In this document: positions 1-64,000 of the stretch, piece after piece
How the letters are laid out: every line of letters begins with the position of its first letter
Numbering within the stretch: position 1 is the stretch's first letter
Assembly (NCBI RefSeq): GCF_900107665.1
Contig: NZ_FNQT01000001.1
Coordinates: 107,742 to 171,741, forward strand
Direction: 5' to 3'
Source: Haloplanus vescus
Lineage (GTDB): Archaea; Halobacteriota; Halobacteria; Halobacteriales; Haloferacaceae
Length of the DNA stretch: 64,000 nucleotides
Notes under the pieces: model-generated
The model's input: only the letters and a program-made list of their open reading frames with translations
The model's database searches: none
Told to the model about the DNA's origin: nothing
Program-made: the position numbers and the translations under genes

Positions 1-2511
1 CAGACGCAGTGGTCTCCAACGTTACTCGACCGGTCGTGGACCGGGGTTTCGCTACTCGGCTTCCTGCTCTTGCTGGTGCCACTCTACGATATCTGGGACG
101 ACACGGCCAACCTCTCGTGGGACATCGCCACCTCGCTGCTGGAAAACTCCGTGCTCATTGTCCTCTCTCTGGGCCTCGTCTACGGCGGACTGTGGCTCTC
201 GCAACGGGACTGGGAACCGGAGTACAAGTGGACGGTCACGAAGTGGAACCTCGGCGTCGCGCTGGGTATCGGCGCGCTCTACGTGCTCGTCATCTCGCTC
301 CAGCTGTGGGCGATGCACGAACTCAAGCCGTGGATACTGGCCCTCGACGGCGTCCTCTTCGGGTCGGTAACCGCCTTCGGCGTCGGCACCTACAACGCCG
401 CCCAACAGAAGGCGCGGGACGACTTGGAACGGAGTCGCGAGGAGTACCGAACCCTCACCGACGACGCCCTCGACAGCGCGGAAGTCGCTACGGTCGTCTC
501 GGACGCGGAGCACAGTATCGTCTGGACGAGCGAGGCGACGGCGACGTACTTCGGCCTCGACCGTGACTCCATCGCGGACCGCGACGCGCGAACCATCGCC
601 GAAGAGGACTTCGCCGACGCCGTCGAAGACCCCGAGACGTTTCGCGCTCGCGTCCTCGATGCCCTCGACCGCAACGCGGGCGTCGAGGAGTTCGAGTGTC
701 ACGTCCTCGCGACCCTCGACCGTGCGGAGCGTTGGCTCAAACACTGGAGCAAGCCAATCGATAGCGGTCTCTACGAGGGGGGGCGGGTCGAACACTACAC
801 GGACATCACGCCCGTCAAGCGACGGGAACGCGAACTCGACCGCCGCGAGGCGAGTCTGCGCGAGATGTGCGACATCATCTCCGACGCCTCGCGCTCGTAT
901 CACGAGCAGATCGAGGGCCTCCTCGACGTGGGTCGCGACCTGTTCGACGCCGACTACGGGTCGTTCGCTCGCGTCGACTCCGACGCCGGCACGTACGAAG
1001 TCGAGACGCTCCGCGCGGAGCAGGCCGACCTCGAAACGGGCGACGTCGTTCCGCTCGCGGAGACACACTGCGAGCGGATGCTCCAGCAGGCGAAGACGCT
1101 CCAGTTCGGGACGCGCCCCTTCGACGTCGACGAGAAGGCGTACGGGACGGACCGCGGGTTCGAGACGTACGTCGGGACACCCGTCTACGTCGACGGCGAG
1201 ATATACGGGTCGCTCTGCTTCCTCAATCGCGACGCGGCGACGGCCTTCGACGACTGGGAACTGACGATGGTCGAACTGATGAGCAACTGGATGGGGTACG
1301 AACTCGAACAGGAACACCGGCGCGAGGAGCGACGCAAGCGCCTCCACGACCAGGCGTCGAAGTTCGAGGACATCGTCGAGACGGTCGACAACTACGCCAT
1401 CTTCACGCTCGACGCCGACGGACACGTCACCTCGTGGAACGACGGCGCGAGACAGATTAAGGGCTACACCCACGACGAAATCGTCGGCGAGCACTTCCAG
1501 ACGTTCTACCCCGACGCCGACGTGGCGGACGGCCTGCCGTCACGACTGCTCGCGGAAGCGCGGGAGACGGGACAGGCCCGCCACGAGGGGTGGCGGGTTC
1601 GCCGGGACGGCGACCGGTTCTGGGCCGACGTGACTATCGCCGCCCGCCACGACGACGACGGCGAGCACATCGGCTACACGAAAATCGTCGAGGACCTGAC
1701 CGAGCAACGAGAGCGCGAACGCGCCCTCCAGCGCCAGCGCGAACGCCTTGAGTTCATGAACCGCATCATCCGCCACAACATCCTGAACGGCCTGAACCTC
1801 ATCAACGCCCGCACCGAACTGCTCGAATCGCGGTTCGCGGACGATGCCGACGCCCAGACGCATCTCGACACCATCAGCACGCGGGTCGACGACCTCTCCG
1901 ACCTCATCGACACCATGCGGTCGTTCATGAACGCCATCCTCGACGCCGAGGACCACGACACGGAAGCGCTCGCGGTTCGGCCGGAACTCGAAGCGAAGAT
2001 AGCGCTCGCTCGCCAGTCGTACGACGCCGAGTTCGACGTGCACGACCTGCCCGACGAGAGCGAGGCGGTCCTCGCCGACACGCTCCTCGGCGAGGTGTTC
2101 GAGAACGTCATTTCGAACGCCGTCGTCCACAACGATGCCGAGACGCCCCGCGTCGGAATCTGGACGTCGACGACGACCCGCGAGGTGCCTGTCGGCGCCG
2201 AGAGCGGTGAGCCAGTCGTGAACCGCCCCGTTCGGCAACTCGACGAGGAGACGGCTGTCGAGGAGCGGTCGGCGCTGGTCGTCCACGTCGCCGACAACGG
2301 TCCGGGCATCCCCGACGACCAGAAAGCGGCCGTCCTCGAGAAGGGCGTCTCCGAACTGAAAGCGCCCGGCAACGGCTTCGGCCTGTATCTCGTCAAGGAG
2401 ATGATGGACACCTACGGCGGCGCGGTCGACATCCGCGACGCCGACGGCGACTGCGGGACGGTGTTCGATCTGATATTCTTGCAGCCACCGACCGACGAAT
2501 CGGCGCGTTAG
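1..2511 (+). CDS. Membrane sensor histidine kinase, 5' end cut by window edge
   Basis: The frame is open from base 1, so the true start lies upstream and the N-terminus is missing. In visible numbering, several hydrophobic helices occupy about residues 12-130. They are followed by a PAS domain (about 150-270), a GAF domain (290-430), a second PAS domain (450-560) and a HisKA segment. The phospho-acceptor His lies in RHNILNGLN (His codon 1774-1776). The HATPase domain has an N box (ENVISNAVVHN), G1 (DNGPGIP) and G2 (GNGFGLYLVKEMM). By family it autophosphorylates at the membrane and passes phosphate to a receiver. The response regulator 38 bp downstream is the likely partner, though it has its own TATA-like box. 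The signal sensed cannot be told from sequence. Confidence 0.93.
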   Translation, partial: QTQWSPTLLDRSWTGVSLLGFLLLLVPLYDIWDDTANLSWDIATSLLENSVLIVLSLGLVYGGLWLSQRDWEPEYKWTVTKWNLGVALGIGALYVLVISLQLWAMHELKPWILALDGVLFGSVTAFGVGTYNAAQQKARDDLERSREEYRTLTDDALDSAEVATVVSDAEHSIVWTSEATATYFGLDRDSIADRDARTIAEEDFADAVEDPETFRARVLDALDRNAGVEEFECHVLATLDRAERWLKHWSKPIDSGLYEGGRVEHYTDITPVKRRERELDRREASLREMCDIISDASRSYHEQIEGLLDVGRDLFDADYGSFARVDSDAGTYEVETLRAEQADLETGDVVPLAETHCERMLQQAKTLQFGTRPFDVDEKAYGTDRGFETYVGTPVYVDGEIYGSLCFLNRDAATAFDDWELTMVELMSNWMGYELEQEHRREERRKRLHDQASKFEDIVETVDNYAIFTLDADGHVTSWNDGARQIKGYTHDEIVGEHFQTFYPDADVADGLPSRLLAEARETGQARHEGWRVRRDGDRFWADVTIAARHDDDGEHIGYTKIVEDLTEQRERERALQRQRERLEFMNRIIRHNILNGLNLINARTELLESRFADDADAQTHLDTISTRVDDLSDLIDTMRSFMNAILDAEDHDTEALAVRPELEAKIALARQSYDAEFDVHDLPDESEAVLADTLLGEVFENVISNAVVHNDAETPRVGIWTSTTTREVPVGAESGEPVVNRPVRQLDEETAVEERSALVVHVADNGPGIPDDQKAAVLEKGVSELKAPGNGFGLYLVKEMMDTYGGAVDIRDADGDCGTVFDLIFLQPPTDESAR

Positions 2512-2516
2512 GCTCG

Positions 2517-2525
2517 CTATTTATC
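2517..2525 (+). promoter_or_regulatory. TATA-like box for the HalX response regulator
   Basis: CTATTTATC ends 25 nt before the ATG at 2550, the spacing expected for a leaderless haloarchaeal transcript. It suggests the regulator can be transcribed separately from the kinase upstream. Confidence 0.45.
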
Positions 2526-2549
2526 CGTCTCACTTTCGTCGAAAGATCA

Positions 2550-3203
2550 ATGATGGGACACAGTTCTGCCGACGCGGATTCGGCGGCGTCGGCTCCCCGC
2601 CGCGTCGGCGGCGCGTCCGACGACCGCACCGCGACCGAACGCGACGGAGTCGTCTTGGTCGCGGACGACGACGAAGCCTTCGCGGAGACGGTCGCCCTCT
2701 ATCTCGAATCCGACTGGGACGTGGTTCTCGCGCACGACGGCGACGAGGCCGTCGAGGCGTTCGGCCCGCACGTCGACGTGGTGTTGCTCGACCGCCGCAT
2801 GCCGACCGTCTCTGGCGACGAGGCGCTGTCCGAGCTGCGCGAACAGGACGGCGAGGCCCGCATCGCGATGATGACGGCCGTCGACCCGGACCTCGACATC
2901 GTCGACATGGACTTCGACATGTACCTCACGAAGCCAGTCGACCGCGACGAACTCGTCGGCGCCGTCGAGGACCTCTCGACGCGTGCCACCTACGCCCGCG
3001 AGTTGCAGGCGCTGTTCAGTCTCGGGTCGAAACTCGCCGCCCTCCACTCGCGTCACGCCGCGGACGAACTCGAAGCCGACGAGCGATACCAGCGCCTCCA
3101 AGACGAGTTCTCGCGGCTCCACGAGGCGTCGCACGACGAGTTGGAGTCACTCGACCCCGCGGAGTTCGAGGAGTTGCTCCAGCTCGTCGACGAGGCGCAG
3201 TGA
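2550..3203 (+). CDS. Response regulator with HalX domain
   Basis: 217 residues. The N-terminal 30 residues are a low-complexity acidic/Ala tail. The receiver domain (about 33-145) has the acidic pocket at Asp39-Asp41, the phospho-acceptor Asp81 in VVLLDRRMP and the conserved Lys128 in LTKPVD. The C-terminal 70 residues form the all-helical HalX domain found behind haloarchaeal receivers. There is no DNA-binding domain, so output is probably through protein contact; this is inference. It follows the kinase gene by 38 bp and very likely works with it. ATG codons at 2550 and 2553 are both possible starts; 2550 is favoured by the TATA-like box 25 nt upstream. Confidence 0.92.
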   Translation: MMGHSSADADSAASAPRRVGGASDDRTATERDGVVLVADDDEAFAETVALYLESDWDVVLAHDGDEAVEAFGPHVDVVLLDRRMPTVSGDEALSELREQDGEARIAMMTAVDPDLDIVDMDFDMYLTKPVDRDELVGAVEDLSTRATYARELQALFSLGSKLAALHSRHAADELEADERYQRLQDEFSRLHEASHDELESLDPAEFEELLQLVDEAQ

Positions 3204-3270
3204 GCGACGGGAGCTCGCGGACGGAAACCGGTGCGTTAAACTCGGGTGATGGCGAACTGGCAGACCGCGT

Positions 3271-3354
3271 GCGAGGGTAGCCAAGCCTGGAAACGGCGGC
3301 GGACTCAAGATCCGCTCCTGTAGAGGTCCATGCGTTCAAATCGCATCCCTCGCA
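3271..3354 (+). tRNA. tRNA-Leu (anticodon CAA)
   Basis: Folds as a full cloverleaf. The acceptor stem GCGAGGG (3271-3277) pairs with CCCTCGC (3347-3353), with discriminator A at 3354. The anticodon stem GCGGA/TCCGC encloses the loop CTCAAGA, which reads anticodon CAA. The long class II variable arm (TCCTGTAGAGGTCCA region) is typical of Leu. The T arm is ATGCG/CGCAT around TTCAAAT. No intron is seen and CCA is not encoded. Confidence 0.95.
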
Positions 3355-3492
3355 TTGCCCGGCTCACACCGGAAAATGCGGAAGACCGCTCTCGGAGCGC
3401 TCTTCCCTCGCAAAACTCTCTGTCGCTACCGTCCACAGCGACGGCTGACCCGAAGCGCGGACGTTAAACGGCCACGCCGGCAATACGGGGTA

Positions 3493-4527
3493 ATGAGTCA
3501 GGACGTGTCCTCCGACGGCGACCTCCGGAATACGGGGATGTCGCTCAAACACGACCGGGAGTGGGACTACGAACTCGACCGCATCGTCGAGGCGGTCGAA
3601 GAGCGGAACGCGACGAAGGTCGGCCTCCAGTTCCCGGAGGGGCTGAAACGGCGCGGGCCCGCAGTCGCCGACGACCTGCGGGCGCGGACCGACGACGACG
3701 TGACGTACATGCTCTCCGGCCAGCCCTGTTACGGCGCCTGTGACCTCGACACCTATCTGATGCGCCGGACGGACGTGTTCGTCCACTTCGGCCACTCGCC
3801 GATGAAGGAGTCGGACAAGATCATCTACGTCCCGCTGTTCTCGAACGTCGACCCCTTCCCGATGATGGAAGACGCCCTCGACGAACTCCCCGAGGAAGAC
3901 GTGGGCCTCGTCACCACCGCCCAGCACATGAATCTCTTCGACGAGATGCGCGAGTGGTTGGAAGACGAGGGCTACACCGTCCACACGCGGCGGGGCGACG
4001 ACCGCCTCACCCACGAGGGACAGGTGCTCGGCTGTAACTACGCCTCTGCGGACATCGACGCGGACCAAGTGCTCTACGTCGGCGGCGGGAAGTTCCACCC
4101 GCTCGGACTGGCGATGGAGCATCCGGACAAGAAAGTCGTCATCGCGGACCCCGTCAACAACGTCGTCACCGTCGCTGACACGGACAAGTTCATGAAGCAG
4201 CGCTACGGCGCGGTCCACCGGGCGATGGACGCCGAGAAGTGGGGCGTCATCTTCTGTACGAAGATCGGACAAGGGCGCTGGGACATGGCCGAACAGATAG
4301 TTGCGGACAACGACGACGCCTACCTCATCACGATGGACGAGGTGACGCCGGACCGCCTGCGCAACTTCGACATGGACGCTTTCGTCAACACCGGCTGTCC
4401 GCGCATCACGACCGACGACGGCCCGCAGTTCCACAAGCCGATGCTGACGCCCGGCGAGTACCGCATCGCCGTCGGCGACGAACCCCTCGATTCGCTCTCG
4501 TTCGACACGTTCCACGGCACGTGGTGA
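3493..4527 (+). CDS. dph2: Diphthamide biosynthesis enzyme Dph2 (radical SAM-type, 3-amino-3-carboxypropyl transfer)
   Basis: 344 residues. By family it carries out the first step of diphthamide synthesis on elongation factor 2, moving the aminocarboxypropyl group of S-adenosylmethionine to the target His with a non-classical 4Fe-4S centre. The three family cysteines are visible: Cys79 (in QPCYGACD; Cys83 is also present), Cys181 (LGCNYAS) and Cys302 (NTGCPR). The length fits archaeal Dph2. The frame is open further upstream, but that part would run back to the end of tRNA-Leu. The ATG at 3493, giving MSQDVSS, is the sensible start. It stands alone between the tRNA and a separate kinase gene. 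Confidence 0.95.
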   Translation: MSQDVSSDGDLRNTGMSLKHDREWDYELDRIVEAVEERNATKVGLQFPEGLKRRGPAVADDLRARTDDDVTYMLSGQPCYGACDLDTYLMRRTDVFVHFGHSPMKESDKIIYVPLFSNVDPFPMMEDALDELPEEDVGLVTTAQHMNLFDEMREWLEDEGYTVHTRRGDDRLTHEGQVLGCNYASADIDADQVLYVGGGKFHPLGLAMEHPDKKVVIADPVNNVVTVADTDKFMKQRYGAVHRAMDAEKWGVIFCTKIGQGRWDMAEQIVADNDDAYLITMDEVTPDRLRNFDMDAFVNTGCPRITTDDGPQFHKPMLTPGEYRIAVGDEPLDSLSFDTFHGTW

Positions 4528-4577
4528 AATCCCTGACTATCTGACATTTTTCTGCCCATCGGTTCTGTTACCGGCAA

Positions 4578-4587
4578 GATATATATC
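4578..4587 (+). promoter_or_regulatory. TATA-like box before the 7TM histidine kinase
   Basis: GATATATATC lies about 34-43 nt before the ATG at 4621. This leaves room for a very short leader, which contains the G-rich run GGTAGGGGG just before the start codon. Confidence 0.4.
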
Positions 4588-4620
4588 GGAGACCGACACA
4601 CTGTACGCACGGGTAGGGGG

Positions 4621-6381
4621 ATGAACGCCGAGATGCTGTACGTGGGGGGGGTATTGCTAGCGAGCGGCTTCGTTATTGCCGTGTCCGCGTGGGTGTGGTC
4701 CAAAGATCTCGACATATCCGGGCAGCTGTTCGTCCTGACTGTCGCGATTCACCCACTGGTCGGCGTGTTCGTCGCCGCGGAACTGCTCGCGCCGACGCGA
4801 GAACTCGCGGTGTTGATGTACACCATCCACACCGGGCTGGGGTCGGCGATCCCTGTCGCATTCGCGCTGTTCGCGATATCTTTCGCAACCAACCGCCGCG
4901 TGGTCTCACGGCGCCTGTTGGCGTCGGCAGCCGTCTACGTCGCCGTCGTGTTCGGCCTGGAAGTGACCAATCCCATTCACGGCGTCGCGCGAACCGGCTA
5001 CGAAGTCGTTGGGACGACGATTCCGCACCTGTCGGGCGCGCCGACCTCGTTCTTTACCGTGCTCACGATGCCGGTGTTCATCGGCTACTACGCGGCCATC
5101 GGCATCCTCGGCTATCGCTTCCTCGCGCGCCGTGAGGGCCGATGGACGCAGACGGTCGTCCTCTTTGTCGGCTTCATTCCGCCGTTCGCCGTCACGGCGC
5201 TGTGGCTCGGCGGCGTCCTCGTCGGCCCGCTGAACGGCGCGTTCGTCATCGGGTCGGGGTGGATGGCGTCGTTCGCTGGCTGGGCCGTCCTCCGCCACCA
5301 GTTGTTCGACGTGGTGCCGCTCGCACGCGAGGCGGCGTTCGACGCGCTCGACGAGCGAGTCATCGTCGTCGACGACGAGCACCGACTCCTCGATTACAAC
5401 GAAACCGCGGCGACGACGTTCCCCGAACTGGTCAGCGGGCGGGGCGAGTCGCTCGAATCGGTGCTGCCGACGCTCGTCGCCGACGCGGAGACACGGCCCG
5501 ACGGCGGGACGGCGACCGACGACCACCCGTTCGTCTCGACGTTCACCCGCGACGACGACGGGACGCCGCGCGAGTACACGCTCACCGTGTCGACGCTCCA
5601 GGCCGGCGGCGCGGTCCGTGGCTACGTCCTCCTGATTCGGGACATCACTGACCGCCAGCGTCACGTCCGTGACCTCGAACAGCAGACGGCCCAGCTCGAA
5701 CGCTTCGCGAGCACGCTCTCGCACGACCTCCGGAATCCGCTCAACGTCGCCTACGGTCGAATCGAGCTCGCGCGCATGGGGGGTGAGGAGTCGGACCTGG
5801 AGACGGCGCTCGACGCCCTCGACCGGGCCGAGCGAATCATCGAAGACCTCCTCACGCTCGCCCGCGAAGGGCGGACCATCGACGACCGGCAGCGCGTCTC
5901 GCTGGTCGATGTCGCCGAGAGCGCGTGGCGTACCACGGACACGGGCGACGCCACGCTCACGCTCGACATCGCGCCCACCATCGCGGTGTACGCGGACCGC
6001 ACGCGACTCCAGAACGTGTTCGAGAACCTGTTTCGGAATAGCGTTGAACATGGTTCGACGGACTCCTCGGCGTCTCTTACCGTGACCCTCGGCCGACACG
6101 ACGACGGGTTCTACGTCGAGGACGATGGCGTGGGCATCCCGCCGGAACACCGTGAGCACGTCTTCGACGACGAGTACACGACGGGTGGCGGGACGGGACT
6201 GGGACTGACCATCGTCGACGCCATCGCGCAGGCCCACGGCTGGACGACCGGCATCGAAACCGGTCGCGACGGCGGCACGCGCATCGTCTTTGGCGATGTG
6301 ACACTCGCCGACGACGCGGCCGACGACGAGCACCGATCGGTCGCGCGCGTCGAGGCCTCGTCGGTGGACGCCGACCCCTGA
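4621..6381 (+). CDS. Sensor histidine kinase with N-terminal 7TM region
   Basis: 586 residues. About seven hydrophobic helices fill residues 5-225 (histidine-kinase 7TM type). A PAS-like segment follows (about 240-345; VIVVDDEHRLLDYNETA). The HisKA region has the phospho-acceptor His in TLSHDLRNPLN near residue 370. The HATPase domain has the N box ENLFRNSVEHG, G1 DDGVGIP and G2 GGTGLGLTIV. It should signal at the membrane to a receiver encoded elsewhere; no response regulator lies next to it. The ATG at 4621 is the first in frame and matches the promoter position. The ligand is unknown. Confidence 0.93.
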   Translation: MNAEMLYVGGVLLASGFVIAVSAWVWSKDLDISGQLFVLTVAIHPLVGVFVAAELLAPTRELAVLMYTIHTGLGSAIPVAFALFAISFATNRRVVSRRLLASAAVYVAVVFGLEVTNPIHGVARTGYEVVGTTIPHLSGAPTSFFTVLTMPVFIGYYAAIGILGYRFLARREGRWTQTVVLFVGFIPPFAVTALWLGGVLVGPLNGAFVIGSGWMASFAGWAVLRHQLFDVVPLAREAAFDALDERVIVVDDEHRLLDYNETAATTFPELVSGRGESLESVLPTLVADAETRPDGGTATDDHPFVSTFTRDDDGTPREYTLTVSTLQAGGAVRGYVLLIRDITDRQRHVRDLEQQTAQLERFASTLSHDLRNPLNVAYGRIELARMGGEESDLETALDALDRAERIIEDLLTLAREGRTIDDRQRVSLVDVAESAWRTTDTGDATLTLDIAPTIAVYADRTRLQNVFENLFRNSVEHGSTDSSASLTVTLGRHDDGFYVEDDGVGIPPEHREHVFDDEYTTGGGTGLGLTIVDAIAQAHGWTTGIETGRDGGTRIVFGDVTLADDAADDEHRSVARVEASSVDADP

Positions 6382-6420
6382 CGGCGGTGTGTTTTTGCCC
6401 GATTGGTCGAAGGGATACAC

Positions 6421-6810
6421 ATGGACTGCAAGCCCATCGGGACGGTCCACACGCCCTTCGAAACGACGGGTGAGGCGCCGAAACAGGGGATTCACGAGGC
6501 GGCGACGGGCGTCGTCGAACTCGACCCGGCGTACCGGGCGGGGCTCGACGGCTTCGACGGTGACCGCGTGGTCGTCGTCTGGTGGGCCGACCGGGCGGAC
6601 CGCTCCGTGCTGACGCTGGACCGCGACGAGTCCCGCGGCGTGTTCACGTCTCGGTCGCCCGCGCGCCCGAATCCGATCTGTGTCACGACCTGTGGCGTTG
6701 ACGAGGTGGACACGGACGCCGGACGGCTCTACGTCCGCGGCGTCGACATGGCCGACGATAGCCCGGTGCTCGACCTGAAGGTGCCAGTCGACGTTCGTAC
6801 GGATTTGTGA
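6421..6810 (+). CDS. trmO: tRNA (N6-threonylcarbamoyladenosine37-N6)-methyltransferase TrmO family
   Basis: 129 residues. Matches the TsaA/YaeB/TrmO fold: MDCKPIGTVHTPF at the start, GIHEAATGVVELDP, then the strongly conserved FTSRSPARPNPI near residue 80 and DVKVPV-like DLKVPVD at the end. By family it methylates t6A at position 37 of certain tRNAs using S-adenosylmethionine. It is shorter than bacterial TrmO, which is usual for archaeal members. The ATG at 6421 is chosen because the family begins a few residues before the PIGTVHT motif. It converges with the LOG-like gene across a strong hairpin. Confidence 0.88.
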   Translation: MDCKPIGTVHTPFETTGEAPKQGIHEAATGVVELDPAYRAGLDGFDGDRVVVVWWADRADRSVLTLDRDESRGVFTSRSPARPNPICVTTCGVDEVDTDAGRLYVRGVDMADDSPVLDLKVPVDVRTDL

Positions 6811-6817
6811 CTGTTTT

Positions 6818-6853
6818 CCGGTGGTTCGCCGAGACGACCCGGCGAACTACCGG
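6818..6853. terminator. Long hairpin between convergent genes, candidate bidirectional terminator
   Basis: CCGGTGGTTCGCCG (6818-6831) pairs with CGGCGAACTACCGG (6840-6853), a 14-bp stem with one G-T wobble and an 8-nt loop. A second 6-bp stem, TACTGA (6854-6859) with TCAGTA (6869-6874), follows directly. Both lie entirely in the gap between the converging trmO and LOG-like genes. A short T run (TTTT, 6814-6817) precedes the hairpin. Confidence 0.5.
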
Positions 6854-6874
6854 TACTGACTTCCAAAATCAGTA

Positions 6875-7321
6875 TCAGTGCTGGCCGGCCGACTCCACGT
6901 AGTCGACGGCTTCGGCGGGCGTCTCGACGGGTTCGACGCCGGGAGCGTCGTGGGTCTGTAAGCCGGCGATAGGCCGGTCGAAGACGCCCGCGAACCCGAG
7001 CTCCGAGAGCGTCCCCGACCCGCCGTCGACGGCGATGACCGCGTCGCCGTTCATCACGACCAGCGGGTTCCGCGCGTGGCCCAGTCCCGTCGCGATGACG
7101 GTGTCCACGTGGTCGTTGGCGTCGCTCCGGTCCGTCGTCGGGAGGATGCCAATGCTCCGGCCGCCGGCGGCGCTCGCACCCTCACAGGCCGCGGCCATGA
7201 CGCCGCCGAGGCCGCCACACACCACGACGTGGTCGCGAGCGGCGAGTCGTCGGCCCACCTCGCGGGCCAGGTTCGCCGTCGATTCGTCGACCGATCCACC
7301 GCCGATAACGCTGACGCGCAT
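6875..7321 (-). CDS. LOG-like Rossmann protein (TIGR00725-type)
   Basis: 148 residues with the nucleotide-binding pattern of the SLOG/LOG superfamily: MRVSVIGGGSVDE at the start, VVCGGLGGVMAAACEGA near residue 35, and VDGGSGTLSELGFA in place of the PGGxGTxxE motif of cytokinin-riboside phosphorylases. Members of the wider family bind or cleave nucleotides; the substrate of this branch is not known. The start at 7321 begins directly at the first beta strand; an upstream ATG would add 31 residues that overlap the promoter of the divergent gene. It converges with trmO. Confidence 0.85.
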   Translation of the reverse strand: MRVSVIGGGSVDESTANLAREVGRRLAARDHVVVCGGLGGVMAAACEGASAAGGRSIGILPTTDRSDANDHVDTVIATGLGHARNPLVVMNGDAVIAVDGGSGTLSELGFAGVFDRPIAGLQTHDAPGVEPVETPAEAVDYVESAGQH

Positions 7322-7394
7322 GGCGATATCTGGTCGAGCGCCGGCATATACCTTCGGTCGACACGCCACCTTTATGTGCTGGCTACGCCCGGAC

Positions 7395-8300
7395 ATGGGC
7401 ATGTCCGTGGTCACGCCCCTCCGGACGGCAGTCGACGCACTCTCGCGGAATCCCGTCCTCTTCCTCGGTGGCCTCGTCTACGCCGCCCTGCTCCTCCCAC
7501 AGCGTGCGCTCCAGTTGGCCGGCGTCCCGTTCGCACCGCTGCTCCTCCAGATGGTGACGTTCGTCGTGACGCCGTTCGTCGTTGCGGGCGTCGTCGGGAT
7601 GGCACGCGACGCCCTCGACGGCGACACGTCGTTCGACGCGCTCGCCGCGACGGGTCGGGCACGGTATCTCGACCTCCTCCTCGCCACCCTCCTCGAGTTC
7701 GGCATCCAAGTCGCGTTCGGCGTCGTCTTCGTCGTGCTCGCGCTGGTCCTCACCGTCATCTCCGGGGCCGGCGGGGCGGCCGCGCTGGTCGGGGGTGCCG
7801 TCATTCTCCTACTCGTCGGCATCTACATCGCCGTCCTGTTCGCCATCCAGTTCTACCCCGTCATCGTCGTCGTCGACGACGCCGACGCCGTCGAGAGCGT
7901 GACCCAGAGCGTCTCGTTCGTGCGGAGCAACGTGTTCGACACGCTCGGATACACGCTCGTCACGCTCGCACTGGGCTTTCTCGCCTCTCTGCCGATGCTG
8001 GGTGCCGCGGCCTACCGCGTCCTGATGAATGGGCCGTCCGGTGGCTCCACGCCCGGCCCCATCGGTGGCGGGATGAGCGGCGGTATGGGCGGGGGGTCGG
8101 GTGCTGGGATGTCGCCCGGTGATATCCTCGCGACGCCCAGCGGGGGGCTCGGTCTCTCGACGCCGGAAATCGCCGCGCTCGCCCTCGTCTCCGCGGTGGC
8201 GACGACGCTGTTTTTCGCCTTCCGATACACCTACGCAACCGCGTTCTACCGGCGCAACGCCCGCTCGGTGGAGGAACGCGTGCTCGGTGACGACGCGTAG
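7395..8300 (+). CDS. Multi-pass membrane protein with Gly-rich loop (DUF7847-like)
   Basis: 301 residues and about six membrane helices: residues 20-40, 45-70, 95-125, 130-160, 185-205 and a C-terminal one near 265-285. It resembles the haloarchaeal membrane family with a stretch like FYPVIVVVDDADAVESVTQSV between helices. A Gly/Met/Pro-rich, probably disordered loop at about residues 215-245 (repeated GGGM/GGM) separates the last two helices. ATG codons at 7395 and 7401 are both possible starts. Function is not known. It is divergent from the LOG-like gene. Confidence 0.8.
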   Translation: MGMSVVTPLRTAVDALSRNPVLFLGGLVYAALLLPQRALQLAGVPFAPLLLQMVTFVVTPFVVAGVVGMARDALDGDTSFDALAATGRARYLDLLLATLLEFGIQVAFGVVFVVLALVLTVISGAGGAAALVGGAVILLLVGIYIAVLFAIQFYPVIVVVDDADAVESVTQSVSFVRSNVFDTLGYTLVTLALGFLASLPMLGAAAYRVLMNGPSGGSTPGPIGGGMSGGMGGGSGAGMSPGDILATPSGGLGLSTPEIAALALVSAVATTLFFAFRYTYATAFYRRNARSVEERVLGDDA

Positions 8301-8360
8301 ACACACACGACTGTCTGACCCTTCGGGAGCCATATGCCGCCCCCGCGCAATCGTGAGGGT

Positions 8361-8960
8361 ATGAAACGCCGCACGCTTCTCGCGACGCTCGGCGTGGCCG
8401 CCACGGCCGGCTGTGCCGGCGTCGCGCCGCCCGAAACTCCCCCGTCGGAATCGACGACTGCGACTTCGACTTCGACCACCACCGCGAGCGACCGACACGA
8501 GTGTCCGTCGTTCGCGTCGGACCCGGACCGGACGGTCTGTTGGCCCACCGAGGACCGATTGGAGAGTCGGGTCTACCTCAACGCCTCGATACCCGTCTTC
8601 GAACCCGACCCGGACGACTCGGTGGTGGAGTCACTCGAATTCGTCCTCCACGACCAGCATCCGGACCACCCGGTCGAGGTCACGCCCGACGACTGGCGTA
8701 TCCACCGGCGGACGACGGCTGGCTGGAGCCCCGTTGCCTCGGAATCGTCAACCGAGTCGCGGGAGACGATTCGGCCCGGCGAGCGGTACACCTGGTCGCT
8801 CACGTTCCAGACCCATCCCACGCCGCAACCGGCCGATACCACGTACATCGTGGAGTCGCTCGAAGACGGCACCTACGCGTTCCAGACGGTGGCGCGCCTC
8901 CTCGGCGACGAGACGCTCCGGGTTGAGTGCGTCGCTATCGTCGAGGTGCGGCGGCAGTAA
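8361..8960 (+). CDS. Tat-type lipoprotein of unknown function
   Basis: 199 residues. The N-terminus has MKRRTLLATLGVAATAGC: twin Arg, a hydrophobic stretch and a lipobox with Cys18. This is followed by a Ser/Thr-rich linker (about 30-55), as in haloarchaeal lipid-anchored surface proteins. The mature part (55-199) looks like an all-beta domain with DDWRIHRRTTAGW and ETIRPGERYTWSL, a pattern seen in immunoglobulin-like haloarchaeal lipoproteins. An ATG 27 nt further upstream would place charged residues before the signal; 8361 is preferred. It converges with the NYN gene 12 bp away. Confidence 0.8.
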   Translation: MKRRTLLATLGVAATAGCAGVAPPETPPSESTTATSTSTTTASDRHECPSFASDPDRTVCWPTEDRLESRVYLNASIPVFEPDPDDSVVESLEFVLHDQHPDHPVEVTPDDWRIHRRTTAGWSPVASESSTESRETIRPGERYTWSLTFQTHPTPQPADTTYIVESLEDGTYAFQTVARLLGDETLRVECVAIVEVRRQ

Positions 8961-8972
8961 CGCGGGCGGCGA

Positions 8973-9479
8973 CTACAGCAGGAACGTCTCTTCGCGTTCG
9001 GCCAAATCGAGGAAGGAGTCGGCGGCGTCGACGAGTTCGTCGGCGGTGGAGGAGCCGAAGGCCATCACTTCGACGCGGACGCCCTCGTGACGGAGATGCG
9101 AGCAGAGCCGCGAGAAGTCGCCGTCACCGGTACAGAGCACCACCACGTCGACGTGGTTGGCGAGGGTCACGGCGTCGAGACTGATGCCCACGTCCCAGTC
9201 GGCTTTCTTGCTTCCGTCGCCGAACGTCTTGATGTCCTTGATTTTGGTCTCGAAGCCGATGTCCTGAAGCGCCTCGAAGAAGCGCTCCTCCTCGGGCGAA
9301 TCGGCGCGGATGACGTAGGCAATGGCCCGCACGAGTTCGCGGTCGGAGACGCCCTTCGAGAGGAGCGAGGAGTAGTCGATATTCCTGGAGTAGAGGCTCT
9401 GCGCGGAGTGATAGAGGTTCTGCGCGTCCGCGAGTATCGCGACGCGCTGGTTGTCATGTATCTCGGTCACGTTGCCCAT
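8973..9479 (-). CDS. NYN-domain (LabA/PIN-like) protein, putative ribonuclease
   Basis: 168 residues. It shows the acidic motifs of the LabA-like NYN branch of the PIN superfamily: ILADAQNLYHSA near residue 16, DWDVGISLDA near residue 94 and VVLCTGDGDFSRL near residue 113, ending with the family's FGSSTADELVDAAD. By family this is a metal-dependent RNase fold; the target RNA is unknown. The frame remains open another 450 bp upstream, but that part is antisense to a clear membrane-protein gene. The ATG at 9479 (MGNVTEIHD) is the real start. Confidence 0.87.
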   Translation of the reverse strand: MGNVTEIHDNQRVAILADAQNLYHSAQSLYSRNIDYSSLLSKGVSDRELVRAIAYVIRADSPEEERFFEALQDIGFETKIKDIKTFGDGSKKADWDVGISLDAVTLANHVDVVVLCTGDGDFSRLCSHLRHEGVRVEVMAFGSSTADELVDAADSFLDLAEREETFLL

Positions 9480-9599
9480 TCTGGGCGGTGCGCGACTAAA
9501 TTCCTTGCCTCTGACGACGCTCGGCGACAGATACAGCCCGTTCGTAACCCCTCGCCACGACGCGAGCGATTTAACACGTCGGCGCGGCCAGAGTCGCGT

Positions 9600-10007
9600 A
9601 TGCGCATCGAGCAGGCCGCCCCCGCCGTCGGTATCGCCGGCTGTCTCGCCGTCGTCGCCGTCCTCGCGCTCCCCTTCGCCCTCTTTCCGAGCTGGGGGAC
9701 CGAACTCGCCGCCTACTACACCGGTGGGCCGCTCGGCGTCGGCGCCGTCCTCGCCTTCGCCCTCGTCGGCACCGTCGTCTTCCTCGCCGGGGCGCGCGGA
9801 CAGGCGGACCCGACAACTGCGGCGGGCATCGCGCTCCCACTCGGGGTCGTCGCTCTCGTCGTCGCCCTCTCGTGGGCGTTCGCCGCGCCCCTCGACCCCA
9901 TCTTCGGTCTCCCGTCGTCGTGGATGACGGACCACCGGTGGTACGTCGTCGTCGCGACGGCGGTGATTCCCGCCGCTGCGGCCGTCTACGCGCGGGCCGT
10001 CGTGTGA
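9600..10007 (+). CDS. Small four-helix membrane protein (DUF7548-like)
   Basis: 135 residues with four predicted membrane helices: about 8-30, 38-62, 72-95 and 112-134. It starts MRIEQAAPAVGIAGC and resembles short conserved haloarchaeal membrane proteins of unknown function. The ATG at 9600 is divergent from the NYN gene, 120 bp away. Just upstream, ATTTAACA (about 9568-9575) may be its TATA-like box. No catalytic residues are evident. Confidence 0.75.
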   Translation: MRIEQAAPAVGIAGCLAVVAVLALPFALFPSWGTELAAYYTGGPLGVGAVLAFALVGTVVFLAGARGQADPTTAAGIALPLGVVALVVALSWAFAAPLDPIFGLPSSWMTDHRWYVVVATAVIPAAAAVYARAVV

Positions 10008-10024
10008 CGGGGAGTCGAAAGGCC

Positions 10025-10030
10025 CTTAAG
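10025..10030 (+). promoter_or_regulatory. TATA-like box of the SRP RNA gene
   Basis: CTTAAG about 21-26 nt before the predicted 5' end of the SRP RNA, preceded by the A/G-rich GTCGAAAGGCC, consistent with an archaeal BRE/TATA arrangement. Confidence 0.5.
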
Positions 10031-10050
10031 AGGGAGTGGCATACGGAGAA

Positions 10051-10358
10051 GTGGACTAGGTCGGGCAGTTAGGCCCTGCTCGTACTTCCCGCACTACGGT
10101 CTTGAGCGGGGACCGAACCCGGGGGCGTCCGGTCAGACCGGTTCGGGCCTCGGGAGCCAACGTGGAAGCCTCGTCCTTCGGGGACAGCGGTCCGCGGCGT
10201 GCGTCCGCAGGGGCGCTCCGTCGCGGTTCGTCGGTGGCATTGGGTCAGGCGCGGAAGCGAGCAGCCCACCGCCGGACGCCAGTCGCTCGACGGATCGCGG
10301 GGTGGAGGAGGCGACCGGGACTCCCCGGAGCGGAACGCCGGGCAATCCCGTTGTCCGC
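10051..10358 (+). ncRNA. Archaeal signal recognition particle RNA (7S RNA)
   Basis: The domain-IV (helix 8) signature is present at 10236-10271: TGGGTCAGGCGCGGAAGCGA followed by GCAGCCCA, which contains the GTCAGG, GGAAG and AGCAGCC elements bound by SRP54. The ends close as helix 1: GTGGAC (10051-10056) pairs with GTCCGC (10353-10358), allowing one G-U pair. The length of about 308 nt matches archaeal 7S RNA. By family it forms the SRP with SRP19 and SRP54 for co-translational targeting to the membrane. The exact ends are inferred from the closing helix. Confidence 0.93.
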
Positions 10359-10432
10359 ATTCATACCGTCACTTTCCTGCCGAGCGGTGTCGCTGTCGTT
10401 CCAGCCGTGATTCTGATCCTCACACCGACAAG

Positions 10433-10439
10433 TATATAT
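10433..10439 (+). promoter_or_regulatory. TATA box of the 46-residue small-protein gene
   Basis: TATATAT begins 24 nt before the ATG at 10457, the spacing of a leaderless transcript. Confidence 0.55.
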
Positions 10440-10456
10440 GGTTGGTATCCGTTAAC

Positions 10457-10597
10457 ATGGTACGAAGAAGCATGAAAGAAGAAGACATGGTACTCCTACG
10501 AGAGGAGTGTGGAAGCGGAAACGAACGAGCCTGCAACACGCTCGAACGACTTTGCGAAAACGGCCGGGACGACGCCTGCCAGTACGTCCTGAAGTAA
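10457..10597 (+). CDS. 46-residue Cys-containing small protein
   Basis: A short acidic protein (MVRRSMKEEDMVLLREECG...) with four cysteines at residues 18, 26, 33 and 41, spaced 8, 7 and 8 apart, and a helix-turn-helix-like pattern (GNERACNTLERLCENGRDDAC). The regular spacing resembles one or two Sel1/TPR-like turns held by Cys or a metal site; this is inference. A well placed TATA box (10433-10439) and the leaderless ATG argue that it is expressed. It follows the SRP RNA by about 100 bp and is independent of it. Function unknown. Confidence 0.7.
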   Translation: MVRRSMKEEDMVLLREECGSGNERACNTLERLCENGRDDACQYVLK

Positions 10598-10714
10598 CGC
10601 CATTCTCGCCACGTATCTCGACGCCGGTAGCGCCGCCGCTCGTGTGACGAGCCGTCGCGCGTCGTCCTGTCAGCGGGGACAACACAGATACCGCCGGCGC
10701 ACGCAACGGCTGGT

Positions 10715-11560
10715 ATGCCCTCCAGACGCCTCGCAGCCGCGAGCCTCGCGGTCGGTGCCCTCCACGCCACCCTCGTCCTGTTGGTCGCTCTCCACCTCGG
10801 CTACGACGTCGGTCCGTCGAACTACTCGGTGCTCGGTGCTGGCTGGCGATACGGTGGCCTCGTCGTCGTCGCCGCGGTGCCGGCGTGGCTCGCGCTCCGC
10901 GCCCGTCTCCTCACGCCACTCGCAGCCCTCGCGGTGACGACTGGGTACGTCCTCTGGCGAGAACTCACGCCGCCCGGACCGAGCTTTCACGACGTGGCCG
11001 AGTTCGAACGCCTCGCGGAACCGACGGGCATCACCGTCGTCGAGAACGGTCTGTACGCAGTCCATTATATGACCGACGCGACGGTGTGGACGGTCGGCTT
11101 CCTGTTTCTCGGCGCTCTCGAATACGCCGCCCGGACGGAGTGGGATCGCCTCCCCCCGGTGTCGGTGTCGTGGCCGTCGCTCCCGCTCTCGCCGCGACGG
11201 GCGCGGGCCGTCGCCGCCGTCGGCGGACTGCTCCACGCCGCCGTGATGGTGTGGTTCGCCCACCGACTCGGCGTGACGCTCACCGGCGGGTTCGACTGGC
11301 TCCTCTACCCCTTTGGCCTCGTCGGACAGTGGCTCCTCGCCGCGGTGCCGCTCTACCTGCTCGCGCGCCACCGCCTGTTCGCGCCGGCAACGCTACTGGC
11401 GGCGTTCGTCTTGCTCGACGCACGGGCCGAACTGCAGGCGGGCGTCGAGAGCCCGCACGCGCTCTACTTCGGCGCGTGGTTCGTCTTCTTGGGAATCGCC
11501 CTCGCCGCCGGCGGCGTCGAGTATGCCGGCCGACGGCTTCAGCGGCGGGTCTCGGCGTGA
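10715..11560 (+). CDS. Multi-pass membrane protein of unknown function
   Basis: 281 residues and about eight predicted membrane helices, with an apparent internal duplication. Both halves begin with a similar pattern (ASLAVGALHATLVLLVALHLG near residue 8; VAAVGGLLHAAVMVWFAHRLG near residue 168). The gene is Ala/Leu-rich and has no recognisable catalytic motif. Its stop is 4 bp from the stop of the converging lipoprotein gene. Confidence 0.75.
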   Translation: MPSRRLAAASLAVGALHATLVLLVALHLGYDVGPSNYSVLGAGWRYGGLVVVAAVPAWLALRARLLTPLAALAVTTGYVLWRELTPPGPSFHDVAEFERLAEPTGITVVENGLYAVHYMTDATVWTVGFLFLGALEYAARTEWDRLPPVSVSWPSLPLSPRRARAVAAVGGLLHAAVMVWFAHRLGVTLTGGFDWLLYPFGLVGQWLLAAVPLYLLARHRLFAPATLLAAFVLLDARAELQAGVESPHALYFGAWFVFLGIALAAGGVEYAGRRLQRRVSA

Positions 11561-11564
11561 GAGC

Positions 11565-12491
11565 TCACTCGGCGGGCGAGACGTAGAGCCCGTACCGATA
11601 GAGCGCGTCGGCGTCCCACAGCAACTTCCCGTTGACGCCGTCGTCGACGTTGCCGACGCCGAGGGCGTCGAGGGTGGCGTCGAAGGCGTCCGAAAGCGGC
11701 GTCGTCTCGGTGTATACGTCGCGCGCGATGGCCTCGTCGAGCACGTCCCTCGCGGGCGCGGAGAGGTCGCCGGCTTCCAGGACGGTGTCGATGCGAGCGC
11801 CGAACACCACGTCCCGGAACGCCTCGCGGTCGCTCGCCACCTCGACGGCGAGGGCGGTGTGTGCCGTCTCGACGACGCGCTCTCGGGCGACGCGGACGCG
11901 ATACGGCCACCCACCGTCATCGGTCATCGTCACGACTCGGCCGTCCAACTCACCGGTCCCCACCCGGCTCTCGCGTTCCGCCGGACGGCGCAGGACGTAC
12001 GCGTCGCCGCGGAGCAGGTCGGCGGTGCTCGTCTCGCCGTTCGTCTGTTCGTAGCTGTGCAGGATTTTCACCGTCCGCGCGCTCGGTCGGTCGAGGTCGT
12101 CGACGAGGACGGCGTCGTCGGGTGCGTCGTCCGGGAGTGGTTCGAGGCGGACGACCCGTCGCTGCATCGCTTGCCGCCCGGTGACGACGTGTTCGATCTG
12201 GTAGTACGACCCCTCGTGAGTCACGAACGCCTCGTCGGGGAGCGGGCGGTAGCCGTAGGTCGTGTGTCGCCCCGTGGGGAGGACGGCGTCGAGAGCGGTG
12301 CGGGCCGGGTCGCCGAACAGGGCGTCGTCGTCGGGGGTGTAGAGGGCGTGGTCGACGGGCGAGACGTCCACCGATTCGACGTGGAGAGCGTACTCCGTCG
12401 CGGACTCATCGCTGTCGGACGCACATCCAGCGAGGGCGGCGAGTGCCGTCGCCCCGGCGGTCTGGAGGAGGTGTCGGCGCGTGGGGACCAT
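11565..12491 (-). CDS. Tat lipoprotein of unknown function, linked to GH10 gene
   Basis: 308 residues. The signal region is MVPTRRHLLQTAGATALAAL followed by AGC (lipobox Cys23), so the product is probably exported folded by Tat and lipid-anchored. The mature region is acidic and has no domain I recognise. It carries a Tyr-rich motif (GSYYQIEHVVTG) and ends KLLWDADALYRYGLYVSPAE. It lies 41 bp downstream of the GH10 gene on the same strand, so the two are probably co-transcribed. A role in the same extracellular process is an inference from position only. Confidence 0.8.
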   Translation of the reverse strand: MVPTRRHLLQTAGATALAALAGCASDSDESATEYALHVESVDVSPVDHALYTPDDDALFGDPARTALDAVLPTGRHTTYGYRPLPDEAFVTHEGSYYQIEHVVTGRQAMQRRVVRLEPLPDDAPDDAVLVDDLDRPSARTVKILHSYEQTNGETSTADLLRGDAYVLRRPAERESRVGTGELDGRVVTMTDDGGWPYRVRVARERVVETAHTALAVEVASDREAFRDVVFGARIDTVLEAGDLSAPARDVLDEAIARDVYTETTPLSDAFDATLDALGVGNVDDGVNGKLLWDADALYRYGLYVSPAE

Positions 12492-12532
12492 ATCGCAGCG
12501 CACGCGGCCGGCAAGTTGAGTCTGTCGGCACG

Positions 12533-13933
12533 TCACAGCCGAATCGTCCACGTCGTCTCGCCATCGGCGTCGGTGAGCGACCGCGTGACGTGCCGTTGGT
12601 CGCCGTCGACGGTGACGGTGATATCGTACGTGCCGAGGTCGGCGCGGGTGCGATACTCGCCGTCGCCGTCGGTCGTCCCCGTCTCGTCGGTGAACCACTG
12701 GTCGAAGACGAGGGTGACGTAGGCGTGATAGCCGGGTTTGGGCGTCCAGTCGGGGTAGAACAGCGGCGCGTCCTTGCGCCAGTGCTGTTCGTCCCAGAAC
12801 CCCCAGAGTCGGAAGCCGGCGGCGTCGGGATGGCTGTAGAGTATCTTGAGAAAACGGTAGAGGTAGGCCCCGGCGGCCGTATCGGAGTCGAAGCCCGGCG
12901 TGTCGAACTCCGAGACGACGAGGTCGATATCGCCGAGGCCGGCGAACCGCTCCAGCCGTCGCCACTGCTCGTCGGCGCTGATTCGCTCGCTCTCGCCTCT
13001 CGTGTGTCCCTGAAACGCGATTTCGTCGAGCGGAGCGTCGTCGGCGAGGAGGTACTCGACGAGACTGGCGTAGTGGTCGCGGTGCTGCGGTCGGTCGAGC
13101 GCGAGGATGTCGTACTCGTTGACCGAGAGCGTCGCCTCGGGCGCCACCTCGCCCGCGACGGCGAACCAGTCGCGGAGCGGCGGCGACTCCCACGGATCGG
13201 CGTCCGAGAGTGCGTCCGTGATGACGTTGTGGTCGAGCTGTTCGTTGAGGAACACCCACTCCGTGACGCCGTGGTCGTCGACGTAGTGGCCCAGAACTGT
13301 CCGGACGTGGTCGCGGACGAGTTCGCGGAGTCGGGCCTCGTCGTCGGCCTCGACCGCCGCCCAGACGTCGTCGGGGAGCACGTCCGCTTCCGGGTGTTGC
13401 CAGATGACGGGCGCGCCCGAGATTCTCAGCCCACGGTCGCGCAGGAACTCGACGATGGTGTCGGCGCGTTCGTGGGTTCCGGGTTGGACCCAGCGTCGCC
13501 ACTTGTGTGCGTTCTCGAAGACCACCTCGTTGAACAGGTCGCCGACGTACGTCCGGTAGGGGTGGCCCGACGGCACGTCGAAGTGTCGGCGCACGTTGTA
13601 GGCCGTCGAGAAGTCGAACTCGTGGTCACGGAGCACGAGGTCGACAGTCGCGTCGGGCACGGGCGACCCGTCTCGATAGACGGTGATAGCGAGGTCGGCC
13701 CGGCGGTGGTCGTCGATTCGACGATCGGCGGCGCGTTCCCACGCCGCGCGCTCGCCGCCGACGAACGAGGGCGTGTCGGCAGACGTGGGCGTCGTCGACG
13801 CCGTCTCGTCGCTGGTCGTCGTCGCGGGCGTCGCCGACGGCGGGTCGTCGTCGCTCGAACAGCCAGCGAGTGCCCCCGCGAGCGTTGCGAGGACGCTCCG
13901 GCGGGCCACTCGCCCGTCGAGACGGTCCGTCAT
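12533..13933 (-). CDS. Glycoside hydrolase family 10 lipoprotein (endo-xylanase-like)
   Basis: 466 residues. A short Tat-like signal (RRSVLATLAGALAGC, Cys25) and a Ser/Thr linker precede a GH10 barrel. Family features in order: FSTAYN near residue 108, ENAHKWRRW near 140 (the family KW motif), WVFLNEQ with the acid/base Glu231, VNEYD near 271, and VVSEFDT with the nucleophile Glu342. After the barrel (about residue 420) comes a short beta module. By family it cleaves beta-1,4-xylan or related glucans outside the cell. The usual GHTLVWH motif is changed to SGAPVIWQH, so substrate preference may differ. Confidence 0.9.
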   Translation of the reverse strand: MTDRLDGRVARRSVLATLAGALAGCSSDDDPPSATPATTTSDETASTTPTSADTPSFVGGERAAWERAADRRIDDHRRADLAITVYRDGSPVPDATVDLVLRDHEFDFSTAYNVRRHFDVPSGHPYRTYVGDLFNEVVFENAHKWRRWVQPGTHERADTIVEFLRDRGLRISGAPVIWQHPEADVLPDDVWAAVEADDEARLRELVRDHVRTVLGHYVDDHGVTEWVFLNEQLDHNVITDALSDADPWESPPLRDWFAVAGEVAPEATLSVNEYDILALDRPQHRDHYASLVEYLLADDAPLDEIAFQGHTRGESERISADEQWRRLERFAGLGDIDLVVSEFDTPGFDSDTAAGAYLYRFLKILYSHPDAAGFRLWGFWDEQHWRKDAPLFYPDWTPKPGYHAYVTLVFDQWFTDETGTTDGDGEYRTRADLGTYDITVTVDGDQRHVTRSLTDADGETTWTIRL

Positions 13934-14030
13934 CCGGGCCTCGGCGGACCGTCAGGGTCACGCGCGTCCGGTACCATTCGTCGTCGTCGACGGCCGGCAG
14001 CCACTTGACGGCGGTGGCTAAGCGCGTGTT

Positions 14031-14046
14031 ATTAGGTCTGCCTAAA
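14031..14046. promoter_or_regulatory. DtxR-type iron box 1, distal operator of the uptake operon
   Basis: ATTAGGTCTGCCTAAA: arms TTAGG and CCTAA are separated by 4 nt, the same spacing as the other boxes in this region. It lies upstream of the TATA-like ATTTAACTA (14058-14066). Confidence 0.75.
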
Positions 14047-14066
14047 ATTCGAAATCCATTTAACTA

Positions 14067-14082
14067 TTTAGGCTGGCCTAAA
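14067..14082. promoter_or_regulatory. DtxR-type iron box 2, overlaps the start region of the uptake operon
   Basis: TTTAGGCTGGCCTAAA: 7-bp arms TTTAGGC/GCCTAAA around TG. It ends 4 nt before the ATG at 14087, so a bound repressor would cover the expected transcription start of this leaderless operon. Confidence 0.85.
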
Positions 14083-14086
14083 CACT

Positions 14087-15217
14087 ATGACGAGAGAGAC
14101 GACTGGGCGGCGACTCCCGACGCGGCGCGAGTTTCTGACGTACGGTGGCGCCGTCGCTTCGGGGGGTGCGCTCGCGGGGTGTGCGGGTGCGGCGACGACT
14201 GCGTCCTCGGACGGCGACGCGGGGTCGTCGCACTCCGTGTCTATCGAACCGATGGGGTCGGTGTCCTTCGACGAGGTGCCCGAGACGTGGGTGGCGAACA
14301 ACGGCAGTTGGGCGGACATGGGCATCGCCCTCGGCCTCGAACCGCCGAAGGCAGTCTGGCTCACGGACCGCTATCACACCCAGTATTACGACTCGATTCC
14401 GGGCGTCTCCGTCGACAAGAGCGGGATGGTGGCGCTCTATCAGGACGGCGTGAGCAAGGAGCGATTCTACGCGCTCGGGGCGGACGTCCACGTCATGGAC
14501 CCGAACTTCCTCATGAATCGCTTCGGTGGCTGGGACCGCTCCGACGTGGACGAAATCGAGCGCAACGTCGCCCCGATGTTCGGCAACTGCATCTACGCCC
14601 AGCATTATCCGTGGCACGAGGACTACCGGTACTACACCCTCTTCGAGGCGTTCGAAAAGCTCGCCCAGGTGTTCCAGCGCACCGACCGCTACGAGGCGTT
14701 CGAGGGCGTCCACGAGTCGTTCCAGACCAACCTCGCGGACGCCATCCCGTCCGAGAGCCCCGAAGTCGCCGTCCTGTGGGGCGTCGGCAACCAGCCAGAG
14801 TCGTTCTACCCCTACGTCATCGGCGGCGGGACGGGCTTCAAACACCTGCGTGACCTCGGCGTCGACGACGCCCTCGCGACGACGGACGTGAAGGACTTCC
14901 ACGGCAGTCGTGCGGAAATCGACCTCGAAACCGTCCTCGAAGTCGACCCCGAGGTGCTGTTGCTCCGCGGCTACGAGTCGATGTCTACGGGCGAGTTCCA
15001 AGACACGGTCGTCTCCTTCCTCGACGCCCACGACACGGCGAGCCAACTCACCGCCGTCGAGAACGGCGACGTCTACCGCGCCGGCAGCCTGTATCAGGGG
15101 CCGATTACGAACCTCGTCCTCACTGAACGCACGGCCCGGCACCTGTACGATTTCGAGAGCGACCTGTTCGACCGGGAGCGCGTCGCGGACATCGTCACGG
15201 GGTCGTTCGACGCATGA
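14087..15217 (+). CDS. Iron/siderophore ABC transporter substrate-binding lipoprotein 1
   Basis: 376 residues. A Tat signal (RRLPTRREFLTYGG) ends in a lipobox LAGC (Cys31), so it is lipid-anchored outside the membrane. The mature protein follows the class III metal/siderophore binding fold: SHSVSIEPMGSVSFDEVPETW at the start, ADMGIALGL near residue 84, an Asp/Trp-rich middle (GGWDRSDVDEIE) and LTAVENGDVYRAGSLYQGP near the end. It is the first gene of an operon with the FecCD permease and ATPase, and two iron boxes flank its TATA box, so it should be made under low iron. The ligand (Fe3+-siderophore, other chelate or haem) cannot be told. Confidence 0.93.
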   Translation: MTRETTGRRLPTRREFLTYGGAVASGGALAGCAGAATTASSDGDAGSSHSVSIEPMGSVSFDEVPETWVANNGSWADMGIALGLEPPKAVWLTDRYHTQYYDSIPGVSVDKSGMVALYQDGVSKERFYALGADVHVMDPNFLMNRFGGWDRSDVDEIERNVAPMFGNCIYAQHYPWHEDYRYYTLFEAFEKLAQVFQRTDRYEAFEGVHESFQTNLADAIPSESPEVAVLWGVGNQPESFYPYVIGGGTGFKHLRDLGVDDALATTDVKDFHGSRAEIDLETVLEVDPEVLLLRGYESMSTGEFQDTVVSFLDAHDTASQLTAVENGDVYRAGSLYQGPITNLVLTERTARHLYDFESDLFDRERVADIVTGSFDA

Positions 15218-15289
15218 CACACACAGTACACACCTCGACCGAGTCGTATCGTCGACCGACTGCCACCGCTCGCACGGGGGTGTCGTTCC

Positions 15290-16414
15290 GTGGCGAGTGA
15301 GTCGGTGAGCGAGGGGACGGCCGCGCCGACTCGCTCGGTGGCGTGGTTCGACTCCTCGCTGGTCGCGCTCTGTCTCGGGAGTCTCGCCGTCATCGTCGCC
15401 GGCGGGTTGATTCAGGTGAGTTTCGGCGCGTACTCGATGTCTATCGCGGAGGCGTGGCAGGCCGTCCTCGACCCGACGGTCCTCTTCGACCCGCAGGCGT
15501 GGCGCGCCTTCCTGCTCGGGGGACAACTCCCCGAGATGGGCAACCAGAGCCTCATCGTCTGGAACATCCGACTGCCGCGCGTGTTCGTAGCCGTCCTCGT
15601 GGGGATGAATCTCGCCGTCTCCGGTTCCATCTTCCAGGCGGTCACGCGCAACGAGCTCGCCAGCCCGTTCATCCTCGGTGTCTCCTCGGGCGCGGGACTG
15701 ATGATTCTGCTCACGCTGGTCCTCTTCTCGGGGCTGTCGACGTTCCTGCCGATAATCGCCGCTGTGGGCGGCTCGGTCGCCTTCCTCATCGTCTACGTCA
15801 TCGCGTGGCAGAACGGTACGTCGCCGGTCCGCCTCGTCCTCGCGGGCGTCATCGTCGGCACCGTGTTCAACAGCCTGCAGACGGCTATGTTCTTCTTCGC
15901 GGACGACATCGGCGTCGTCCAGTCGGCCATCGCGTGGACGACGGGGTCGCTGACGGGCACCGACTGGGAGCAGGTCCGGTTGGCGCTCCCGTGGACTGTT
16001 CTCGCGATGGGCCTCGCGCTCGTCAGTTCGCGACAGTTGAACGTCCTCTTGCTCGGCGAGCGGACGGCGAAGTCGCTGGGGATGCGCGTCGAGACGGTGC
16101 GCTTCGCCCTCTCCGGGGTGGCCGTCCTCGCCGCCGCGGCGAGCATTGCCGTCGCGGGCATCGTCGGCTTCGTCGGCCTCATCGTCCCGCACATGGTCCG
16201 CACCGTCGTCGGCAGCGACTACAAGCGACTGGTCGTCGGCTGTCTGTTCGCCGGCCCCGCGCTGATGGTCGTCGCCGACGTGGGCGCGCGCCTCGGCATG
16301 CAACTGCTCACGGGAGCCAGCTCGCAGATACCGGTCGGTATCGTGACCGGCCTCGTCGGCGGGCCGTACTTCCTCTATCTGATGCGCCGGCAGGACAACC
16401 TCGGTGACGTTTGA
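15290..16414 (+). CDS. FecCD-family iron ABC transporter permease
   Basis: 374 residues and about ten membrane helices, with the BtuC/FecCD hallmarks: IRLPRVFVAVLVGMNLAVSGSIFQAVTRNELASPFILG near residues 95-130, LVLAGVIVGTVFN near 180, and the cytoplasmic coupling region GIVGFVGLIVPHMVR near 290. By family two copies form the channel that takes the ligand from the binding protein. The GTG at 15290 is 72 bp after the binding-protein gene. Its TGA overlaps the ATG of the ATPase gene by one base, so the two are translationally coupled. Confidence 0.93.
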   Translation: MASESVSEGTAAPTRSVAWFDSSLVALCLGSLAVIVAGGLIQVSFGAYSMSIAEAWQAVLDPTVLFDPQAWRAFLLGGQLPEMGNQSLIVWNIRLPRVFVAVLVGMNLAVSGSIFQAVTRNELASPFILGVSSGAGLMILLTLVLFSGLSTFLPIIAAVGGSVAFLIVYVIAWQNGTSPVRLVLAGVIVGTVFNSLQTAMFFFADDIGVVQSAIAWTTGSLTGTDWEQVRLALPWTVLAMGLALVSSRQLNVLLLGERTAKSLGMRVETVRFALSGVAVLAAAASIAVAGIVGFVGLIVPHMVRTVVGSDYKRLVVGCLFAGPALMVVADVGARLGMQLLTGASSQIPVGIVTGLVGGPYFLYLMRRQDNLGDV

Positions 16415-17298
16415 TGACAGGGAACGACTCACAGCTTCGCTCGGCCGTCTCGGACGCCCGCGACGACGCGATGCTCGCGGGCGAGCAACTGACGCTCGGC
16501 TACGGCGACACCCGTATCATCGACGGGGAGTCACTCGCCGTCGACCCGGGCTCGGTCACCGCGCTCGTCGGCCCGAACGGCTCCGGGAAGAGCACGCTCC
16601 TGAAGGGACTCGCGGACCAACTCGCGCCCCGGTCCGGGTCGGTGCTCCTCGACGGGCGCGAGGTGAGCGACTACGACGCCAAGGCCCTCGCCCAGCGACT
16701 CGGACTCCTCTCACAGGAGCGCACGTCGCCGGAGTCGATCACCGTCGAGGACCTCGTGTACCACGGCCGCTACCCCCATCGTGGCTTCTTCGACCCTCCG
16801 AACGACGACGACCAGCGGGCGGTCGAACGCGCCCTCGACCTTGCGGGGTGTGCCCACCTCCGGGACCGAGAGGTGGGCAGTCTCAGCGGCGGACAGAAGC
16901 AGTTGGCGTGGATTGCGATGGCGCTCGCCCAGGAGACGGACGTGCTCCTCCTCGACGAACCGACGACGTTTCTCGACCTCCACCACCAACTGGAAGTGCT
17001 GGAGATAATCGAGACGCTGCGCGACGAGAGCGACGTGACGGTCGTCGTCGTCCTCCACGACCTCGAACAGGCGGCGCGGCTGGCAGACCACGTTGTGGCG
17101 CTCAGAGACGGCGAAATCCGTGCCCGCGGGTCGCCCGAGTCGGTCGTCACGCAGGACCTTCTCGCGGACGTGTTCGCCGTCGACGCAGACGTGACGTGGG
17201 CGGAGCGAGGGCCGCGAATCACGCCGCTTCGCGCCCGTCACGACGAGACAGACGAGGAGCCGGCACGACAGCCGACCCTCGAACAGCCGACGGACTGA
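16414..17298 (+). CDS. FecE-type ABC transporter ATP-binding protein
   Basis: 294 residues. Walker A GPNGSGKST at residues 53-61, Q-loop near LLSQERTSPESI, signature LSGGQKQLAWIAMALAQ near residue 152, Walker B VLLLDEPTTFLDL near 172 and the H-loop VVVLHDLEQA near 205. These are typical of iron-chelate importers. The N-terminal 20 residues are an acidic extension. It completes the binding protein-permease-ATPase operon and would drive uptake. The second binding protein in this window has no permease of its own and may share this pair (inference). Confidence 0.94.
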   Translation: MTGNDSQLRSAVSDARDDAMLAGEQLTLGYGDTRIIDGESLAVDPGSVTALVGPNGSGKSTLLKGLADQLAPRSGSVLLDGREVSDYDAKALAQRLGLLSQERTSPESITVEDLVYHGRYPHRGFFDPPNDDDQRAVERALDLAGCAHLRDREVGSLSGGQKQLAWIAMALAQETDVLLLDEPTTFLDLHHQLEVLEIIETLRDESDVTVVVVLHDLEQAARLADHVVALRDGEIRARGSPESVVTQDLLADVFAVDADVTWAERGPRITPLRARHDETDEEPARQPTLEQPTD

Positions 17299-17332
17299 AT
17301 CGGCTGCCGAACAACGTTCAACTGTTTCAAAG

Positions 17333-17350
17333 TTTTAGGCTAACCTAAAA
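17333..17350. promoter_or_regulatory. DtxR-type iron box 3, upstream of the surface-protein gene
   Basis: TTTTAGGCTAACCTAAAA, an 18-bp palindrome with one mismatched pair, placed upstream of the TATA-like box TTTATA (about 17362-17367). Confidence 0.88.
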
Positions 17351-17370
17351 ATCAGCAGATATTTATAATC

Positions 17371-17386
17371 TTTAGGCTAGCCTAAA
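17371..17386. promoter_or_regulatory. DtxR-type iron box 4, at the start of the surface-protein gene
   Basis: TTTAGGCTAGCCTAAA, a perfect 16-bp palindrome ending 4 nt before the ATG at 17391. With box 3 it brackets the TATA box, the same two-operator layout as at the uptake operon. Confidence 0.9.
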
Positions 17387-17390
17387 ACTG

Positions 17391-18593
17391 ATGCTGCCAG
17401 ACAAACTCCATCGTAATCGAACGGTTCTCACAGTGTTGTTCGCGTGTGCGCTCGTCGTGGGCGGGGGAATGAGCGTCGTCGAAGCGTCGCCGCCCGCGGT
17501 CACGGTGTCGTCGGTAAGCGTCTCCGACGACGAACCCGAGACGGGGGATTCGATTACCGTCACGCCGACGGTCCGCCTCTCGGGCGAGGGGAGCGGGACG
17601 TTCGAGGTAACCGAAGTGACGCTCGAAGACGCGAGCGGGACGCAGTACTCCGAGGCGGATTCACTCGGGACGCTCGGGGCCGGTGACACCATCGACGTTC
17701 CGCTCAGCGCGACGTTCGACACCGCGGGTCGGACGAAACTCCTCGTCCACGTCCGGGGGATGCAGTACGACGCCGACGGCAACCGACTCGGCGTGGTGAC
17801 GACCATGCATCCGACGTACGTGACCGTCTCAGAGCCCTCGACGGAGACGGAGACGCCGCCACAGTTGAACGTCGACACCGAGGACCTGGTCGCCGGCTCT
17901 GAATCCACCGTGACTGTCACCGTCTCCAACGGTGACGACGAGCAGGTGACCGACCTCTCGCTCCGACTGTCCGGACTCGGGGAGAACCAGACGCGGATTC
18001 AGCCCGAACTCGGCGCACACAACTCGACGACGTTCACGTTCGATGTCACGCCGCCCGAGGCGGGAACGCACTCGCTCGACGCGACGCTCACCCACGCCGA
18101 CGGGTCGGTCTCGACGAACGAGTCCGTCACGGTCCAGTCGCTGAACGGCGAGGCCGTCGTCCACGCGACGACCGTCACCGAGAACGGGTCGACCGACCTG
18201 CGGTATCACGTCGCCAATCACGGGAACGCTCCCATCGAGAACGTCGTCGTCTCGGGCGCCGCGGTGGGCACGGCCCTCCCGACGACGGTCATCCAGTCGG
18301 TCGAACCGGGGACCACCGAGACGGCGACGGTCGAACTGAACGAGCGCCCGACCGGTCCCGCGACGATATCCGCGACGTACGACGTCGGCTCGACGACCGG
18401 TTCGACCGACCAGTCGGTCCGATTCGCCAACGAGACGGCCGACGCCGAGTCGGCGTCGCAGGCCACCACCGAGACGCCGGGTTCGGGGACAGCACCGGCC
18501 ACGTTCGGCGCGGTGCCGCTGCTGACCGGGGGCGTCGTCGCCGCGGGCTCCATCATCGGCTATCGGAGCTGGCGTGGGCGCTTCGACCGATAG
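17391..18593 (+). CDS. Iron-box-controlled surface protein with CARDB-like beta domains, two-ended membrane anchor
   Basis: 400 residues. It has an N-terminal hydrophobic signal/helix (about 12-33), then two or three Ig-like/CARDB-type beta domains (about 35-350; TVTVTVSNGDDEQVTDLSLRL is typical). A Thr/Ser/Gly-rich stalk (about 350-370) and a C-terminal membrane helix (about 372-392) follow, ending in the Arg-rich tail RSWRGRFDR. Several N-glycosylation sequons (NQT, NST, NES, NGS, NET) suggest an outside location. No catalytic residue is seen. The promoter carries two strong iron boxes, so it should be made under iron limitation and may help capture the chelate or shape the cell surface. 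Function is unknown. Confidence 0.82.
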   Translation: MLPDKLHRNRTVLTVLFACALVVGGGMSVVEASPPAVTVSSVSVSDDEPETGDSITVTPTVRLSGEGSGTFEVTEVTLEDASGTQYSEADSLGTLGAGDTIDVPLSATFDTAGRTKLLVHVRGMQYDADGNRLGVVTTMHPTYVTVSEPSTETETPPQLNVDTEDLVAGSESTVTVTVSNGDDEQVTDLSLRLSGLGENQTRIQPELGAHNSTTFTFDVTPPEAGTHSLDATLTHADGSVSTNESVTVQSLNGEAVVHATTVTENGSTDLRYHVANHGNAPIENVVVSGAAVGTALPTTVIQSVEPGTTETATVELNERPTGPATISATYDVGSTTGSTDQSVRFANETADAESASQATTETPGSGTAPATFGAVPLLTGGVVAAGSIIGYRSWRGRFDR

Positions 18594-18611
18594 GCCGAAA
18601 GCGCTTTATTC

Positions 18612-18629
18612 TTTTAGGCTAGCCTAAAA
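18612..18629. promoter_or_regulatory. DtxR-type iron box 5, operator of the second binding-protein operon
   Basis: TTTTAGGCTAGCCTAAAA, a perfect 18-bp palindrome between the TATA-like CTTTATT (18604-18610) and the ATG at 18632. This is the best match to the consensus in the window. Confidence 0.92.
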
Positions 18630-18631
18630 AT

Positions 18632-19816
18632 ATGAGCGGTACTGATACGGACGGCGAACGGACGACGCGCCGACGGACGATTGCTGCCGTCGGTGCCGCT
18701 ATCACCGGGGCCGTCGCCGGCTGTACCGGGCAGCAGTCGTCAACGGCGGAGACGACGACCACCGCCACGCACAGCGTCCAGTTGTCGCCCGCCGGGCGCG
18801 TCGAGTTCGACGCCGTCCCGGAGACGGTGTTCACCGTCTTCCCGCAGTATGCGGACATGGCCGTCGCGCTCGGCCACGGCGACGCCGTCAACGCCGTCTA
18901 CGTCCCCGAGATGTCCGGCACGACGATGAATCACTACTACCGCCGCCTCGACGGTGTCTCCTTCGAGTGGGAGGGCCTGCAGGACCCCCTCACCGACGGG
19001 CTGGTGAAAGAGCAGCTGTACAGCCTCGGGAGCGACGTCCACCTCGCGGACCCGGCGTGGGCGTCGGCACAGACGGGGTGGGACCGCTCCGACGTCGACG
19101 AAATCGCGTCACAGGTCGGGCCGTGGGTCGGCAACTTCTACAGCGGAACGCGAGCCACGCCGCCCGAGGGCTACGACGGCTACGAGTACTACCCCCTGTG
19201 GGACCTGTTCGGCAAGGTCGCGGCCGTGTTCCGAGAGCAGGCGCGATACGAGGCGCTCGCGGCCGTTCACGCTGACTTGCTCTCGACCATCCAGTCGAAC
19301 TTGCCGCCCGAGTCGGAGCGCCCGACCGCCGTCCGAGCGACCCTCGCCAACGACGGCCAGTCCTTCTACACGTACCACCTGAACGCCCCCGGCTACTGGC
19401 TGGCCGACACCCGACCGCTCGGCGCCGTCGACGCCTTCGGCGACGGCGAGTGGGACGGCCTCTGGGGCACCGTCGACTACGAGACGATGCTCGAGGCCGA
19501 CCCCGACGTGTTCCTCCACCTCTGGGGCCTCACCCCGAACTACAGCATGGCGTCGGTCCGGGATTCCCTCGCCACCCACGAGGTGGGCAGTCAGCTGACG
19601 GCGGTCCAGAACGACCGCGTCTACCCCGGCGGCATGCGCTACCAGGGGCCGCTGATGAACCTCTTCCAACTCGAGATGGGGGCCAAGCAGCTCTACCCCG
19701 AGCAGTTCGGCGAGTGGCCCGAATACGAGGACGGCGCGCCCTACCCCGAGATTCCGGACGACGAGTGGCTGTTCGACCGCCGACGCGTCGCGTCCATCGT
19801 CGGAGGTGGCGCATGA
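18632..19816 (+). CDS. Iron/siderophore ABC transporter substrate-binding lipoprotein 2
   Basis: 394 residues. An Arg-rich N-terminus (TTRRRTIAAVG) leads to a lipobox VAGC (Cys31). The mature protein shares the layout of binding protein 1: HSVQLSPAGRVEFDAVPETVF, then ADMAVALGHG, GWDRSDVDEIASQ, FGKVAAVFREQARYEAL, and LTAVQNDRVYPGGMRYQGPLMN near the end. The loops are well diverged, so it probably binds a different chelate. It has a perfect iron box of its own. It is followed not by a permease but by three small uncharacterised genes with overlapping or close ends. Confidence 0.92.
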   Translation: MSGTDTDGERTTRRRTIAAVGAAITGAVAGCTGQQSSTAETTTTATHSVQLSPAGRVEFDAVPETVFTVFPQYADMAVALGHGDAVNAVYVPEMSGTTMNHYYRRLDGVSFEWEGLQDPLTDGLVKEQLYSLGSDVHLADPAWASAQTGWDRSDVDEIASQVGPWVGNFYSGTRATPPEGYDGYEYYPLWDLFGKVAAVFREQARYEALAAVHADLLSTIQSNLPPESERPTAVRATLANDGQSFYTYHLNAPGYWLADTRPLGAVDAFGDGEWDGLWGTVDYETMLEADPDVFLHLWGLTPNYSMASVRDSLATHEVGSQLTAVQNDRVYPGGMRYQGPLMNLFQLEMGAKQLYPEQFGEWPEYEDGAPYPEIPDDEWLFDRRRVASIVGGGA

Positions 19817-20709
19817 GTACGGCGACGCTCGCGGACCTCCGAGCGTACATCGAACGCCTCAGCGACCCCGAGGGGTCGTACTACCTCACCTGCGGGCGGC
19901 TGGGCGAGCGACCGGTGCCCGCCGTGGGGATGCGGTTCGGCGACCGAACGACGGCCTGTGCGGCCGCCCGCGCGGTCGAGCAGTACCGCGCGACGCTCCG
20001 CCGGTACGACGACCGCTTCCCGTACTACGACGTCATCGTCTGCGAGGAGGCCGGTTGCGAGGGCGACGAACCAGCGACCGACGAGCCGTGGTCGCTCTCG
20101 GAACCCGTCCTCGACCGACGCCGTGAGTCTCGCCAGACGCTCGTGGCGTTCTGTCACCGCGTCGCCGCCGCTGTCTTCGAGGCGGTGTCCGACGCCGGCC
20201 ACGACGCCGTGGAGGCGGCCGTCATGGACACGTACTTCGACCTCGCCGAGACAGTTGTGGACCCGGACGCGTTCTGCCTGCGACTGCTCGAACACCTCGC
20301 GGCCGAACTCGACGCCCGACTCTCCCCGGCGGCACAGATAGACGTCCTCGTCGCCGCCGCGACGCGACTCCGGCAGGACGACGTGACCGAGCGCCCCGTC
20401 TCCGCGACGCTCGCGTCACTCCGCGACCACGGCCTCCTCGGTCACTACACGCAGTCGCCGTGGTCCGTCGACGACGAGGCGGGGACGCGCTCCGTCGTCG
20501 TTCGGCTGTCCGACTACGCGCTCACGCCGCGCCGCGGCCGACTGCCCGTCCTCCCACTCGTCCTCGACCTGTACCGACGCCGCCCCGACTGGCCGCCCGC
20601 CTCGCTCCGCGTCGTCGACGACGGCGACGACTGGGAGGTGACAGTCGTACTCGCTCGCACCGCCGACCCGACTGCCCTCGTGAACGTCCCAATCGGAGCG
20701 AGCGCCTGA
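19813..20709 (+). CDS. Uncharacterised 298-residue protein in iron-box operon
   Basis: The ATG overlaps the stop of binding protein 2 (ATGA), so translation is coupled. The soluble, Arg/Asp-rich protein shows three parts. The N-terminal part (1-80) contains SYYLTCGRLGERPVPAVGMRFGD and VICEEAGCEGDE with three Cys. A helical middle (about 100-195) is rich in Ala and Glu (FCHRVAAAVFEAVSDAGHDAVEAAV). The C-terminal alpha/beta part (200-298) has two RLSDYALTP/VVLARTAD strands. I recognise no enzyme motif. It may correspond to a haloarchaeal domain of unknown function seen beside siderophore genes (DUF7551-like, from memory). Cytosolic location is likely as no signal is seen. Confidence 0.8.
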   Translation: MSTATLADLRAYIERLSDPEGSYYLTCGRLGERPVPAVGMRFGDRTTACAAARAVEQYRATLRRYDDRFPYYDVIVCEEAGCEGDEPATDEPWSLSEPVLDRRRESRQTLVAFCHRVAAAVFEAVSDAGHDAVEAAVMDTYFDLAETVVDPDAFCLRLLEHLAAELDARLSPAAQIDVLVAAATRLRQDDVTERPVSATLASLRDHGLLGHYTQSPWSVDDEAGTRSVVVRLSDYALTPRRGRLPVLPLVLDLYRRRPDWPPASLRVVDDGDDWEVTVVLARTADPTALVNVPIGASA

Positions 20710-21485
20710 TGACGGTGACGACACACGTCGCGCAGGCGATAGAGCGTGTCCGCGCCGAGCGCGCGGCCGTCGAGCGGCGACGCGACGCGTTCGAAACGTT
20801 CGCCGAGCGCGTGCAGGGGCTCTCCCCCGAGCCGTCGTCGACCTCCGTCGGCGTCGCGGCTGTGGCGGGCACGCGACGGCAGGCGAGCGGTGACGCCTGT
20901 CGGCAAGTCCGGACGGCCTTCGCGGAGACGGTCCGACCACACAGCGTCGCCGACGCCGACGACGCCGAACCGCTCCTCGAGACCATCCGCGCCGAACTCT
21001 CCGACACCATCGCCGTCGCCCTCGCGCCGACGACCGACTCGTCGTTCTCGCCCACGCTCAAGCGCGCCATCCTCTCCGAGGTGGCGACGCGGAAAGCCGA
21101 AAACGACCTCCTCGACCGCGCGCTCGGCCGCGAGCTGGCCCACCTCGACGACGCTCGCGAGGATATCGACGACATCACCGGCTGGATTGCCGACGCGGAC
21201 GAGACGCCGCTCCTGAACCTCGAGTTCGAGGCGCTCGCCGACCGGCACGAGACGCTCGACGCCCACCGCGACCGGTGTTCGACCGTCGCGCGTCGCCGCC
21301 AGCAGTTCCTCCGTGAGACGACGAGCCGAGGGTCCGAGCCCGGGGTCGGCCACTGGCAGGTCGTCTCGTACCTGTACTCGGACTTCCCGGTCGACCACCC
21401 GCTGTTGGCGACCGTCGCCCGCCTCGACGACGCCTGCGCGACCTGCCAGCGTACCGTCCGCGACCACCTCGTTCGGAGGGTCTGA
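20709..21485 (+). CDS. Uncharacterised 258-residue helical protein in iron-box operon (DUF7260-like)
   Basis: The start ATG overlaps the previous stop (TGATG). The protein is almost wholly helical: a coiled-coil-like N-terminus (IERVRAERAAVERRRDAFETFAERV), a long central helix region, and a C-terminal part with two Cys pairs' worth of spacing (RLDDACATCQRTVRDHLVRRV, CxxC near residue 244). The pattern resembles haloarchaeal DUF7260 proteins from memory. No signal peptide or membrane helix is seen. Position says it works with binding protein 2 under low iron; the role is unknown. Confidence 0.78.
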   Translation: MTVTTHVAQAIERVRAERAAVERRRDAFETFAERVQGLSPEPSSTSVGVAAVAGTRRQASGDACRQVRTAFAETVRPHSVADADDAEPLLETIRAELSDTIAVALAPTTDSSFSPTLKRAILSEVATRKAENDLLDRALGRELAHLDDAREDIDDITGWIADADETPLLNLEFEALADRHETLDAHRDRCSTVARRRQQFLRETTSRGSEPGVGHWQVVSYLYSDFPVDHPLLATVARLDDACATCQRTVRDHLVRRV

Positions 21486-21489
21486 CACC

Positions 21490-21609
21490 GTGTGGCCCTT
21501 CCCTTGTCGACGCCGCGCCCGCGCTTGGGCCGGCGTCTACGTCGGCCTGTTCGGCGCACCCGACGAGCGAACGGACGCCGAGACAGCGACCGACGAGGTG
21601 TCCGAATGA
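21490..21609 (+). CDS. 39-residue small protein candidate (GTG start)
   Basis: GTG at 21490 opens a short frame (MWPFPCRRRARAWAGVYVGL...) ending TDEVSE at 21609, 4 bp after the 258-residue gene. It has a Cys and an Arg-rich head, a short hydrophobic middle and an acidic tail. The tight spacing and acidic tail suggest a real co-translated mini-protein, but without comparison across genomes this is uncertain. Confidence 0.45.
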   Translation: MWPFPCRRRARAWAGVYVGLFGAPDERTDAETATDEVSE

Positions 21610-21654
21610 CCCGTCCACCCTCCAGCAACGCTGATACCACGACTCTCCGCTACA

Positions 21655-22050
21655 ATGAGTGAGACTACCCGCTACCTGCTCGCCCTGTATCGCCTGACCG
21701 GCGGCCACGACGACCCCGTGCCGCCCAGCGATGTCGCCGACGCCGTCGAGCGGTCGCCCGCGGCCACGACCGAGATGTTACAGCGACTCGACGAGCGCGG
21801 CATCGTCGACCACGAACCCTACGAGGGTGCGACCCTGACCGCCGAGGGAGAAGACACGGCGCGTGACCTGCACCAGACGTACGTCACACTCACCCGGTTT
21901 TTCCGTGACGTGCTCGAACTAGAAAACTACGAAGACGAGGCGCTAGCGCTCGCGGGGACGGTGAGCCCAGTCGTCATCGACCGACTCACCGAAACGTTGC
22001 TCGAAGACGCCGACGCCGCACCGACCGAACTGTGGCTCGAATCCGACTGA
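21655..22050 (+). CDS. DtxR-fold transcriptional regulator lacking the usual metal ligands
   Basis: 131 residues. The N-terminal winged helix (1-65; SDVADAVERSPAATTEMLQRLDERGIVDHEPYEGATLT) matches DtxR/MntR, and a shortened helical dimerisation domain follows (66-120). Aligned by eye to DtxR, every metal ligand is replaced: Met10 by Arg, His79 by Tyr, Glu83 by Thr, His98 by Glu, Cys102 by Leu, Glu105 by Ala and His106 by Gly. There is no SH3-like third domain. It closes the iron-box operon 45 bp after the mini-gene. It may bind the TTAGGC palindromes, but iron sensing by the classical site looks impossible. Confidence 0.87.
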   Translation: MSETTRYLLALYRLTGGHDDPVPPSDVADAVERSPAATTEMLQRLDERGIVDHEPYEGATLTAEGEDTARDLHQTYVTLTRFFRDVLELENYEDEALALAGTVSPVVIDRLTETLLEDADAAPTELWLESD

Positions 22051-22056
22051 CGGTAG

Positions 22057-22596
22057 TTACGCCGCGTCGGTGACCAGCGTGTCGTCTTCGAGGTAGTGTT
22101 CGAGGTGGTGGGCGTGTTCCTCGACACCGATGAGTTGCTCGCGGAGCATGTGCGCGGTGGCGTGGTCGCCGAGTCCCTCGGCGAGTTCGATGTGCTCGCG
22201 GTAGCTCTCGATGATGTCGCCGTACATCTCGAGGTCGTTCGCGAGCGACGTGCGGACGTCGTACACGTCCTCGTCTTCGGGTTCGACTGTCGACGCCTCG
22301 GTGAGCGCCGGCATGCTCGCGTGCGGGACGCCGCCGATTGCCTGCAGGCGCTCTGCGATTTCGTCCGCCGCCGCCTCGACGGCCTCGTAGGCCTCCTGCA
22401 GGAAGACGTGGATGTCGCGGAACTCCGCACCCTCGACGTTCCAGTGGTGCTTGTGGAGCTGGTGATAGAGGACGTACGCGTCCGCGAGGTCCGTGTTCAG
22501 TGCCTCGATAATCTGCTCGGTCTTCTCCTCGTCAAGTCGAACCGGGTTCTCGCCCACCGTGCCTGCCTCCTGCCGAACGGACTTCTGCGTGTTCAT
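22057..22596 (-). CDS. dps: DNA-protecting ferritin-like protein Dps (DpsA)
   Basis: 179 residues. Ferroxidase ligands of the Dps family are visible: YHQLHKHHWNVEG near residue 45 and FRDIHVFLQEAYEAVEAAADEIAERL near 60-85. The C-terminal helices (EHIELAEGLGDHATAHMLREQLIGVEEHAHHLEHYLED) are longer and His-rich, as in Halobacterium DpsA. By family it forms a dodecamer that oxidises Fe2+ and stores iron, and protects DNA from peroxide. The ATG at 22596 is preferred over an upstream in-frame ATG that would add 14 residues. It converges with the DtxR-fold gene, 6 bp apart, so iron storage sits directly beside iron uptake. Confidence 0.95.
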   Translation of the reverse strand: MNTQKSVRQEAGTVGENPVRLDEEKTEQIIEALNTDLADAYVLYHQLHKHHWNVEGAEFRDIHVFLQEAYEAVEAAADEIAERLQAIGGVPHASMPALTEASTVEPEDEDVYDVRTSLANDLEMYGDIIESYREHIELAEGLGDHATAHMLREQLIGVEEHAHHLEHYLEDDTLVTDAA

Positions 22597-22650
22597 CACA
22601 GTATATCCAACGGCGTCCACCCTCTTATAACTTATCAAGATTTATACAAT

Positions 22651-22668
22651 TTTTCGCATGGCCTAAAA
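22651..22668. promoter_or_regulatory. Degraded iron box upstream of dps
   Basis: TTTTCGCATGGCCTAAAA: the right arm GCCTAAAA is intact and the left arm is degenerate (TTTTCGCA). It lies about 55-72 nt upstream of the dps ATG, beyond the TATA-like TTTATAC (22641-22647), so a bound regulator would sit upstream of the promoter, where activation is possible. Confidence 0.4.
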
Positions 22669-22796
22669 CTCGCATATCGTGGCGAGGTGGTCTGCTACTC
22701 CGCAAATTGAAGAAACATGTCGGCCGAGAATTACTATTCGTCGCAGTCTCAGTCGAAGGTGGAAAGAGCAAAAGCAAGTTCGGGCCGGGGAGTCAT

Positions 22797-23058
22797 CTCG
22801 GCAAGGACTGCCGAGTTGGTTGCTCCCGCGTATGGCTCGCACGGGGCCCGCGGCTCAGCGATACGTCGCTGACGGCCGCGAGCAACGAGACACGCCCTCA
22901 GCCGAGGTGGCCTCATCGAGCGTCCAGCGTCTCGGTGTGAGAGACGAGCGACACCGAGCCTTCGATATTTTCCCGTGCCGACTCCGTGTTGTTAGTCGTT
23001 TGGGATTGGAGAATACATATCGAGCGTCTCGGTTCCCCGACGCAGCTAGCGACGCTCG
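22797..23058. other. Structured non-coding segment with four strong hairpins, candidate RNA gene
   Basis: The roughly 480-bp gap between dps and the next gene has no convincing reading frame. It has four good dyads in a row. CTCGGCA/TGCCGAG lies at 22797-22815. CGCGGC-TCAGCGA/TCGCTGA-GCCGCG around a TACG loop lies at 22849-22880, enclosed by GTTGCTC (22819-22825) and GAGCAAC (22880-22886). CTCGGTGT/ACACCGAG lies at 22931-22958. CGAGCGTC/GACGCTCG lies at 23021-23058. This density is unlike the other intergenic gaps in the window. The strand and function are unknown; the last hairpin could serve as a terminator of the minus-strand gene that ends at 23081. Confidence 0.4.
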
Positions 23059-23080
23059 GGACTGCTCGATAGCCGGCCGG

Positions 23081-23680
23081 TTATATCCCAAGCCACTCGT
23101 CGTCCCGAATTTCGTACCCGTTCTGCCGGCAGAACGTCGCCGCGTGCCGGCGCACCGCACGGGACCCTGGGAGTGTTTCCTTCTCGCGGATGCGCTCGAC
23201 GATCCAGTCGGCGACGGCCGGAATCCCCTCGTCGTCGTCGTCGGGGTCGATTGCCTTGAGCTCTCGGAACGTCTTCTCGTAGGCGTCACGCTGTGACTCG
23301 CTGAGGTCTGTGTTCGGGAGCGTGTCGGCGGCTTCGAGGACCCGTTTCATCGCCGCAGCGACGGTGGGTCGCTGGATTCGCACTCGGACGGCGGCCGGAG
23401 AGTCGAACGCCTCCGACTCTATCGCGGGCACGAGTTCCTCGACAGCGTAGCTAGCCTCGTTTGATTCGATATTTCGGTTGCCGACCACCGAAACGATATC
23501 CGCCCCCGTCGCCGGGAAGTCGAGTGAGTCGAGCTCCGATTCGAGCTCGTCGAGGACTGTCGAATCGACCGGTGGCTCCGGTTCGTCCCCACGCTCCAGT
23601 TCGTCGGCCACGTCGCGCTCTCGCTGGCGTCTGTCAGCGTCACGCGCTTGCTTCTCACGGCCACTCTTGTCGTCACCCAT
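23081..23680 (-). CDS. DUF5789-like acidic haloarchaeal protein, 199 residues
   Basis: A very charged N-terminus (MGDDKSGREKQARDADRRQRERD) leads to a core LDFPATGADIVSVVGNRNI...Y.VEELVP...FDSPAAVRVRIQRP near residues 55-105. It ends with a helical region finishing HAATFCRQNGYEIRDDEWLGI. This matches the pattern I know for haloarchaeal DUF5789-type proteins, and its core is related in style to the 85-residue gene at 52523. Function unknown, probably cytosolic. An upstream in-frame ATG would add 50 residues of non-conserved sequence; the ATG at 23680 is preferred. Confidence 0.82.
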   Translation of the reverse strand: MGDDKSGREKQARDADRRQRERDVADELERGDEPEPPVDSTVLDELESELDSLDFPATGADIVSVVGNRNIESNEASYAVEELVPAIESEAFDSPAAVRVRIQRPTVAAAMKRVLEAADTLPNTDLSESQRDAYEKTFRELKAIDPDDDDEGIPAVADWIVERIREKETLPGSRAVRRHAATFCRQNGYEIRDDEWLGI

Positions 23681-23848
23681 CTGAAAAGATGGTCTCTCCA
23701 GCCGGATAGTCCTATGGTCGGTGCGAGAGGCTTCGCCCGAATAGATAACTGTCGAGGCTGTTTTGGACCGCGCTATGGACCGTCGACTCCGCCACCCACT
23801 GGTGGCAGTTGCAGGCGTCGTCGCGCTCACGCTCCCGTGGAACCTCGC

Positions 23849-24886
23849 TCAGGCAGTCGAACTGTCGGTGTGCGCCCGAGTAAAGCAATCGAGGACGAGT
23901 TTCGCTCCACCGAGGACGACGGGACCGATGAACAGACCGACGGCACCGAACACGACGAGGCCGCCGAAGATGCCGATGACGATGGTGGCGGAGTTGAACG
24001 CACCGGTACGACCGATCAGCGCCGGCCGGAGGTACGTATCCGATAGGGTGACGAACAGTCCGAACACGGCCATCGCCGCACCGGCAATCGGACGCCCGAC
24101 GGCGACGAGATAGACTGCAGCTGGAATCCAGATTCCGAACGCGCCGACGAGCGGGAGCAGTGTCAACACGAACGTCGCGACGGTGAGAAAAATCACAGCG
24201 GGGAGACCGGCAATCGCTAGCCCGACGCCGAGTAGGACTGCCTGAATGGCCGCGACGGCGACGTTCCCGACGATCGAGGCCCACATGAGTTGGTCCAGTC
24301 CGCTACGGAGTTCGTCCAGGACCGCCTCGTCGATCGGCAGCACCGACTGGAGCCACGCCACGAACTGTTCCCCGTCGCGCAACAGGGCGAAGAGAACGAA
24401 CAGCGTGATCGTCAGTCCGATAGCCAGCGCTGGCAAACTCCCGACGAGATCGATCGCCCCTGACGTGATCTGCCGGAGGCTCATCGCGATCCGACCCTGA
24501 TTCGCTTCGTACAGCGCGACGAGGTCGACGGAGTATCCAGCGGTCTCGAGTAGTGCCTCGACCGCCGCGATGTCGAGTTGGCCGTTCCTGACGGCGTTCA
24601 CGACTCTGAATGACTGCTGGACGGCGATGGTAAAGAGATAGATGAGCGGAATGAGTATGAGAAGTAACGTCGCCATCACGACAGCGAGTGCTGCGATAGT
24701 GGACCTAACATACCGCTCGGCCCACTGCTGGACGGGAAACATGATGTATGCGAGAACCACGCCGAACAGGATGAACTGGAGATACGGCAGGAAGACGAGC
24801 AACGCGATGAGACTGCTGAGCAGCGCGAGCGCGGTCAATCCGGGTTGCCCGGCGAGCCACGCCGACGGCTCGGGTCTCTCTGTCAT
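23849..24886 (-). CDS. AI-2E family transporter (UPF0118/PerM-type permease)
   Basis: 345 residues and about eight membrane helices, with the paired N-terminal helices (ALALLSSLIALLVFLPYLQFILFGVVLAYIMFPV), a long soluble middle (about 90-160) and the C-terminal signature GPVVLGGAKLVLD. Characterised family members export small molecules or act as Na+(Li+)/H+ antiporters; the substrate here is unknown. The ATG at 24886 (MTERPEPSAW) is chosen because the upstream 41 residues are not membrane-like. Its codon use is somewhat less GC-biased than the genes before 22 kb. Confidence 0.88.
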   Translation of the reverse strand: MTERPEPSAWLAGQPGLTALALLSSLIALLVFLPYLQFILFGVVLAYIMFPVQQWAERYVRSTIAALAVVMATLLLILIPLIYLFTIAVQQSFRVVNAVRNGQLDIAAVEALLETAGYSVDLVALYEANQGRIAMSLRQITSGAIDLVGSLPALAIGLTITLFVLFALLRDGEQFVAWLQSVLPIDEAVLDELRSGLDQLMWASIVGNVAVAAIQAVLLGVGLAIAGLPAVIFLTVATFVLTLLPLVGAFGIWIPAAVYLVAVGRPIAGAAMAVFGLFVTLSDTYLRPALIGRTGAFNSATIVIGIFGGLVVFGAVGLFIGPVVLGGAKLVLDCFTRAHTDSSTA

Positions 24887-25025
24887 GTCCGGATGTGCGA
24901 GAGTCACACACATTAGTCTACTGTGACAATTACTGAGAGTGGCTCCGGCAGGCTCAACGCTCAGAGTGTGAACAATCGTCTGATAGATTATCGGGAGCCT
25001 CGCCGGCACGGTCCAGCGAGACGCT

Positions 25026-25160
25026 ATGGACAGTTACGATAACCCCGATGACACGGACTGGTCACCGGAGCGACCGTACCGTTGTCTGTGGTTACCATCT
25101 CTGCCCCGAAGGACTGGTCCCCGCTTGCAGTTCGACGAATTTGCCATTGAGGTAGTTTAA
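25026..25160 (+). CDS. 44-residue small reading frame, weak candidate
   Basis: ATG at 25026 opens MDSYDNPDDTDWSPERPYRC and ends ...FDEFAIEVV at 25160, 7 bp before the GTG of the amphi-Trp gene. The acidic start is typical of haloarchaeal proteins and the position fits a short co-transcribed gene, but nothing else supports it. It may equally be chance in this 281-bp gap, where I see nothing else. Confidence 0.2.
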   Translation: MDSYDNPDDTDWSPERPYRCLWLPSLPRRTGPRLQFDEFAIEVV

Positions 25161-25167
25161 CACAGTA

Positions 25168-25683
25168 GTGGACGTGGCTCGGTGTGTGTCCGAAGAATAC
25201 GAATCCGAGATAGCAGCCTCGAGAGCAGATATCGCTGCTGTCCTCTGTGGCATCGTCGATGGCATCACTACCGGCTCACTGCAACTCAGCGACGAAGACG
25301 AGAGCATCGTCGTCGATATCCCCGACGAACTCACGCTCGAAATCGAATTCGAAACCGACGGAGGCGACCTGAGTCTCGAACTCGAAATGGAGTGGTCGCA
25401 ACCGGCGGTCGAGGGCGATGGCGCCACCGAGAAACCGTCCGAGGACGACGCCGAAACGACACTCCCCGTTGGTGCCGCCGATGCGTCCGCGACGCTTGCT
25501 CGATTCGAAGTGTTTCGCGACCGAGGAGGCGAATGGCGCTGGCGGCTCCGACATCGGAATGGGAATATTATCGCCACCAGCGGCGAAAGCTACACTCGCA
25601 AACACAACGCCCGGAAGGGACTCCAGAGCGTCGTACGGAACGCCCCAGACGCCGAGGTCACCGATGAGACGCTGACCGAGTAA
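25168..25683 (+). CDS. Amphi-Trp domain plus HVO_2922-type (DUF1508/YegP) domain protein
   Basis: 171 residues. The N-terminal amphi-Trp domain (about 10-80) shows the alternating beta pattern VDIPDELTLEIEFETDGGD with the terminal Trp at EMEWSQ. A linker of about 30 acidic residues leads to the DUF1508-type domain (about 108-165; ARFEVFRDRGGEWRWRLRHRNGNIIATSGESY, then RKHNARKGLQSV). Both are small haloarchaeal domains of unknown function; this fusion is the notable part. The start GTG at 25168 is the best available; no ATG lies near the domain start. Confidence 0.8.
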   Translation: MDVARCVSEEYESEIAASRADIAAVLCGIVDGITTGSLQLSDEDESIVVDIPDELTLEIEFETDGGDLSLELEMEWSQPAVEGDGATEKPSEDDAETTLPVGAADASATLARFEVFRDRGGEWRWRLRHRNGNIIATSGESYTRKHNARKGLQSVVRNAPDAEVTDETLTE

Positions 25684-25757
25684 ACGGTCCGCACCGTCGA
25701 CTCTCGATAGGGTTGGCTCGAACTGGCGTTCTGGAAGTTCCGCTGGAAATTCGTGTC

Positions 25758-26003
25758 TCAGACCGTGATGACGGCATCACCGACCACGGACAGGACGCTC
25801 CCGACGAGGAACGCTGTGGTCGCGGCATCTGCGTAGCCGTGGCCGTGGCTCGACGGCGCCATCTCCCGGAGGACAACCGCGATCAGGGTCCCAGCGGCGA
25901 CCCCGGCAGCGACGGGAAACACACTCTGTGCGACCAGATTCGTCCGGACACTGTCGACTGCGGCGATGACGCAGACGAGTTGTGGCCATTGTCCGTCTAC
26001 CTT
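25758..26003 (-). pseudogene. C-terminal remnant of a ZIP-like membrane transporter
   Basis: In this otherwise empty 354-bp gap the minus strand has an 82-codon frame bounded by TAA and TGA, with no ATG before its middle. It encodes two hydrophobic helices: FPVAAGVAAGTLIAVVLREM, then an HGHGYADAATT turn, and FLVGSVLSVVGDAVITV. The pattern recalls the last two helices of ZIP metal transporters (E/P then HGH, then G-x-x-L), so it looks like the tail of a truncated gene. It could instead be a real 54-residue protein from a GTG start. Confidence 0.35.
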
Positions 26004-26037
26004 TTAGTATCGCTCTCGACAAGCTGACGAACGGTTC

Positions 26038-27696
26038 ATGCGACCCTATGAATTAGTGGATAAACTCCCCCCAAAGCGCTTCACCCGCCGACAGCGACTC
26101 CTTCTCGTCTACGTCGTCGGTCTCGTCACGGTCATCCTCTCTTATACGCTCCTGTACAACGCGGGGATGCGCTACTTCGAGGGGACTCAGCAGTCGGTGT
26201 TCCACTCGGCCCAGATCGTCGTCGAGACGATGACGACGACCGGGTACGGGTCCGATTCTCCGTGGTCGACGCCCGTCATGAACCTCATGATGATCACGAT
26301 GCAGGTCACGGGGGTCGGCATCGGCTTCGTGACGTTACGGGTCCTCGTCATTCCCCTGTTCGAGCGCGCACCGCTCGATCTCGACGACCGACTGTCCGCC
26401 AAGAACGACCACATCGTCCTCGCGGAGTACCAGCGCAACACGGAGGTCATGCTCGACGAACTCGAAGAGCTCGGCGTTCAGTACGTCCTCATAGAGTCGG
26501 AAGAGGCCGAGGCGAAGCGACTCTCTGACGACGGGTATCAAGTCATCCACGGCGACCCCGAGGACCGGGAGGACCTCGGTCGGGCCACGATAGAGCGTGC
26601 GAAGGTGCTTATTACCGACGCGGGAGACCAAACCGCGAGTATCGTCCTCACGTCGTTGGAAGCGAACGAAGCCCTCGATGTCGTCAGCTTTACCGCCTCT
26701 ACCCGGCGGAAGGCAGCGCTCATGGAGATTGGCGTGGATAGATGCGTCGCTCCTAACGCTCTCATCGGGCACCAGTTGGCTGAGATGGCGACCACACCCA
26801 TCGCGGTCGAGTCGGACGCCGAGAGCGACGAAATAGGCATCCGCGAGGTACTGATTCGCCGCGACAGTCCGTTACACGGCGTCCGGGTCAGCGACTCCCC
26901 GATGGCCGACCACCCGGCTCTCACGCTCGTCGCCGGTTGGTTCGATGGAGAACTACGTGTATCCCCCGAACCGGGGGACCGACTGACACCGAACACCGTG
27001 CTCCTCGTAGCCGGGCCGATATCGGAGATTGCGGACCTCTCCAGAGAGGTCGCCGGAGTGCAGCACCCGAGTGGGACGACACAGCCTGACGTCGTCATCG
27101 CCGGTGTCGGGGAGGGTGGGTCCGCCGCCGAGGAGACCCTCCCCGCGGCGACGACCGTCACCACCATCGATCAGGACCCGGACGCGACCCCCGATGTCGT
27201 CGGCGACGCAACCGAACCGGAGACGCTCCGCGAGGCGGGCATCGAGACGGCGACTGCACTTATCGTAACCGTCGGCGACGATGCGACGTCCCTCCTGACC
27301 GTTGCGATGGCACGAGCGCTGTCGTCGGATGTCGAGATTCTGGCTCGAGTCACTGCTGCGGAGAAGGCGAGCGCCGCCGTCCGGGCCGGCGCGGATTACA
27401 CGCTCTCGGTGCAGCGCGTGTGTGCCAGATTGGTCGCCGCCGAGGCCCACGGCGAGCGTGTGATGTCTCCCGTGAATCAGATTCGGCTCGTCCGCACGTC
27501 GGGTGAGTCGTTCGTGGGTGAACAGTTGGCGACGATTCGTCAGGACCTGACTCGCGACTGGACGGTGGTCGGTATCGCACGAGCGGGCGACATCCTCACC
27601 GACGAGGAGACGACGGTTCGCCAAACGGACGAGGTGTTCGTCGCGGGGAGCGACGACGCCATACAGAAATTCGAGCAGACAGTCGACGCTACCTAA
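26038..27696 (+). CDS. Two-helix potassium channel with two RCK (TrkA) domains
   Basis: 552 residues. Helix 1 (about 21-43), a pore loop with filter TTTGYGSDSP (about residues 67-76) and helix 2 (about 80-105) form a 2TM K+ channel. Then come RCK domain 1 (about 122-330, TrkA-N plus TrkA-C) and domain 2 (about 350-550). In domain 1 the glycine-rich nucleotide motif is lost (HIVLAEYQRN in place of GYGRVG type). Domain 2 keeps VVIAGVGEGGSAA. By family, ligand binding to RCK domains gates K+ flow across the cytoplasmic membrane, which matters for the salt-in strategy. The ATG at 26038 is the first in frame. Confidence 0.92.
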   Translation: MRPYELVDKLPPKRFTRRQRLLLVYVVGLVTVILSYTLLYNAGMRYFEGTQQSVFHSAQIVVETMTTTGYGSDSPWSTPVMNLMMITMQVTGVGIGFVTLRVLVIPLFERAPLDLDDRLSAKNDHIVLAEYQRNTEVMLDELEELGVQYVLIESEEAEAKRLSDDGYQVIHGDPEDREDLGRATIERAKVLITDAGDQTASIVLTSLEANEALDVVSFTASTRRKAALMEIGVDRCVAPNALIGHQLAEMATTPIAVESDAESDEIGIREVLIRRDSPLHGVRVSDSPMADHPALTLVAGWFDGELRVSPEPGDRLTPNTVLLVAGPISEIADLSREVAGVQHPSGTTQPDVVIAGVGEGGSAAEETLPAATTVTTIDQDPDATPDVVGDATEPETLREAGIETATALIVTVGDDATSLLTVAMARALSSDVEILARVTAAEKASAAVRAGADYTLSVQRVCARLVAAEAHGERVMSPVNQIRLVRTSGESFVGEQLATIRQDLTRDWTVVGIARAGDILTDEETTVRQTDEVFVAGSDDAIQKFEQTVDAT

Positions 27697-27786
27697 CTGA
27701 ACCTGCCAAAACGTGAACGTATGCGTATCGAGGTGGCACACCTATATCCGGATGAAGTGGTTGTTACGTGTGACGTGATTCAATAG

Positions 27787-28041
27787 ATGGGACTCCTCGA
27801 TTCGTTCGGGATGTTAGTCAGTAGCATCATTGCCGCAATCGTCATGCTCGTGTTCGCTATCCTCAGCTTCTTCTTCACCGTGTTTATCGTGCAGATCGGT
27901 GCCGGCTTAGCCGGATATTCCCCGGCCGGGGATTTCGTAGTGCTCTCCGCCGCGATTCTGTCCGCTAGCGCGATTATGGCCGGCGCATCGCCGATGTCGA
28001 GCCTCAGCGGATTGCCCGACACGGACTCTCGCTCACAGTAG
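27787..28041 (+). CDS. Small two-helix membrane protein, 84 residues
   Basis: Two hydrophobic helices (about 8-38 and 50-68), with a GAGLAGYSPAGD turn and an acidic/Ser tail (SGLPDTDSRSQ). No family recognised. It lies 90 bp after the K+ channel gene and may be co-expressed with it or with the next small membrane gene. TATA-like sequence CCTATATCC lies about 45-37 nt upstream. Confidence 0.65.
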   Translation: MGLLDSFGMLVSSIIAAIVMLVFAILSFFFTVFIVQIGAGLAGYSPAGDFVVLSAAILSASAIMAGASPMSSLSGLPDTDSRSQ

Positions 28042-28133
28042 TCGTCTGTGGGCTGTTTGTCTCGAACAACCCGTACTCGAGCGCAGTTTCCTGATGGCCC
28101 TCCTTTATGTGAATAGAGACATTAAATTTAGAT

Positions 28134-28343
28134 GTGATATTACTTCGAACAATCCTCGATGAAAATCTGTTCGTACCCCTCCAGTTCGGAGGGGGCCTCA
28201 TCGAGTTAGCAATCCTTTTCCTGATCCTCGCAGTGGTCGCGGGAGTCTTGGGCGCCCGTGGCGTTGCCGGGCTAAGTATGGATATCGCCAAGTGGCTCGT
28301 CATCATCTTCGTCGTGCTCGCGATTATCACGTTCATACTCTGA
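28134..28343 (+). CDS. DUF1328-type (UPF0391) small membrane protein
   Basis: 69 residues. The second half is the DUF1328 pattern: [20 protein letters not shown], then [21 protein letters not shown]. These are two helices around a Gly-rich turn, as in small stress-related bacterial membrane proteins. The start is GTG at 28134, following the A/T-rich ATTAAATTTA (28121-28130). A later in-frame start is also possible because the family usually begins close to the first helix. Function unknown. Confidence 0.75.
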
Positions 28344-28643
28344 CTCAAGACTGCTGAACACGTGCTCTACGTCTTGCACGCCGTTCCGTCAGGGCGTAAA
28401 ATCGTGGGCAATGTTCACTAAGACAGACGGCGATCACTCACCACTATCGAGATTTGTCGGTTACGTATCCGACGACGAGATCATCGTTCGAATCAAGCTT
28501 CAAACGCACAGCGACAGGAGCGGACACAACGCACCGGGTTCAGCACACCACACGGACAACGAGGTGTGCTACCGCACCTGTTGTGCGATCTGGTGCGCAC
28601 ATCCGCCGTCAGTTTATATCTCCGACTGTCGTACGAACTTCCG
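28344..28643. other. Intergenic gap before the OYE gene, with a dyad and a TATA box
   Basis: Three hundred bases without a credible gene. An imperfect dyad lies at 28556-28584 (ACAAC, AGGTGTG, then CGCACCT, GTTGT with one bulged base). A TATA-like TTTATAT at about 28613-28619 is placed about 25-31 nt before the oxidoreductase ATG. A 78-codon frame across the gap has no protein-like composition and is not called. Confidence 0.4.
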
Positions 28644-29750
28644 ATGACCGACGACCCCCTCTTTGATGAATTCGAACTGAACGGGCACACTCTCGACAAC
28701 CGCGTCGGCCTCGCGCCGATGACGCGCACGAGTGCGACCGACGAGGGACACGCGACCGACCGCATGGCCCGCTACTACGCCTCCTTCGCTCGCGGTGGCT
28801 TCTCGTTTCTCGTCACCGAGGGTCTCCACCCGGACACCGCCCACAGTCAAGGCTACCCCAATCAGCCCGGTCTCGCGACCGACGAACAGGCGGCAGCGTG
28901 GGAGCAGGTGGTCGACGCCGTTCACGAGGCAGGCAGTCCGATCTTCGCACAGTTGATGCACGCTGGGGCACAGGCACAGGGCAACCGCTATGGGTACGAC
29001 TCCGTCGCCCCCTCGTCGTACCGCCCACCAGGCGAGATGTCGGAGCTGTACGGCGGGTCCGGAGAGTTCCCCGAGGCGGACCCGCTCGATGGCGAGGAGC
29101 TCAGCGAAGTGAGAGAGAGTTTCGTCGCCGCCGCAGAGCGCGCGGTCGAGGCCGGGTTCGACGGCATCGAGGTCCACGCGGCCAACGGCTATCTCCTCCA
29201 CGAGTTCGTCGACCCACTGGTCAACGACCGCGACGACGAGTACGGTGGCTCGCCGGCTAACCGCGCGCGCTTCCCCGCCGAGGTCACCGCCGCCATCGAC
29301 GACGCCACGCCTGACAGCTTCGTCGTCGGCGTCCGTGCCTCCCAAGGGGCAGTCACTGACGAGGAGCGAGTCTGGCCCGACGGCGAGGCGACCGCCGCCG
29401 CACTGTTCGGCGCGCTCTCCGATGCTGGCGCCGACTACGTCCACGTTACCGGCGGCGACGCAACCGCTGCAGAGGTGCCAGAAACCGATCACACGCTTGC
29501 GGAACTAGCTATCGAGCACGCTGCGGACGATGTCGCCGTGATTGCCAACGGCAGTCTCGGAGAGCCGGAGAATGCGCGAGCGGCGGTGGCAGACGGCTCC
29601 GACCTGATCACTATCGGGACCGGTGCGCTCGCCAACCACGACTGGCCCAACCGAGTCCGAACGGGCGAACCGCTCGACGATCTGGACCCGAGTATCGTCT
29701 TCGAACCCGACGCCTCGCTTAGCGATGCCGAGATTCCCGGCGACGACTGA
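28644..29750 (+). CDS. Old Yellow Enzyme-type NADH:flavin oxidoreductase
   Basis: 368 residues, a complete FMN barrel: NRVGLAPMTRTSATDEGHAT at residues 21-40, FAQLMHAGAQAQ near 100, the signature HAANGYLLHEFVDPLVNDRDDEYGG near 180-205, and the phosphate-binding IANGSLGEPENA near 315 followed by DLITIGTGALANHDWPNRV. By family it reduces alpha,beta-unsaturated carbonyls or related compounds with NAD(P)H. The ATG at 28644 is placed correctly after the TATA box. It converges with the SDR gene 27 bp away. Confidence 0.9.
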   Translation: MTDDPLFDEFELNGHTLDNRVGLAPMTRTSATDEGHATDRMARYYASFARGGFSFLVTEGLHPDTAHSQGYPNQPGLATDEQAAAWEQVVDAVHEAGSPIFAQLMHAGAQAQGNRYGYDSVAPSSYRPPGEMSELYGGSGEFPEADPLDGEELSEVRESFVAAAERAVEAGFDGIEVHAANGYLLHEFVDPLVNDRDDEYGGSPANRARFPAEVTAAIDDATPDSFVVGVRASQGAVTDEERVWPDGEATAAALFGALSDAGADYVHVTGGDATAAEVPETDHTLAELAIEHAADDVAVIANGSLGEPENARAAVADGSDLITIGTGALANHDWPNRVRTGEPLDDLDPSIVFEPDASLSDAEIPGDD

Positions 29751-29777
29751 TAGCGCCGGGGCGACAATCTGATTGGG

Positions 29778-30587
29778 TTACCCTGTCGGTGGCTCGAACG
29801 TATTCGGCGGTCCGGTCGGCGAGATGGTCTGTCCCGTGATAAACGAGGCGGCGTCGCTCGCAAGGAATCGCACCGCGTCCGCGACCTCGTGCGGACTTCC
29901 GATCTCACGGTCGACGTCGCTACGTGCGGGTATCTCGTCGAGACCGAACCACTCGCGAACGGCCGGCGTCGCGATGAAGCCAGGTTCGACCGCGTTCACT
30001 CGAACATCATCGACGCTCCACTCGACGGCGAGCGTTCGCGTAAGCGCGCTGACGCCGGCCTTTGCAGCGCTATATGGTCCCATTTCGGCGACTCCGTAGC
30101 GCCCGGCCATGCTGGCCGTGTTGACGACCGCGCCGCCGTTCTCGCGGAGCGAGTCGGCGAACGCGTGGGTGACGTTGTACGTCCCGGTGAGGTTCACTTC
30201 GATGACACTGTCCCAGTCGTCGGGGGCAACTTCGTGGAGTGGACCACCCTCTCCGGTACCGCCCGCGTTGTTCACTAAGATATCCACACCGCCGAACTCC
30301 TCGACCGTTGCCTCGGCCAGCGCGTCGACGGAGTCACGATCTGTCACGTCGCATTCGACAGGGAGCACCGACCCCGGTCGGTCGGCCGCGTTCAGCTCCT
30401 CGGCGACGGCGTCGACGTCGGCCTGCGTGCGCGAACAGATGACCACGTCGGCGCCGTCCGCGACGAACGTCTCGGCGATGGCGCGACCGATACCGCTCGA
30501 CCCCCCGGTCACCACGGCCGTTTGCCCGGCGACGCTCGACCGGGTTCGAACCGACTCTGTTGTTCGGAGTTCGTCTGTCACTGGCAT
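29778..30587 (-). CDS. Short-chain dehydrogenase/reductase
   Basis: 269 residues, classical SDR: nucleotide motif TGGSSGIGRAI near residue 27, DILVNNAGG near 105, catalytic Ser in NTASMAGRYG near 157, and YSAAK with the catalytic Tyr/Lys near 172. The C-terminal FLASDAASFITGQTI is typical of FabG-like members. It probably oxidises or reduces an alcohol/ketone with NAD(P); the substrate is unknown. On the minus strand a TATA-like CTTTTATCGG (30611-30620) lies about 25 nt before the ATG at 30587. Confidence 0.9.
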   Translation of the reverse strand: MPVTDELRTTESVRTRSSVAGQTAVVTGGSSGIGRAIAETFVADGADVVICSRTQADVDAVAEELNAADRPGSVLPVECDVTDRDSVDALAEATVEEFGGVDILVNNAGGTGEGGPLHEVAPDDWDSVIEVNLTGTYNVTHAFADSLRENGGAVVNTASMAGRYGVAEMGPYSAAKAGVSALTRTLAVEWSVDDVRVNAVEPGFIATPAVREWFGLDEIPARSDVDREIGSPHEVADAVRFLASDAASFITGQTISPTGPPNTFEPPTG

Positions 30588-30805
30588 CGTTCACTGGCAA
30601 CAAAGCTCAACCGATAAAAGAGTGGCCTAATCGACTTCTGGCTGTCGATTTCTGAGTTTTGTACGCTCAGTACGTTCAATAGCGATGTCGGTGTTGACAC
30701 CCCTGGTCGAGTGCTTTCAGGCGTCGTCGTTTCCGCTGTCGCCGTCTTCGCTGGTCTTGACGGTTCGTTCGGCGGTGCAATCCTCCGGTATCCCCTTCCT
30801 CGCAG

Positions 30806-30821
30806 AATGCGCCGGCCGGGA
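30806..30821. repeat. Partial copy of the tRNA-Gly 3' end (copy 1)
   Basis: AATGCGCCGGCCGGGA repeats the last bases of the tRNA-Gly gene (30981-30996) in the same orientation. After the match the sequence diverges (GTCCCGCG). It is one of two extra copies in about 180 bp next to the tRNA 3' end. Confidence 0.6.
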
Positions 30822-30880
30822 GTCCCGCGAGCGAACAGTGTGAGCGAGGGGGACTACGGTCGGCACCCGAACCAAGTGAG

Positions 30881-30902
30881 TGCGCCGGCCGGGATTTGAA
30901 CC
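30881..30902. repeat. Partial copy of the tRNA-Gly 3' end (copy 2, 22 bp)
   Basis: Twenty-two bases identical to 30983-31004, that is the discriminator base, the acceptor 3' strand and part of the T arm of tRNA-Gly, in the same orientation. The match stops inside the T arm. Such copies are the usual footprint of site-specific integration at a tRNA 3' end. An inverted piece of T-arm sequence (TTCAAATCCC, 30941-30950) lies between this copy and the tRNA. Confidence 0.75.
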
Positions 30903-30982
30903 ACGGTCGTTTCGCTCACGCCGTTCGCTTCACTCCCTGATTCAAATCCCTCTGGGCGATTTTCCTCGCTTCACTCGGAAAA

Positions 30983-31053
30983 TGCGCCGGCCGGGATTTG
31001 AACCCGGGCCATGAGCTTGGAAGGCTCAGGTCCTACCACTAGACCACCGGCGC
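30983..31053 (-). tRNA. tRNA-Gly (anticodon UCC)
   Basis: Reads on the minus strand as a 71-nt cloverleaf. The acceptor GCGCCGG (31047-31053) pairs with CCGGCGC (30984-30990), with discriminator A. The anticodon stem TGAGC/GCTCA encloses CTTCCAA, giving UCC. The T arm CCGGG/CCCGG surrounds TTCAAAT. Its 3' end faces the accessory-looking region at lower coordinates and is partly duplicated there. Confidence 0.95.
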
Positions 31054-31093
31054 GCACTCGTCGATTCAGGATGGTGGAATAAGGCAGTTACGC

Positions 31094-32131
31094 TTAGTCG
31101 TCGGCCGCCGATTCGACGGCACCCTCGCGGAACGCGCGCGCCGTCTCCCGGAGCGACTCGGAGATGGCGGGCACCTCGTCGGCGTCGACCGGGCCCTCGC
31201 GGTCGATGTCCTCGACGCTCCGGGGGAACGGGCGGAGGTCCATGTGGATGGCGATGCCGGCTTTCGCTCCCTGTCCCATCGCGACCGGAATCTGGTTGTG
31301 GCCGGGGACGAGGTCACCGACGGCGTAGACGCCGTCGACGCTCGTGCGCCCGTGGTCGTCGACGGCGACGGTGCCGTCGTCGGTCAGGTCACAGCCGAGG
31401 GCAGCGGCGAGGTCGTTGTTGTAGTCCGAGCCGTACATCGGGAAGCCACCGCGGTACTCGCGGACGGTGCCGTCCTCGAACTCGAAACTCTCCAGCCAGC
31501 CGTCGTCGCCCCGGGTCATGCCCGAAATCTCCTCGTGAATCACGTCGATGGGGTGGGCTCGCAGCATCTGGTCGGTGTCCTCGCTCCACGTCGGGTCATC
31601 GCCGCGGGTGAGCAGGTCCACCTCGTCGGTGAAGTTGAGCATGATCATGGCGACGTAGGCGGCGCTGTCGCCGTGGCCCATCACGTAGACGGACTCGTCG
31701 ACGAACATGTAGGCGTCACAGTGGAGACAGTAGTGGAGGCCACGCCCCGTCGGCGGGAGCGGCGGGTCGGGTTTCGCGTCGCTGAATCCAGTGGCGAGGA
31801 CGACCTGACGCACGGTGACGGTGTCCTCGCCGTCGTCGACGTCGAGGGCGAAGGCGTCGCCGACGTCCGCCACGTCGCTCACGAACCCGCGGCGGTAGGT
31901 GGCGCCGTAGGCTTCGACCTGTTCGCGGGCGGTCTGGAGGAACTCGACGCCTGAGGTGTCTTCGGTGACGCCGATGACGTTGTGCGTGTCCTGCATCATC
32001 GCGGCGCGGCCGCCACCGCGGTTCACGATGAGTGTGTCGAGACCGAGGCGGGTGGTGTAGAGCGCGGCCGTCAGGCCCGCGGGCCCGCCGCCGACGATGG
32101 CTACGTCGTAGTCGGTGTCGCTGTCGGTCAT
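31094..32131 (-). CDS. Thioredoxin-reductase-like FAD/NAD(P) oxidoreductase
   Basis: 345 residues. FAD-binding VAIVGGGPAGLTAALYTTRLG near residue 10, a CxxC pair in HYCLHCDAYMF near residue 135 (the TrxR redox-centre position), a second dinucleotide motif in YVMGHGDSAAYVAMI near 150, and the FAD-binding VYAVGDLVPGHNQIPVAMGQGA near 270. It resembles haloarchaeal TrxR paralogs. The usual CATC is CLHC, so the thiol partner may differ. An acidic C-terminal tail of about 45 residues is added. The ATG at 32131 is the first before the FAD motif. Confidence 0.9.
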   Translation of the reverse strand: MTDSDTDYDVAIVGGGPAGLTAALYTTRLGLDTLIVNRGGGRAAMMQDTHNVIGVTEDTSGVEFLQTAREQVEAYGATYRRGFVSDVADVGDAFALDVDDGEDTVTVRQVVLATGFSDAKPDPPLPPTGRGLHYCLHCDAYMFVDESVYVMGHGDSAAYVAMIMLNFTDEVDLLTRGDDPTWSEDTDQMLRAHPIDVIHEEISGMTRGDDGWLESFEFEDGTVREYRGGFPMYGSDYNNDLAAALGCDLTDDGTVAVDDHGRTSVDGVYAVGDLVPGHNQIPVAMGQGAKAGIAIHMDLRPFPRSVEDIDREGPVDADEVPAISESLRETARAFREGAVESAADD

Positions 32132-32195
32132 ACGTCCCTGTACTCCCGCCCGGGGGTTAAGTCCTGCACGTCTGTGCGTGCGGGCGGCCCAGTCG

Positions 32196-32825
32196 TCACG
32201 CGCCGACCACCGCGTAGCAGTTCCCGCTGGATTCGAACCGCTCGTGGACGGAGAGCGCACTCGCCGCGAGGTCACGGTCGAACTCGTCGGGGTCGTAGAC
32301 GTGGTAGTATCGCGGCACCGCCTCGCCGCCGGGGAGCGTCCAGTCGATGGTGGTGTCGAACCCCTCGTCGGCGTCGAAGCGGTCGTGGGCGGTACTCCAG
32401 ACGCCGATGAGTGCTCGCCCGCCGGGGGCGAGGACGCGCGCGAGTTCGTCTAGCGAGTCGACGCGGGTCGCCCGCGGCCGGAGGTGGTGAAGCGTCGCCA
32501 CGTACACCGCGATCGAGACGGCGCCGTCCCGAAGCGGGAGCGCGGCGGCGTTACCCTGCACGAGGTGGGCGTCGAAGCCGCTGGCCGCTTGACGGCGGCG
32601 CGCCGTCTGGAGGAGGCCGCGACTCACGTCGAGGGCGACGACGCGGTCAGCGTTCTGGGCGAGCACTTCGGCGTGGCGCCCGTTCCCACACCCCACGTCG
32701 AGCGCCACGTCGGCGGTCGGAGCGTCGTCGACGAATTCCTCTATCTCGGGCCACGGATACTCCCGGGTCGCGGCGAAGTGGTCCGCGATGCGGTCGTAGG
32801 TGGCCTGCGGGTCCGGTCGCGTCAT
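32196..32825 (-). CDS. Trm9-like class I SAM methyltransferase
   Basis: 209 residues. The N-terminus TYDRIADHFAATREYPWPEIEEF is characteristic of Trm9/ALKBH8-type tRNA-wobble-uridine methyltransferases. It is followed by the SAM motif VALDVGCGNGRHAEVL near residue 40, LDVSRGLLQ (motif II) and YVATLHHLRPRATRVDSLDELARVLAPGGRALIGVW. By family it would methylate carboxymethyl-uridine at the tRNA wobble position; the archaeal substrate is unproven. It lies 64 bp upstream of the flavoprotein gene on the same strand and may be co-transcribed. Confidence 0.85.
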   Translation of the reverse strand: MTRPDPQATYDRIADHFAATREYPWPEIEEFVDDAPTADVALDVGCGNGRHAEVLAQNADRVVALDVSRGLLQTARRRQAASGFDAHLVQGNAAALPLRDGAVSIAVYVATLHHLRPRATRVDSLDELARVLAPGGRALIGVWSTAHDRFDADEGFDTTIDWTLPGGEAVPRYYHVYDPDEFDRDLAASALSVHERFESSGNCYAVVGA

Positions 32826-32863
32826 ACCGGCCGTGGGGCCGGGACGGGCATATACTGCTGGGG

Positions 32864-34947
32864 TCAGAGGAGGAACGCGAAGACGACGAACGTCAGCGCG
32901 AGCAACCCGGCGGCGTGTTTGACGCCGTCGGCGACCCCGCCTTCGGCGAGTTTCCCTGCAACGAGGCCGGAACAGACGGCCTGAATCGCCGACATGTGGA
33001 AGAAGAGGAGGTTGTACGCGTCGGCGTTCACTGACGACCCACTGAACGCGCTGGTGACGCCGCTACCGCCGGTTCCCGTGCCGGGTGCACTCCCACCGAC
33101 TGCGCCGGTCGCCCCGCCCGCCGTCTGCTGGACGGCGGGGATGAACGCGACGGTCAGCGCGACGATGATGCCGAGGAAGACGAGCACGGAGATGTAGATG
33201 ACGAGGATGTAGGTGAGCATCTCCTGTTGTCGCTCGCGGCGGAGTCGCTGGGTCTCTTGGGCCTCGTTGGCAGCGATGCGAAGCACGGGACCGAGGTCAC
33301 CGCTCGCGCTCATGGCGTTCGTGATGAGCGTGACGGACTGGGCGACCATCCGGACGCGCGTCCGGGCGGCGAACCGGTGGAGTGCGGTGCTCACGTCGGC
33401 CCCCCAGCGAACGTCTTGCCAGGTGCGGTCGACTTCCTCCTCCAGTCCGCCGAGGTCGGTGTCGGCGATGCGCCGCAGGCTCTCGACGATGCTCATCCCC
33501 GCCTCGTTGACGCTCGCGAGGCGGTCGAGGAAGTCCGGGACGGCGCGCTCGATGGCGCGAATCCGACGCTTGTGGACCTCGTGGAAGAGCGCGAACACGC
33601 CCATCGCGAAGAGGGTGGCTTCGATGACCGGGCCGTCGAGCGTCTGGAGCGCCGACGGACCGAGCGGAATCGGGGTGGCGCGGTAGAACACCCAGACGAC
33701 GCCGAGGGGCGCGGTCACGACGAAACTCACCCACGGCTGTTCGAGGACGGTCCGCAGCGGTTGGTTCAGCCACTGGCGCAGCGCGCGCAACTGGTCGTAC
33801 GCGGCGAGTCGTTCGGCGTTCTCGCCCTCCAGCGCCACGCCGCCGTCCGAGGCCGTCAGGGCGCCACTTCCCCTGCCCATCGACGACGCCACGTCCCGGC
33901 TCACGTCCGTCATCGTGTCGCGCTGGGTCAGGCTGTCGATGTAGACGACGAAGCCCGCGCTCGCGAGCGGGATTCCCGCGTAGCCGATGAACCGGACGAG
34001 GGTAATCGTGTCCTCGATGACCAGGCCGATGACGACGAGGACGGTGATGAAAAAGAGCGGCCCGGCGACGAGGACGGTGACGTATATCTCGGCGAGCGTC
34101 GAGACGAGTTCGAGATACTGCTCCTGTTGGGCCTCGGCTTCCTCCTGGTAGCGCTCGTACTGCCCGCGGAGGAACTCCGAGAGGTTGCGCCCGCTCCCGA
34201 GCACGCTCGCCAGGTTGTCGGAGAACTCCGCCAAGCCCTCGCTCGGCGTCCGGTCGGCGGTCCGGCGAATCGCCGTCAAGATGTCCGTCGAGAACGTGTT
34301 CATGTCTCGCACCGCGACGCCCATCTCTCGGGCGGCCTCGCCGTAGATGTCCTCGTTTCGCGACAGCGTCTGCAACACCTTCGGGAACGGCATCCCGCTC
34401 CGAGAGAGGGCGTAGACGAATGCGATGGTCCGCGGGAGCGTCGCCTCGATTTCGCTGGCGCGGGCGTTCGACAGCTGGTCGAGGTACGCCCACCGCGCCC
34501 AGTAGGTAAGCGCGCCGAGCACCGAGCCGACCGTCACGCCGAAGAAGAGAAAGAGGACGAACAGACCGAGCAGCGTCAGGTCTTGCAGGCGCGTGAGGCC
34601 AGCCAGAAAGGAGAGCGCCGGCGGGACGGCGGCGAAAATCGCCTCGCGGCTGATGGAAAACAGGTCGACCAGCCACGTCGCGACGTACACGCCGAGGATG
34701 CCGCCGGCCGCGCCGGCGAGGCCGCTGAGAAACAGCGTGCGCGAGGCGAACACGCGGTGCGTGGTGCCGACGTGTGTCGAGCGCAGGCGTTCCTGCTGCC
34801 AGTCGCGGCGCGAACTGCGTTCGACGTAGTCGCCGAAGATGGGGACGGCCAGCCGCGAGACTAGCAGGCTCACGCGCTCGCTGACCGGCGATAGGAGGAT
34901 GGGAAGCGCGAGGACGACGACCAGGACGAGCGGGAGGAGTTCGCCAA

Positions 34948-34951
<4 letters not shown>
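32864..34951 (-). CDS. pilC: Type IV pilus-like membrane platform protein PilC (double T2SSF)
   Basis: 695 residues with two type II secretion F-like domains, each with paired helices. Domain 1 lies at about 155-340 (LPRTIAFVYALSRSGMPFPKVLQTLS); domain 2 lies at about 470-640 (VPDFLDRLASVNEAGMSIVESLRRIADTDLGGL). About nine membrane helices in all. By family it is the membrane base on which the PilB ATPase drives pilin assembly or secretion. Its ATG overlaps the stop of pilB. The C-terminal Gly/Thr-rich loop (TAGGATGAVGGSAPGTGTGG) between the last helices is unusual in composition. Confidence 0.92.
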
Positions 34952-36573
<1,622 letters not shown>

Positions 36574-36712
36574 CGTTCGTCGGCGGTATGCGAGGCGCTC
36601 ACTTAAACGTGCGCCCGTATCACACCGACGACGACTCGGTGTGCCGTGATTCCGCTCCCCGTGCAATTTGGCCCCCAATAATAAAGATATGGCCTCGAAA
36701 TGGGTCCTACTG

Positions 36713-37348
36713 ATGGCATACTCGACACCCGGTGTCGTCCCGGTCGACGAGTTCCCCCCGGGAACATCGATTCTTGTCGCCGGGCCGCCACTCACGCGCA
36801 AGCGTGAACTCATGATAGACCTCCTCGGTGACGACGGCGACGAGGGCGCCGTCATGGTGACGACGAAGATGGGGGCCGGGAAGCTGCTCCAACTGTTTCG
36901 GGACTGGAACGGCGACCGGCCCGCCGACCGACTCCACGTCGTCGACTGCGTAACGAAAGAGCGCGGCATCGGACAGGTGCGCGAGACGGATACGACCTCG
37001 TATCTCTCCTCCTCGCGGGACATGACGGGTCTCAGCATCGAACTCTCCGGACTGTTCCAGGACTACCACCAGTCCGGCGACCCGATGCGGTTCGGCGTCC
37101 ACTCGCTGTCGACGTTCCTCATGTATCACAACCTCCAGCGAGTCTACCGGATGGTCCACGTGTTGAGCGGACAGATAGAGAGCGCGGGCGCACTCGGCGT
37201 GTTCGTCGTCGATTACCCGACGGACCGCGAACTCAACATGCTGAGCCAGTTGATCGACGGCGTCATCGAGACCCGAGAGACCGACGACGGCTGTGAACTC
37301 CGACTCCGTGGCCTCGGCGGGCGGTCGGCGGGCTGGCAGTCCTACTGA
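36713..37348 (+). CDS. RecA/KaiC-like protein with degenerate Walker A
   Basis: 211 residues from the ATG at 36713; an ATG at 36689 would add eight. The fold resembles haloarchaeal RAD55/KaiC-like proteins (DUF7504-like, from memory): VPVDEFPPGTSILVAGPPLTRKRELMIDLL at the start, a later VVDC strand and GVFVVDYPTDRELNML in the Walker B position. The phosphate loop reads GPPLTRKR, so the usual Gly before Lys and Ser/Thr after Lys are both Arg; ATP hydrolysis is doubtful. It may act as a protein-binding switch. The A/T-rich AATAATAAA (36676-36684) fits a leaderless start at 36713. It is divergent from pilB. Confidence 0.8.
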   Translation: MAYSTPGVVPVDEFPPGTSILVAGPPLTRKRELMIDLLGDDGDEGAVMVTTKMGAGKLLQLFRDWNGDRPADRLHVVDCVTKERGIGQVRETDTTSYLSSSRDMTGLSIELSGLFQDYHQSGDPMRFGVHSLSTFLMYHNLQRVYRMVHVLSGQIESAGALGVFVVDYPTDRELNMLSQLIDGVIETRETDDGCELRLRGLGGRSAGWQSY

Positions 37349-37728
37349 TTCGTCGAGAAATCATCGAGTGCGTCAAGGCCGATGTCGACGAGCGAATCGA
37401 TGGAGGGGACCGCGTCGCCGTCGAAGGTCAGGGCGAGGCCGGTGAATTCGTCTATCGGGAAGTGGACGACGACGGCCTGGTCGAAGTGCCGGACGACGGC
37501 GTCCATCTCGCCGAGCATTCGAAACTGGTCGTTGCCGCCACTACCCAGCCCCGCGACGACGAGCTGTTTCACCTTCTCGTCGAACTCCTCGGGCGAGTAC
37601 ATCTCGCGAACGTCGTCCCGGGTGTAGACGAGTTCACGCTCGTCGCCGCCATACCACACCGCCATCCGGAGGCCGTTGGGTGCAATCGTCTGATAGCGCT
37701 CGACGAGTGACTCGGCGGCGTTTTGCAT
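37342..37728 (-). CDS. Conserved haloarchaeal protein of unknown function, 128 residues (DUF7522-like)
   Basis: A small soluble protein: [40 protein letters not shown], then [30 protein letters not shown]. The mixed alpha/beta pattern is of the haloarchaeal DUF7522 kind (from memory, not certain). Its stop overlaps the end of the convergent RecA-like gene by 7 bp. That pairing with a signalling-style ATPase gene hints at a regulatory role, but this is only position. Confidence 0.75.
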
Positions 37729-37901
37729 ACGTCACGCGAGACGCGGTTGGAACTAATACCTTTGTGCGAGCGACCCAGTCGACGCGTTCGGTCCGCCGAC
37801 CGGGAGCGACGGCGCGGCTATCGCACCCCAGTCACGACTTCCCCGCCAAACTCCGGGACAGCGACGGTGTCGACCCTGCCGCGAGACAGACCGGCAAAAG
37901 G

Positions 37902-37911
37902 CTTAAATAAC
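37902..37911 (+). promoter_or_regulatory. TATA-like box of tfb
   Basis: CTTAAATAAC ends about 22 nt before the ATG at 37933, so the message is expected to be leaderless. Confidence 0.5.
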
Positions 37912-37932
37912 AGGTTCGCCACGACACTTATA

Positions 37933-38886
37933 ATGGAACGTCCCAGCCGCCAACGTCAGCGGAGCCAAGAGACGGAACAGGACACGGACGAGTCCGTTGC
38001 CTGCCCCGAGTGTAACTCCGACAACATCGTTACGGACGCGGACCAGGGCGAGCTCGTCTGTGACGACTGCGGGCTGGTGATCGACGATCAACAGATCGAC
38101 CGCGGTCCGGAGTGGCGGGCGTTCAATCACTCCGAGCGACAGAGCAAGTCCCGCGTCGGTGCACCGATTACCGAAACGATGCACGACCGCGGGCTGACGA
38201 CGACCATCGACTGGAAGGACAAGGACGCCTATGGGCGGTCGCTCTCCTCCGAGAAGCGCTCGCAGATGCACCGCCTGCGAAAGTGGCAGGAACGGATTCG
38301 AACCAAGGACGCGGGCGAGCGCAACCTGCAGTTCGCGCTCTCCGAAATCGACCGGATGGCCTCCGCGCTGGGCGTGCCGCGCTCCGTTCGGGAGGTAGCC
38401 TCCGTCATCTATCGGCGCGCGCTCAACGAGGACCTGATTCGCGGGCGCTCCATTGAGGGCGTCGCCACCGCCGCGCTCTACGCCGCCTGTCGACAGGAGG
38501 GCATTCCCCGCTCACTCGACGAGGTGGCCGAAGTCTCACGCGTTCCGCAGAAGGAGATTGGGCGCACATACCGCTATATCTCGCAGGAACTCGGGCTCGA
38601 ACTCAAGCCGGTCGACCCCAAGCAGTTCGTCCCGCGGTTCGCTTCGGCGCTCGAACTCAGCGAGGAAGTGCAGGCGAAGGCGACGGAGATAATCGACGTA
38701 TCGGCCGAACAGGGCCTGCTCTCGGGGAAGTCCCCGACTGGCTTCGCCGCCGCGGCCATCTACGCGGCCTCCCTGCTCTGTAACGAGAAGAAGACTCAGC
38801 GCGAGGTGGCCGACGTGGCGCAGGTGACCGAAGTCACCATCCGAAACCGGTATCAAGAGCAAATCGAAGCGATGGGCTTCCGCTAG
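37933..38886 (+). CDS. tfb: Transcription initiation factor IIB (TFB)
   Basis: 317 residues. The N-terminal zinc ribbon has Cys24, Cys27, Cys43 and Cys46 (CPEC, CDDC). A B-finger/linker follows (about 60-110; [25 protein letters not shown]). Two cyclin repeats follow: about 115-210 ([30 protein letters not shown]) and 215-310 ([21 protein letters not shown]). It recruits RNA polymerase to TBP-bound promoters and contacts the BRE. Haloarchaea carry several TFB paralogs; which one this is cannot be told here. The ATG at 37933 is chosen over upstream in-frame codons that lack family sequence. Confidence 0.97.
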
Positions 38887-40514
38887 CGGCGGACGAACAC
38901 CGCGACTTCTCGGTTCCAGAGCGACAGTCGGTACGTGCTCGACTCGTAGTCCGTGAGCCGTGCCGACAGCGTGGACTGTTCGCTCGCGGGTGCGACGACG
39001 ACCGGTGGTCGCTCGTCAAGCGACTCGAGTCCCCGCAGGTCACGGACGCCGTCCGTCTCGGCGCCCATCCGTTCGAGATACCACGGGAGCGGGAGTCGGT
39101 TCCCCCACGTGTCGCTCACGGGCGGGCGTGCGGGTTCGTCGTCGTACGCCGGGACGAACGTCGGCCCGTAGAAGAGGACGTCGACGCCGTCGTTGCCCTC
39201 GATGGCCGCGCTCACGTCGGAGACGAACGGGTCGAGGTCGTCGGCCGGTTGGGCGTGGTGGGCCAGTGGATTCTCGCTCGTCGTCGGGCCGTAGGCTGTC
39301 GCCGCGACGCCGGCACCGAGTTGGGCCGCGAGTGCGAGGCCGACGAGGGCCGCGACGGCGACGGGCACGGCGTCCTCCCGAGCGAGCCCCCGCGACCCGT
39401 AGCGCGCGAGGAGGCCGACTGCCGCCGCCGCGGGGACGACGGCGGGGGCGACGGTGTGGACGGTCAGCCACGCTGCGCTCTCCTCGGTGACGACGGGGAA
39501 GACGAGCAGCGACGCCCCGGCCCAGTAGGCGTGGAAGGCGACGACGGGACGAGTCTCGCCCGTCCCGTACCGGTCGACGAGGAAACCCACGGCGGCGAGT
39601 GCGAGGACGACAGCCGACGCCGCGAGCAGCGTCTCGACGTGCGCGCTCAGATAGGGGAGGAGTTGGTGTTCGCCGCCCTGTCGCCGCCCGAGGACGCGCA
39701 CGCCGACGAACGACCGCGCGGCGCCGACGAAGGCCGCTTCGACGGTGCCGAGCGTCGGGCGAATCGACCCGTTCACGCGCGGGGCGTAGAAGAACAGGTG
39801 GACGGCGAGGAAGACACCCAGCGCGCCGAGTGCGTCGCGTGTCGAGCCGCGGAGGCGACCCAGCAGGGCGTCGATTCGGTCGCCGGTTCCCTCGCCTTCC
39901 CCGACGAGGCGGCGCTGGTCGACCGTCAGCATCGCGGCGACCAGCACGCAGAGCAGCGTCGCGACGACGAACGCGGACGATGCGACGGCGAGGCCGAGCG
40001 CTGCCGCGCCGAGATAGCGGTAGCGCCGCGCTCGCTCCGGTGGGTCGTCGACGAGTCGAATCGCACAGCCGACGACGACGAGCGAGAACACCGCGAGGGG
40101 GAGGTCGCCCCGGAGGAAGCGCCCGTAGTAGAGGAGGACGGGACTGGCGGCGAGCAAGCCCCCGAGCGCGACGGTTTCGGAGTCGCGCAGGCGGGTGCGA
40201 AAGAGGAGGGCGACGAGCGGTGACAGGCCGCCGACGGCGGCGACGACGGCGCGGGCCGTGGCGTCGGTGGCGCCGACGAGGCCGAACACGTACCGTTCGA
40301 CGATGTAGAGGAAGGGGCCGCCGGCGACGGGGCGGTACTCGTAGGCACCGCTGTCGAGGTATCGGAGGCTCCAGTAGCCGACGCGGGCTTCGTCCCAGTG
40401 GAACGGGCGGGCACCCAAGCTGACAAAGCGCGCGGCGAGAGCGAGGACGGTGATAGCGAGGAGGGCGACGACGACGCGGTCGACGGCACCCTCGGACGAG
40501 TCGGCCGCGGACAT
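38883..40514 (-). CDS. Agl23-like flippase-associated membrane protein (TIGR03663-type)
   Basis: 543 residues with about twelve membrane helices. It is of the TIGR03663 type: [30 protein letters not shown] near residues 25-55, with the DEARVGYW motif, and [16 protein letters not shown] near 135. A globular C-terminal domain follows (about 430-543; [16 protein letters not shown]). The fold is that of ArnT/PMT-type glycosyltransferases, and related proteins are linked to N-glycosylation in Haloferax; the role here is inferred. Its stop overlaps the stop of the convergent tfb gene by 4 bp. The ATG at 40514 (MSAADSSEG) is preferred over upstream in-frame codons. Confidence 0.87.
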
Positions 40515-40596
40515 ACCGGTGCATCCGTCGGACCCCCGGTCAACCTTTCGATACCGCCACCGAGCGATACAAACCGAAGGCGGACACAGGGCGGGT

Positions 40597-41967
40597 ATGG
40601 AACACTTCGGAACCGCGGGCATCCGCGGCGGCGTGCAGACCGACGTGACGCCCGCCCTCGCGACGGCAGTCGGGCGAGCGGTCGCCCGTCACGCCCACGA
40701 CGAGACGGGGCAGGCCCCCGAGGTGGTCGTCGGTCGCGACGGGCGGACCACGGGTGAGGCGCTCGCTGCCGCCGTCGAGGCCGGCGCGCTCTCGGGCGGC
40801 GCGACGGTCCACCGAGTCGGCGTGGTGCCGACGCCAGCGCTGGCCTTCGCCTCTCGCGGCCGGTACGGTGTGATGCTCACCGCCTCGCACAACCCGCCGG
40901 GCGACAACGGCATCAAGTGCTTCGTCGACGGCGTCGAGTTCGACCGGGAACGCGAGGAAGCCATCGAGCGTCGACTGGCGGCAGACGATCCGCCGGTCGT
41001 GTGGGACGCGTGGGGAGAGGCTCGCGAAACGGCCGTCATCGACGACTACCGTGCGGCCGTCGTCGACTACGCCCGTGAATTCGGCGCGCCGCTGGACGGC
41101 CTGTCGGTCGTCGTCGACTGCGGGAACGGGATGGGCGCGCTCGCCACCCCGGCGGTCCTCCGCGCCCTCGGCGCAGCGGTCGAGACGCTCCACGCGAACG
41201 TCGACGGCCACTTCCCCGGCCGCGAGAGCAAGCCGACGCCCGAGTCGCTGACGGGGCTCCGCCGCTACGTCGCCGACGGCGACGCCGAACTCGGGGTCGG
41301 TCACGACGGCGACGCCGACCGCATCGTCGTCGTCGACGGCGAGGGCGACATCGTCCACGAGGACACCGTCCTCGCTATCCTTGCCGAGCGATTCGTCCGC
41401 GCGAGCGACGCCGCCGACCCGGTGGTGGTGACGACGCCCAACGCCTCGGCGCGCATCGACGAACGCGTCCGGGCGGCGGGCGGGCGGGTCGAACGCGTCC
41501 GTCTCGGCGCCCTCCACGAGGGCATCGCGCGCGTCCGCGACGACGGGGGCACCGTCGTCTTCGCGGCAGAACCGTGGAAGCACGTCCACCCTGCGTTCGG
41601 CGGGTGGATAGACGCCGTCGCCAGCGCGGCGGTGTTCGCCCGCCACGTCGCCGGCGAGGGCTTGGACGCCCTCCGCGCGCCCGTCACGGAACGACCCTAT
41701 CGAAAGGTGAGCGTCGCCTGCCCCGACGACGCCAAGGCGGCAGTCATGGAGCGACTGGCGACGACACTCCCCGAGACGTTCCCCGAGGCGAGCGTCGACA
41801 CCGAGTACGGCGTCCGCCTCGAACGCCCCGACGGGTCGTGGCTCCTCGTCCGACCCAGCGGCACCGAGGCGTACGTCCGCCTCTACGCCGAGAGCGACGA
41901 CGTGGACGAACTCGTCGCCACGGCGCGGGCGGCGATAGACAGAGCGGTCGACGCGGCGACGGCGTAA
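40597..41967 (+). CDS. Phosphohexomutase (phosphoglucosamine/phosphomannomutase family)
   Basis: 456 residues. All four alpha-D-phosphohexomutase landmarks are present: phosphoserine loop MLTASHNPPGDNGIK (Ser near residue 98), metal loop GHDGDADRIVVVD near 240, the sugar loop AAEPWKHVHPAFGG near 328 (GEXS-like position) and the phosphate-binding RPSGTEAYVRLYAE near 418. By family it interconverts hexose-1- and -6-phosphates, here probably glucosamine or mannose, for glycan precursors. The divergent Agl23-like gene 82 bp away suggests a shared role in surface glycans, but only by position. Confidence 0.9.
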   Translation: MEHFGTAGIRGGVQTDVTPALATAVGRAVARHAHDETGQAPEVVVGRDGRTTGEALAAAVEAGALSGGATVHRVGVVPTPALAFASRGRYGVMLTASHNPPGDNGIKCFVDGVEFDREREEAIERRLAADDPPVVWDAWGEARETAVIDDYRAAVVDYAREFGAPLDGLSVVVDCGNGMGALATPAVLRALGAAVETLHANVDGHFPGRESKPTPESLTGLRRYVADGDAELGVGHDGDADRIVVVDGEGDIVHEDTVLAILAERFVRASDAADPVVVTTPNASARIDERVRAAGGRVERVRLGALHEGIARVRDDGGTVVFAAEPWKHVHPAFGGWIDAVASAAVFARHVAGEGLDALRAPVTERPYRKVSVACPDDAKAAVMERLATTLPETFPEASVDTEYGVRLERPDGSWLLVRPSGTEAYVRLYAESDDVDELVATARAAIDRAVDAATA

Positions 41968-42042
41968 CCCCGTATTCCGTCGACTCGCCGCCGACGAAAC
42001 GGGAATAAAGAGTTTTCCCACCGCGGGCGCGACACAGCACCA

Positions 42043-43404
42043 ATGACCACCCACGAGTACGACGTCGTCGTCGTCGGGGCGGGCACCGCCGGCTGTTACG
42101 CGGCGGCGGCCCTCGCTCGCGCCGGCCTCGACGTCGTCGTCGTCGAGCGGAAAGACGAGGCGGAGGCCGGTCACATCGCGTGTGGCGACGCACTGAAAGG
42201 CGCCGACGCCTTCCCCGAGGCCATCCCCAAGTCGAAGATTCAGGACGCCTTCACGAACACGGGCGTCGACCACGGCCGCTTCGAACTCCCCCAGCACGAC
42301 ACGGTGCTGAACATCCCCATCCCGGGCGAACTCGCCGTCATCGACCGCCTGGAGTACGGTCGACGCATCATCGACGGCGCGTCCGAGGCGGGCGCCGACT
42401 TCCACTACGACACCGTCGTGCAGGACGTGAGACAAGAGGGCGACCGAGTGACCGGCGTCCGCGCGACGCGGAAGGGCGACCCCGTCACCTACGAAGCGCA
42501 GGTGACCATGGACGCGGCGGGCGCGCTCTCGATTCTGCAGGACAAGACGGAGTTCGACGACACCACCTTCGACACCAACGTCTCGTACTCGCAGTTCTGC
42601 TCGGCGTACCGCGAAATCGTCGAGGTGCCCGACCCGGTCGAGTGGGACGACGCCCTCGTGTTCAAGCCCACCGAACGCGCCGCGGGCTACCTCTGGTACT
42701 TCCCGCGGACGGAGACGACCATCAACGCCGGCCTCGGCTTCCAGATGACCGAGGAACCCATGAAACTGGTCCAAGACCTCCGTCGCGACCTCGAACAGCG
42801 ACCGGAGTTCGCGGGCGCGGAGGTGCAGGACAAACTCGGCGCCGCCCTCCCCACTCGCCGCCCCTACGACTCCGCGGTGGCGCCGGGATTCGTCGCCGTC
42901 GGCGACGCCGCCGGGCACGTCAACCCGACCACCGGCGGCGGCATCGCTGGCGCGGCCTACGCCGGTACCTACGCCGCCGAAGCCATCATCGACGCCATCG
43001 ACGACCCCACCGAAGCCGCGCTCTGGGAGTACAACGAGCGCGTGATGGACCACTTCGGCGGGCGCTACGCCGGCCTCGACGTGTACAACGTGCTCTCGAC
43101 GGCCGTCGACGTCGACGACCTGATGGGACTCTTGGCGGCGCTCCCCGGCGAGAAACTCGCCGAAGCGCTCTACTCCGGGTCCACCTCGATGGGCCTCGCG
43201 CTGAAGGTGAAGAGTGCGGTCAAGAGCTTCGGCTACTGGAGCACCATCCTCGACTTCTACCGGACGAAGCAACTGGCCGAGGAACTGATGGACCAGTACG
43301 ACGCCTACCCCGACCACCCGTCGGCACTCGACTCGTGGCAGGCCGACCGTGACGCGGTCATGGAGCGAGTGTACGAGACGACCGGCGCCGAGCCGAAGTA
43401 CTGA
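42043..43404 (+). CDS. Geranylgeranyl reductase family flavoprotein
   Basis: 453 residues. FAD motif VVVVGAGTAGCYAAAALARAG near residue 8, HIACGDALKGADAFP near 44, and the second FAD contact AVGDAAGHVNPTTGGGIAGAAYAG near 290. These define the geranylgeranyl reductase family that saturates isoprenoid chains of archaeal lipids or quinones. A C-terminal helical domain (about 320-453) is typical of archaeal digeranylgeranylglycerophospholipid reductases. It is probably membrane-associated. The ATG at 42043 is the first before the FAD motif. Confidence 0.92.
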   Translation: MTTHEYDVVVVGAGTAGCYAAAALARAGLDVVVVERKDEAEAGHIACGDALKGADAFPEAIPKSKIQDAFTNTGVDHGRFELPQHDTVLNIPIPGELAVIDRLEYGRRIIDGASEAGADFHYDTVVQDVRQEGDRVTGVRATRKGDPVTYEAQVTMDAAGALSILQDKTEFDDTTFDTNVSYSQFCSAYREIVEVPDPVEWDDALVFKPTERAAGYLWYFPRTETTINAGLGFQMTEEPMKLVQDLRRDLEQRPEFAGAEVQDKLGAALPTRRPYDSAVAPGFVAVGDAAGHVNPTTGGGIAGAAYAGTYAAEAIIDAIDDPTEAALWEYNERVMDHFGGRYAGLDVYNVLSTAVDVDDLMGLLAALPGEKLAEALYSGSTSMGLALKVKSAVKSFGYWSTILDFYRTKQLAEELMDQYDAYPDHPSALDSWQADRDAVMERVYETTGAEPKY

Positions 43405-43466
43405 TTGCCGCCGCCACGGGCGCCTGCAGTTCCGGTAGAATTATTCCCGATATCTGGGAAGGGCAG

Positions 43467-44702
43467 GTGTTGAACCTCAGCATCGGCCGACCCCCCTTCG
43501 GCGGTTCGACGTGGCAGGTCGTAACCATCGCGACCGGGTGGCTGGTGCTCCTGTTCGTCGGTGCCTACCTGATAACCCCCGCCAGCGTCCTGACTCTCGT
43601 GATGGCCGACCTCGCCGTCACCGAGGCGACCGCTGCCGCACTCGTCTCGACGCCGCAGGTCGCCGCGACGGTCATCGGCATTCCCGTCGGCATCTATCTC
43701 GACCGTATCGAAAGCCGCGCGGCCGTCCCGGCCGCGGCGTCCATCCTCCTCGCCGGGAGCGTCGGCGACTGGTTCGCCGCGAGTGGCGGACGTGTCTCCC
43801 TCCTCATCGCCACCCGATTACTCGCCGGCGTCGGCATGTTCGTCCTGTGGGTGGTCAGTATCGACGTAGCTTCGAGCACGTTCCCTCCCGACCGGCGCGC
43901 GACGGCGACGTCGGTCATCATCTCGGGGTATCCGGCGGGGTACGCCCTCGGCCAGCTCGGGGCGCCGCGCCTCGCCGACATCGTCGGCTGGCCGGGCGTG
44001 TTTCCGCTGTTCGGCGGTGCGGTGTTGCTGACCTCGCTCGTGTTCTACGTCGTGGTCGGCCGCGTCTCGCGCTTCCAGACGGCCACGGACCCCATGACGC
44101 GCGCCGAGTTCGGCCGGGTGTTGCGAAACCGGAACGTGTGGGCCGTCGTCGCTGTCACGATTCTCGGCTACTCGCTGTACATGGTGTTCAACTCGTGGAT
44201 GCCGACGTACATCACCCGCCGGTTCGGCGTCTCGCTGGCCGAGAGCGGCGCGTTCGTCGCCCTGTTCCCCGCCGTCGGGATTCTCGCCCGCCCCACGGGT
44301 GGCTGGCTCTCGGATACGGTGTTCACCCAGCGACGGCGCCCCGTCTTCGCCGCCTCGTTCGTCGGCGCGACTGCGCTGGCCGTCGCCATGTTTTACAGCG
44401 CGACGATTGCGGTGTTGGTCGCGATGCTCGTCCTCGCGGGGGCGTTCATCCAGCTCCAAATCGGCTTGATGTACCAGTCCATTCAGGAGTTCGTCGACCC
44501 TACCGCCGCTGGGACGGCCGTCTCACTCGCGAGTGTGGCCGGGTGGCTGGGGTCGTTCGTCGCGCCCGTCGTGGCCGGCGAATTGGTCAGCATCACCGGA
44601 ACCTACGCCGTCCTGTTCGTGTTCGCGGCCGGTCTCGGCGTCGTCGGCGCTCTCACCGTCTGGCAGATGGCCGAGTCCGGGACGCCGTCCGCGTCGGCCT
44701 GA
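43467..44702 (+). CDS. Major facilitator superfamily transporter
   Basis: 411 residues and twelve predicted membrane helices. The loop 2-3 signature lies around IPVGIYLDRIESRAAVP (residues 70-86), RLLAGVGMFVLWVV near 117 and GWLSDTVFTQRRRPVF near 280. It resembles nitrate/oxalate-type or sugar-phosphate-type MFS permeases; the substrate cannot be told. The GTG at 43467 (MLNLSIG) is chosen; a TTG directly after it is also possible. It converges with the M20 gene. Confidence 0.87.
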   Translation: MLNLSIGRPPFGGSTWQVVTIATGWLVLLFVGAYLITPASVLTLVMADLAVTEATAAALVSTPQVAATVIGIPVGIYLDRIESRAAVPAAASILLAGSVGDWFAASGGRVSLLIATRLLAGVGMFVLWVVSIDVASSTFPPDRRATATSVIISGYPAGYALGQLGAPRLADIVGWPGVFPLFGGAVLLTSLVFYVVVGRVSRFQTATDPMTRAEFGRVLRNRNVWAVVAVTILGYSLYMVFNSWMPTYITRRFGVSLAESGAFVALFPAVGILARPTGGWLSDTVFTQRRRPVFAASFVGATALAVAMFYSATIAVLVAMLVLAGAFIQLQIGLMYQSIQEFVDPTAAGTAVSLASVAGWLGSFVAPVVAGELVSITGTYAVLFVFAAGLGVVGALTVWQMAESGTPSASA

Positions 44703-44739
44703 CGCGACGATTCCGACCGAGACAGCCGAGTCTGCCGTC

Positions 44740-46011
44740 TCAGACTGCCTCTCGGCCCAACCGCTCGATAGTCTCTCCGAACACGTCGATGGCGATGCGG
44801 ATGGTCTCCTCGTCCACGTCGAAGGTCGGGGTGTGGTGGCCGCCGGGGTGGTCGGTGCCGATGCAGACGAACGAGGCGAGGCCGCCCCGCTCTTGGACGT
44901 GTCGCATCAGGTAGGTGGCGTCCTCGCTTCCGCCGAGGCTGTCGGTGTCGAGGACGCTGTCGACGCCGGGCGTCGCTTCGGCGACGGCGCCGACGACTGC
45001 GGCGAGTTCGTCGTCGCTCTCACCGCTCGGCGCTCGCCCCCCGCCGGTCACCGACACCTCGCAGTCGTGCATGTCCGCGGCGGTCCGGAGGATTCGCTGG
45101 GCATGGTCGTCCATGTACTCCATGAGGTCGGTCGTCTCGCCGCGCACCTCGCCCTCGATGAACGCCTCCTCGGGGACGATATTCGAGGCGGTGCCGCCGC
45201 CGACGAGACCGGCGTTGACGCGCGTCGCGCCGTCGTGGTTGCGGGGAATCGAGTAGAGGTTCTGAATCGCCGCCGCCATCGCCTGCACGGCGTTGCGGCC
45301 GCGTTCCGGATGGCCGCCCGCGTGGGCGGACGCGCCCGAGAACTCGGCCCGGAAGTGGCGCACCGCGAGGAAGCCGTCGACGCCGGCGACGACTTCGCCG
45401 GTCGGGTGGTCGAGACCGACGTGGAGTGCGAGGAGGTAGTCTACGTCGTCTAAGTGGCCACCTTTCGCCATGGGTTCGCCGCCGGAGACGGTCTCCTCGC
45501 TGGGCTGGAAGAACACCTTGAGCGTGCCCGAGAAGTCGCTTTCGAGGATGGCGTCGATGACGCCGATGCCGACGGTGGCGTGGGCGTCGTGCCCGCAGGC
45601 GTGCATGAACCCCTCGTTCTCGGAGCGGAAGCCGTCGGCGGCGGGGCGGTGTGACGGGTCGTCGGCCTCCGTGATGGGGAGGGCGTCGATGTCGACGCGG
45701 ACGCCCACGGTCGGTCCCGGGCCCTGTTCGAGGACGGCGACGAGGCCGGTGTAGCCGCCCGTGAGGCGGTCGAGTACGTCCTCGCGCGCCCCGGCGTCGC
45801 GGGCGCGAGCCAGCCACGCGTCGAGTTCGTCCTCGTCGGGGACGCCCCGTCGCTCGTCGGCGAGCACCTCGGGACCGACGTAGAGGGCGTCGAGCGGCCG
45901 TTTTTCCAGTTCGTCGACGAGGCGTGCGGTGGTGTAGAACTCGCGCCACGCGGGTTCGGGGTGGCGGTGGAGGTCACGGCGAAGGTCGAGCAAGTCGTCG
46001 GCGACGCTCAT
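44740..46011 (-). CDS. M20-family amidohydrolase/peptidase
   Basis: 423 residues. Catalytic features of the M20D/AbgB-like branch: LHRHPEPAWREF near residue 14, VDIDALP near 106, MHACGHDAHATVGIG near 136 (metal-binding Cys/His), FQPSEETVSGG near 168 (general-base Glu) and the late HHTPTFDVDEE near 397. A lid domain lies at about 205-330. By family it removes an acyl or aminoacyl group from a small substrate; the substrate is unknown. The start at 46011 (MSVADDLLDL) is the first Met before the family domain. Confidence 0.9.
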   Translation of the reverse strand: MSVADDLLDLRRDLHRHPEPAWREFYTTARLVDELEKRPLDALYVGPEVLADERRGVPDEDELDAWLARARDAGAREDVLDRLTGGYTGLVAVLEQGPGPTVGVRVDIDALPITEADDPSHRPAADGFRSENEGFMHACGHDAHATVGIGVIDAILESDFSGTLKVFFQPSEETVSGGEPMAKGGHLDDVDYLLALHVGLDHPTGEVVAGVDGFLAVRHFRAEFSGASAHAGGHPERGRNAVQAMAAAIQNLYSIPRNHDGATRVNAGLVGGGTASNIVPEEAFIEGEVRGETTDLMEYMDDHAQRILRTAADMHDCEVSVTGGGRAPSGESDDELAAVVGAVAEATPGVDSVLDTDSLGGSEDATYLMRHVQERGGLASFVCIGTDHPGGHHTPTFDVDEETIRIAIDVFGETIERLGREAV

Positions 46012-46099
46012 GCTCCGGACACGCGTCGCGGTCGGCATAAGTTGTCGCCCGCATATTCCGGTTCCTTTTACTCGGTTCGGACGGGATACGGGACTGAAA

Positions 46100-47638
46100 A
46101 TGAGTGAACACGACCTCCCCGACGAACCGGCCGACACGTCGCGTGTCGAGTTTTACGGTGGGCGAGGCCTGAGTGCGCTGCCCCTCGCGATATTCATCGT
46201 GTGGGCCATCGTCCAGAGTGGCCTCCTCGGCATCGGCGACACGTCCGGTCTCGTCATCGGCATGCTCGTCGGCCTCATCGTCGGCATGCTGTTCGTAAAG
46301 GGCAACTGGAAGACCTACGCCGACGTCATCTTCGACGGGATGACCCAACGGGTGGCGGCCACGGCAGTCGTGGCATGGCTCTGGGCCGGGATGTTCGCCG
46401 ACACGATTCAGGCCGGTGGCTTCGTCGACGGCCTCGTGTGGGCTGCCGCCGCCGCCGACGTGGGCGCCGCGCTCTTCCCCGCACTGACCTTCATCTTCGC
46501 CGCCCTCCTCGCGACGGGCATCGGCACCGGCTACGGCACCGCCGTCGCCTTCACGAGCCTCGTCTTCCCGGCGGGCGTCCTCCTCGGCGCCGACCCCGTT
46601 CTCCTGTTCGGCGCCATCCTCTCCGGCGCCGTCTTCGGGGACAACCTCGCGCCCGTCTCCGACACCACCATCGTCAGCGCCGTGACGCAGGACGCCGACA
46701 TCGGCGGCGTCGTCGCCTCGCGGTTCAAGTACGCCCTTGTGGCCGCTATCTTCGCGCTCGCGAGCTACGTCGTCGCCGGACAGGCGATGGCGGGCGAACC
46801 ACTCGACGTGGGCGCGCAGGCCACCTCGGGCGTCGGCCCCCTCGGCCTCGCGCACCTGCTCTCCATCGTGGTCGTCATCGGCACCGCGGTGCAGGGCCGA
46901 CACATCATCGAGGCGATTTCGTGGGGGCTGATGGTCTCCATCGCGCTCAACCTCGTCCTCGGTCTCGCCCCGGCGTCGGCGATGCTCGTCTTCCGCTCGA
47001 CGTCCGAGTCGGGCATCGCGGCGGCGCTCAACGGCCTGCCCGTCTTCGGCGCGCTCGTCGAGGTGGCGCCCGACGCCACCAGCACGGTCGGCGGGAGCCT
47101 CTACACCGGGGCGCTCGGCTTCTTCCCGCTCATCGTCCTCGTCTTGCTCATCGTCGGCGCCGCGGAGGTCATGCGCGCCGGCGGTGGCTTCGCCGCCATC
47201 GAGGAGTGGCTCTTGGCAAACGTCGCGACGACTGTCCGCCGCGCGGAGACGACGATGGTCATCGGCACCGCCCTCGTCAACGCGACCATCACCATCAACA
47301 CCGCGGCCGAAATCGCCATCGCACCGTTCATCCGCACCCTCGGTGAGCGGTTCAACATCAACGGCTACCGCCGCGCGAACATCCTCGACGCAAACACCTC
47401 CGCGCTCGGGTACATCTTCCCGTGGGGCGGGGGCGTGCTCGCGGGCTACGCCGCCATGGTCCAGCTCCCTCAGCAGTTCGACTGGTTCACCGAGGCGATG
47501 CTCGCCAACCCCGCCGCCGTCTGGCCGTACGTCTTCCACGGCTGGTTCCTCGTCGCCGTCTTCCTGCTCGCGGCGTGGACCGGCTACGGCCTCGAATACG
47601 TCCCGGACCGGCAGAGTGAGGAGGTGGCTCGCGTATGA
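46100..47638 (+). CDS. nhaC: Na+/H+ antiporter of the NhaC family
   Basis: 512 residues with about twelve membrane helices. Family features: MFADTIQAGGFVDGLVW near residue 110, TGIGTGYGTAVAFTSLVFPAG near 140, GAILSGAVFGDNLAPVSDTTIVSA near 172 (the typical NhaC GDxxSPxSDTT-like motif), and NINGYRRANILDANTSALGYIFPWGG near 420. It should exchange Na+ for H+ at the cell membrane, important for a halophile. The ATG at 46100 (MSEHDLPDEP) precedes an acidic cytoplasmic head. Its stop overlaps the start of the next gene (ATGA). Confidence 0.9.
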   Translation: MSEHDLPDEPADTSRVEFYGGRGLSALPLAIFIVWAIVQSGLLGIGDTSGLVIGMLVGLIVGMLFVKGNWKTYADVIFDGMTQRVAATAVVAWLWAGMFADTIQAGGFVDGLVWAAAAADVGAALFPALTFIFAALLATGIGTGYGTAVAFTSLVFPAGVLLGADPVLLFGAILSGAVFGDNLAPVSDTTIVSAVTQDADIGGVVASRFKYALVAAIFALASYVVAGQAMAGEPLDVGAQATSGVGPLGLAHLLSIVVVIGTAVQGRHIIEAISWGLMVSIALNLVLGLAPASAMLVFRSTSESGIAAALNGLPVFGALVEVAPDATSTVGGSLYTGALGFFPLIVLVLLIVGAAEVMRAGGGFAAIEEWLLANVATTVRRAETTMVIGTALVNATITINTAAEIAIAPFIRTLGERFNINGYRRANILDANTSALGYIFPWGGGVLAGYAAMVQLPQQFDWFTEAMLANPAAVWPYVFHGWFLVAVFLLAAWTGYGLEYVPDRQSEEVARV

Positions 47639-47895
47639 ACTTCCGCAAACTCTTCGCCGGACTCACCTTCCGGACGAACAAGCCCACCTACGACGCTGGC
47701 GACGAACTCACGGCCTTCGTCACGGGCTACGCGGAGGGCGTGGCGCGAGTCCGCATCGGCGACACGGTCATCACGCTGCCCGACGCGCAGTCGGGACTGA
47801 CCGACCAGCTCGTCAAGATTCGCGTCACCGAGTTCGATGACGCGGATGCGACGGGGCAGGCAGAACTGCTGGACGTCCTCGATAGAAGCGAGTAG
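47635..47895 (+). CDS. Small OB/TRAM-like protein coupled to nhaC, 86 residues
   Basis: The ATG overlaps the nhaC stop, so the two are translationally coupled. The sequence MNFRKLFAGLTFRTNKPTYDAGDELTAFVTGYAEGVARVRIGDTVITLPD suggests a five-strand barrel; the VARVRIGDTVI stretch is TRAM-like. It may correspond to a haloarchaeal DUF7513-type protein (from memory). Possible nucleic-acid binding, with no proof; why it is coupled to an antiporter is unclear. Confidence 0.8.
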   Translation: MNFRKLFAGLTFRTNKPTYDAGDELTAFVTGYAEGVARVRIGDTVITLPDAQSGLTDQLVKIRVTEFDDADATGQAELLDVLDRSE

Positions 47896-47918
47896 CAGCG
47901 ATTCTCGTCGGCGCGGCC

Positions 47919-48251
47919 CTACTCCTGTCGGTGGCCGAGCGGTTTCTTACGGTCGACTTCGATTTCGACGTGGACGTGGTCCGGGAACTCCATGTGGCCG
48001 ACCCGGCCCGCCACCTCGTCGTTCCCGTGAATCTCCATGTGCCGCGTGTAGGTGGTGTAATCCCACGGCTGGAACTGGTCGCCGGGGGCGAGCGAGCGGT
48101 ACTGTGGAACGGTGAGTCGTTGGGGCTGGGAAGAGTGGGGTCCCTTGCATTCGGCGCCCTTGCGTTCGACCATGTCCTTGATGTCGCCCACGAGGGACTC
48201 GAGGGCGTCCCGGTCGCCGCTCTGGAAGCTGAGTTTGGTGACGAAGGCCAT
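47919..48251 (-). CDS. uS10-like small protein (ribosomal S10 paralog)
   Basis: 110 residues: MAFVTKLSFQSGDRDALESLVGDIKDMVERKGAECKGPHSSQPQRLTVPQ, then TRHMEIHGNDEVAGRVGHMEF. The order of strands, the GP turn and the basic loop follow ribosomal protein S10, but the sequence is too different to be the main rpsJ product. It probably belongs to the uS10/mL48-like group in haloarchaea. A role outside the ribosome or in a special ribosome state is possible. The ATG at 48251 is chosen because upstream codons lack S10-like sequence. Confidence 0.8.
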   Translation of the reverse strand: MAFVTKLSFQSGDRDALESLVGDIKDMVERKGAECKGPHSSQPQRLTVPQYRSLAPGDQFQPWDYTTYTRHMEIHGNDEVAGRVGHMEFPDHVHVEIEVDRKKPLGHRQE

Positions 48252-48350
48252 CGTTACCCTCCTCTGCGCGCTCGATGCCCAAAAACACATCCGTCCGGCC
48301 GCGCCCGCTTCCTTGTAATCTTTATACGTTGTGACCGTTTACTGCCGGTA

Positions 48351-48815
48351 ATGACGGTCGAAGCGACTAGCGCTGGAGCCATCCTCTTCCGCGACACCCG
48401 CGGCCACCGGGAGTACCTCCTCCTGAAGAGCCGTCCGGGGGACTGGGAGTTCCCCAAAGGCGGGGTCGAAGGCGACGAGGAGCTCCAGCAGACTGCGATC
48501 AGAGAAGTGAGCGAGGAAGCCGGCATCGAGGATTTCCGACTCATCGACGGCTTCCGGAAGGAGTACGACTACGTCTTCGAGGCCGGTGGCGACACCATCC
48601 ACAAGACGGTCCACCTGTTCATCGCCCGGTCGTTCGAGGCGAGCGCCGAGCTCTCGAACGAGCACCGCGACCTGCAGTGGCGCGACTACGACCAGGCCAT
48701 CAACACCATCACGCAGGACGGCCCCCGTGAAATCCTCGAAGACGCCCACGACTATCTCGACGACCTCGTCGCCGAAGTCGACGATGGTGACGGCGAGCGA
48801 ACGTATCTCGGGTAG
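48351..48815 (+). CDS. Nudix hydrolase (Ap4A-hydrolase-like)
   Basis: 154 residues. The Nudix box is present: GGVEGDEELQQTAIREVSEEAGI near residues 38-60, which fits GX5EX7REUXEEXGU. DWEFPKGG before it and TVHLFIARSF after it resemble diadenosine-tetraphosphate hydrolases. By family it cleaves a nucleoside diphosphate linked to another group. The ATG at 48351 lies about 30 nt after the TATA-like CTTTATAC (48320-48327). An acidic tail (EVDDGDGERTYLG) ends the protein. Confidence 0.9.
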   Translation: MTVEATSAGAILFRDTRGHREYLLLKSRPGDWEFPKGGVEGDEELQQTAIREVSEEAGIEDFRLIDGFRKEYDYVFEAGGDTIHKTVHLFIARSFEASAELSNEHRDLQWRDYDQAINTITQDGPREILEDAHDYLDDLVAEVDDGDGERTYLG

Positions 48816-48856
48816 GCCGTGACCTTCGGACCTGCGCCGCGGGGTCGTCGCGACCC

Positions 48857-49840
48857 ATGACCGCCCCCGGCGACGCCGAGTTCGGCTTCGAACTCGTCAC
48901 CTGTCGGTGGGCCGAGCGCGCGTGGCCGCCCGACCGCGAGACGGACGCCGTCCCCGTCGTCGCGCGTCAACTCGGCACTCAGCGGCGGCGCTGGGACACC
49001 GTCGTCGTCGAAGCCGACCCCGACGCTCTCGCCGCCCGCGCCGCCTTCGGTGCGGACACACTCGACTCCGACCTCCTCCACATCGTCCGCAACGCGCCCG
49101 CCGAATGGGCGTGGTATCGCGATGCGCTCCCCGACCCGGGCTATCCGTGGCGGTACGTCCGCGCGGCGATTCACCGCGCCGCCGACCGCGGCGTCGTCGA
49201 GAAACGCCGCGACGGCAACCGCATCCAGATTCGACAAATTGCACCGTACCCCGACTGGGTTCGGCGCATCGTCGCCATCGAGAACAAACCCGACTTGGAC
49301 GCCAGCGCGGCGCGAGCGCTCGCCGACCAACTCGACCACGACGTGTCGACGGCCCTCGCCGACGAGGTGTGGGTCGCCACCGAGGCGACGGGGGCGGCGG
49401 TCGAACCCGCCTTGCTCGAAGACCTCCCCGTCGAAGCGGGCGTTCTGGCGCTCGAATTCGACGGTGACGGCGTCGCCGACGACACCGTCGCGTGGCACCC
49501 GGCGTCGCTCGACCCGACGACGGACACGTCGCTCTCGGCTGAGGAGAAGGCGGAAAAGCGCCTCGAAATCGCCGAGCGAGCCTACGGGTCGGGCTGGCGG
49601 TCGTACGTCGAGACGATGCGCCCGGACTGTCGGTGGTTCGAACTCCGCGAGGTCCACGACGCCTTCGTCCCATGGTGTGCGGCGAAGGAGACACACCCGA
49701 CCGCGGCGGAGTGTTCGGGCTCCTGTCCGGAGTTCCAGCCCGAACCGCCAGCGTGGCGGACGCGAGGGTGGCCCATCGAGGGGGGGCCGGGGAAGGGAAT
49801 CAAGCGCCTGCTGGCCCGGCGGCGACGCGACCGGCGTTAG
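48857..49840 (+). CDS. DUF5787-like haloarchaeal protein with Cys cluster
   Basis: 327 residues. It starts with FGFELVTCRWAE and VVARQLGTQRRRWDTVVVEADPDAL, continues with a winged-helix-like part (YRDALPDPGYPWRYVRAAI), then PDWVRRIVAIENKPDLDASAAR near residue 133. A C-terminal Cys group follows (CRWFELREVHDAFVPWC, then AAECSGSCPEF). The D-xn-E-x-K arrangement (IENK) recalls restriction-like nuclease cores and the Cys group may hold a metal; both are inference. I match it from memory to haloarchaeal DUF5787. It converges with the next gene with a 4-bp overlap. Confidence 0.85.
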   Translation: MTAPGDAEFGFELVTCRWAERAWPPDRETDAVPVVARQLGTQRRRWDTVVVEADPDALAARAAFGADTLDSDLLHIVRNAPAEWAWYRDALPDPGYPWRYVRAAIHRAADRGVVEKRRDGNRIQIRQIAPYPDWVRRIVAIENKPDLDASAARALADQLDHDVSTALADEVWVATEATGAAVEPALLEDLPVEAGVLALEFDGDGVADDTVAWHPASLDPTTDTSLSAEEKAEKRLEIAERAYGSGWRSYVETMRPDCRWFELREVHDAFVPWCAAKETHPTAAECSGSCPEFQPEPPAWRTRGWPIEGGPGKGIKRLLARRRRDRR

Positions 49841-50328
49841 ACGACTTCGACGTCTACGTCGTCGCGCTCGACGGCGAGTTTGAACGTCGGGACGGTTCGG
49901 TAGACGGCTTCGACGACGCCCTTGCGCCGGAGGCTCTGGAGCGCTTCGCGGACGGCGTCGACGTCGGGGTCGGCGTCGAAGGCCTCGCGGACCTTCTGGA
50001 GCACGCTCACGACGCTCTCGGCTCGGTCGTCGGGGCCAGCGACCACCTCGAACACCTGCGCTTCGAGTTCGGGGACGCGGATTATCTGCGGGCCGTCCTC
50101 GCCGCCCTCCATGCCGGGTTCGACGCCCGTGACCTCGGCGGCCTCGGGCGTCGCGCAGATGTAGCTGTTCTCGTTCCGGTAGTAGTAGTCGCTGAGATGC
50201 TCTTCGAGATAGCCGTGGACTTCGCTGCCGCTCTCCATCTCCCACCGCTCCTGTAGTTCCTTGTTCTTCGTCGGCTGGAGGCGGACGATGTCCGCCAGCC
50301 GGTCGCGCTCCGCTGCCGACAGTGTCAT
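49837..50328 (-). CDS. Winged-helix-like DUF5797 protein
   Basis: 163 residues. The N-terminal part (MTLSAAERDRLADIVRLQPTKNKELQERWEMESGSEVHGYLEEHL, then YYYRNENSYICATPEA) reads as a winged helix. The C-terminal part (AESVVSVLQKVREAF, then AVREALQSLRRKGVVEAVYRTVPTFKL) reads as a second one. It probably binds DNA as a regulator. The domain name is from memory. It is divergent from the enoyl-CoA hydratase gene 82 bp away, which could be its target. Confidence 0.82.
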   Translation of the reverse strand: MTLSAAERDRLADIVRLQPTKNKELQERWEMESGSEVHGYLEEHLSDYYYRNENSYICATPEAAEVTGVEPGMEGGEDGPQIIRVPELEAQVFEVVAGPDDRAESVVSVLQKVREAFDADPDVDAVREALQSLRRKGVVEAVYRTVPTFKLAVERDDVDVEVV

Positions 50329-50410
50329 GGGCGGGCGATTCACGCCACCACCATATCGGTGTTCCGCTCCGCCCCGAACGTTTACCCCGGTGGCTGTTCT
50401 CGCTCTCTCC

Positions 50411-51178
50411 ATGTCCACCGTCACGCTCGATATCGCCGACGGCATCGCCCGACTCACGGTCGACCGCCCCGACGCGCTGAACGCGATGAACACGGCGACG
50501 CTCGACGAAATCGAGGCCGCCATCGCGACGGCCGAAGACGAAGACGCGCGCGTCCTGATTCTCACCGGCGCGGGCGACGACGCCTTCATCGCCGGCGCCG
50601 ACATCGACTACATGAAGGAGTTCTCGACGCCCGAGGCGCTCGAATACGCCGAGCGCGGGCAGGGTGTCGTCCGCGACATCCAGTCGTTCCCCGGCGTCAC
50701 CATCGCCGCCATCAACGGCTACGCCTTCGGCGGCGGCTGTGAGTTCGCGCTGGCCTGTGACCTGCGGGTGGCGAGCGAGCGAGCCGTCATCGGCCAGACC
50801 GAAATCGACCTCGGCATCATCCCCGGGTGGGGCGGCACCCAACTCCTCCAGCGTCTCGTCCCCGACGAGACGGCGCGGCGCCTCATCTTCTTCGGCGAGC
50901 GTCTCGACGCCAGCGACGCCCACGAGCAGGGACTGGTCGGCGAGGTGGTCGCCCACGACGAACTGTACGACCACGTCGACGAACTGGCGGTCGAGCTGGC
51001 CGAGAAGCCGCGTCACGCCCTCTACGCCGCGAAAGAGGCGCTCAACGCCTACCACGAGACGGGTGGCGAGGGCGCGATGACCGTCGAGCGCCGCGCGTGG
51101 AGCGGCCTGTTCGGCACGGCAGACCAGCGCGAGGGGATGGCGGCCTTCGTCGAGAAGCGCGACCCGGACTTCGAGTAG
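50411..51178 (+). CDS. Enoyl-CoA hydratase/isomerase
   Basis: 255 residues, complete crotonase fold: RPDALNAMNTATLDEI near residue 20, the oxyanion-hole stretch GDDAFIAGADI near 55, INGYAFGGGCEFALACDLRVAS near 100 and GIIPGWGGTQLLQRLV near 137 with the catalytic Glu region TEIDLGI before it. By family it hydrates enoyl-CoA in fatty-acid or amino-acid breakdown. The ATG at 50411 (MSTVTLDIAD) is the first before the domain; upstream in-frame codons lie in the promoter. It converges with the MFS gene with no gap. Confidence 0.92.
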   Translation: MSTVTLDIADGIARLTVDRPDALNAMNTATLDEIEAAIATAEDEDARVLILTGAGDDAFIAGADIDYMKEFSTPEALEYAERGQGVVRDIQSFPGVTIAAINGYAFGGGCEFALACDLRVASERAVIGQTEIDLGIIPGWGGTQLLQRLVPDETARRLIFFGERLDASDAHEQGLVGEVVAHDELYDHVDELAVELAEKPRHALYAAKEALNAYHETGGEGAMTVERRAWSGLFGTADQREGMAAFVEKRDPDFE

Positions 51179-52426
51179 CTACCAGAGCCTCGCGTCGGGG
51201 TCGCCCGTCTCGGCCACCTGTGAACTCACGACGACGAGCGCCAGCGCCGCGAGCGCACCCGCCGCGAGGAAGGGGACGGCGAAGCCGAAGCGTTCGAGAT
51301 AGCCGGAGGCCAGCGGGCCGATGGCGACGCCGAGGCCGAACGCCATCGTCAGCACCGAGAGCGTCGTCCCCGATTCTCCCTCGCGGGCGAGGTCGCCGGC
51401 GACGGCGAGCGACGGGGCGAACACGAGGGCGACGGCGACGCCGAGCACGAACCGGGTGAGCGTCATCAGCGCGGGCGTGAGGACGTACCCCTGTGCAATC
51501 GTCGCGGGGACGAGCAGACAGAAGCCGGCGAGGATGAACGGGCGACGGCCGTAGCGGTCGGCGCCGTGCCCGACCGGAATTTGGAAGGCGACGTTCGCGA
51601 GCGTCACGGCGCCGAACTGGACGCCGAACCAGAGCGTGCCCTGTCCGAGGCGGTCGTTGATGCGCCCCTCGAGCGTGGCGAACATGGCGATGCAGATGCC
51701 CATGGCGACGGTGCCGAGGCCCAGCGCGAACACCGGGTCGAGCAGGCCGTCGTCGCCGCGGACGGTTATCGAGAGGTCGTCGCTCGCCTCCGCCTCGGCC
51801 CGGTCGGGGTCGGAGACGAACGCCCAGACGGTCAGAAAGCTGACCGCCGCGCCCGCGACGGCGACGCCGAAGGCGGCGTCGAAGCCGTACCCTTCCACGA
51901 CGAGGCCCGCGACGATGGGGCCGAAGCCGAAGCCAATCAGGCGGAACGTGTTGAACACGCCGAAGTTGCTCCCGCGGTCACGGCTGGTCGCGAGTTCGTT
52001 CACCAGCGCCACCGTACACGGGATGGTGAAGGCGGCGCCAACGCCCTGCAAGACACGGAGGAGGACGACCAGCCAGTACGAGGAGACGAACGCGTACGCC
52101 CCGCTGGCGGCGCCGAGCAAGAGCAGACCGAAGAGGATGAACGCCCGGCGACGACCGGTCCGGTCGGAGAGTCGGCCGGTGAACGGCTGGGAGAAACTGT
52201 TGAGGAAGCCAAAGAGCGAGAGGACGAGGCCGACGAGCAGGTATTCGGAGACGATCAGCGAGCGGCCGAGGAGGGTCAATCGCGTCCCGACGAGTCCCTC
52301 GATGGGTATCTGTCCGCTGGCGATGTAGAGCGGGAGGACGACGATGAGAAAGGAATTACCGATGGCGTCGGCCATCCGCGCCAAGCCCAGTGCGACGACC
52401 CGACGGTCCATATCCAGCGCGACCAT
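51179..52426 (-). CDS. Major facilitator superfamily transporter (drug-efflux-like)
   Basis: 415 residues and twelve membrane helices. MFS signatures: NSFSQPFTGRLSDRTGRRRAFI near residue 77 (loop 2-3), LRVLQGVGAAFTIPCTVALVNEL near 124 and GHGADRYGRRPFI near 287. It is of the MDR/multi-substrate efflux kind; the substrate is unknown. The start ATG at 52426 (MVALDMDRR) is followed by a second Met at codon 6. Its stop abuts the enoyl-CoA hydratase stop. Confidence 0.88.
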   Translation of the reverse strand: MVALDMDRRVVALGLARMADAIGNSFLIVVLPLYIASGQIPIEGLVGTRLTLLGRSLIVSEYLLVGLVLSLFGFLNSFSQPFTGRLSDRTGRRRAFILFGLLLLGAASGAYAFVSSYWLVVLLRVLQGVGAAFTIPCTVALVNELATSRDRGSNFGVFNTFRLIGFGFGPIVAGLVVEGYGFDAAFGVAVAGAAVSFLTVWAFVSDPDRAEAEASDDLSITVRGDDGLLDPVFALGLGTVAMGICIAMFATLEGRINDRLGQGTLWFGVQFGAVTLANVAFQIPVGHGADRYGRRPFILAGFCLLVPATIAQGYVLTPALMTLTRFVLGVAVALVFAPSLAVAGDLAREGESGTTLSVLTMAFGLGVAIGPLASGYLERFGFAVPFLAAGALAALALVVVSSQVAETGDPDARLW

Positions 52427-52522
52427 CTATCTGACAGGTTTCCCACACACGCCCATCACGGTTACGTTCGGCGAACGCGCGCTGCAACCATCTCTAAGTG
52501 GGGCGGGGTCCAACCGTGTGTC

Positions 52523-52780
52523 ATGAGCGAACGCGTAAAGCTGAGCCGGGTCGAATCCGAGTTCGAGAAACTCGACTATCCGGTGACTCGTGACGACGCA
52601 GCCTCCGAATTCATCGACGTGACCGTAACGTTCGCCGACGGCGAGGCGAATCTCGGCGAACTCGTCTCCGAGATGGGGAGCGACGCCTTCCACGGCCCGG
52701 ACGAACTGTATGCGGAACTCCAGAACGTGCTTCCGGTCGAAGCGGTGGGCGAACCCGGCCAGTCCGACGGCGACGCGTAA
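52523..52780 (+). CDS. DUF5789-type small acidic protein, 85 residues
   Basis: MSERVKLSRVESEFEKLDYPVTRDDAASEFIDVTVTFADGEANLGELVSE, then FHGPDELYAELQNVLPVEAVGEP. The core (a YP, an acidic strand, a GELV-type helix and an F-x-x-x-E-L pattern) is the same style as the longer DUF5789-like gene at 23081. Function unknown, soluble. It lies 81 bp before tfs but has its own start region. Confidence 0.8.
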   Translation: MSERVKLSRVESEFEKLDYPVTRDDAASEFIDVTVTFADGEANLGELVSEMGSDAFHGPDELYAELQNVLPVEAVGEPGQSDGDA

Positions 52781-52861
52781 CGGGCGACTGTCTGACGGCG
52801 TTCGGCCGCTCCCACGGTATCCGTGGGTTAAAGAGAATCCAGCCTCTCGGTTCGAGTCAGA

Positions 52862-53179
52862 ATGAAGTTCTGCGACGAATGCGGGTCGATGATGCAGACG
52901 GAGGACGACACGTGGGTCTGTACGCAGTGTGGCTACGAAGAGGGCCGCGATGCTGCCGACGAGGCCGACATGGTCACCACACAGGGGCAGGAAGAGTCGG
53001 AGATTATCGAATCCAGCGGTGGCACCAGCGGCCTCCCCACGACGACTGCCCAGTGCCCCAACTGCGACAACGACGAAGCCTACTGGTACATGCAACAGAT
53101 TCGCGCAGCCGACGAGTCTGAGACGCGCTTTTTCGTCTGCACCGAGTGCGAACACAAGTGGCGCGAAGACGACCACTGA
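52862..53179 (+). CDS. tfs: Transcription factor S (TFS, TFIIS-like cleavage factor)
   Basis: 105 residues. Two zinc ribbons: the N-terminal one with Cys4, Cys7, Cys20 and Cys23 (RPB9-like) and the C-terminal one with Cys65, Cys68, Cys93 and Cys96. The C-terminal ribbon carries the catalytic acidic hairpin ADESETRFF (Asp84, Glu85). By family it stimulates RNA cleavage by stalled RNA polymerase. The ATG at 52862 is about 27-35 nt after the TATA-like GGTTAAAGA (52827-52835). Confidence 0.95.
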   Translation: MKFCDECGSMMQTEDDTWVCTQCGYEEGRDAADEADMVTTQGQEESEIIESSGGTSGLPTTTAQCPNCDNDEAYWYMQQIRAADESETRFFVCTECEHKWREDDH

Positions 53180-53203
53180 CGCTGCCGGTCACGCCCGGAG
53201 GCC

Positions 53204-53794
53204 TCACCGAAGCGTCGCGTCGACGTACTCTGCCGCCGTCTGTCTCGCTGTCTCCAGCGCCACCGCTTCGTCGAGCACCACCGCACGGGTCCGGGCGCCG
53301 TCGACGATAGTCATCAGCGCCCGCGAGACGTGGTCGGCGTCCACGTCCGCGAACACCCCTTCGTCGATGCCGCGGTCGATTGCCGCTTCGAGCATGTGGC
53401 GGATGTACTCGTCGTTCTGCTGGAAGCGGTCCGCGAACGCGTCCTTGTACGGTGCCTGACTCCGCATCTCCAGCATCGCGATGAGCAGGTCCGAGTTCGA
53501 CTTCGGACTGACGAGCAGTCGGTCGAGTAGGAGTTCGAGTCGGTCCTCGGGGTCGGTTGTCTCCACCGCTCGTACCGACTCGACGAACCGGTCGAGCAGG
53601 TAATCGAGGAAGGCCGCTAGCAGTTCCTCTTTCGTGTCGTAGTGGTAGTGCAACGCCGCCGTCGACTTGCCGTACTCGTCGGCGATGCGTTGCATCGTGA
53701 GGTCGGCGTAGCCGTGGTCGCGCAGCGCCCGGTGTGTCGCCTCCATGATCTCCCTGTCGGCGTCAGAGACGGGCGGCTCCGATGCCCCGGTCAT
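53204..53794 (-). CDS. TetR/AcrR family transcriptional regulator
   Basis: 196 residues from the ATG at 53794; an ATG at 53806 would add four (MGRG). The N-terminal HTH matches TetR: IMEATHRALRDHGYADLTMQRIADEYGKSTAALHYHYDTKEELLAAFLDYLL. The ligand-binding C-terminal domain spans about 70-196. It is divergent from the MATE efflux gene, and a perfect-armed dyad lies between them (53919-53938), so it very probably represses that gene and itself. The inducing ligand is unknown. Confidence 0.9.
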   Translation of the reverse strand: MTGASEPPVSDADREIMEATHRALRDHGYADLTMQRIADEYGKSTAALHYHYDTKEELLAAFLDYLLDRFVESVRAVETTDPEDRLELLLDRLLVSPKSNSDLLIAMLEMRSQAPYKDAFADRFQQNDEYIRHMLEAAIDRGIDEGVFADVDADHVSRALMTIVDGARTRAVVLDEAVALETARQTAAEYVDATLR

Positions 53795-53918
53795 ACCTCG
53801 GCCCATTCGCCTCGCTCGGATAACGGTTGTGACGCGCTGGGGATGCGAATATCGAGACCGTCGGTACTCGGTCACACACGGCCACGGAGCGCGATATTAC
53901 GCCCCACACAAGCCTTTT

Positions 53919-53938
53919 GACTGACTGGTTAGTAAGTC
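53919..53938. promoter_or_regulatory. Candidate TetR operator between the regulator and the MATE operon
   Basis: GACTGACTGGTTAGTAAGTC has the dyad form GACTnACT-4nt-AGTnAGTC. It lies between the TATA-like CCTTTTGA (53913-53920) and the ATG at 53952, where a bound repressor would block transcription. Confidence 0.65.
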
Positions 53939-53951
53939 CGATACGCACACG

Positions 53952-54068
53952 ATGAACGACACGCCCTCTGACCTGCTGGACGCGGGCGGCCGAACGCTCG
54001 GCCACTCCGACCACGCGGGTCGTCGACGCGGCGCCGTCCGACGCGTCGCCCACGAGGTGACGCCATGA
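53952..54068 (+). CDS. 38-residue small protein candidate leading into the MATE gene
   Basis: ATG at 53952, 14 nt after the TetR dyad, opens MNDTPSDLLDAGGRTLGHSD and runs RRRGAVRRVAHEVTP to a TGA that overlaps the MATE ATG (ATGA). This is the first start codon after the promoter. Its translation would deliver ribosomes to the MATE start, so it could be a leader peptide or just a coupling device. No homology is recognised. Confidence 0.5.
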   Translation: MNDTPSDLLDAGGRTLGHSDHAGRRRGAVRRVAHEVTP

Positions 54069-55516
54069 CGCTCGGCGGACGCCTCCGCTCTCTGTTCGCG
54101 ACGCCCGAGGACTTGGACCTCACCAGTGGCGACATCGGTCGGCCGCTCTTGTTGCTCTCGCTCCCCATCGTCGTCACGAACCTCTTTCAGACGGCGTACA
54201 ACCTCGCCGACACCTTCTGGCTCGGCCAGTACGGCACCGACGCGCTCGCAGCCATCAGTTTCGCCTTCCCGCTCGTCTTCCTCGTCATCTCGCTCGGGAT
54301 GGGTGTCTCCGTCGCCGGGAGCGTCCTCGTCGCGCAGTACACCGGCGCCGACGAACGCGAAGAGGCCGAGTACGCGGCGTCACAGACGATGACGTTCGCA
54401 CTCCTCGTCTCGGGTCTGCTCGGCGTCGCTGGCTACTTCGCCGTCGACGAACTCCTCGGCCTCCTCGGCGCTTCGCCCTCCGTCCTCCCTCTCGCCACCC
54501 GCTACATGGAAGTCGTCATGCTCGGCATGCCCTTTATGTTCGGCTTCTTCGTCTTCGTCGCCCTCATGCGCGGGTACGGGGACACGGTCACGCCGATGCT
54601 CGTCATGTTCGGCTCTGTCGTCCTCAACATCGCCATCGACCCGTTCCTCATCTTCGGGTGGACCGTCGTCGAGAACGCACCCCTCGTCGGCACCGTCGCC
54701 TTCCCCCGCATGGGCATCGAGGGCGCGGCCATCGCCACCGTCTTCTCGCGCGGCCTCGCCCTCCTCGTCGGCCTCTGGGTCATGTTCCGTGGCACTCGCG
54801 GTGTCCGCATCCGCCTCCGCGACATGGTCCCCGACACGACCTACCTCCGACGCCTCGCCACCATCGGCCTGCCCGCCTCCATCGAGGGGACGGGCCGCGC
54901 GCTGTCGATGAACCTTCTCCTCGTCGTCGTCGCGCTCTTTCCGGACACGGTCGTCGCCGGCTACGGCATCGGAACGCGCGTCTTCTCCGTCGTCTTCCTC
55001 CCCGCCATCGCCGTCGCGCGCGGCGTCGAGACCATGACCGGGCAGAACATCGGCGCCAACGAACCCGACCGCGCTGGACGGGCCGCCGACCTCGCCGCGA
55101 AGGTGCTGTTCGCCGTCCTCACCGCGGCGGGCATCGTCATCTGGCTCGCGGCCGCCCCCATCGCTGATCTGTTCACCACCGACCCCGCGGTGGTCGACGT
55201 GGCCACGCAGTTCCTCCGGTACGTCGCGCTCACCTTCGGCTTCATCGGCGTCATGCGCGCCTACACCGGAAGTTTCCGCGGCGCTGGCGAGACGCTGACC
55301 GCCGCGGCCATCTCCGTCCTGATGCTCGGCGTCATTCGCTTCCCCATCGCGTGGGTCGCGGCGCCGATACTCGGCCCAGCCGGCATCTGGGTCGCGTTCG
55401 CGCTCTCGAACGTCCTCGGCGCGACCATCGCCTACGTGTGGTATCGCCGCGGGACGTGGCGCGACGGCGACGCGTCGGCATCGGTCCCCGCCGACGCCTC
55501 CACCGGCGGCAGCTAA
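54065..55516 (+). CDS. MATE family multidrug/toxin efflux protein
   Basis: 483 residues and twelve membrane helices: LLSLPIVVTNLFQTAYNLADTFWLGQYGTDALAAISFAFPL near residues 30-75, MRGYGDTVTPMLVM near 168, GTGRALSMNLLLVVVALFPDTVVAGYGIGTRV near 278 and GANEPDRAGRAADLA near 335. By family it exports cationic drugs or metabolites in exchange for Na+ or H+. Expression is probably controlled by the divergent TetR gene. Its ATG overlaps the stop of the 38-codon leader frame. Confidence 0.92.
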   Translation: MTLGGRLRSLFATPEDLDLTSGDIGRPLLLLSLPIVVTNLFQTAYNLADTFWLGQYGTDALAAISFAFPLVFLVISLGMGVSVAGSVLVAQYTGADEREEAEYAASQTMTFALLVSGLLGVAGYFAVDELLGLLGASPSVLPLATRYMEVVMLGMPFMFGFFVFVALMRGYGDTVTPMLVMFGSVVLNIAIDPFLIFGWTVVENAPLVGTVAFPRMGIEGAAIATVFSRGLALLVGLWVMFRGTRGVRIRLRDMVPDTTYLRRLATIGLPASIEGTGRALSMNLLLVVVALFPDTVVAGYGIGTRVFSVVFLPAIAVARGVETMTGQNIGANEPDRAGRAADLAAKVLFAVLTAAGIVIWLAAAPIADLFTTDPAVVDVATQFLRYVALTFGFIGVMRAYTGSFRGAGETLTAAAISVLMLGVIRFPIAWVAAPILGPAGIWVAFALSNVLGATIAYVWYRRGTWRDGDASASVPADASTGGS

Positions 55517-55562
55517 TTCGCGGACCAACATATATGAGCGCCGCGACCCCGTAGTGGTCGCT

Positions 55563-56135
55563 ATGGTCGCGCCGCCGTCCGTCGCCGCCGCGCTCGACGA
55601 CTGGGAACGCGTGAGCGACGCGACGGAGACGCTCTTCTCGGCCGGCGGCGTCACCGTCGAGGCCCGGATACAGGTGTACGAAGACGACGGCCTGCGGACG
55701 ACAGTCCGGGAACAGACGGGCGTCGACCGCTCGTGGCGGTTCTTCCTCGCCGCTCGTTTGGACCTCTCGCCGTCACCGCCGACGACCGGCGCGCTCCGAC
55801 GATTCGTCGCCTCGCAGGCGAGTCGCGGATTCGCCGACCGCCTCGAAGACAGGGGGTTCGAGGCCGTCGACCGCGTCGAGAGCCGTTCGCTCCGCGTCGG
55901 CGACGCCGACGCTCGCCTGTTTCGCTACGACGCCCGCTGTCGCGTCGCGGACCTCGACCTCTCAGTCGACAGCTGGCTCGCCGTGTGGGCGCCAGACCGG
56001 ACGTTCCGCCTCGCTGGCGGCGCGTATCCGACTGGTGTCGACGGCGACGGTGCCACGGCCGACGCCCTTGGAGACTGTCTCGACCCATCGACGTTTCGGG
56101 CGACGCTGTTCGAGTTGATTCGCGCGACCGACTGA
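55563..56135 (+). CDS. Uncharacterised 190-residue protein
   Basis: A soluble mixed protein: MVAPPSVAAALDDWERVSDATETLFSAGGVTVEARIQVYEDDGLRTTV, then DRSWRFFLAARLDLSP and FRLAGGAYPTGVDGDG. It contains two Cys and many Arg/Asp. No family recognised. TATA-like ACATATATG (55528-55536) lies about 27-35 nt before the ATG at 55563. It converges with two small unknown genes across a strong hairpin. Confidence 0.72.
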   Translation: MVAPPSVAAALDDWERVSDATETLFSAGGVTVEARIQVYEDDGLRTTVREQTGVDRSWRFFLAARLDLSPSPPTTGALRRFVASQASRGFADRLEDRGFEAVDRVESRSLRVGDADARLFRYDARCRVADLDLSVDSWLAVWAPDRTFRLAGGAYPTGVDGDGATADALGDCLDPSTFRATLFELIRATD

Positions 56136-56164
56136 TACTGTCGGCTGTAAGTCAATACAGATAT

Positions 56165-56186
56165 TCGGCACCCCCCGGGGTGCCGA
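56165..56186. terminator. Perfect 10-bp hairpin between convergent genes, candidate bidirectional terminator
   Basis: TCGGCACCCC pairs with GGGGTGCCGA around a CC loop, in the middle of the 61-bp gap between the genes ending at 56135 and 56197. It has no strong U-tract after it. Confidence 0.5.
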
Positions 56187-56196
56187 CTGTCTTGAA

Positions 56197-56535
56197 TCAG
56201 TTACGGCCAACGGTATACGTCCACTCGGTCAGCGCGGTGAGGAGGAGGCCACCGGGTGCGACCGAGAACGGGGCGACGCCGAGTGCCCGTCCGAGCGGTC
56301 CCGCACGACTGCCGGGCGTCGCCCGGGCGACGCTCCGGCCGCGGACGCGAACGTCGAGCGTCACGTCGGCCGTCAGGAGGCGTTCGAGTGGCGCCCCTGT
56401 CCCAGTCTCGAGCGCTCGGACCGCGGCGAGCGACGGGGCGTCGACAACGACGAGGTCACCGTATCCGCGAATCGACACCGACGCGTCGTCGACGGTCAGC
56501 GTCAGGTCCGCGAAGACGTCCAGTGGCTCGCTCAC
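56197..56535 (-). CDS. Uncharacterised 112-residue protein
   Basis: MSEPLDVFADLTLTVDDASVSIRGYGDLVVVDAPSLAAVRALETGTGAPLERLL, then VRVRGRSVARATPG and a hydrophobic C-terminal part APGGLLLTALTEWTYTVGRN. It looks like a small beta-rich protein. Its ATG overlaps the stop of the 74-residue gene upstream (4 bp), so the two form an operon. No family recognised. Confidence 0.7.
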   Translation of the reverse strand: MSEPLDVFADLTLTVDDASVSIRGYGDLVVVDAPSLAAVRALETGTGAPLERLLTADVTLDVRVRGRSVARATPGSRAGPLGRALGVAPFSVAPGGLLLTALTEWTYTVGRN

Positions 56536-56756
56536 TCGTCGTCGTCTCTGTCACGGGTCCGGATGCGGACGGTGCCGTCGAGTCGCCACTGGGCGTGGTC
56601 GGCGTCGGGTCCCATTCGGTCCGGCACCCGTATCTCCAGGTCGTCGAACTCGTAGGTTATCTCGGCGCCTCGTCCGGTGAGACGCTCGTAGAGGCCGACG
56701 GCCAGTTCGGGCCACGTTCGCACGTCGTCGATGTTCGCGCCGCGCTCCCGGCTCAT
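56532..56756 (-). CDS. Uncharacterised 74-residue acidic protein
   Basis: MSRERGANIDDVRTWPELAVGLYERLTGRGAEITYEFDDLEIRVPDRMGPDADHAQWRLDGTVRI. On the minus strand a TATA-like CTATAAG (56780-56786) lies 24-30 nt upstream of the ATG at 56756, which favours this over an ATG seven codons earlier. It is translationally coupled to the 112-residue gene. Function unknown; the pair may act together because both carry single compact domains. Confidence 0.7.
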   Translation of the reverse strand: MSRERGANIDDVRTWPELAVGLYERLTGRGAEITYEFDDLEIRVPDRMGPDADHAQWRLDGTVRIRTRDRDDDE

Positions 56757-56803
56757 GGGTCGCGATTCGACGGCCATCCACTTATAGCGTCGGTCGCCGG
56801 GAG

Positions 56804-57529
56804 TCACTCCCAGCGCGCGACGGTGAGAAAGCCGGTGTGGCCCACGCCGCGAGTGTCGGGGCGCGAGCCACGCTCGTCGAACTGCATCTCGCGTTGAATC
56901 GTCTCGTGGGTCGTCACGTCGGTCAGCCCCGCCTCGCGCGCCGCCTCGGCGGCCGCGCGCGACCCCTCGACGAACGGGGAGTAGACGACGGCGAACCCGC
57001 CGCTTACGAGGAGGTCGGGCGCGTGCCGGACCACCTCGGGCGCGTCCTCGGTGTCGAGCGTCAGGAGGTCGAACGCCTCCGACGCGAGTTCGTCGAGCTC
57101 GTCGCGCACGTCGCCGGTTCGCACGTCGACGGTGTCCTCGACCTCCGCGAGGTGCATGTTCTCTCGCGCTACCTCCGCGAACGCCGAATCCTGTTCGTAG
57201 GTCACCACCTCGGCGTCGATGCGGCCGAGATAGGCGGCGAGGACGCCCGTCCCCGTCCCCGCGTCGAGGACGCGGTCACCCGCCGCGGCGCCCGTGAAGC
57301 CGACGACGAGACCGATGTCGCGGGGCATCATCGGCGCGCCCGTGCGCTCGAAATGCTCGAACAGGTCCGGGCCGCGCGGCTCTCGGACGACGAACTCCTC
57401 GCCGAGATGCGTCTCCAGGCGCTGGCCGGGTTCGACGTCTTCGGGGACCGTGAGCACGCCGAGGTCGGTCTGCAGTTCCTCGCCGGGCGCCCGGAGGTAC
57501 TCCCGGTCGCCGCGGACCAGGAGAATCAC
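56804..57529 (-). CDS. trmI: tRNA (adenine-N1)-methyltransferase TrmI
   Basis: 241 residues: N-terminal beta domain ([26 protein letters not shown]), [42 protein letters not shown] with the SAM motif near residue 88, [16 protein letters not shown] and [15 protein letters not shown]. By family a tetramer methylates A57/A58 in the tRNA T loop. The start is GTG at 57529, overlapping the nac stop (GTGA), a coupling known for archaeal nac-trmI pairs. The last third ([30 protein letters not shown]) contains the usual TrmI C-terminal motif. Confidence 0.92.
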
Positions 57530-57918
57530 TCGAGTCGGGCGATGGCTGCCGCCAGGTCGCCGTCCTCCGCTTCCAGCGCCTCGCGTGCCGCGTCCGTGCT
57601 CACGCCGGCACGGGTCGCGACGAGTTCGACGTCGTCGTCGGGGATGCCGGCGTCGCCGCTCTCGGTTGCGGCCTCACTCTCGTCACCGCTCTCGACGGCG
57701 CTCGCGCCGCCCGCGTCGCGGTGTTCGGGTTTGCCGACGACCTGATACGTTTCTTGCCCCTGCGCGTCCATGCGCGTCACCTGCGCGTCGGAGAAGACGA
57801 GCTCCTCGTCCTCGGTCCGAATCACGACCTCTTCGGCATCGAGCTCCGTCACGTCGATGCCCATCTGTTTCATCATCTGTTTCATCTTTCGCGGGTTCAT
57901 ACCGCCGCCACCAAACAT
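57526..57918 (-). CDS. nac: Nascent polypeptide-associated complex protein (NAC)
   Basis: 130 residues. Gly/Met-rich start [26 protein letters not shown] (typical of archaeal NAC), a NAC beta core near residues 22-65 ([34 protein letters not shown]), and a C-terminal UBA domain near 90-130 ([36 protein letters not shown]). By family it binds nascent chains at the ribosome. It is followed by the overlapping trmI gene. Confidence 0.95.
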
Positions 57919-57967
57919 AGGTCGTCGGTGGGTGTGCGTCGGCAAAAGGATGGCGAAGGGCCGTGGA

Positions 57968-58738
57968 CTACACGTGGGCTTTCGGTAGCAGGTCCTCGAA
58001 GCGCTGGTCGTCGAGCCAGTCACAGAGCTGGCAGAGCTGGTCGACCGCTTCCTCGAACATCTGCGCGCCTTTCTCGGCCGTGGCGTCTGTTTGGTCGCCT
58101 AAGACGCCGTTCGCCGTATTATCGGCAGCATCGTAGAACGTACGCGACCCGAATTTCACGGTGCCGGCTGCATCGACGCTCGCAACGCCTCCATCTCTCG
58201 CGTCTTCCAGACGGTCCTCACGGACCAGGTCCGACCTGAGGTGCTGAATCATCGCCGTCTCCTTCGGCCCGCCGTGGGGCCCGTTCTGCTCGAAGAGGTC
58301 GTCGACGAGCTCGGGGATGCTGTCGTTCCACATCCACTCGATAGCGTACATCGTCTCGTCGTCGCGGAGGCGACGCCCGACTTCGCGGAGGTGGTCGACG
58401 TTGCCGCCGTGGGCGTTGACGTAGACGACGCGGTCGATGCCGTGATACGCGAGGTTGCGCGTGAACGATTCGACGTAATCGCGGAAGACGGGTGCGTCGA
58501 CCCACATCGTCCCGTTGAACTGGCGGTGGTGGGGGCTGACGCCGACGTTGATGGTCGGCGTGCAGAGGTAGCCGGTTCGCTCCGCGGCCTCGCGGGCGAA
58601 CGCCTCCGCGATGAGGTGGTCGGTCGCCAGCGGGAGGTGCGGGCCGTGCTGTTCGGTCGAACCGAGCGGCACGAGCGCCACGGATTCGTCGGCGAAGTAG
58701 TCGCCCAGTTCGGGCCACGTCTCGTCAGCGATGTACAT
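57968..58738 (-). CDS. Creatininase-family amidohydrolase
   Basis: 256 residues. Metal-binding motifs of the family: [23 protein letters not shown] near residue 25 (Glu/His/Asp), [14 protein letters not shown] near 66, [13 protein letters not shown] near 105 and [15 protein letters not shown] near 150. The family contains creatininase, the deformylase ArfB and MftE; which one applies cannot be told. ArfB-like roles in archaeal F420/riboflavin synthesis are possible. The ATG at 58738 ([11 protein letters not shown]) is preferred. It is on the same strand as nac and trmI but 50 bp upstream of nac. Confidence 0.88.
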
Positions 58739-58809
58739 CCTACCCGTGTTCGAGGGGGCACACCCTTCAATCGTGCCACTCGCAGTGCGATGGGGCGTGG
58801 ATGCCGCGT

Positions 58810-61200
58810 TCAGCCGTCGAGGCCGCCGTCCGTCGACGTGCGTGCGCCTGTCGCTCCGGTCGCGTCGGTCGCGTCCGCCGAGACTGTCCGGGCGTCGGCC
58901 GTGAACTGATCGAGCAGTTCCTGAAGCGAGTCGGCTTGCTCCGTGAGCGCCTGTGCGCTCTGCGAGACGTCCGCGAGCGTCGAGGTCTGTTCTTCCGCCG
59001 CTGCGGAGACGTTTGCCGCCTCCGCGCTCGACTGGTCGGCGACGCGTTCGACCTCGTCGAGCATCGAGACTACGTCGGTGGTCGAAGTGGCCTGATCGTC
59101 CGTCGCTTCGCTGATCTCCCGGACTCCCGTGTGGAGGTCCCCGACGTGATCGGCCACCTCGTCGAGGGAGGTGAGCGCCTCGTCGATGGTTTTGGCGCCG
59201 TGTTCGACGCCCTCACCCATCGCCTGCATGTCGTCGACAGCGCTGTTCGCGGATGCTTGCACGTCTGTAATCCGGCGATCGATTCGTTCGGTGGCGTCGG
59301 CAGCCTCGCCGGCGAGCGACTTGATCTCGTCCGCGACGACGGCGAAGCCGTCGCCGTCCACGTCGGCGCGGGCGGCCTCGATGGAGGCGTTCAGCGCTAG
59401 CATGTTGGTCTGCTCGGCGATATCCGCGATCAACTCGACGATTTCGCTGATCTCGTCGATCTCCTCGGCCAGCGACACGACTTCGTCGACCGTCTCGTCG
59501 GTTCGGGTTTGAATCTGAGCCAGTTCGTCGATAGCGTCCGTAGCCGCATCGCTCCCGGACTCGCTGACCTCGGCGGCGCGGTCGGCGGTCGACGCCACTT
59601 CGTCGGCCGACGACGCTACTTCCTCGATGGCGCCCGAGAGGCTCTGCATCTCGCCCGAAATCTCCGTGAGCCGTTCGTCCTGTCGTTCGGCGCCCGCCGA
59701 CACCTCTTGAATCGACTCGCTCACTTCGGCGCTCGCGCTCCGGACTTCCTCGGTGCTCGCGGTCACCTGCTGGCTCGCAGTCGCCACCTCGTCGGCGAAC
59801 GACCGAATCCGGCTTAGCGTTCCCTCCATCTCCGCCATCATATCGTTGAACGACTCGGCGATTGTCTCCATCGCTGCACTCCGGCTATCCGTGTCCATCC
59901 GTTGAGTCAGATCGCCGTCGGCAGCCGCCGCCATCGTCTCGCCGAACGTCTCGGCTGTGGCCTCCAGGTCGTCGTTCAGGTCTTCCACCTCGCGGCGTGC
60001 CGCCTCGGCGTTCTGCTTTGCCTCCGTGGCCTCGCGTTGGGCACGCTCCACGTCGTCGCTCATGCGGTCGATGGTTTCGCCGAACGTGCCCGGCACCTCC
60101 TGATCGAGCACCGGCGCGTCGAACCGTTGCTCCGCGAGCGCTTCGGCCTGCGCCGCGACTGTCGAGAGATACGCCTGCATCTCGGCGAACGCGGCCGTCA
60201 TCTCACCGATCTCGTCCTCACGGTCAGACGATTCGACCTCGACATCGAGGTTCCCCTGCGCGATGGCCTGTGCGCTCTCGGTGAGGCGATCCAGCGCCGT
60301 CGCCGTATCGCGTCCGAGCGTGAGGCCGATCAGAAGGAAGCCGGCGAGCGAGATGCCGATGAGCGTCAGGAAATCACGCTTGATGACGCCGGCAAGCGCG
60401 TACGCCTCCGACCGCGGCATGTGTGTGACGACGACCCAGTCGGTTCCCTTGACGGGTGCGTAGCCGACGACGAGGTTCTGACCGGGCATGTCCATCACGC
60501 CTACCTCCCCGTTCCGTGCCCTCTGGATGTGCCCGTCTCCGTACTGATACGATTCGAACGCCGTCTCCTCGTTCTGGGCGAACTCAACGATGCCGTGACT
60601 ATCGACCACCTGCGTGAAACTTGACTCGCTCGGCGTTCGGAATTTGTCGGCGCGCTCCCGGGCGTTCGCGGTCAGCACGATAGCCCGATCCGTCCCCTCG
60701 ATCCGACTGAGGAACGCGACCACTTCGGTGTCGTCTTGTTTGTACGCCTTGGAGACTGCAACGGCCGAGGGGTCGTCCATCTCGGGCGACCCGCGTGCCC
60801 ACGTCACCCCGGATATTGTCATGCCCACCCGGTCGTCGTCGGTGCTCTCGACAATCTGCCGAGAGTTGAGGTCGACGTAGTGAATCGCCCGCATCGACTC
60901 GAACTGCTCGAGTTCGTTGTCGAGCGTCGAGTCGATGCGCTCCCGGTCGCCGGATCGAACCGTCTCGAACTGGGAGAGCAAGCGTGTCTTCTCGCTGCTG
61001 CGGTTCAGCCACTCGCTGACTGCGTCGGCCTCCAGCCCGGCAATCGTTCGCAGTTCGTTCTGTCGTTCGTGGTGGATTTCCTCTGTCACCTCTCCGTGGA
61101 AGAAGTACCCGGCGCCGGACACGACGACCAACACGATTGCGACGATAGCCGCGAACTGTTTCAGATAACTATCCCGAACGAACGACGGCAGGAATCTCAT
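58810..61200 (-). CDS. Methyl-accepting chemotaxis transducer with extracellular Cache-like sensor
   Basis: 796 residues. TM1 (about 12-33), a large outside sensor (35-280; dCache-like), TM2 (about 284-306), HAMP (about 308-365), a second HAMP-like/linker region (about 400-480), and a signalling domain (about 500-790). Its hairpin tip is LALNASIEAARADVDGDGFAVVADEIKSLA near residues 645-675. By family it signals to CheA through CheW to steer swimming. The tip carries Asp where bacterial transducers often have Gly/His/Arg (ARAGEHGRGF), typical of halophilic acid bias. The ATG at 61200 is the first. The ligand is unknown. Confidence 0.93.
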   Translation of the reverse strand: MRFLPSFVRDSYLKQFAAIVAIVLVVVSGAGYFFHGEVTEEIHHERQNELRTIAGLEADAVSEWLNRSSEKTRLLSQFETVRSGDRERIDSTLDNELEQFESMRAIHYVDLNSRQIVESTDDDRVGMTISGVTWARGSPEMDDPSAVAVSKAYKQDDTEVVAFLSRIEGTDRAIVLTANARERADKFRTPSESSFTQVVDSHGIVEFAQNEETAFESYQYGDGHIQRARNGEVGVMDMPGQNLVVGYAPVKGTDWVVVTHMPRSEAYALAGVIKRDFLTLIGISLAGFLLIGLTLGRDTATALDRLTESAQAIAQGNLDVEVESSDREDEIGEMTAAFAEMQAYLSTVAAQAEALAEQRFDAPVLDQEVPGTFGETIDRMSDDVERAQREATEAKQNAEAARREVEDLNDDLEATAETFGETMAAAADGDLTQRMDTDSRSAAMETIAESFNDMMAEMEGTLSRIRSFADEVATASQQVTASTEEVRSASAEVSESIQEVSAGAERQDERLTEISGEMQSLSGAIEEVASSADEVASTADRAAEVSESGSDAATDAIDELAQIQTRTDETVDEVVSLAEEIDEISEIVELIADIAEQTNMLALNASIEAARADVDGDGFAVVADEIKSLAGEAADATERIDRRITDVQASANSAVDDMQAMGEGVEHGAKTIDEALTSLDEVADHVGDLHTGVREISEATDDQATSTTDVVSMLDEVERVADQSSAEAANVSAAAEEQTSTLADVSQSAQALTEQADSLQELLDQFTADARTVSADATDATGATGARTSTDGGLDG

Positions 61201-61334
61201 TCACATCCCCCTCTACTGGACTCAGCACACCGTCCCCGATTCCGAATTCTACGGCTCTTCATATACCCCCGATTTCAACGATAGTATAAAGAGAGCAGGT
61301 TGCGGTTATCAATCGAGAGATTGGGAAGAGGCGT

Positions 61335-61688
61335 TCAGCCTCTGCCCGTTCCACCAGTCAGGCGCTCCCGACGGCGCTCGAACTCCTCCTCGTCGAGGTC
61401 GCCGGCAGCGTACCGCTCACGGAGGATGGCCAGTGCCCCGTCCTCGCCGCCCTCGCCCTCCCGGATGGCCACGTAGACCGCTGCGGCGACGAGGGCGACG
61501 ACGGCGAGGGCAAACAGGAGGGTGAGTAGCCAGCCACCGCCCATCCCGAAGCCGGCGTCCATGCCTCCCATTCCGGCGCCGGTGCCCCAGTGATGGCCGC
61601 CGCCATGCGGGCCGTGACCGGGGCCGTGCGGTCCCGGCTGCCACTGTGCGACGGGTCGGTCGAGGCGTGTGGGTGTGGGAAGTTGCAT
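61335..61688 (-). CDS. SHOCT-domain membrane protein with His/Gly/Met-rich outside segment
   Basis: 117 residues. The head is MQLPTPTRLDRPVAQWQ. A His/Gly/Met-rich low-complexity segment (about 18-50; GPHGPGHGPHGGGHHWG, then MGGMDAGFGMGG) follows, then a membrane helix (about 52-76), and a SHOCT motif (about 82-112; ALAILRERYAAGDLDEEEFERRRERL) inside the cell. SHOCT domains are short C-terminal modules of unknown function. The His/Met segment could bind copper or another soft metal (inference). It is divergent from the methylmalonyl-CoA mutase gene. Confidence 0.82.
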   Translation of the reverse strand: MQLPTPTRLDRPVAQWQPGPHGPGHGPHGGGHHWGTGAGMGGMDAGFGMGGGWLLTLLFALAVVALVAAAVYVAIREGEGGEDGALAILRERYAAGDLDEEEFERRRERLTGGTGRG

Positions 61689-61802
61689 CGTCGTCACCTC
61701 ACGTGAGGATACGGCCCCCGCATCCCTCCCAGTTGTGCCGAGTCCCAGCGGCTGGGAATCGCGGGCCGACAGTATAAGTCGGCGGCGGCCGTCGGCTGAG
61801 CC

Positions 61803-63479
61803 ATGTTCGACCCCGACGACCTCGACGCGATCCGCGAGGCGAAAGCCGAGTGGGAGGCCGAGACGTACGGGCCGACCGTGGATCGGTTCGGGGAGCGAAA
61901 GGAGACGTTCACCACCGACACCGGCGGGCAGGAGGTAGCCCCGCTCTACACGCCCGCCGACGTGGCTGACCTCGATTACGAGTCGGATATCGGCTTCCCG
62001 GGCGAGGAACCGTACACCCGCGGCGTCTACTCGACGATGCACCGCGGGCGCCTGTGGACGATGCGCCAGTACGCGGGCATGGGCACCGCTGCCGAGACCA
62101 ACGAGCGCTTCAACTACCTGCTCGACGAGGGGCAGACCGGCCTGTCGATGGCCTTCGACCTGCCGACGCAGATGGGCTACGACTCCGACGCGACGATGGC
62201 CGCGGGCGAAGTCGGGAAGTCCGGCGTCGCCATCGACTCGCTTCGGGACATGGAGACGGTGTTCGACGGCATTCCGCTCGACGAGGTGTCGACGAGCATG
62301 ACAATCAACGCGCCGGCGGCCATCCTGCTGGCGATGTACGTCGCCATCGGTGACCAGCAGGGCGTGCCTCGCGACGAACTCCGGGGCACCATCCAGAACG
62401 ACATCATGAAGGAGTACATCGCCCGCAATCTCTACATCTACCCACCTGAGCCATCGATGCGGCTCATCACCGATATCTTCGAGTTCTGTGCCACGGAGAT
62501 ACCGAATTTCAACACCATCTCAATCTCGGGCTATCACATCCGCGAGGCGGGGTCGACGGCCGCTCAGGAGATTGCCTTCACCCTCGGCAACGGCATCGAG
62601 TACGTGAACGCCGCGCTCGACGCCGGCCTCGCTGTCGATGACTTCGCCCCACAGCTCTCGTTTTTCTTCAACGCCCACAACAACATCTTCGAGGAGGTGG
62701 CGAAGTTCCGGGCGGCCCGGCGGATGTGGGCCCAGATTATGGACGACCGCTTCGGCGCCGAGAACCCCAAATCCAAACAGCTCAAGTTCCACGCCCAAAC
62801 CGGCGGGTCGACGCTCACCGCCCAACAGATAGACAACAACGTCGTCCGCGTCGCGTATCAGGCACTCGCGGCCGTCCTCGGCGGCACCCAGAGCCTCCAC
62901 ACCAACGGCAAAGACGAGGCGCTGGCGCTGCCGACGGAACAGAGCGTTCGCACGGCGCTTCGCACCCAGCAGATTCTCGCGCACGAATCCGGCGCCGCCG
63001 ACACCATCGACCCGCTGGCCGGGAGTTACTACGTCGAATCGCTGACCGACGAGTTGGAGGCAGAGGCGTTCGACCTCTTGGACGAAATCGACCAGCGCGG
63101 CGGGATGCTCGACGCGGTGAAGTCCCAGTGGGTGCAGGGACAGATTCAGGACGTAGCGTTCGACCGCCAGCAGGAGATAGAAGAAGGCGAGCGCGTCATC
63201 GTCGGCGTCAACGAGTATCAGGTCGACGAGGACCCCGAAGTCGACTTGGAGGAGGTGACCGAGGAAGACGAGCGCCGACAGGTCGAGCGCTTGGAGACGG
63301 TGCGCGAGGAGCGCGACGACGAGGCCGTCGAGGCGGCGCTGGCGACCCTCCGCGAGACGGCACAGGGCGACGACAACCTCCTCCCGCCCATCGTTGACGC
63401 GGTCAAGGCGTACGCCACCGTCGGCGAGATATCGAACGTCCTCCGCGACGAGTTCGGCGAGTATCGGCCCGGTCGGTGA
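61803..63479 (+). CDS. Methylmalonyl-CoA mutase, large-subunit catalytic part
   Basis: 558 residues, the CoA/substrate barrel only: [35 protein letters not shown] near residue 68, [17 protein letters not shown] near 113, [26 protein letters not shown] near 240 and [30 protein letters not shown] near 340. The cobalamin-binding domain (DxHxxG) is absent, as expected for split archaeal mutases whose B12 subunit is a separate gene. By family it turns methylmalonyl-CoA into succinyl-CoA. The partner subunit and MeaB are not in this window. Confidence 0.94.
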
Positions 63480-63488
63480 CGCCCGCAG

Positions 63489-63929
63489 TCACTCGTCCGC
63501 GGCGCTCGGGTGGACGGTCAACACGGGCACGTCGAGCGTTCGGACGACGCGTTCGGTGACGCTCCCGAGGATGGCGTGTTCGACGCCCGTCCGTCCGTGG
63601 GTGCCCATCACCACGAGGTCGGCATCGACCTCCTCGGCGTACGCTCGGATGCACTCGTCGGGGACGCCGAGGCGGACGGCTTCGACGGCGGGGACGCCGG
63701 CGCGCTCCGCTCGGTCGAGGACCGCCGCGGTCGGGTCCACGTCGGATTCCTCGACCAGTGCGACCGCCTCGTCGTGGTCCATGTCGCTGTCGACGGGACT
63801 CATCCGCACGTCGACGACGTAGAGGGCGTGTACGGTCGCACCGTGTGTCGCCGCGAGGTTAACGGCGTGGGCCGCCGCAGCGACCGACCCCTCGCTGCCG
63901 TCGGTCGGCACCAGAATCGTCTCGTACAT
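63489..63929 (-). CDS. Universal stress protein (UspA family)
   Basis: 146 residues. MYETILVPTDGSEGSVAAAAHAVNLA at the start, HALYVVDV near residue 36, VRLGVPDECIRAYAEEVDADLVVMGTHGRTGVEHAILGSVTERVVRTLDVPVLTV near 83-140. The ATP-binding G-2x-G-9x-G(S/T) pattern is GTHGRTGVEHAILGSVTE (an acceptable match). By family it helps survival under stress; the exact job is unknown. It converges with the mutase gene, 9 bp apart. The last 71 bp of the window beyond it hold nothing I can call. Confidence 0.92.
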   Translation of the reverse strand: MYETILVPTDGSEGSVAAAAHAVNLAATHGATVHALYVVDVRMSPVDSDMDHDEAVALVEESDVDPTAAVLDRAERAGVPAVEAVRLGVPDECIRAYAEEVDADLVVMGTHGRTGVEHAILGSVTERVVRTLDVPVLTVHPSAADE

Positions 63930-64000
63930 GTCTCGTCCCGACGCGGGGGGCGGCCTTGAAGGTGAATGGTGGGTCGCTGCGGCCGTCGCTCAGTCCCGTT

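Follow-up and report, generated by a model that had tools for sequence, protein, structure and literature searches.

A conserved DtxR-fold regulator of Halobacteria that lacks the classical metal ligands and is encoded in an iron-box operon

The last gene of a five-gene operon in the 64,000-nucleotide stretch of Haloplanus vescus DNA analysed here (the window) encodes a regulator that is, by fold and phylogeny, a homologue of the DtxR superfamily, and in which every classical metal ligand is substituted. The family to which it belongs is real and conserved but mis-annotated in databases, where it carries the label 'metal-dependent transcriptional regulator' that its sequence contradicts. Our preferred reading, to which we give an even chance, is that the protein regulates without metal and that the iron signal lies in its level, which iron-sensing paralogues would set through iron boxes.

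Domains, metal ligands and fold of the regulator

The DtxR DNA-binding domain (Pfam PF01325) is recognised at residues 2-59 with 44 bits against a cut-off of 26, while the metal-binding/dimerisation domain (PF02742) scores 22.6 bits against a cut-off of 27. Ligand positions were compared in one multiple alignment that combined 32 homologues with DtxR and with the D8M form of MntR, and in which all ligands of the DtxR reference carry their published numbering. DtxR residues M10, H79, E83, H98, C102, E105 and H106 correspond to R6, Y76, T80, E93, L97, A100 and G101 of the regulator, identical to the replacements (Arg, Tyr, Thr, Glu, Leu, Ala and Gly) claimed in a first-pass annotation of this DNA. 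The primary site (M10, C102, E105, H106) is absent, being occupied by R6, L97, A100 and G101, and is also gone in the orthologues. The ancillary site (H79, E83, H98) is likewise absent, with Y76, T80 and E93 in its place, and the SH3 domain that would supply E170 and Q173 is missing. In the columns of MntR positions 8, 11, 77, 99, 102 and 103 the regulator has R, L, Y, L, A and G, so that the ligand columns of the Bacillus subtilis protein are empty too; the alignment, which the annotation had proposed as a check, thus bears out the annotation. Its wording that all ligands are replaced holds for the seven substitutions and has to be qualified in one respect, since a carboxylate, E93, remains at the H98 column; this lone Glu is no metal site. 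No cysteine is found in the 131-residue protein. As neither metal site could be found in it, the regulator is not to be filed as a metalloregulator of the DtxR/IdeR or MntR type.

An AlphaFold2 model built from the window protein and 50 orthologues has a pLDDT of 87.5, with disorder confined to the last ten residues. The closest solved structures are DR2539, MntR, DtxR and IdeR. Against DtxR bound to DNA (1ddn_A) the model gives a Z score of 16.1 and an rmsd of 2.0 over 114 residues, and pairs its residues 1..115 with DtxR 5..120, end points that agree with the sequence alignment. For the dimerisation domain, the PF02742 score is under the cut-off and the helices are present in the model. The winged helix had been described as intact, and the model keeps it. 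The model points to a two-domain DtxR fold for which dimerisation and DNA binding would be expected, although fold alone is no proof of function; the regulator may still act on DNA in the manner of DtxR.

Orthologues and selection

Orthologues of the regulator share about 41-64% identity in protein searches, and the next paralogue about 40% or less. A profile search across the class separates orthologues, at about 139 bits and up, from other proteins, at about 127 bits and down. Their distribution is patchy, with members in six or more family-level groups of Halobacteria. Conservation was analysed in two overlapping samples, of 51 and 41 rows, each of which includes the window protein. Tyr occupies DtxR position 79 in 50/51 and 38/41 rows, and positions 79/83/98/102/105/106 are mostly Y/S/E/M/A/G. 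In these two samples no row keeps a full metal site, neither a conserved Cys column nor a conserved His at the site is found, and the majority of sequences are cysteine-free. Judged by these rows, the loss of ligands is beyond chance and fixed in the clade. The suggestion of a metal-blind DtxR protein, made for the single gene, would accordingly apply to the clade as a whole. Sensing through heme, an Fe-S cluster or thiols by the regulator itself was rejected as unlikely on the same evidence.

The regulator gene is under purifying selection, with dN/dS below 1 in 36/36 pairs of close orthologues and typically 0.2-0.5. These ratios, together with the conservation of the sequence, led to the rejection of a pseudogene.

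Operon, iron boxes and conserved setting

The features of the region are listed in Table 1. The regulator is the last of five co-directional genes (18632-22050) that overlap or are separated by gaps of at most 45 nt. The claim that it lies in an operon with a perfect iron box proved correct, a box of the form TTAGGNNNNCCTAA being located 4 nt before the first of the five genes.

Table 1. Positions of the genes and promoter elements around the regulator in the window
Feature	Position	Strand	Remark
Two perfect iron boxes	14032-14045, 14068-14081	+	Before first substrate-binding protein gene
Iron/siderophore-type substrate-binding protein	14087..15217	+	
FecCD-type permease	15290..16414	+	
ABC ATPase, FecE-like	16411..17298	+	
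Two perfect iron boxes	17335-17348, 17372-17385	+	Before CARDB gene
CARDB-domain surface protein	17391..18593	+	In iron-box cluster
Perfect iron box TTAGGCTAGCCTAA	18614..18627	+	4 nt before first ATG of regulator operon
Second iron/siderophore-type substrate-binding protein (Peripla_BP_2)	18632..19816	+	Operon gene 1
DUF7552-DUF7551 protein, 298 aa	19813..20709	+	Recurrent regulator neighbour
DUF7260 protein, 258 aa	20709..21485	+	Recurrent regulator neighbour
Micro-ORF, 39 aa	21490..21609	+	GTG start, RRRARAWAGVYVGLFG
Metal-ligand-free DtxR-fold regulator	21655..22050	+	131 aa, without SH3/FeoA domain
dpsA, second DpsA paralogue	22057..22596	-	Convergent with regulator
Conserved asymmetric element TTTTAGGCCATGCGAAAAA	22650..22668	-	Upstream of dpsA TATA-like box

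Perfect boxes number 5 in the window and 17 in the genome, against 2 for a reversed control pattern. Of the boxes inspected elsewhere in the genome, several stand, at distances of the leaderless type, ahead of genes for substrate-binding proteins, for a redox protein and for other products. Iron boxes are often paired, 36-37 bp apart (14032/14068, 17335/17372 and many loci of relatives), with one box upstream of the presumed TATA and the other just before the start codon. At about 8 kb of contig C1 of the same genome (L197, 4028 onwards), a PAS histidine kinase gene begins 2 nt after an iron box, and the N-terminal helical part of this kinase resembles, by eye, DUF7551 of the window operon.

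The setting was compared in 56 named loci from 20 genus groups. A perfect iron box is present in 53/56 loci and the control pattern in none, and 126 boxes were observed in the 56 loci where about 3.5 would be expected at the rate of the genome of the window. The box lies at most 300 bp upstream of the regulator in 26/56 loci and at most 2.2 kb upstream in 40/56; at genus level these numbers are 6/20 and 12/20, with a box anywhere in the locus in 19/20. Most of the near-upstream boxes come from Halorubrum and Natrinema. Control by an iron box within 2.2 kb upstream does not extend to every locus, as 16/56 have no perfect box there. DpsA is encoded at most 3 kb from the regulator in 41/56 loci. 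The DUF7551 and DUF7260 neighbours are recurrent, yet missing from many loci that possess the regulator.

A micro-ORF or tail with an RxRAR.W...Y motif is found before the regulator in three genera (21490-21609 in the window; L265, 6597-6782; L264, about 8700-8910), and Haladaptatus and Haloferax mediterranei have counterparts of the micro-ORF ahead of the regulator. The two annotated H. mediterranei genes directly upstream of the orthologue, E6P09_17310 and 17315, belong to the iron-uptake genes that dropped together with the siderophore synthesis genes under denitrifying conditions, with log2FC of -3.20 and -4.11; the changed iron genes tabulated in that study do not include the regulator (PMC11218638). 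The reading frame between these two genes and the regulator overlaps the regulator start codon. Downstream of the regulator, many loci (L137, 5441-6000; L148; L160; others) contain a box-driven small gene with an SGNTDGWI motif, followed in several loci by an amphi-Trp-like gene.

The dpsA gene and its promoter element

The genome contains a further dpsA, distinct from that of the window and sharing 71% identity with it. In the window and in the promoters of L131-L184 the element of the second dpsA, TTTTAGGYNNNRCGAAAAA, is fixed in position about 72 nt before the ATG and upstream of the TATA, an activator-like location. The left half of the asymmetric element is an iron-box half, and several core dpsA genes carry the more symmetric TTTTNGGNNNNCCNAAAA at that position. 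TTTTAGGYNNNRCGAAAAA seemed altered in three regulator-free genomes with this dpsA type, clearly so in two. It is nevertheless present in one genome (G194) that has no regulator, and hence is independent of it. Variant boxes (TTTAGG N5 CCGAAAA) are common in genomes without the regulator. The notion of a regulator-specific operator at dpsA is thus unsupported.

Paralogues and descent

Three more clear DtxR genes are found in the same genome (L001, L002 and L003). L001 and L002 possess the complete ligand set D10/H79/E83/H98/D102/E105/H106 and a FeoA-type C-terminus, and their ligands are essentially invariant across 27 FeoA-type sequences. The first-pass annotation had also named a search for full-ligand DtxR genes elsewhere in the genome, and these two (D/H/E/H/D/E/H) answer it. 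L003 is universal, being found in 59/59 genomes, and adjoins sufC, sufB, sufD and a ferritin-like gene (about 968 kb on C1 for the SUF-linked paralogue with sufCBD; L189, 6505-7442). Its ligand positions read Q/Y/E/R/R/E/A and it ends in a conserved CPDCFD...C tail; with the invariant CPxCF...C pattern, the SUF-linked paralogue is a candidate Fe-S or redox sensor. Three homologues (L255-L257) combine the full DtxR set M/H/E/H/C/E/H with a tail of the same Cys type.

The phylogenetic tree joins the ligand-free clade (100/100), which includes the regulator, with the SUF-linked TroR-type clade (96/80) as two separate sisters (support for the pairing 99/90). Forms with full ligands and a Cys tail branch off outside this pair. 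With 1.7 changes per column the ligand-free clade has a long stem, so that the details of its placement need care. The simplest reading is a stepwise loss, in which the metal sites were partly lost and later sites and tail entirely.

In Haloferax volcanii the primary iron regulator is reportedly TroR (HVO_0863). The SUF-linked gene of Haloferax massiliensis is 42 kb away from a FeoA-type gene, a spacing that fits the 44 locus numbers from HVO_0819 to HVO_0863, and SirR of H. mediterranei is of the FeoA-bearing type (PMC11218638). On this gene spacing and domain content, the SUF-linked paralogue is very probably TroR. The published primers for HVO_0863 gave no match in a Haloferax relative. The regulator is not TroR, because it falls outside the TroR clade and does not have its tail. 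A second pair of a ferritin-like and a TroR-type gene is found on a plasmid of Haladaptatus halobius (L265, 13195-14117), where it adjoins dpsA, an iron ABC transporter and the ligand-free regulator.

Proposed mechanism and alternatives

The iron signal probably reaches the regulator through its own expression and not through metal binding, because the ligands are lost, yet the gene is kept in iron-uptake clusters behind iron-responsive promoters. The regulator would descend from the SUF-linked (TroR-type) lineage by loss of both metal sites. Iron-loaded paralogues would occupy the iron boxes and hold expression of the operon down; upon iron shortage the operon would be derepressed together with the siderophore-type uptake genes, and the regulator would rise. 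It would then dimerise and bind DNA without metal, most likely at TroR-related sites of uptake, DpsA and SUF-type genes, and so modulate the TroR network without being switched by iron itself. Having no metal site, it would not be metal-switchable, so that its abundance would be the signal. Of the earlier suggestion that such a protein might sense iron another way, the part that survives is iron information received through iron-box control of its own operon, which genomics supports well; an Fe-S, heme or redox centre in the regulator itself is unlikely, given that neither a Cys column nor a His at the site is conserved.

For dimerisation of the two-domain layout without metal, MtIdeR deprived of its SH3 domain, which forms a stable metal-free dimer (PMC10317159), may serve as a precedent by analogy. 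S37, P38, A39, E43 and M44 of the recognition helix recur in the SUF-linked paralogue. The full-ligand paralogues have P39/T40, which the regulator does not share, and DtxR positions 39, 40 and 43 are all changed relative to them, for which reason binding to iron boxes by the regulator cannot be assumed. In IdeR, the contacts of Pro39, Ser37 and Gln43 were judged not sufficient or not required alone, with recognition by DNA shape (PMC8464063). This, with the likeness of the helix to that of the SUF-linked paralogue, favours targets shared with TroR.

The regulator could also be an antagonist or a subunit-mixing partner. Produced at low iron, it might pair with subunits of TroR, SirR or Idr in mixed dimers, or take up their operators, and so bring about further derepression as a dominant-negative amplifier. 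The model keeps both the winged helix and the dimerisation helices, the recognition helix is nearest that of the TroR-type paralogue, and in the adjoining DpsA promoters one half of the asymmetric element is an iron-box half; the occurrence of that element in the regulator-free G194 speaks against it, and we consider this account rather unlikely. A wider scheme, possible but tentative, links it to descent: the haloarchaeal DtxR scaffold would have been released stepwise from a full-ligand, Cys-tailed ancestor to a ligand-degenerate TroR responding through Fe-S or redox chemistry, and from there to a blind form that competes or mixes at TroR operators and conveys iron status purely by abundance. 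It is unlikely that another signal has replaced the metal, be it a small molecule or a partner such as the DUF7551/7552 or DUF7260 proteins or the micro-ORF product. The old metal site is filled by conserved Y76, S/T80, E93, M/L97, A100 and G101, which suggests that a pocket has been maintained in some role, and the DUF7551 and DUF7260 neighbours recur; against this, many loci bear the regulator and have no DUF neighbours.

Metal binding through the acidic residues E40, E54, E90, E93 and E95 is very unlikely. They are conserved at 90-100% and E93 stands in the H98 column, but no His, Cys or Met cluster accompanies them, and by homology E54 and E40 are remote from the site, lying in the wing and the recognition helix, respectively. 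Haloarchaeal proteins are, moreover, generally rich in acidic residues. That the gene is a functionless decaying duplicate, as its long stem branch and patchy distribution might suggest, is hardly credible in the face of purifying selection, reading frames that stay intact across six or more family-level groups, and conserved promoters and neighbourhood. The preferred reading remains that of a metal-independent regulator whose amount conveys iron status.

Comparison with known systems

Metal-independent or ligand-lacking DtxR proteins were not found in the literature searched, an absence that is weak evidence. If confirmed, the regulator would be a natural metal-independent DtxR protein, with which dimerisation and DNA binding could be studied apart from metal activation. 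It would also reveal an iron network of two layers, the first reading iron itself and the second the level of expression only.

DtxR and IdeR share with the regulator the two N-terminal domains, the fold and the winged helix (Z 14-16), as well as the iron-uptake context and the TTAGG...CCTAA boxes, but their primary and ancillary ligands and SH3 domain are missing from it and the recognition helix differs at positions 39, 40 and 43. MntR of Bacillus subtilis and DR2539 of Deinococcus possess the same two-domain layout without SH3, and DR2539 (8pvt) is the best PDB sequence match of the regulator; their Mn2+ ligands are absent from it. The SUF-linked sister, very probably TroR, shares with the family of the regulator Gln and Tyr at ligand positions 10 and 79, although the window protein itself has Arg at 10, and retains E83, E105 and the CPxC...C tail, whereas the regulator has T80, A100 and no Cys. 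This sister is universal (59/59) beside sufCBD and the ferritin-like gene, while the regulator defines an accessory haloarchaeal clade. In a model archaeon this sister is reported to be the main regulator of iron; it has no classical site either, and how it senses iron becomes a concrete question about its CPxC...C tail. Finally, SirR and Idr belong to the same superfamily and are encoded in the same genome; unlike the regulator, they possess full ligands and a FeoA-type C-terminal extension, and they are the candidate binders of the iron boxes.

Follow-up and report, generated by a model that had tools for sequence, protein, structure and literature searches.

A conserved RNA gene between dps and a DUF5789 gene

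We analyzed a 64 kb stretch of a haloarchaeal genome (G000:C1:107742-171741, hereafter the window), in which a gap separates the start of a dps gene (ferritin-like, PF00210, 22060-22596, minus strand, ATG at 22596) from the stop of a DUF5789 gene (PF19102, 23081-23680, minus strand). Both genes are neighbors, dps lying outside the RNA system described here. An earlier note had placed four hairpins in this gap, and all of them were found at the positions it gave: hairpin 1 at 22797-22815 (minus strand, 7 bp with a loop of 5), hairpin 2 at 22849-22880 (minus strand), whose longer stem includes a core at 22855-22872 of 7 bp (TCAGCGA/TCGCTGA) with a TACG loop, hairpin 3 at 22931-22958 (8 bp, assigned to neither strand) and hairpin 4 at 23021-23058 (minus strand, 8 bp), just 3' of the DUF5789 gene. 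Its remark that no frame looks coding also fits, as no gene of the annotated type was found in the gap. These 291 nt contain four perfect stems of 7 bp or longer, against a mean of 0.575 in dinucleotide shuffles (n = 1000), three of which reached that count; hairpin density alone is modest evidence, because 22 of 657 stretches within the window match it. Compared with shuffled sequence, 22780-23070 folded better on the minus strand (z = −3.66, none of 200 shuffles as good) than on the plus strand (z = −1.93, 5 of 200). For the RNA unit itself (22760-22932), the values were −2.57 (4 of 200) on the minus strand and −1.56 (16 of 200) on the plus strand.

As judged from its sequence, the minus strand from 22926 to 22762 encodes a member of an independent, sporadically distributed RNA family, and we infer that the RNA of the window is transcribed. 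The conserved gene (about 22762-22926) was delimited by homologous blocks elsewhere, from a kink-turn hairpin to the end of an antisense tail, and the match of our model R1 (see below) spans positions 1-161 of 161. From 5' to 3' on the minus strand, the kink-turn hairpin is followed by a middle that is structured but variable, and this by the 3' tail. It includes two of the four hairpins plus sequence to the left of the interval previously noted: hairpin 1 lies in the 3' part and hairpin 2 in the variable middle, its sequence being unconserved between genomes. Hairpin 3 is located just 5' of the RNA unit and hairpin 4 outside it; from its position, the latter is perhaps part of the 3' end of the DUF5789 gene. 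What stands of the candidate new RNA proposed earlier is a conserved unit with homologs in other haloarchaeal genera and without an Rfam match; it is encoded on the minus strand, its ends differ from those proposed, and hairpin 4 at least is excluded.

The distance from the kink-turn to the end of the tail ranges from 69 to 186 nt across the RNAs, whose middles differ greatly. Within the middle, a conserved hairpin (CCCGUG..CGCGGG, with GCCAUA in the loop; 22825-22845, minus strand) changes from A-U to G-C on both sides in two of eight sequences. Its single G.U pair, as read on the minus strand, would turn into C.A if the opposite strand were transcribed. Some single G.U pairs favor either strand (L025 compared with the window). 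Covariance among relatives, which the earlier note had named as a check, gave moderate support to a four-helix structure in the eight sequences of the long type: five pairs had changed on both sides, and the covariation score was 0.186 against 0.137 for shuffled alignments (19 of 500 reached it) and 0.03-0.10 with slid partners. An RNA on the plus strand was rejected, given that the block 22892-22923 reads as a kink-turn on the minus strand only and that a plus-strand tail would have the sequence of its target instead of the complement. Upstream of the gene, a TATA-like sequence read from the letters, AAAATATC (22964-22971, minus strand), is a possible promoter; no strong common promoter position was found in 27 sequences upstream of the RNAs.

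A kink-turn at the 5' end of the RNA

The RNA starts with the pattern GCUC-GAU-GA-G-GCC...GGC-U-GA-GGGC, which corresponds to a standard kink-turn (22892-22923, minus strand) as defined in PMC5539422. It is composed of a C stem (22918-22923 with 22892-22897), a GAU bulge (22915-22917), tandem G.A pairs (22913-22914 with 22898-22899), a 3b.3n position (22912 with 22900) and an NC stem (22909-22911 with 22901-22903), all on the minus strand. The arrangement of stem, 3-nt bulge, two G.A pairs and second stem recurs in all 24 aligned RNAs, although the search pattern by which most of these were collected prescribes many of the kink-turn bases. The G.A positions are kept, and the adjacent position varies (G.U, A.C, U.G, and C.U in L037). 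Pair counts for covariation within the kink-turn were not above those of shuffles in this alignment. The window's RNA is the sole site of the kink-turn pattern in its genome, and the motif makes it probable that L7Ae binds the RNA.

Sporadic distribution in haloarchaea

A search of the genus (12 genomes, including the window's own) detected the block 22762-22922 in G002, G004, G005 and G010, in none of them at dps. Two further matches, in G002 and G007, covered the dps promoter region only, and short matches occurred in G001 and G003. The region upstream of dps (22617-22668) is 82-85% conserved in G002 and G007 at places from which the RNA is absent, and constitutes a separate promoter element. 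Searching the family (148 genomes) added G029, G050 and G027. Model R1, built from six RNA sequences, reached distant genomes in other families (G404, E = 1e-24; G321, E = 1e-15); its matches L041, L045, L049-L055, L057 and L058 looked coding or fortuitous on visual inspection and were dropped. Scanning named genomes with a pattern returned 27 stretches, 19 of them non-haloarchaeal; the analysis covered the eight haloarchaeal ones (four Halorussus, plus Halorientalis, a Natronorubrum plasmid, Haloglomus and Halomarina). At E ≤ 0.001, R2, a model of the kink-turn only, matched 20 of the class's 391 genomes, a lower bound because the filters were strict. The distribution is sporadic, a detectable copy being absent from most genomes of the class. 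Weaker R2 matches in G289, G391 and G353 were later backed by pairing with the target described below.

Rfam 15 gave no match at gathering score in the window's gap or at four named loci, the best matches below threshold having E-values of 6.4 and 8.9. RNase P RNA (RF00373) and SRP RNA (RF01857) were discarded as identities, both being located elsewhere in G000. Box H/ACA sRNAs carry an ACA box at the 3' end; the tails here read CUCUUUYGCC or similar by eye, and this identity was also rejected. So was a viral origin: a loose pattern matched at least 121 viral sites, none with the tail motif among the matches listed, and a strict pattern matched none. Neither this RNA nor any sRNA directed at aIF5A was described in the literature that we searched, with partial coverage. 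It is apparently a small RNA of salt-loving archaea undescribed so far.

The 3' tail is complementary to the start of aIF5A

Two matches of the family search (L026 and L027) that might have passed for chance turned out to be the start of the aIF5A gene, which was the clue to an antisense target. The 3' segment at 22764-22784 (minus strand) faces nucleotides +7 to +27 of aIF5A (A of the ATG = 0) with 19 Watson-Crick pairs, one G.U pair and one mismatch; the tail is complementary to codons 2-9. RNA and target are unlinked in the window's genome (RNA at C1:130503-130665, aIF5A at C2:51029-51400), and the genes do not overlap. A 19-nt pattern allowing up to three mismatches found, in that genome, the RNA gene (none), aIF5A (one) and two sites with three; apart from the RNA gene and aIF5A, no site within 2 of 19 mismatches was present. 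A 17-nt probe, run with one mismatch on nine other genomes (Halorussus group), found aIF5A in all nine. It also found RNA genes at eight sites, two of them in G404 and none in G250 or G423, where the RNA is cut by a contig end and too different for the probe, respectively. Its one other site, in G423, looks coding. The reversed 17-nt pattern, used as a control, had no match in the nine genomes.

With aIF5A taken from 30 genomes with RNA candidates, the ungapped antisense score exceeded z = 3 over dinucleotide shuffles in 24 of 31 RNAs, and in 21 of the 31 it was reached by none of 100 shuffles. The seven RNAs at or below 3 were those of G321, G313, G259, G425 and G299 and the second copies G420b and G256b. 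Five of six further genomes also paired with aIF5A (at most one of 200 shuffles reaching the score). Among the five, G391 has a tail matched to the CAA codon in the aIF5A of that genome, and G353 pairs too; G365, a poor kink-turn match, had no aIF5A pairing. A prediction made beforehand was partly right for G275, and one for G289 was wrong as written, another G289 segment pairing at +18 to +34. In G404, a second and differently built copy pairs perfectly over 18 nt.

Other second kink-turn copies do not pair with aIF5A and may have different targets. The G343b copy showed no such pairing, and among the starts of neighboring genes nothing convincing emerged as target of G420b, G256b or G343b. 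Copies of this kind lie in L064 at 1507 (minus strand), L168 at 7373 (minus strand) and L172 at about 6621 (plus strand), those of L064 and L168 on the same strand as, and just upstream of, an FttA gene.

Duplex energies computed with RNAduplex for the whole RNA, an approach that is too permissive, failed to distinguish aIF5A: in the window's genome, 82 of 200 shuffles were as good. As targets are shared between relatives, the cognate tail had the best or joint best energy in no more than 6 of 23 genomes.

Tail and target change together

Cognate pairs summed to 360, compared with 302 when targets were permuted and 337 when they were permuted within three groups (23 of the 31 RNAs, in one register). 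Eight RNAs had been dropped beforehand, either for z ≤ 2.5 or, in the case of G425, G191 and G296, for a best pairing elsewhere. Under either scheme none of 20,000 permutations reached the cognate sum, although these results are not exact probabilities, because the 23 RNAs were chosen by their cognate score and the genomes are related. Individual codons illustrate the trend. Codon 3 of aIF5A in the Halorussus group (n = 8) is AAA in four genomes and AGA in four, and the RNA matches in all eight; codon 7 is CAA in the window's genome and CAG in G002, G004, G010 and G005, and the window's RNA matches CAA. Across these comparisons of sequences, the tail tracks the codon changes of aIF5A.

A captured fragment of aIF5A without function, with RNA and gene merely sharing descent, might give a similar picture, since the genomes are related and co-inheritance can mimic covariation. 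We nevertheless regard it as very unlikely: the match is limited to the tail while the RNA bodies differ between genomes, copies of different build in a single genome share it, and codon changes are tracked within groups.

Possible silencing of a presumably leaderless mRNA

A TATA-like box lies at −30 (29 genomes) or −29 (one genome) of the aIF5A ATG in 30 of 30 genomes. Such spacing of a TATA box is expected of a leaderless promoter, so the aIF5A mRNA should be leaderless. If the mRNA begins at or near its AUG, what remains for pairing close to its start is codons 2-9. In Haloferax volcanii, 72% of the protein-coding transcripts are leaderless (PMC4983044). The predicted accessibility of the RNA differs along the tail, the part that faces +2 to +9 being mostly unpaired (0.57-0.83) and the part that faces +11 to +24 mostly paired (0.14-0.44). 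The target is essential in H. volcanii, and the authors of that work suggested conditions that need its fast down-regulation (PMC3828320); Halobacterium aIF5A cleaves RNA (Wagner and Klug 2007, cited in PMC9599864).

We propose the following scenario. The RNA would be transcribed from the minus strand as a trans-acting antisense sRNA, with L7Ae bound to its 5' kink-turn. Its free 3' end, facing nucleotides +2 to +10 of aIF5A, might serve as a toehold, the rest of the tail being held in the RNA's own stem until pairing. Pairing would then cover the 5' end (codons 2-9) of the leaderless mRNA, and the duplex could block ribosome loading or start decay, lowering the level of this essential translation factor. 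The probable reading, in our view, is silencing of aIF5A by an sRNA that acts in trans, is probably associated with L7Ae and covers the 5' end of the mRNA. The gene family, the motif, the pairing and the covariation are read from sequence; transcription, L7Ae binding, the sign of regulation and any part played by the nucleases near the RNA are inferred.

Targets are known for few archaeal sRNAs. Control of haloarchaeal mRNAs by sRNAs is an open question because most of these mRNAs are leaderless (PMC4983044). Methanosarcina mazei sRNA162 (PMC3510493) and Haloferax sRNA132 (PMC6560208) and s479 (PMC8155600) are likewise reported to be independent RNA genes whose products pair with trans-encoded mRNAs. 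Our candidate differs from them in its kink-turn scaffold, its single target conserved across many genera, its predicted pairing with the first codons of an mRNA that presumably lacks a leader, its target covariation and sporadic distribution, and in being known from sequence alone. It shares a kink-turn and a proposed role of L7Ae in translational control with the 5' UTR of archaeal l7ae mRNAs, where L7Ae autoregulates its synthesis (PMC5539422, PMC6298567), but that kink-turn acts in cis within the mRNA, whereas here a separate RNA would act in trans. An RNA family whose target at a leaderless mRNA 5' end can be read from sequence and covaries makes silencing of such mRNAs directly testable, and possibly programmable via the tail. 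It also points to control of aIF5A, for which the need of fast down-regulation had been suggested (PMC3828320).

Genomic neighborhood and alternative readings

The neighborhoods of the RNA contain recurrent genes. Among 28 RNA-bearing stretches (about 8-17 kb), 16 have an FttA or RNase J homolog, 15 a DUF7504 gene and 21 at least one of the three; these are raw counts that include related genomes, with Pfam names taken from one member each. DUF5786, TFS and macro-domain genes also recur near RNA copies. L064, L087, L088, L095, L100, L103 and L168 are stretches with FttA or RNase J, TFS, DUF5786, DUF7504 and macro-domain genes. The RNA cassette looks mobile, and the accessory neighborhood looks like mobile duplicates of RNA-processing genes. 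Within the genus, a second close copy of FttA, the archaeal termination factor, occurs in only four of 12 genomes (G002, G004, G005 and G010), in each of which the RNA lies divergent from this gene. These second FttAs (L137-L140, from G004, G010, G005 and G002, respectively) are 92-100% alike and about 70% identical to the usual FttA. The window's genome also has an RNase J-like beta-CASP gene (L156, G000:C1:1302515-1303699), with one in-frame TAG in the match.

This association could mean that the RNA, held by L7Ae, guides an accessory FttA (CPSF73-like) or RNase J to cut the aIF5A mRNA, which the nuclease homologs in more than half of the stretches and the coincidence of second FttAs with RNAs divergent from them in the same four genomes would favor. 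We consider it unlikely, however, since the window's genome has the RNA without a second FttA and 12 of the 28 stretches have neither nuclease, the co-location counts being raw. U7 snRNA guides CPSF73, and the two systems would be alike in joining an antisense RNA with a CPSF73-family nuclease if the FttA link were functional; here that link is one of genomic proximity only. A broader version, also with a low probability in our view, would be a mobile silencing module of haloarchaea, an archaeal analog of U7-guided cleavage: kink-turn guide RNAs and accessory nucleases of the CPSF73 family (RNase J or a second FttA) would find the leaderless mRNA of aIF5A and cleave it at its 5' end, and the tails of other copies would target other mRNAs.

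Complementarity itself is silent on the sign of regulation. Pairing might stabilize or activate the aIF5A mRNA, or the mRNA might act as a sponge for the RNA; this seems improbable, as a duplex right where an mRNA with presumably no leader begins is expected to hinder initiation.

The kink-turn also recalls L7Ae-bound box C/D sRNAs, having C- and D-like strands: CGAUGAG and CUGA are present in the window's RNA, with a box C that lacks the RU of RUGAUGA (consensus from PMC5539422). A modification guide acting on the aIF5A mRNA is nonetheless extremely unlikely. Only a short stem-loop separates boxes C and D, no guide was found directly upstream of D or D', a C'/D' pair was not seen, and the antisense segment, whose target is an mRNA start, lies at the far 3' end and not beside box D.

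Least credible of all is the iron- or stress-linked RNA that the earlier note derived from dps. The RNA does share the strand of dps, 166 nt upstream of it, but relatives do not keep this position, for which reason a dps leader was rejected as well. The other RNA-bearing stretches that we read show no evident dps neighbor, and in the congener G002 the RNA is located apart from dps.

Elsewhere in the window, Rfam models match an SRP RNA at 10049-10360 (plus strand) and a tRNA at 30983-31053 (minus strand).
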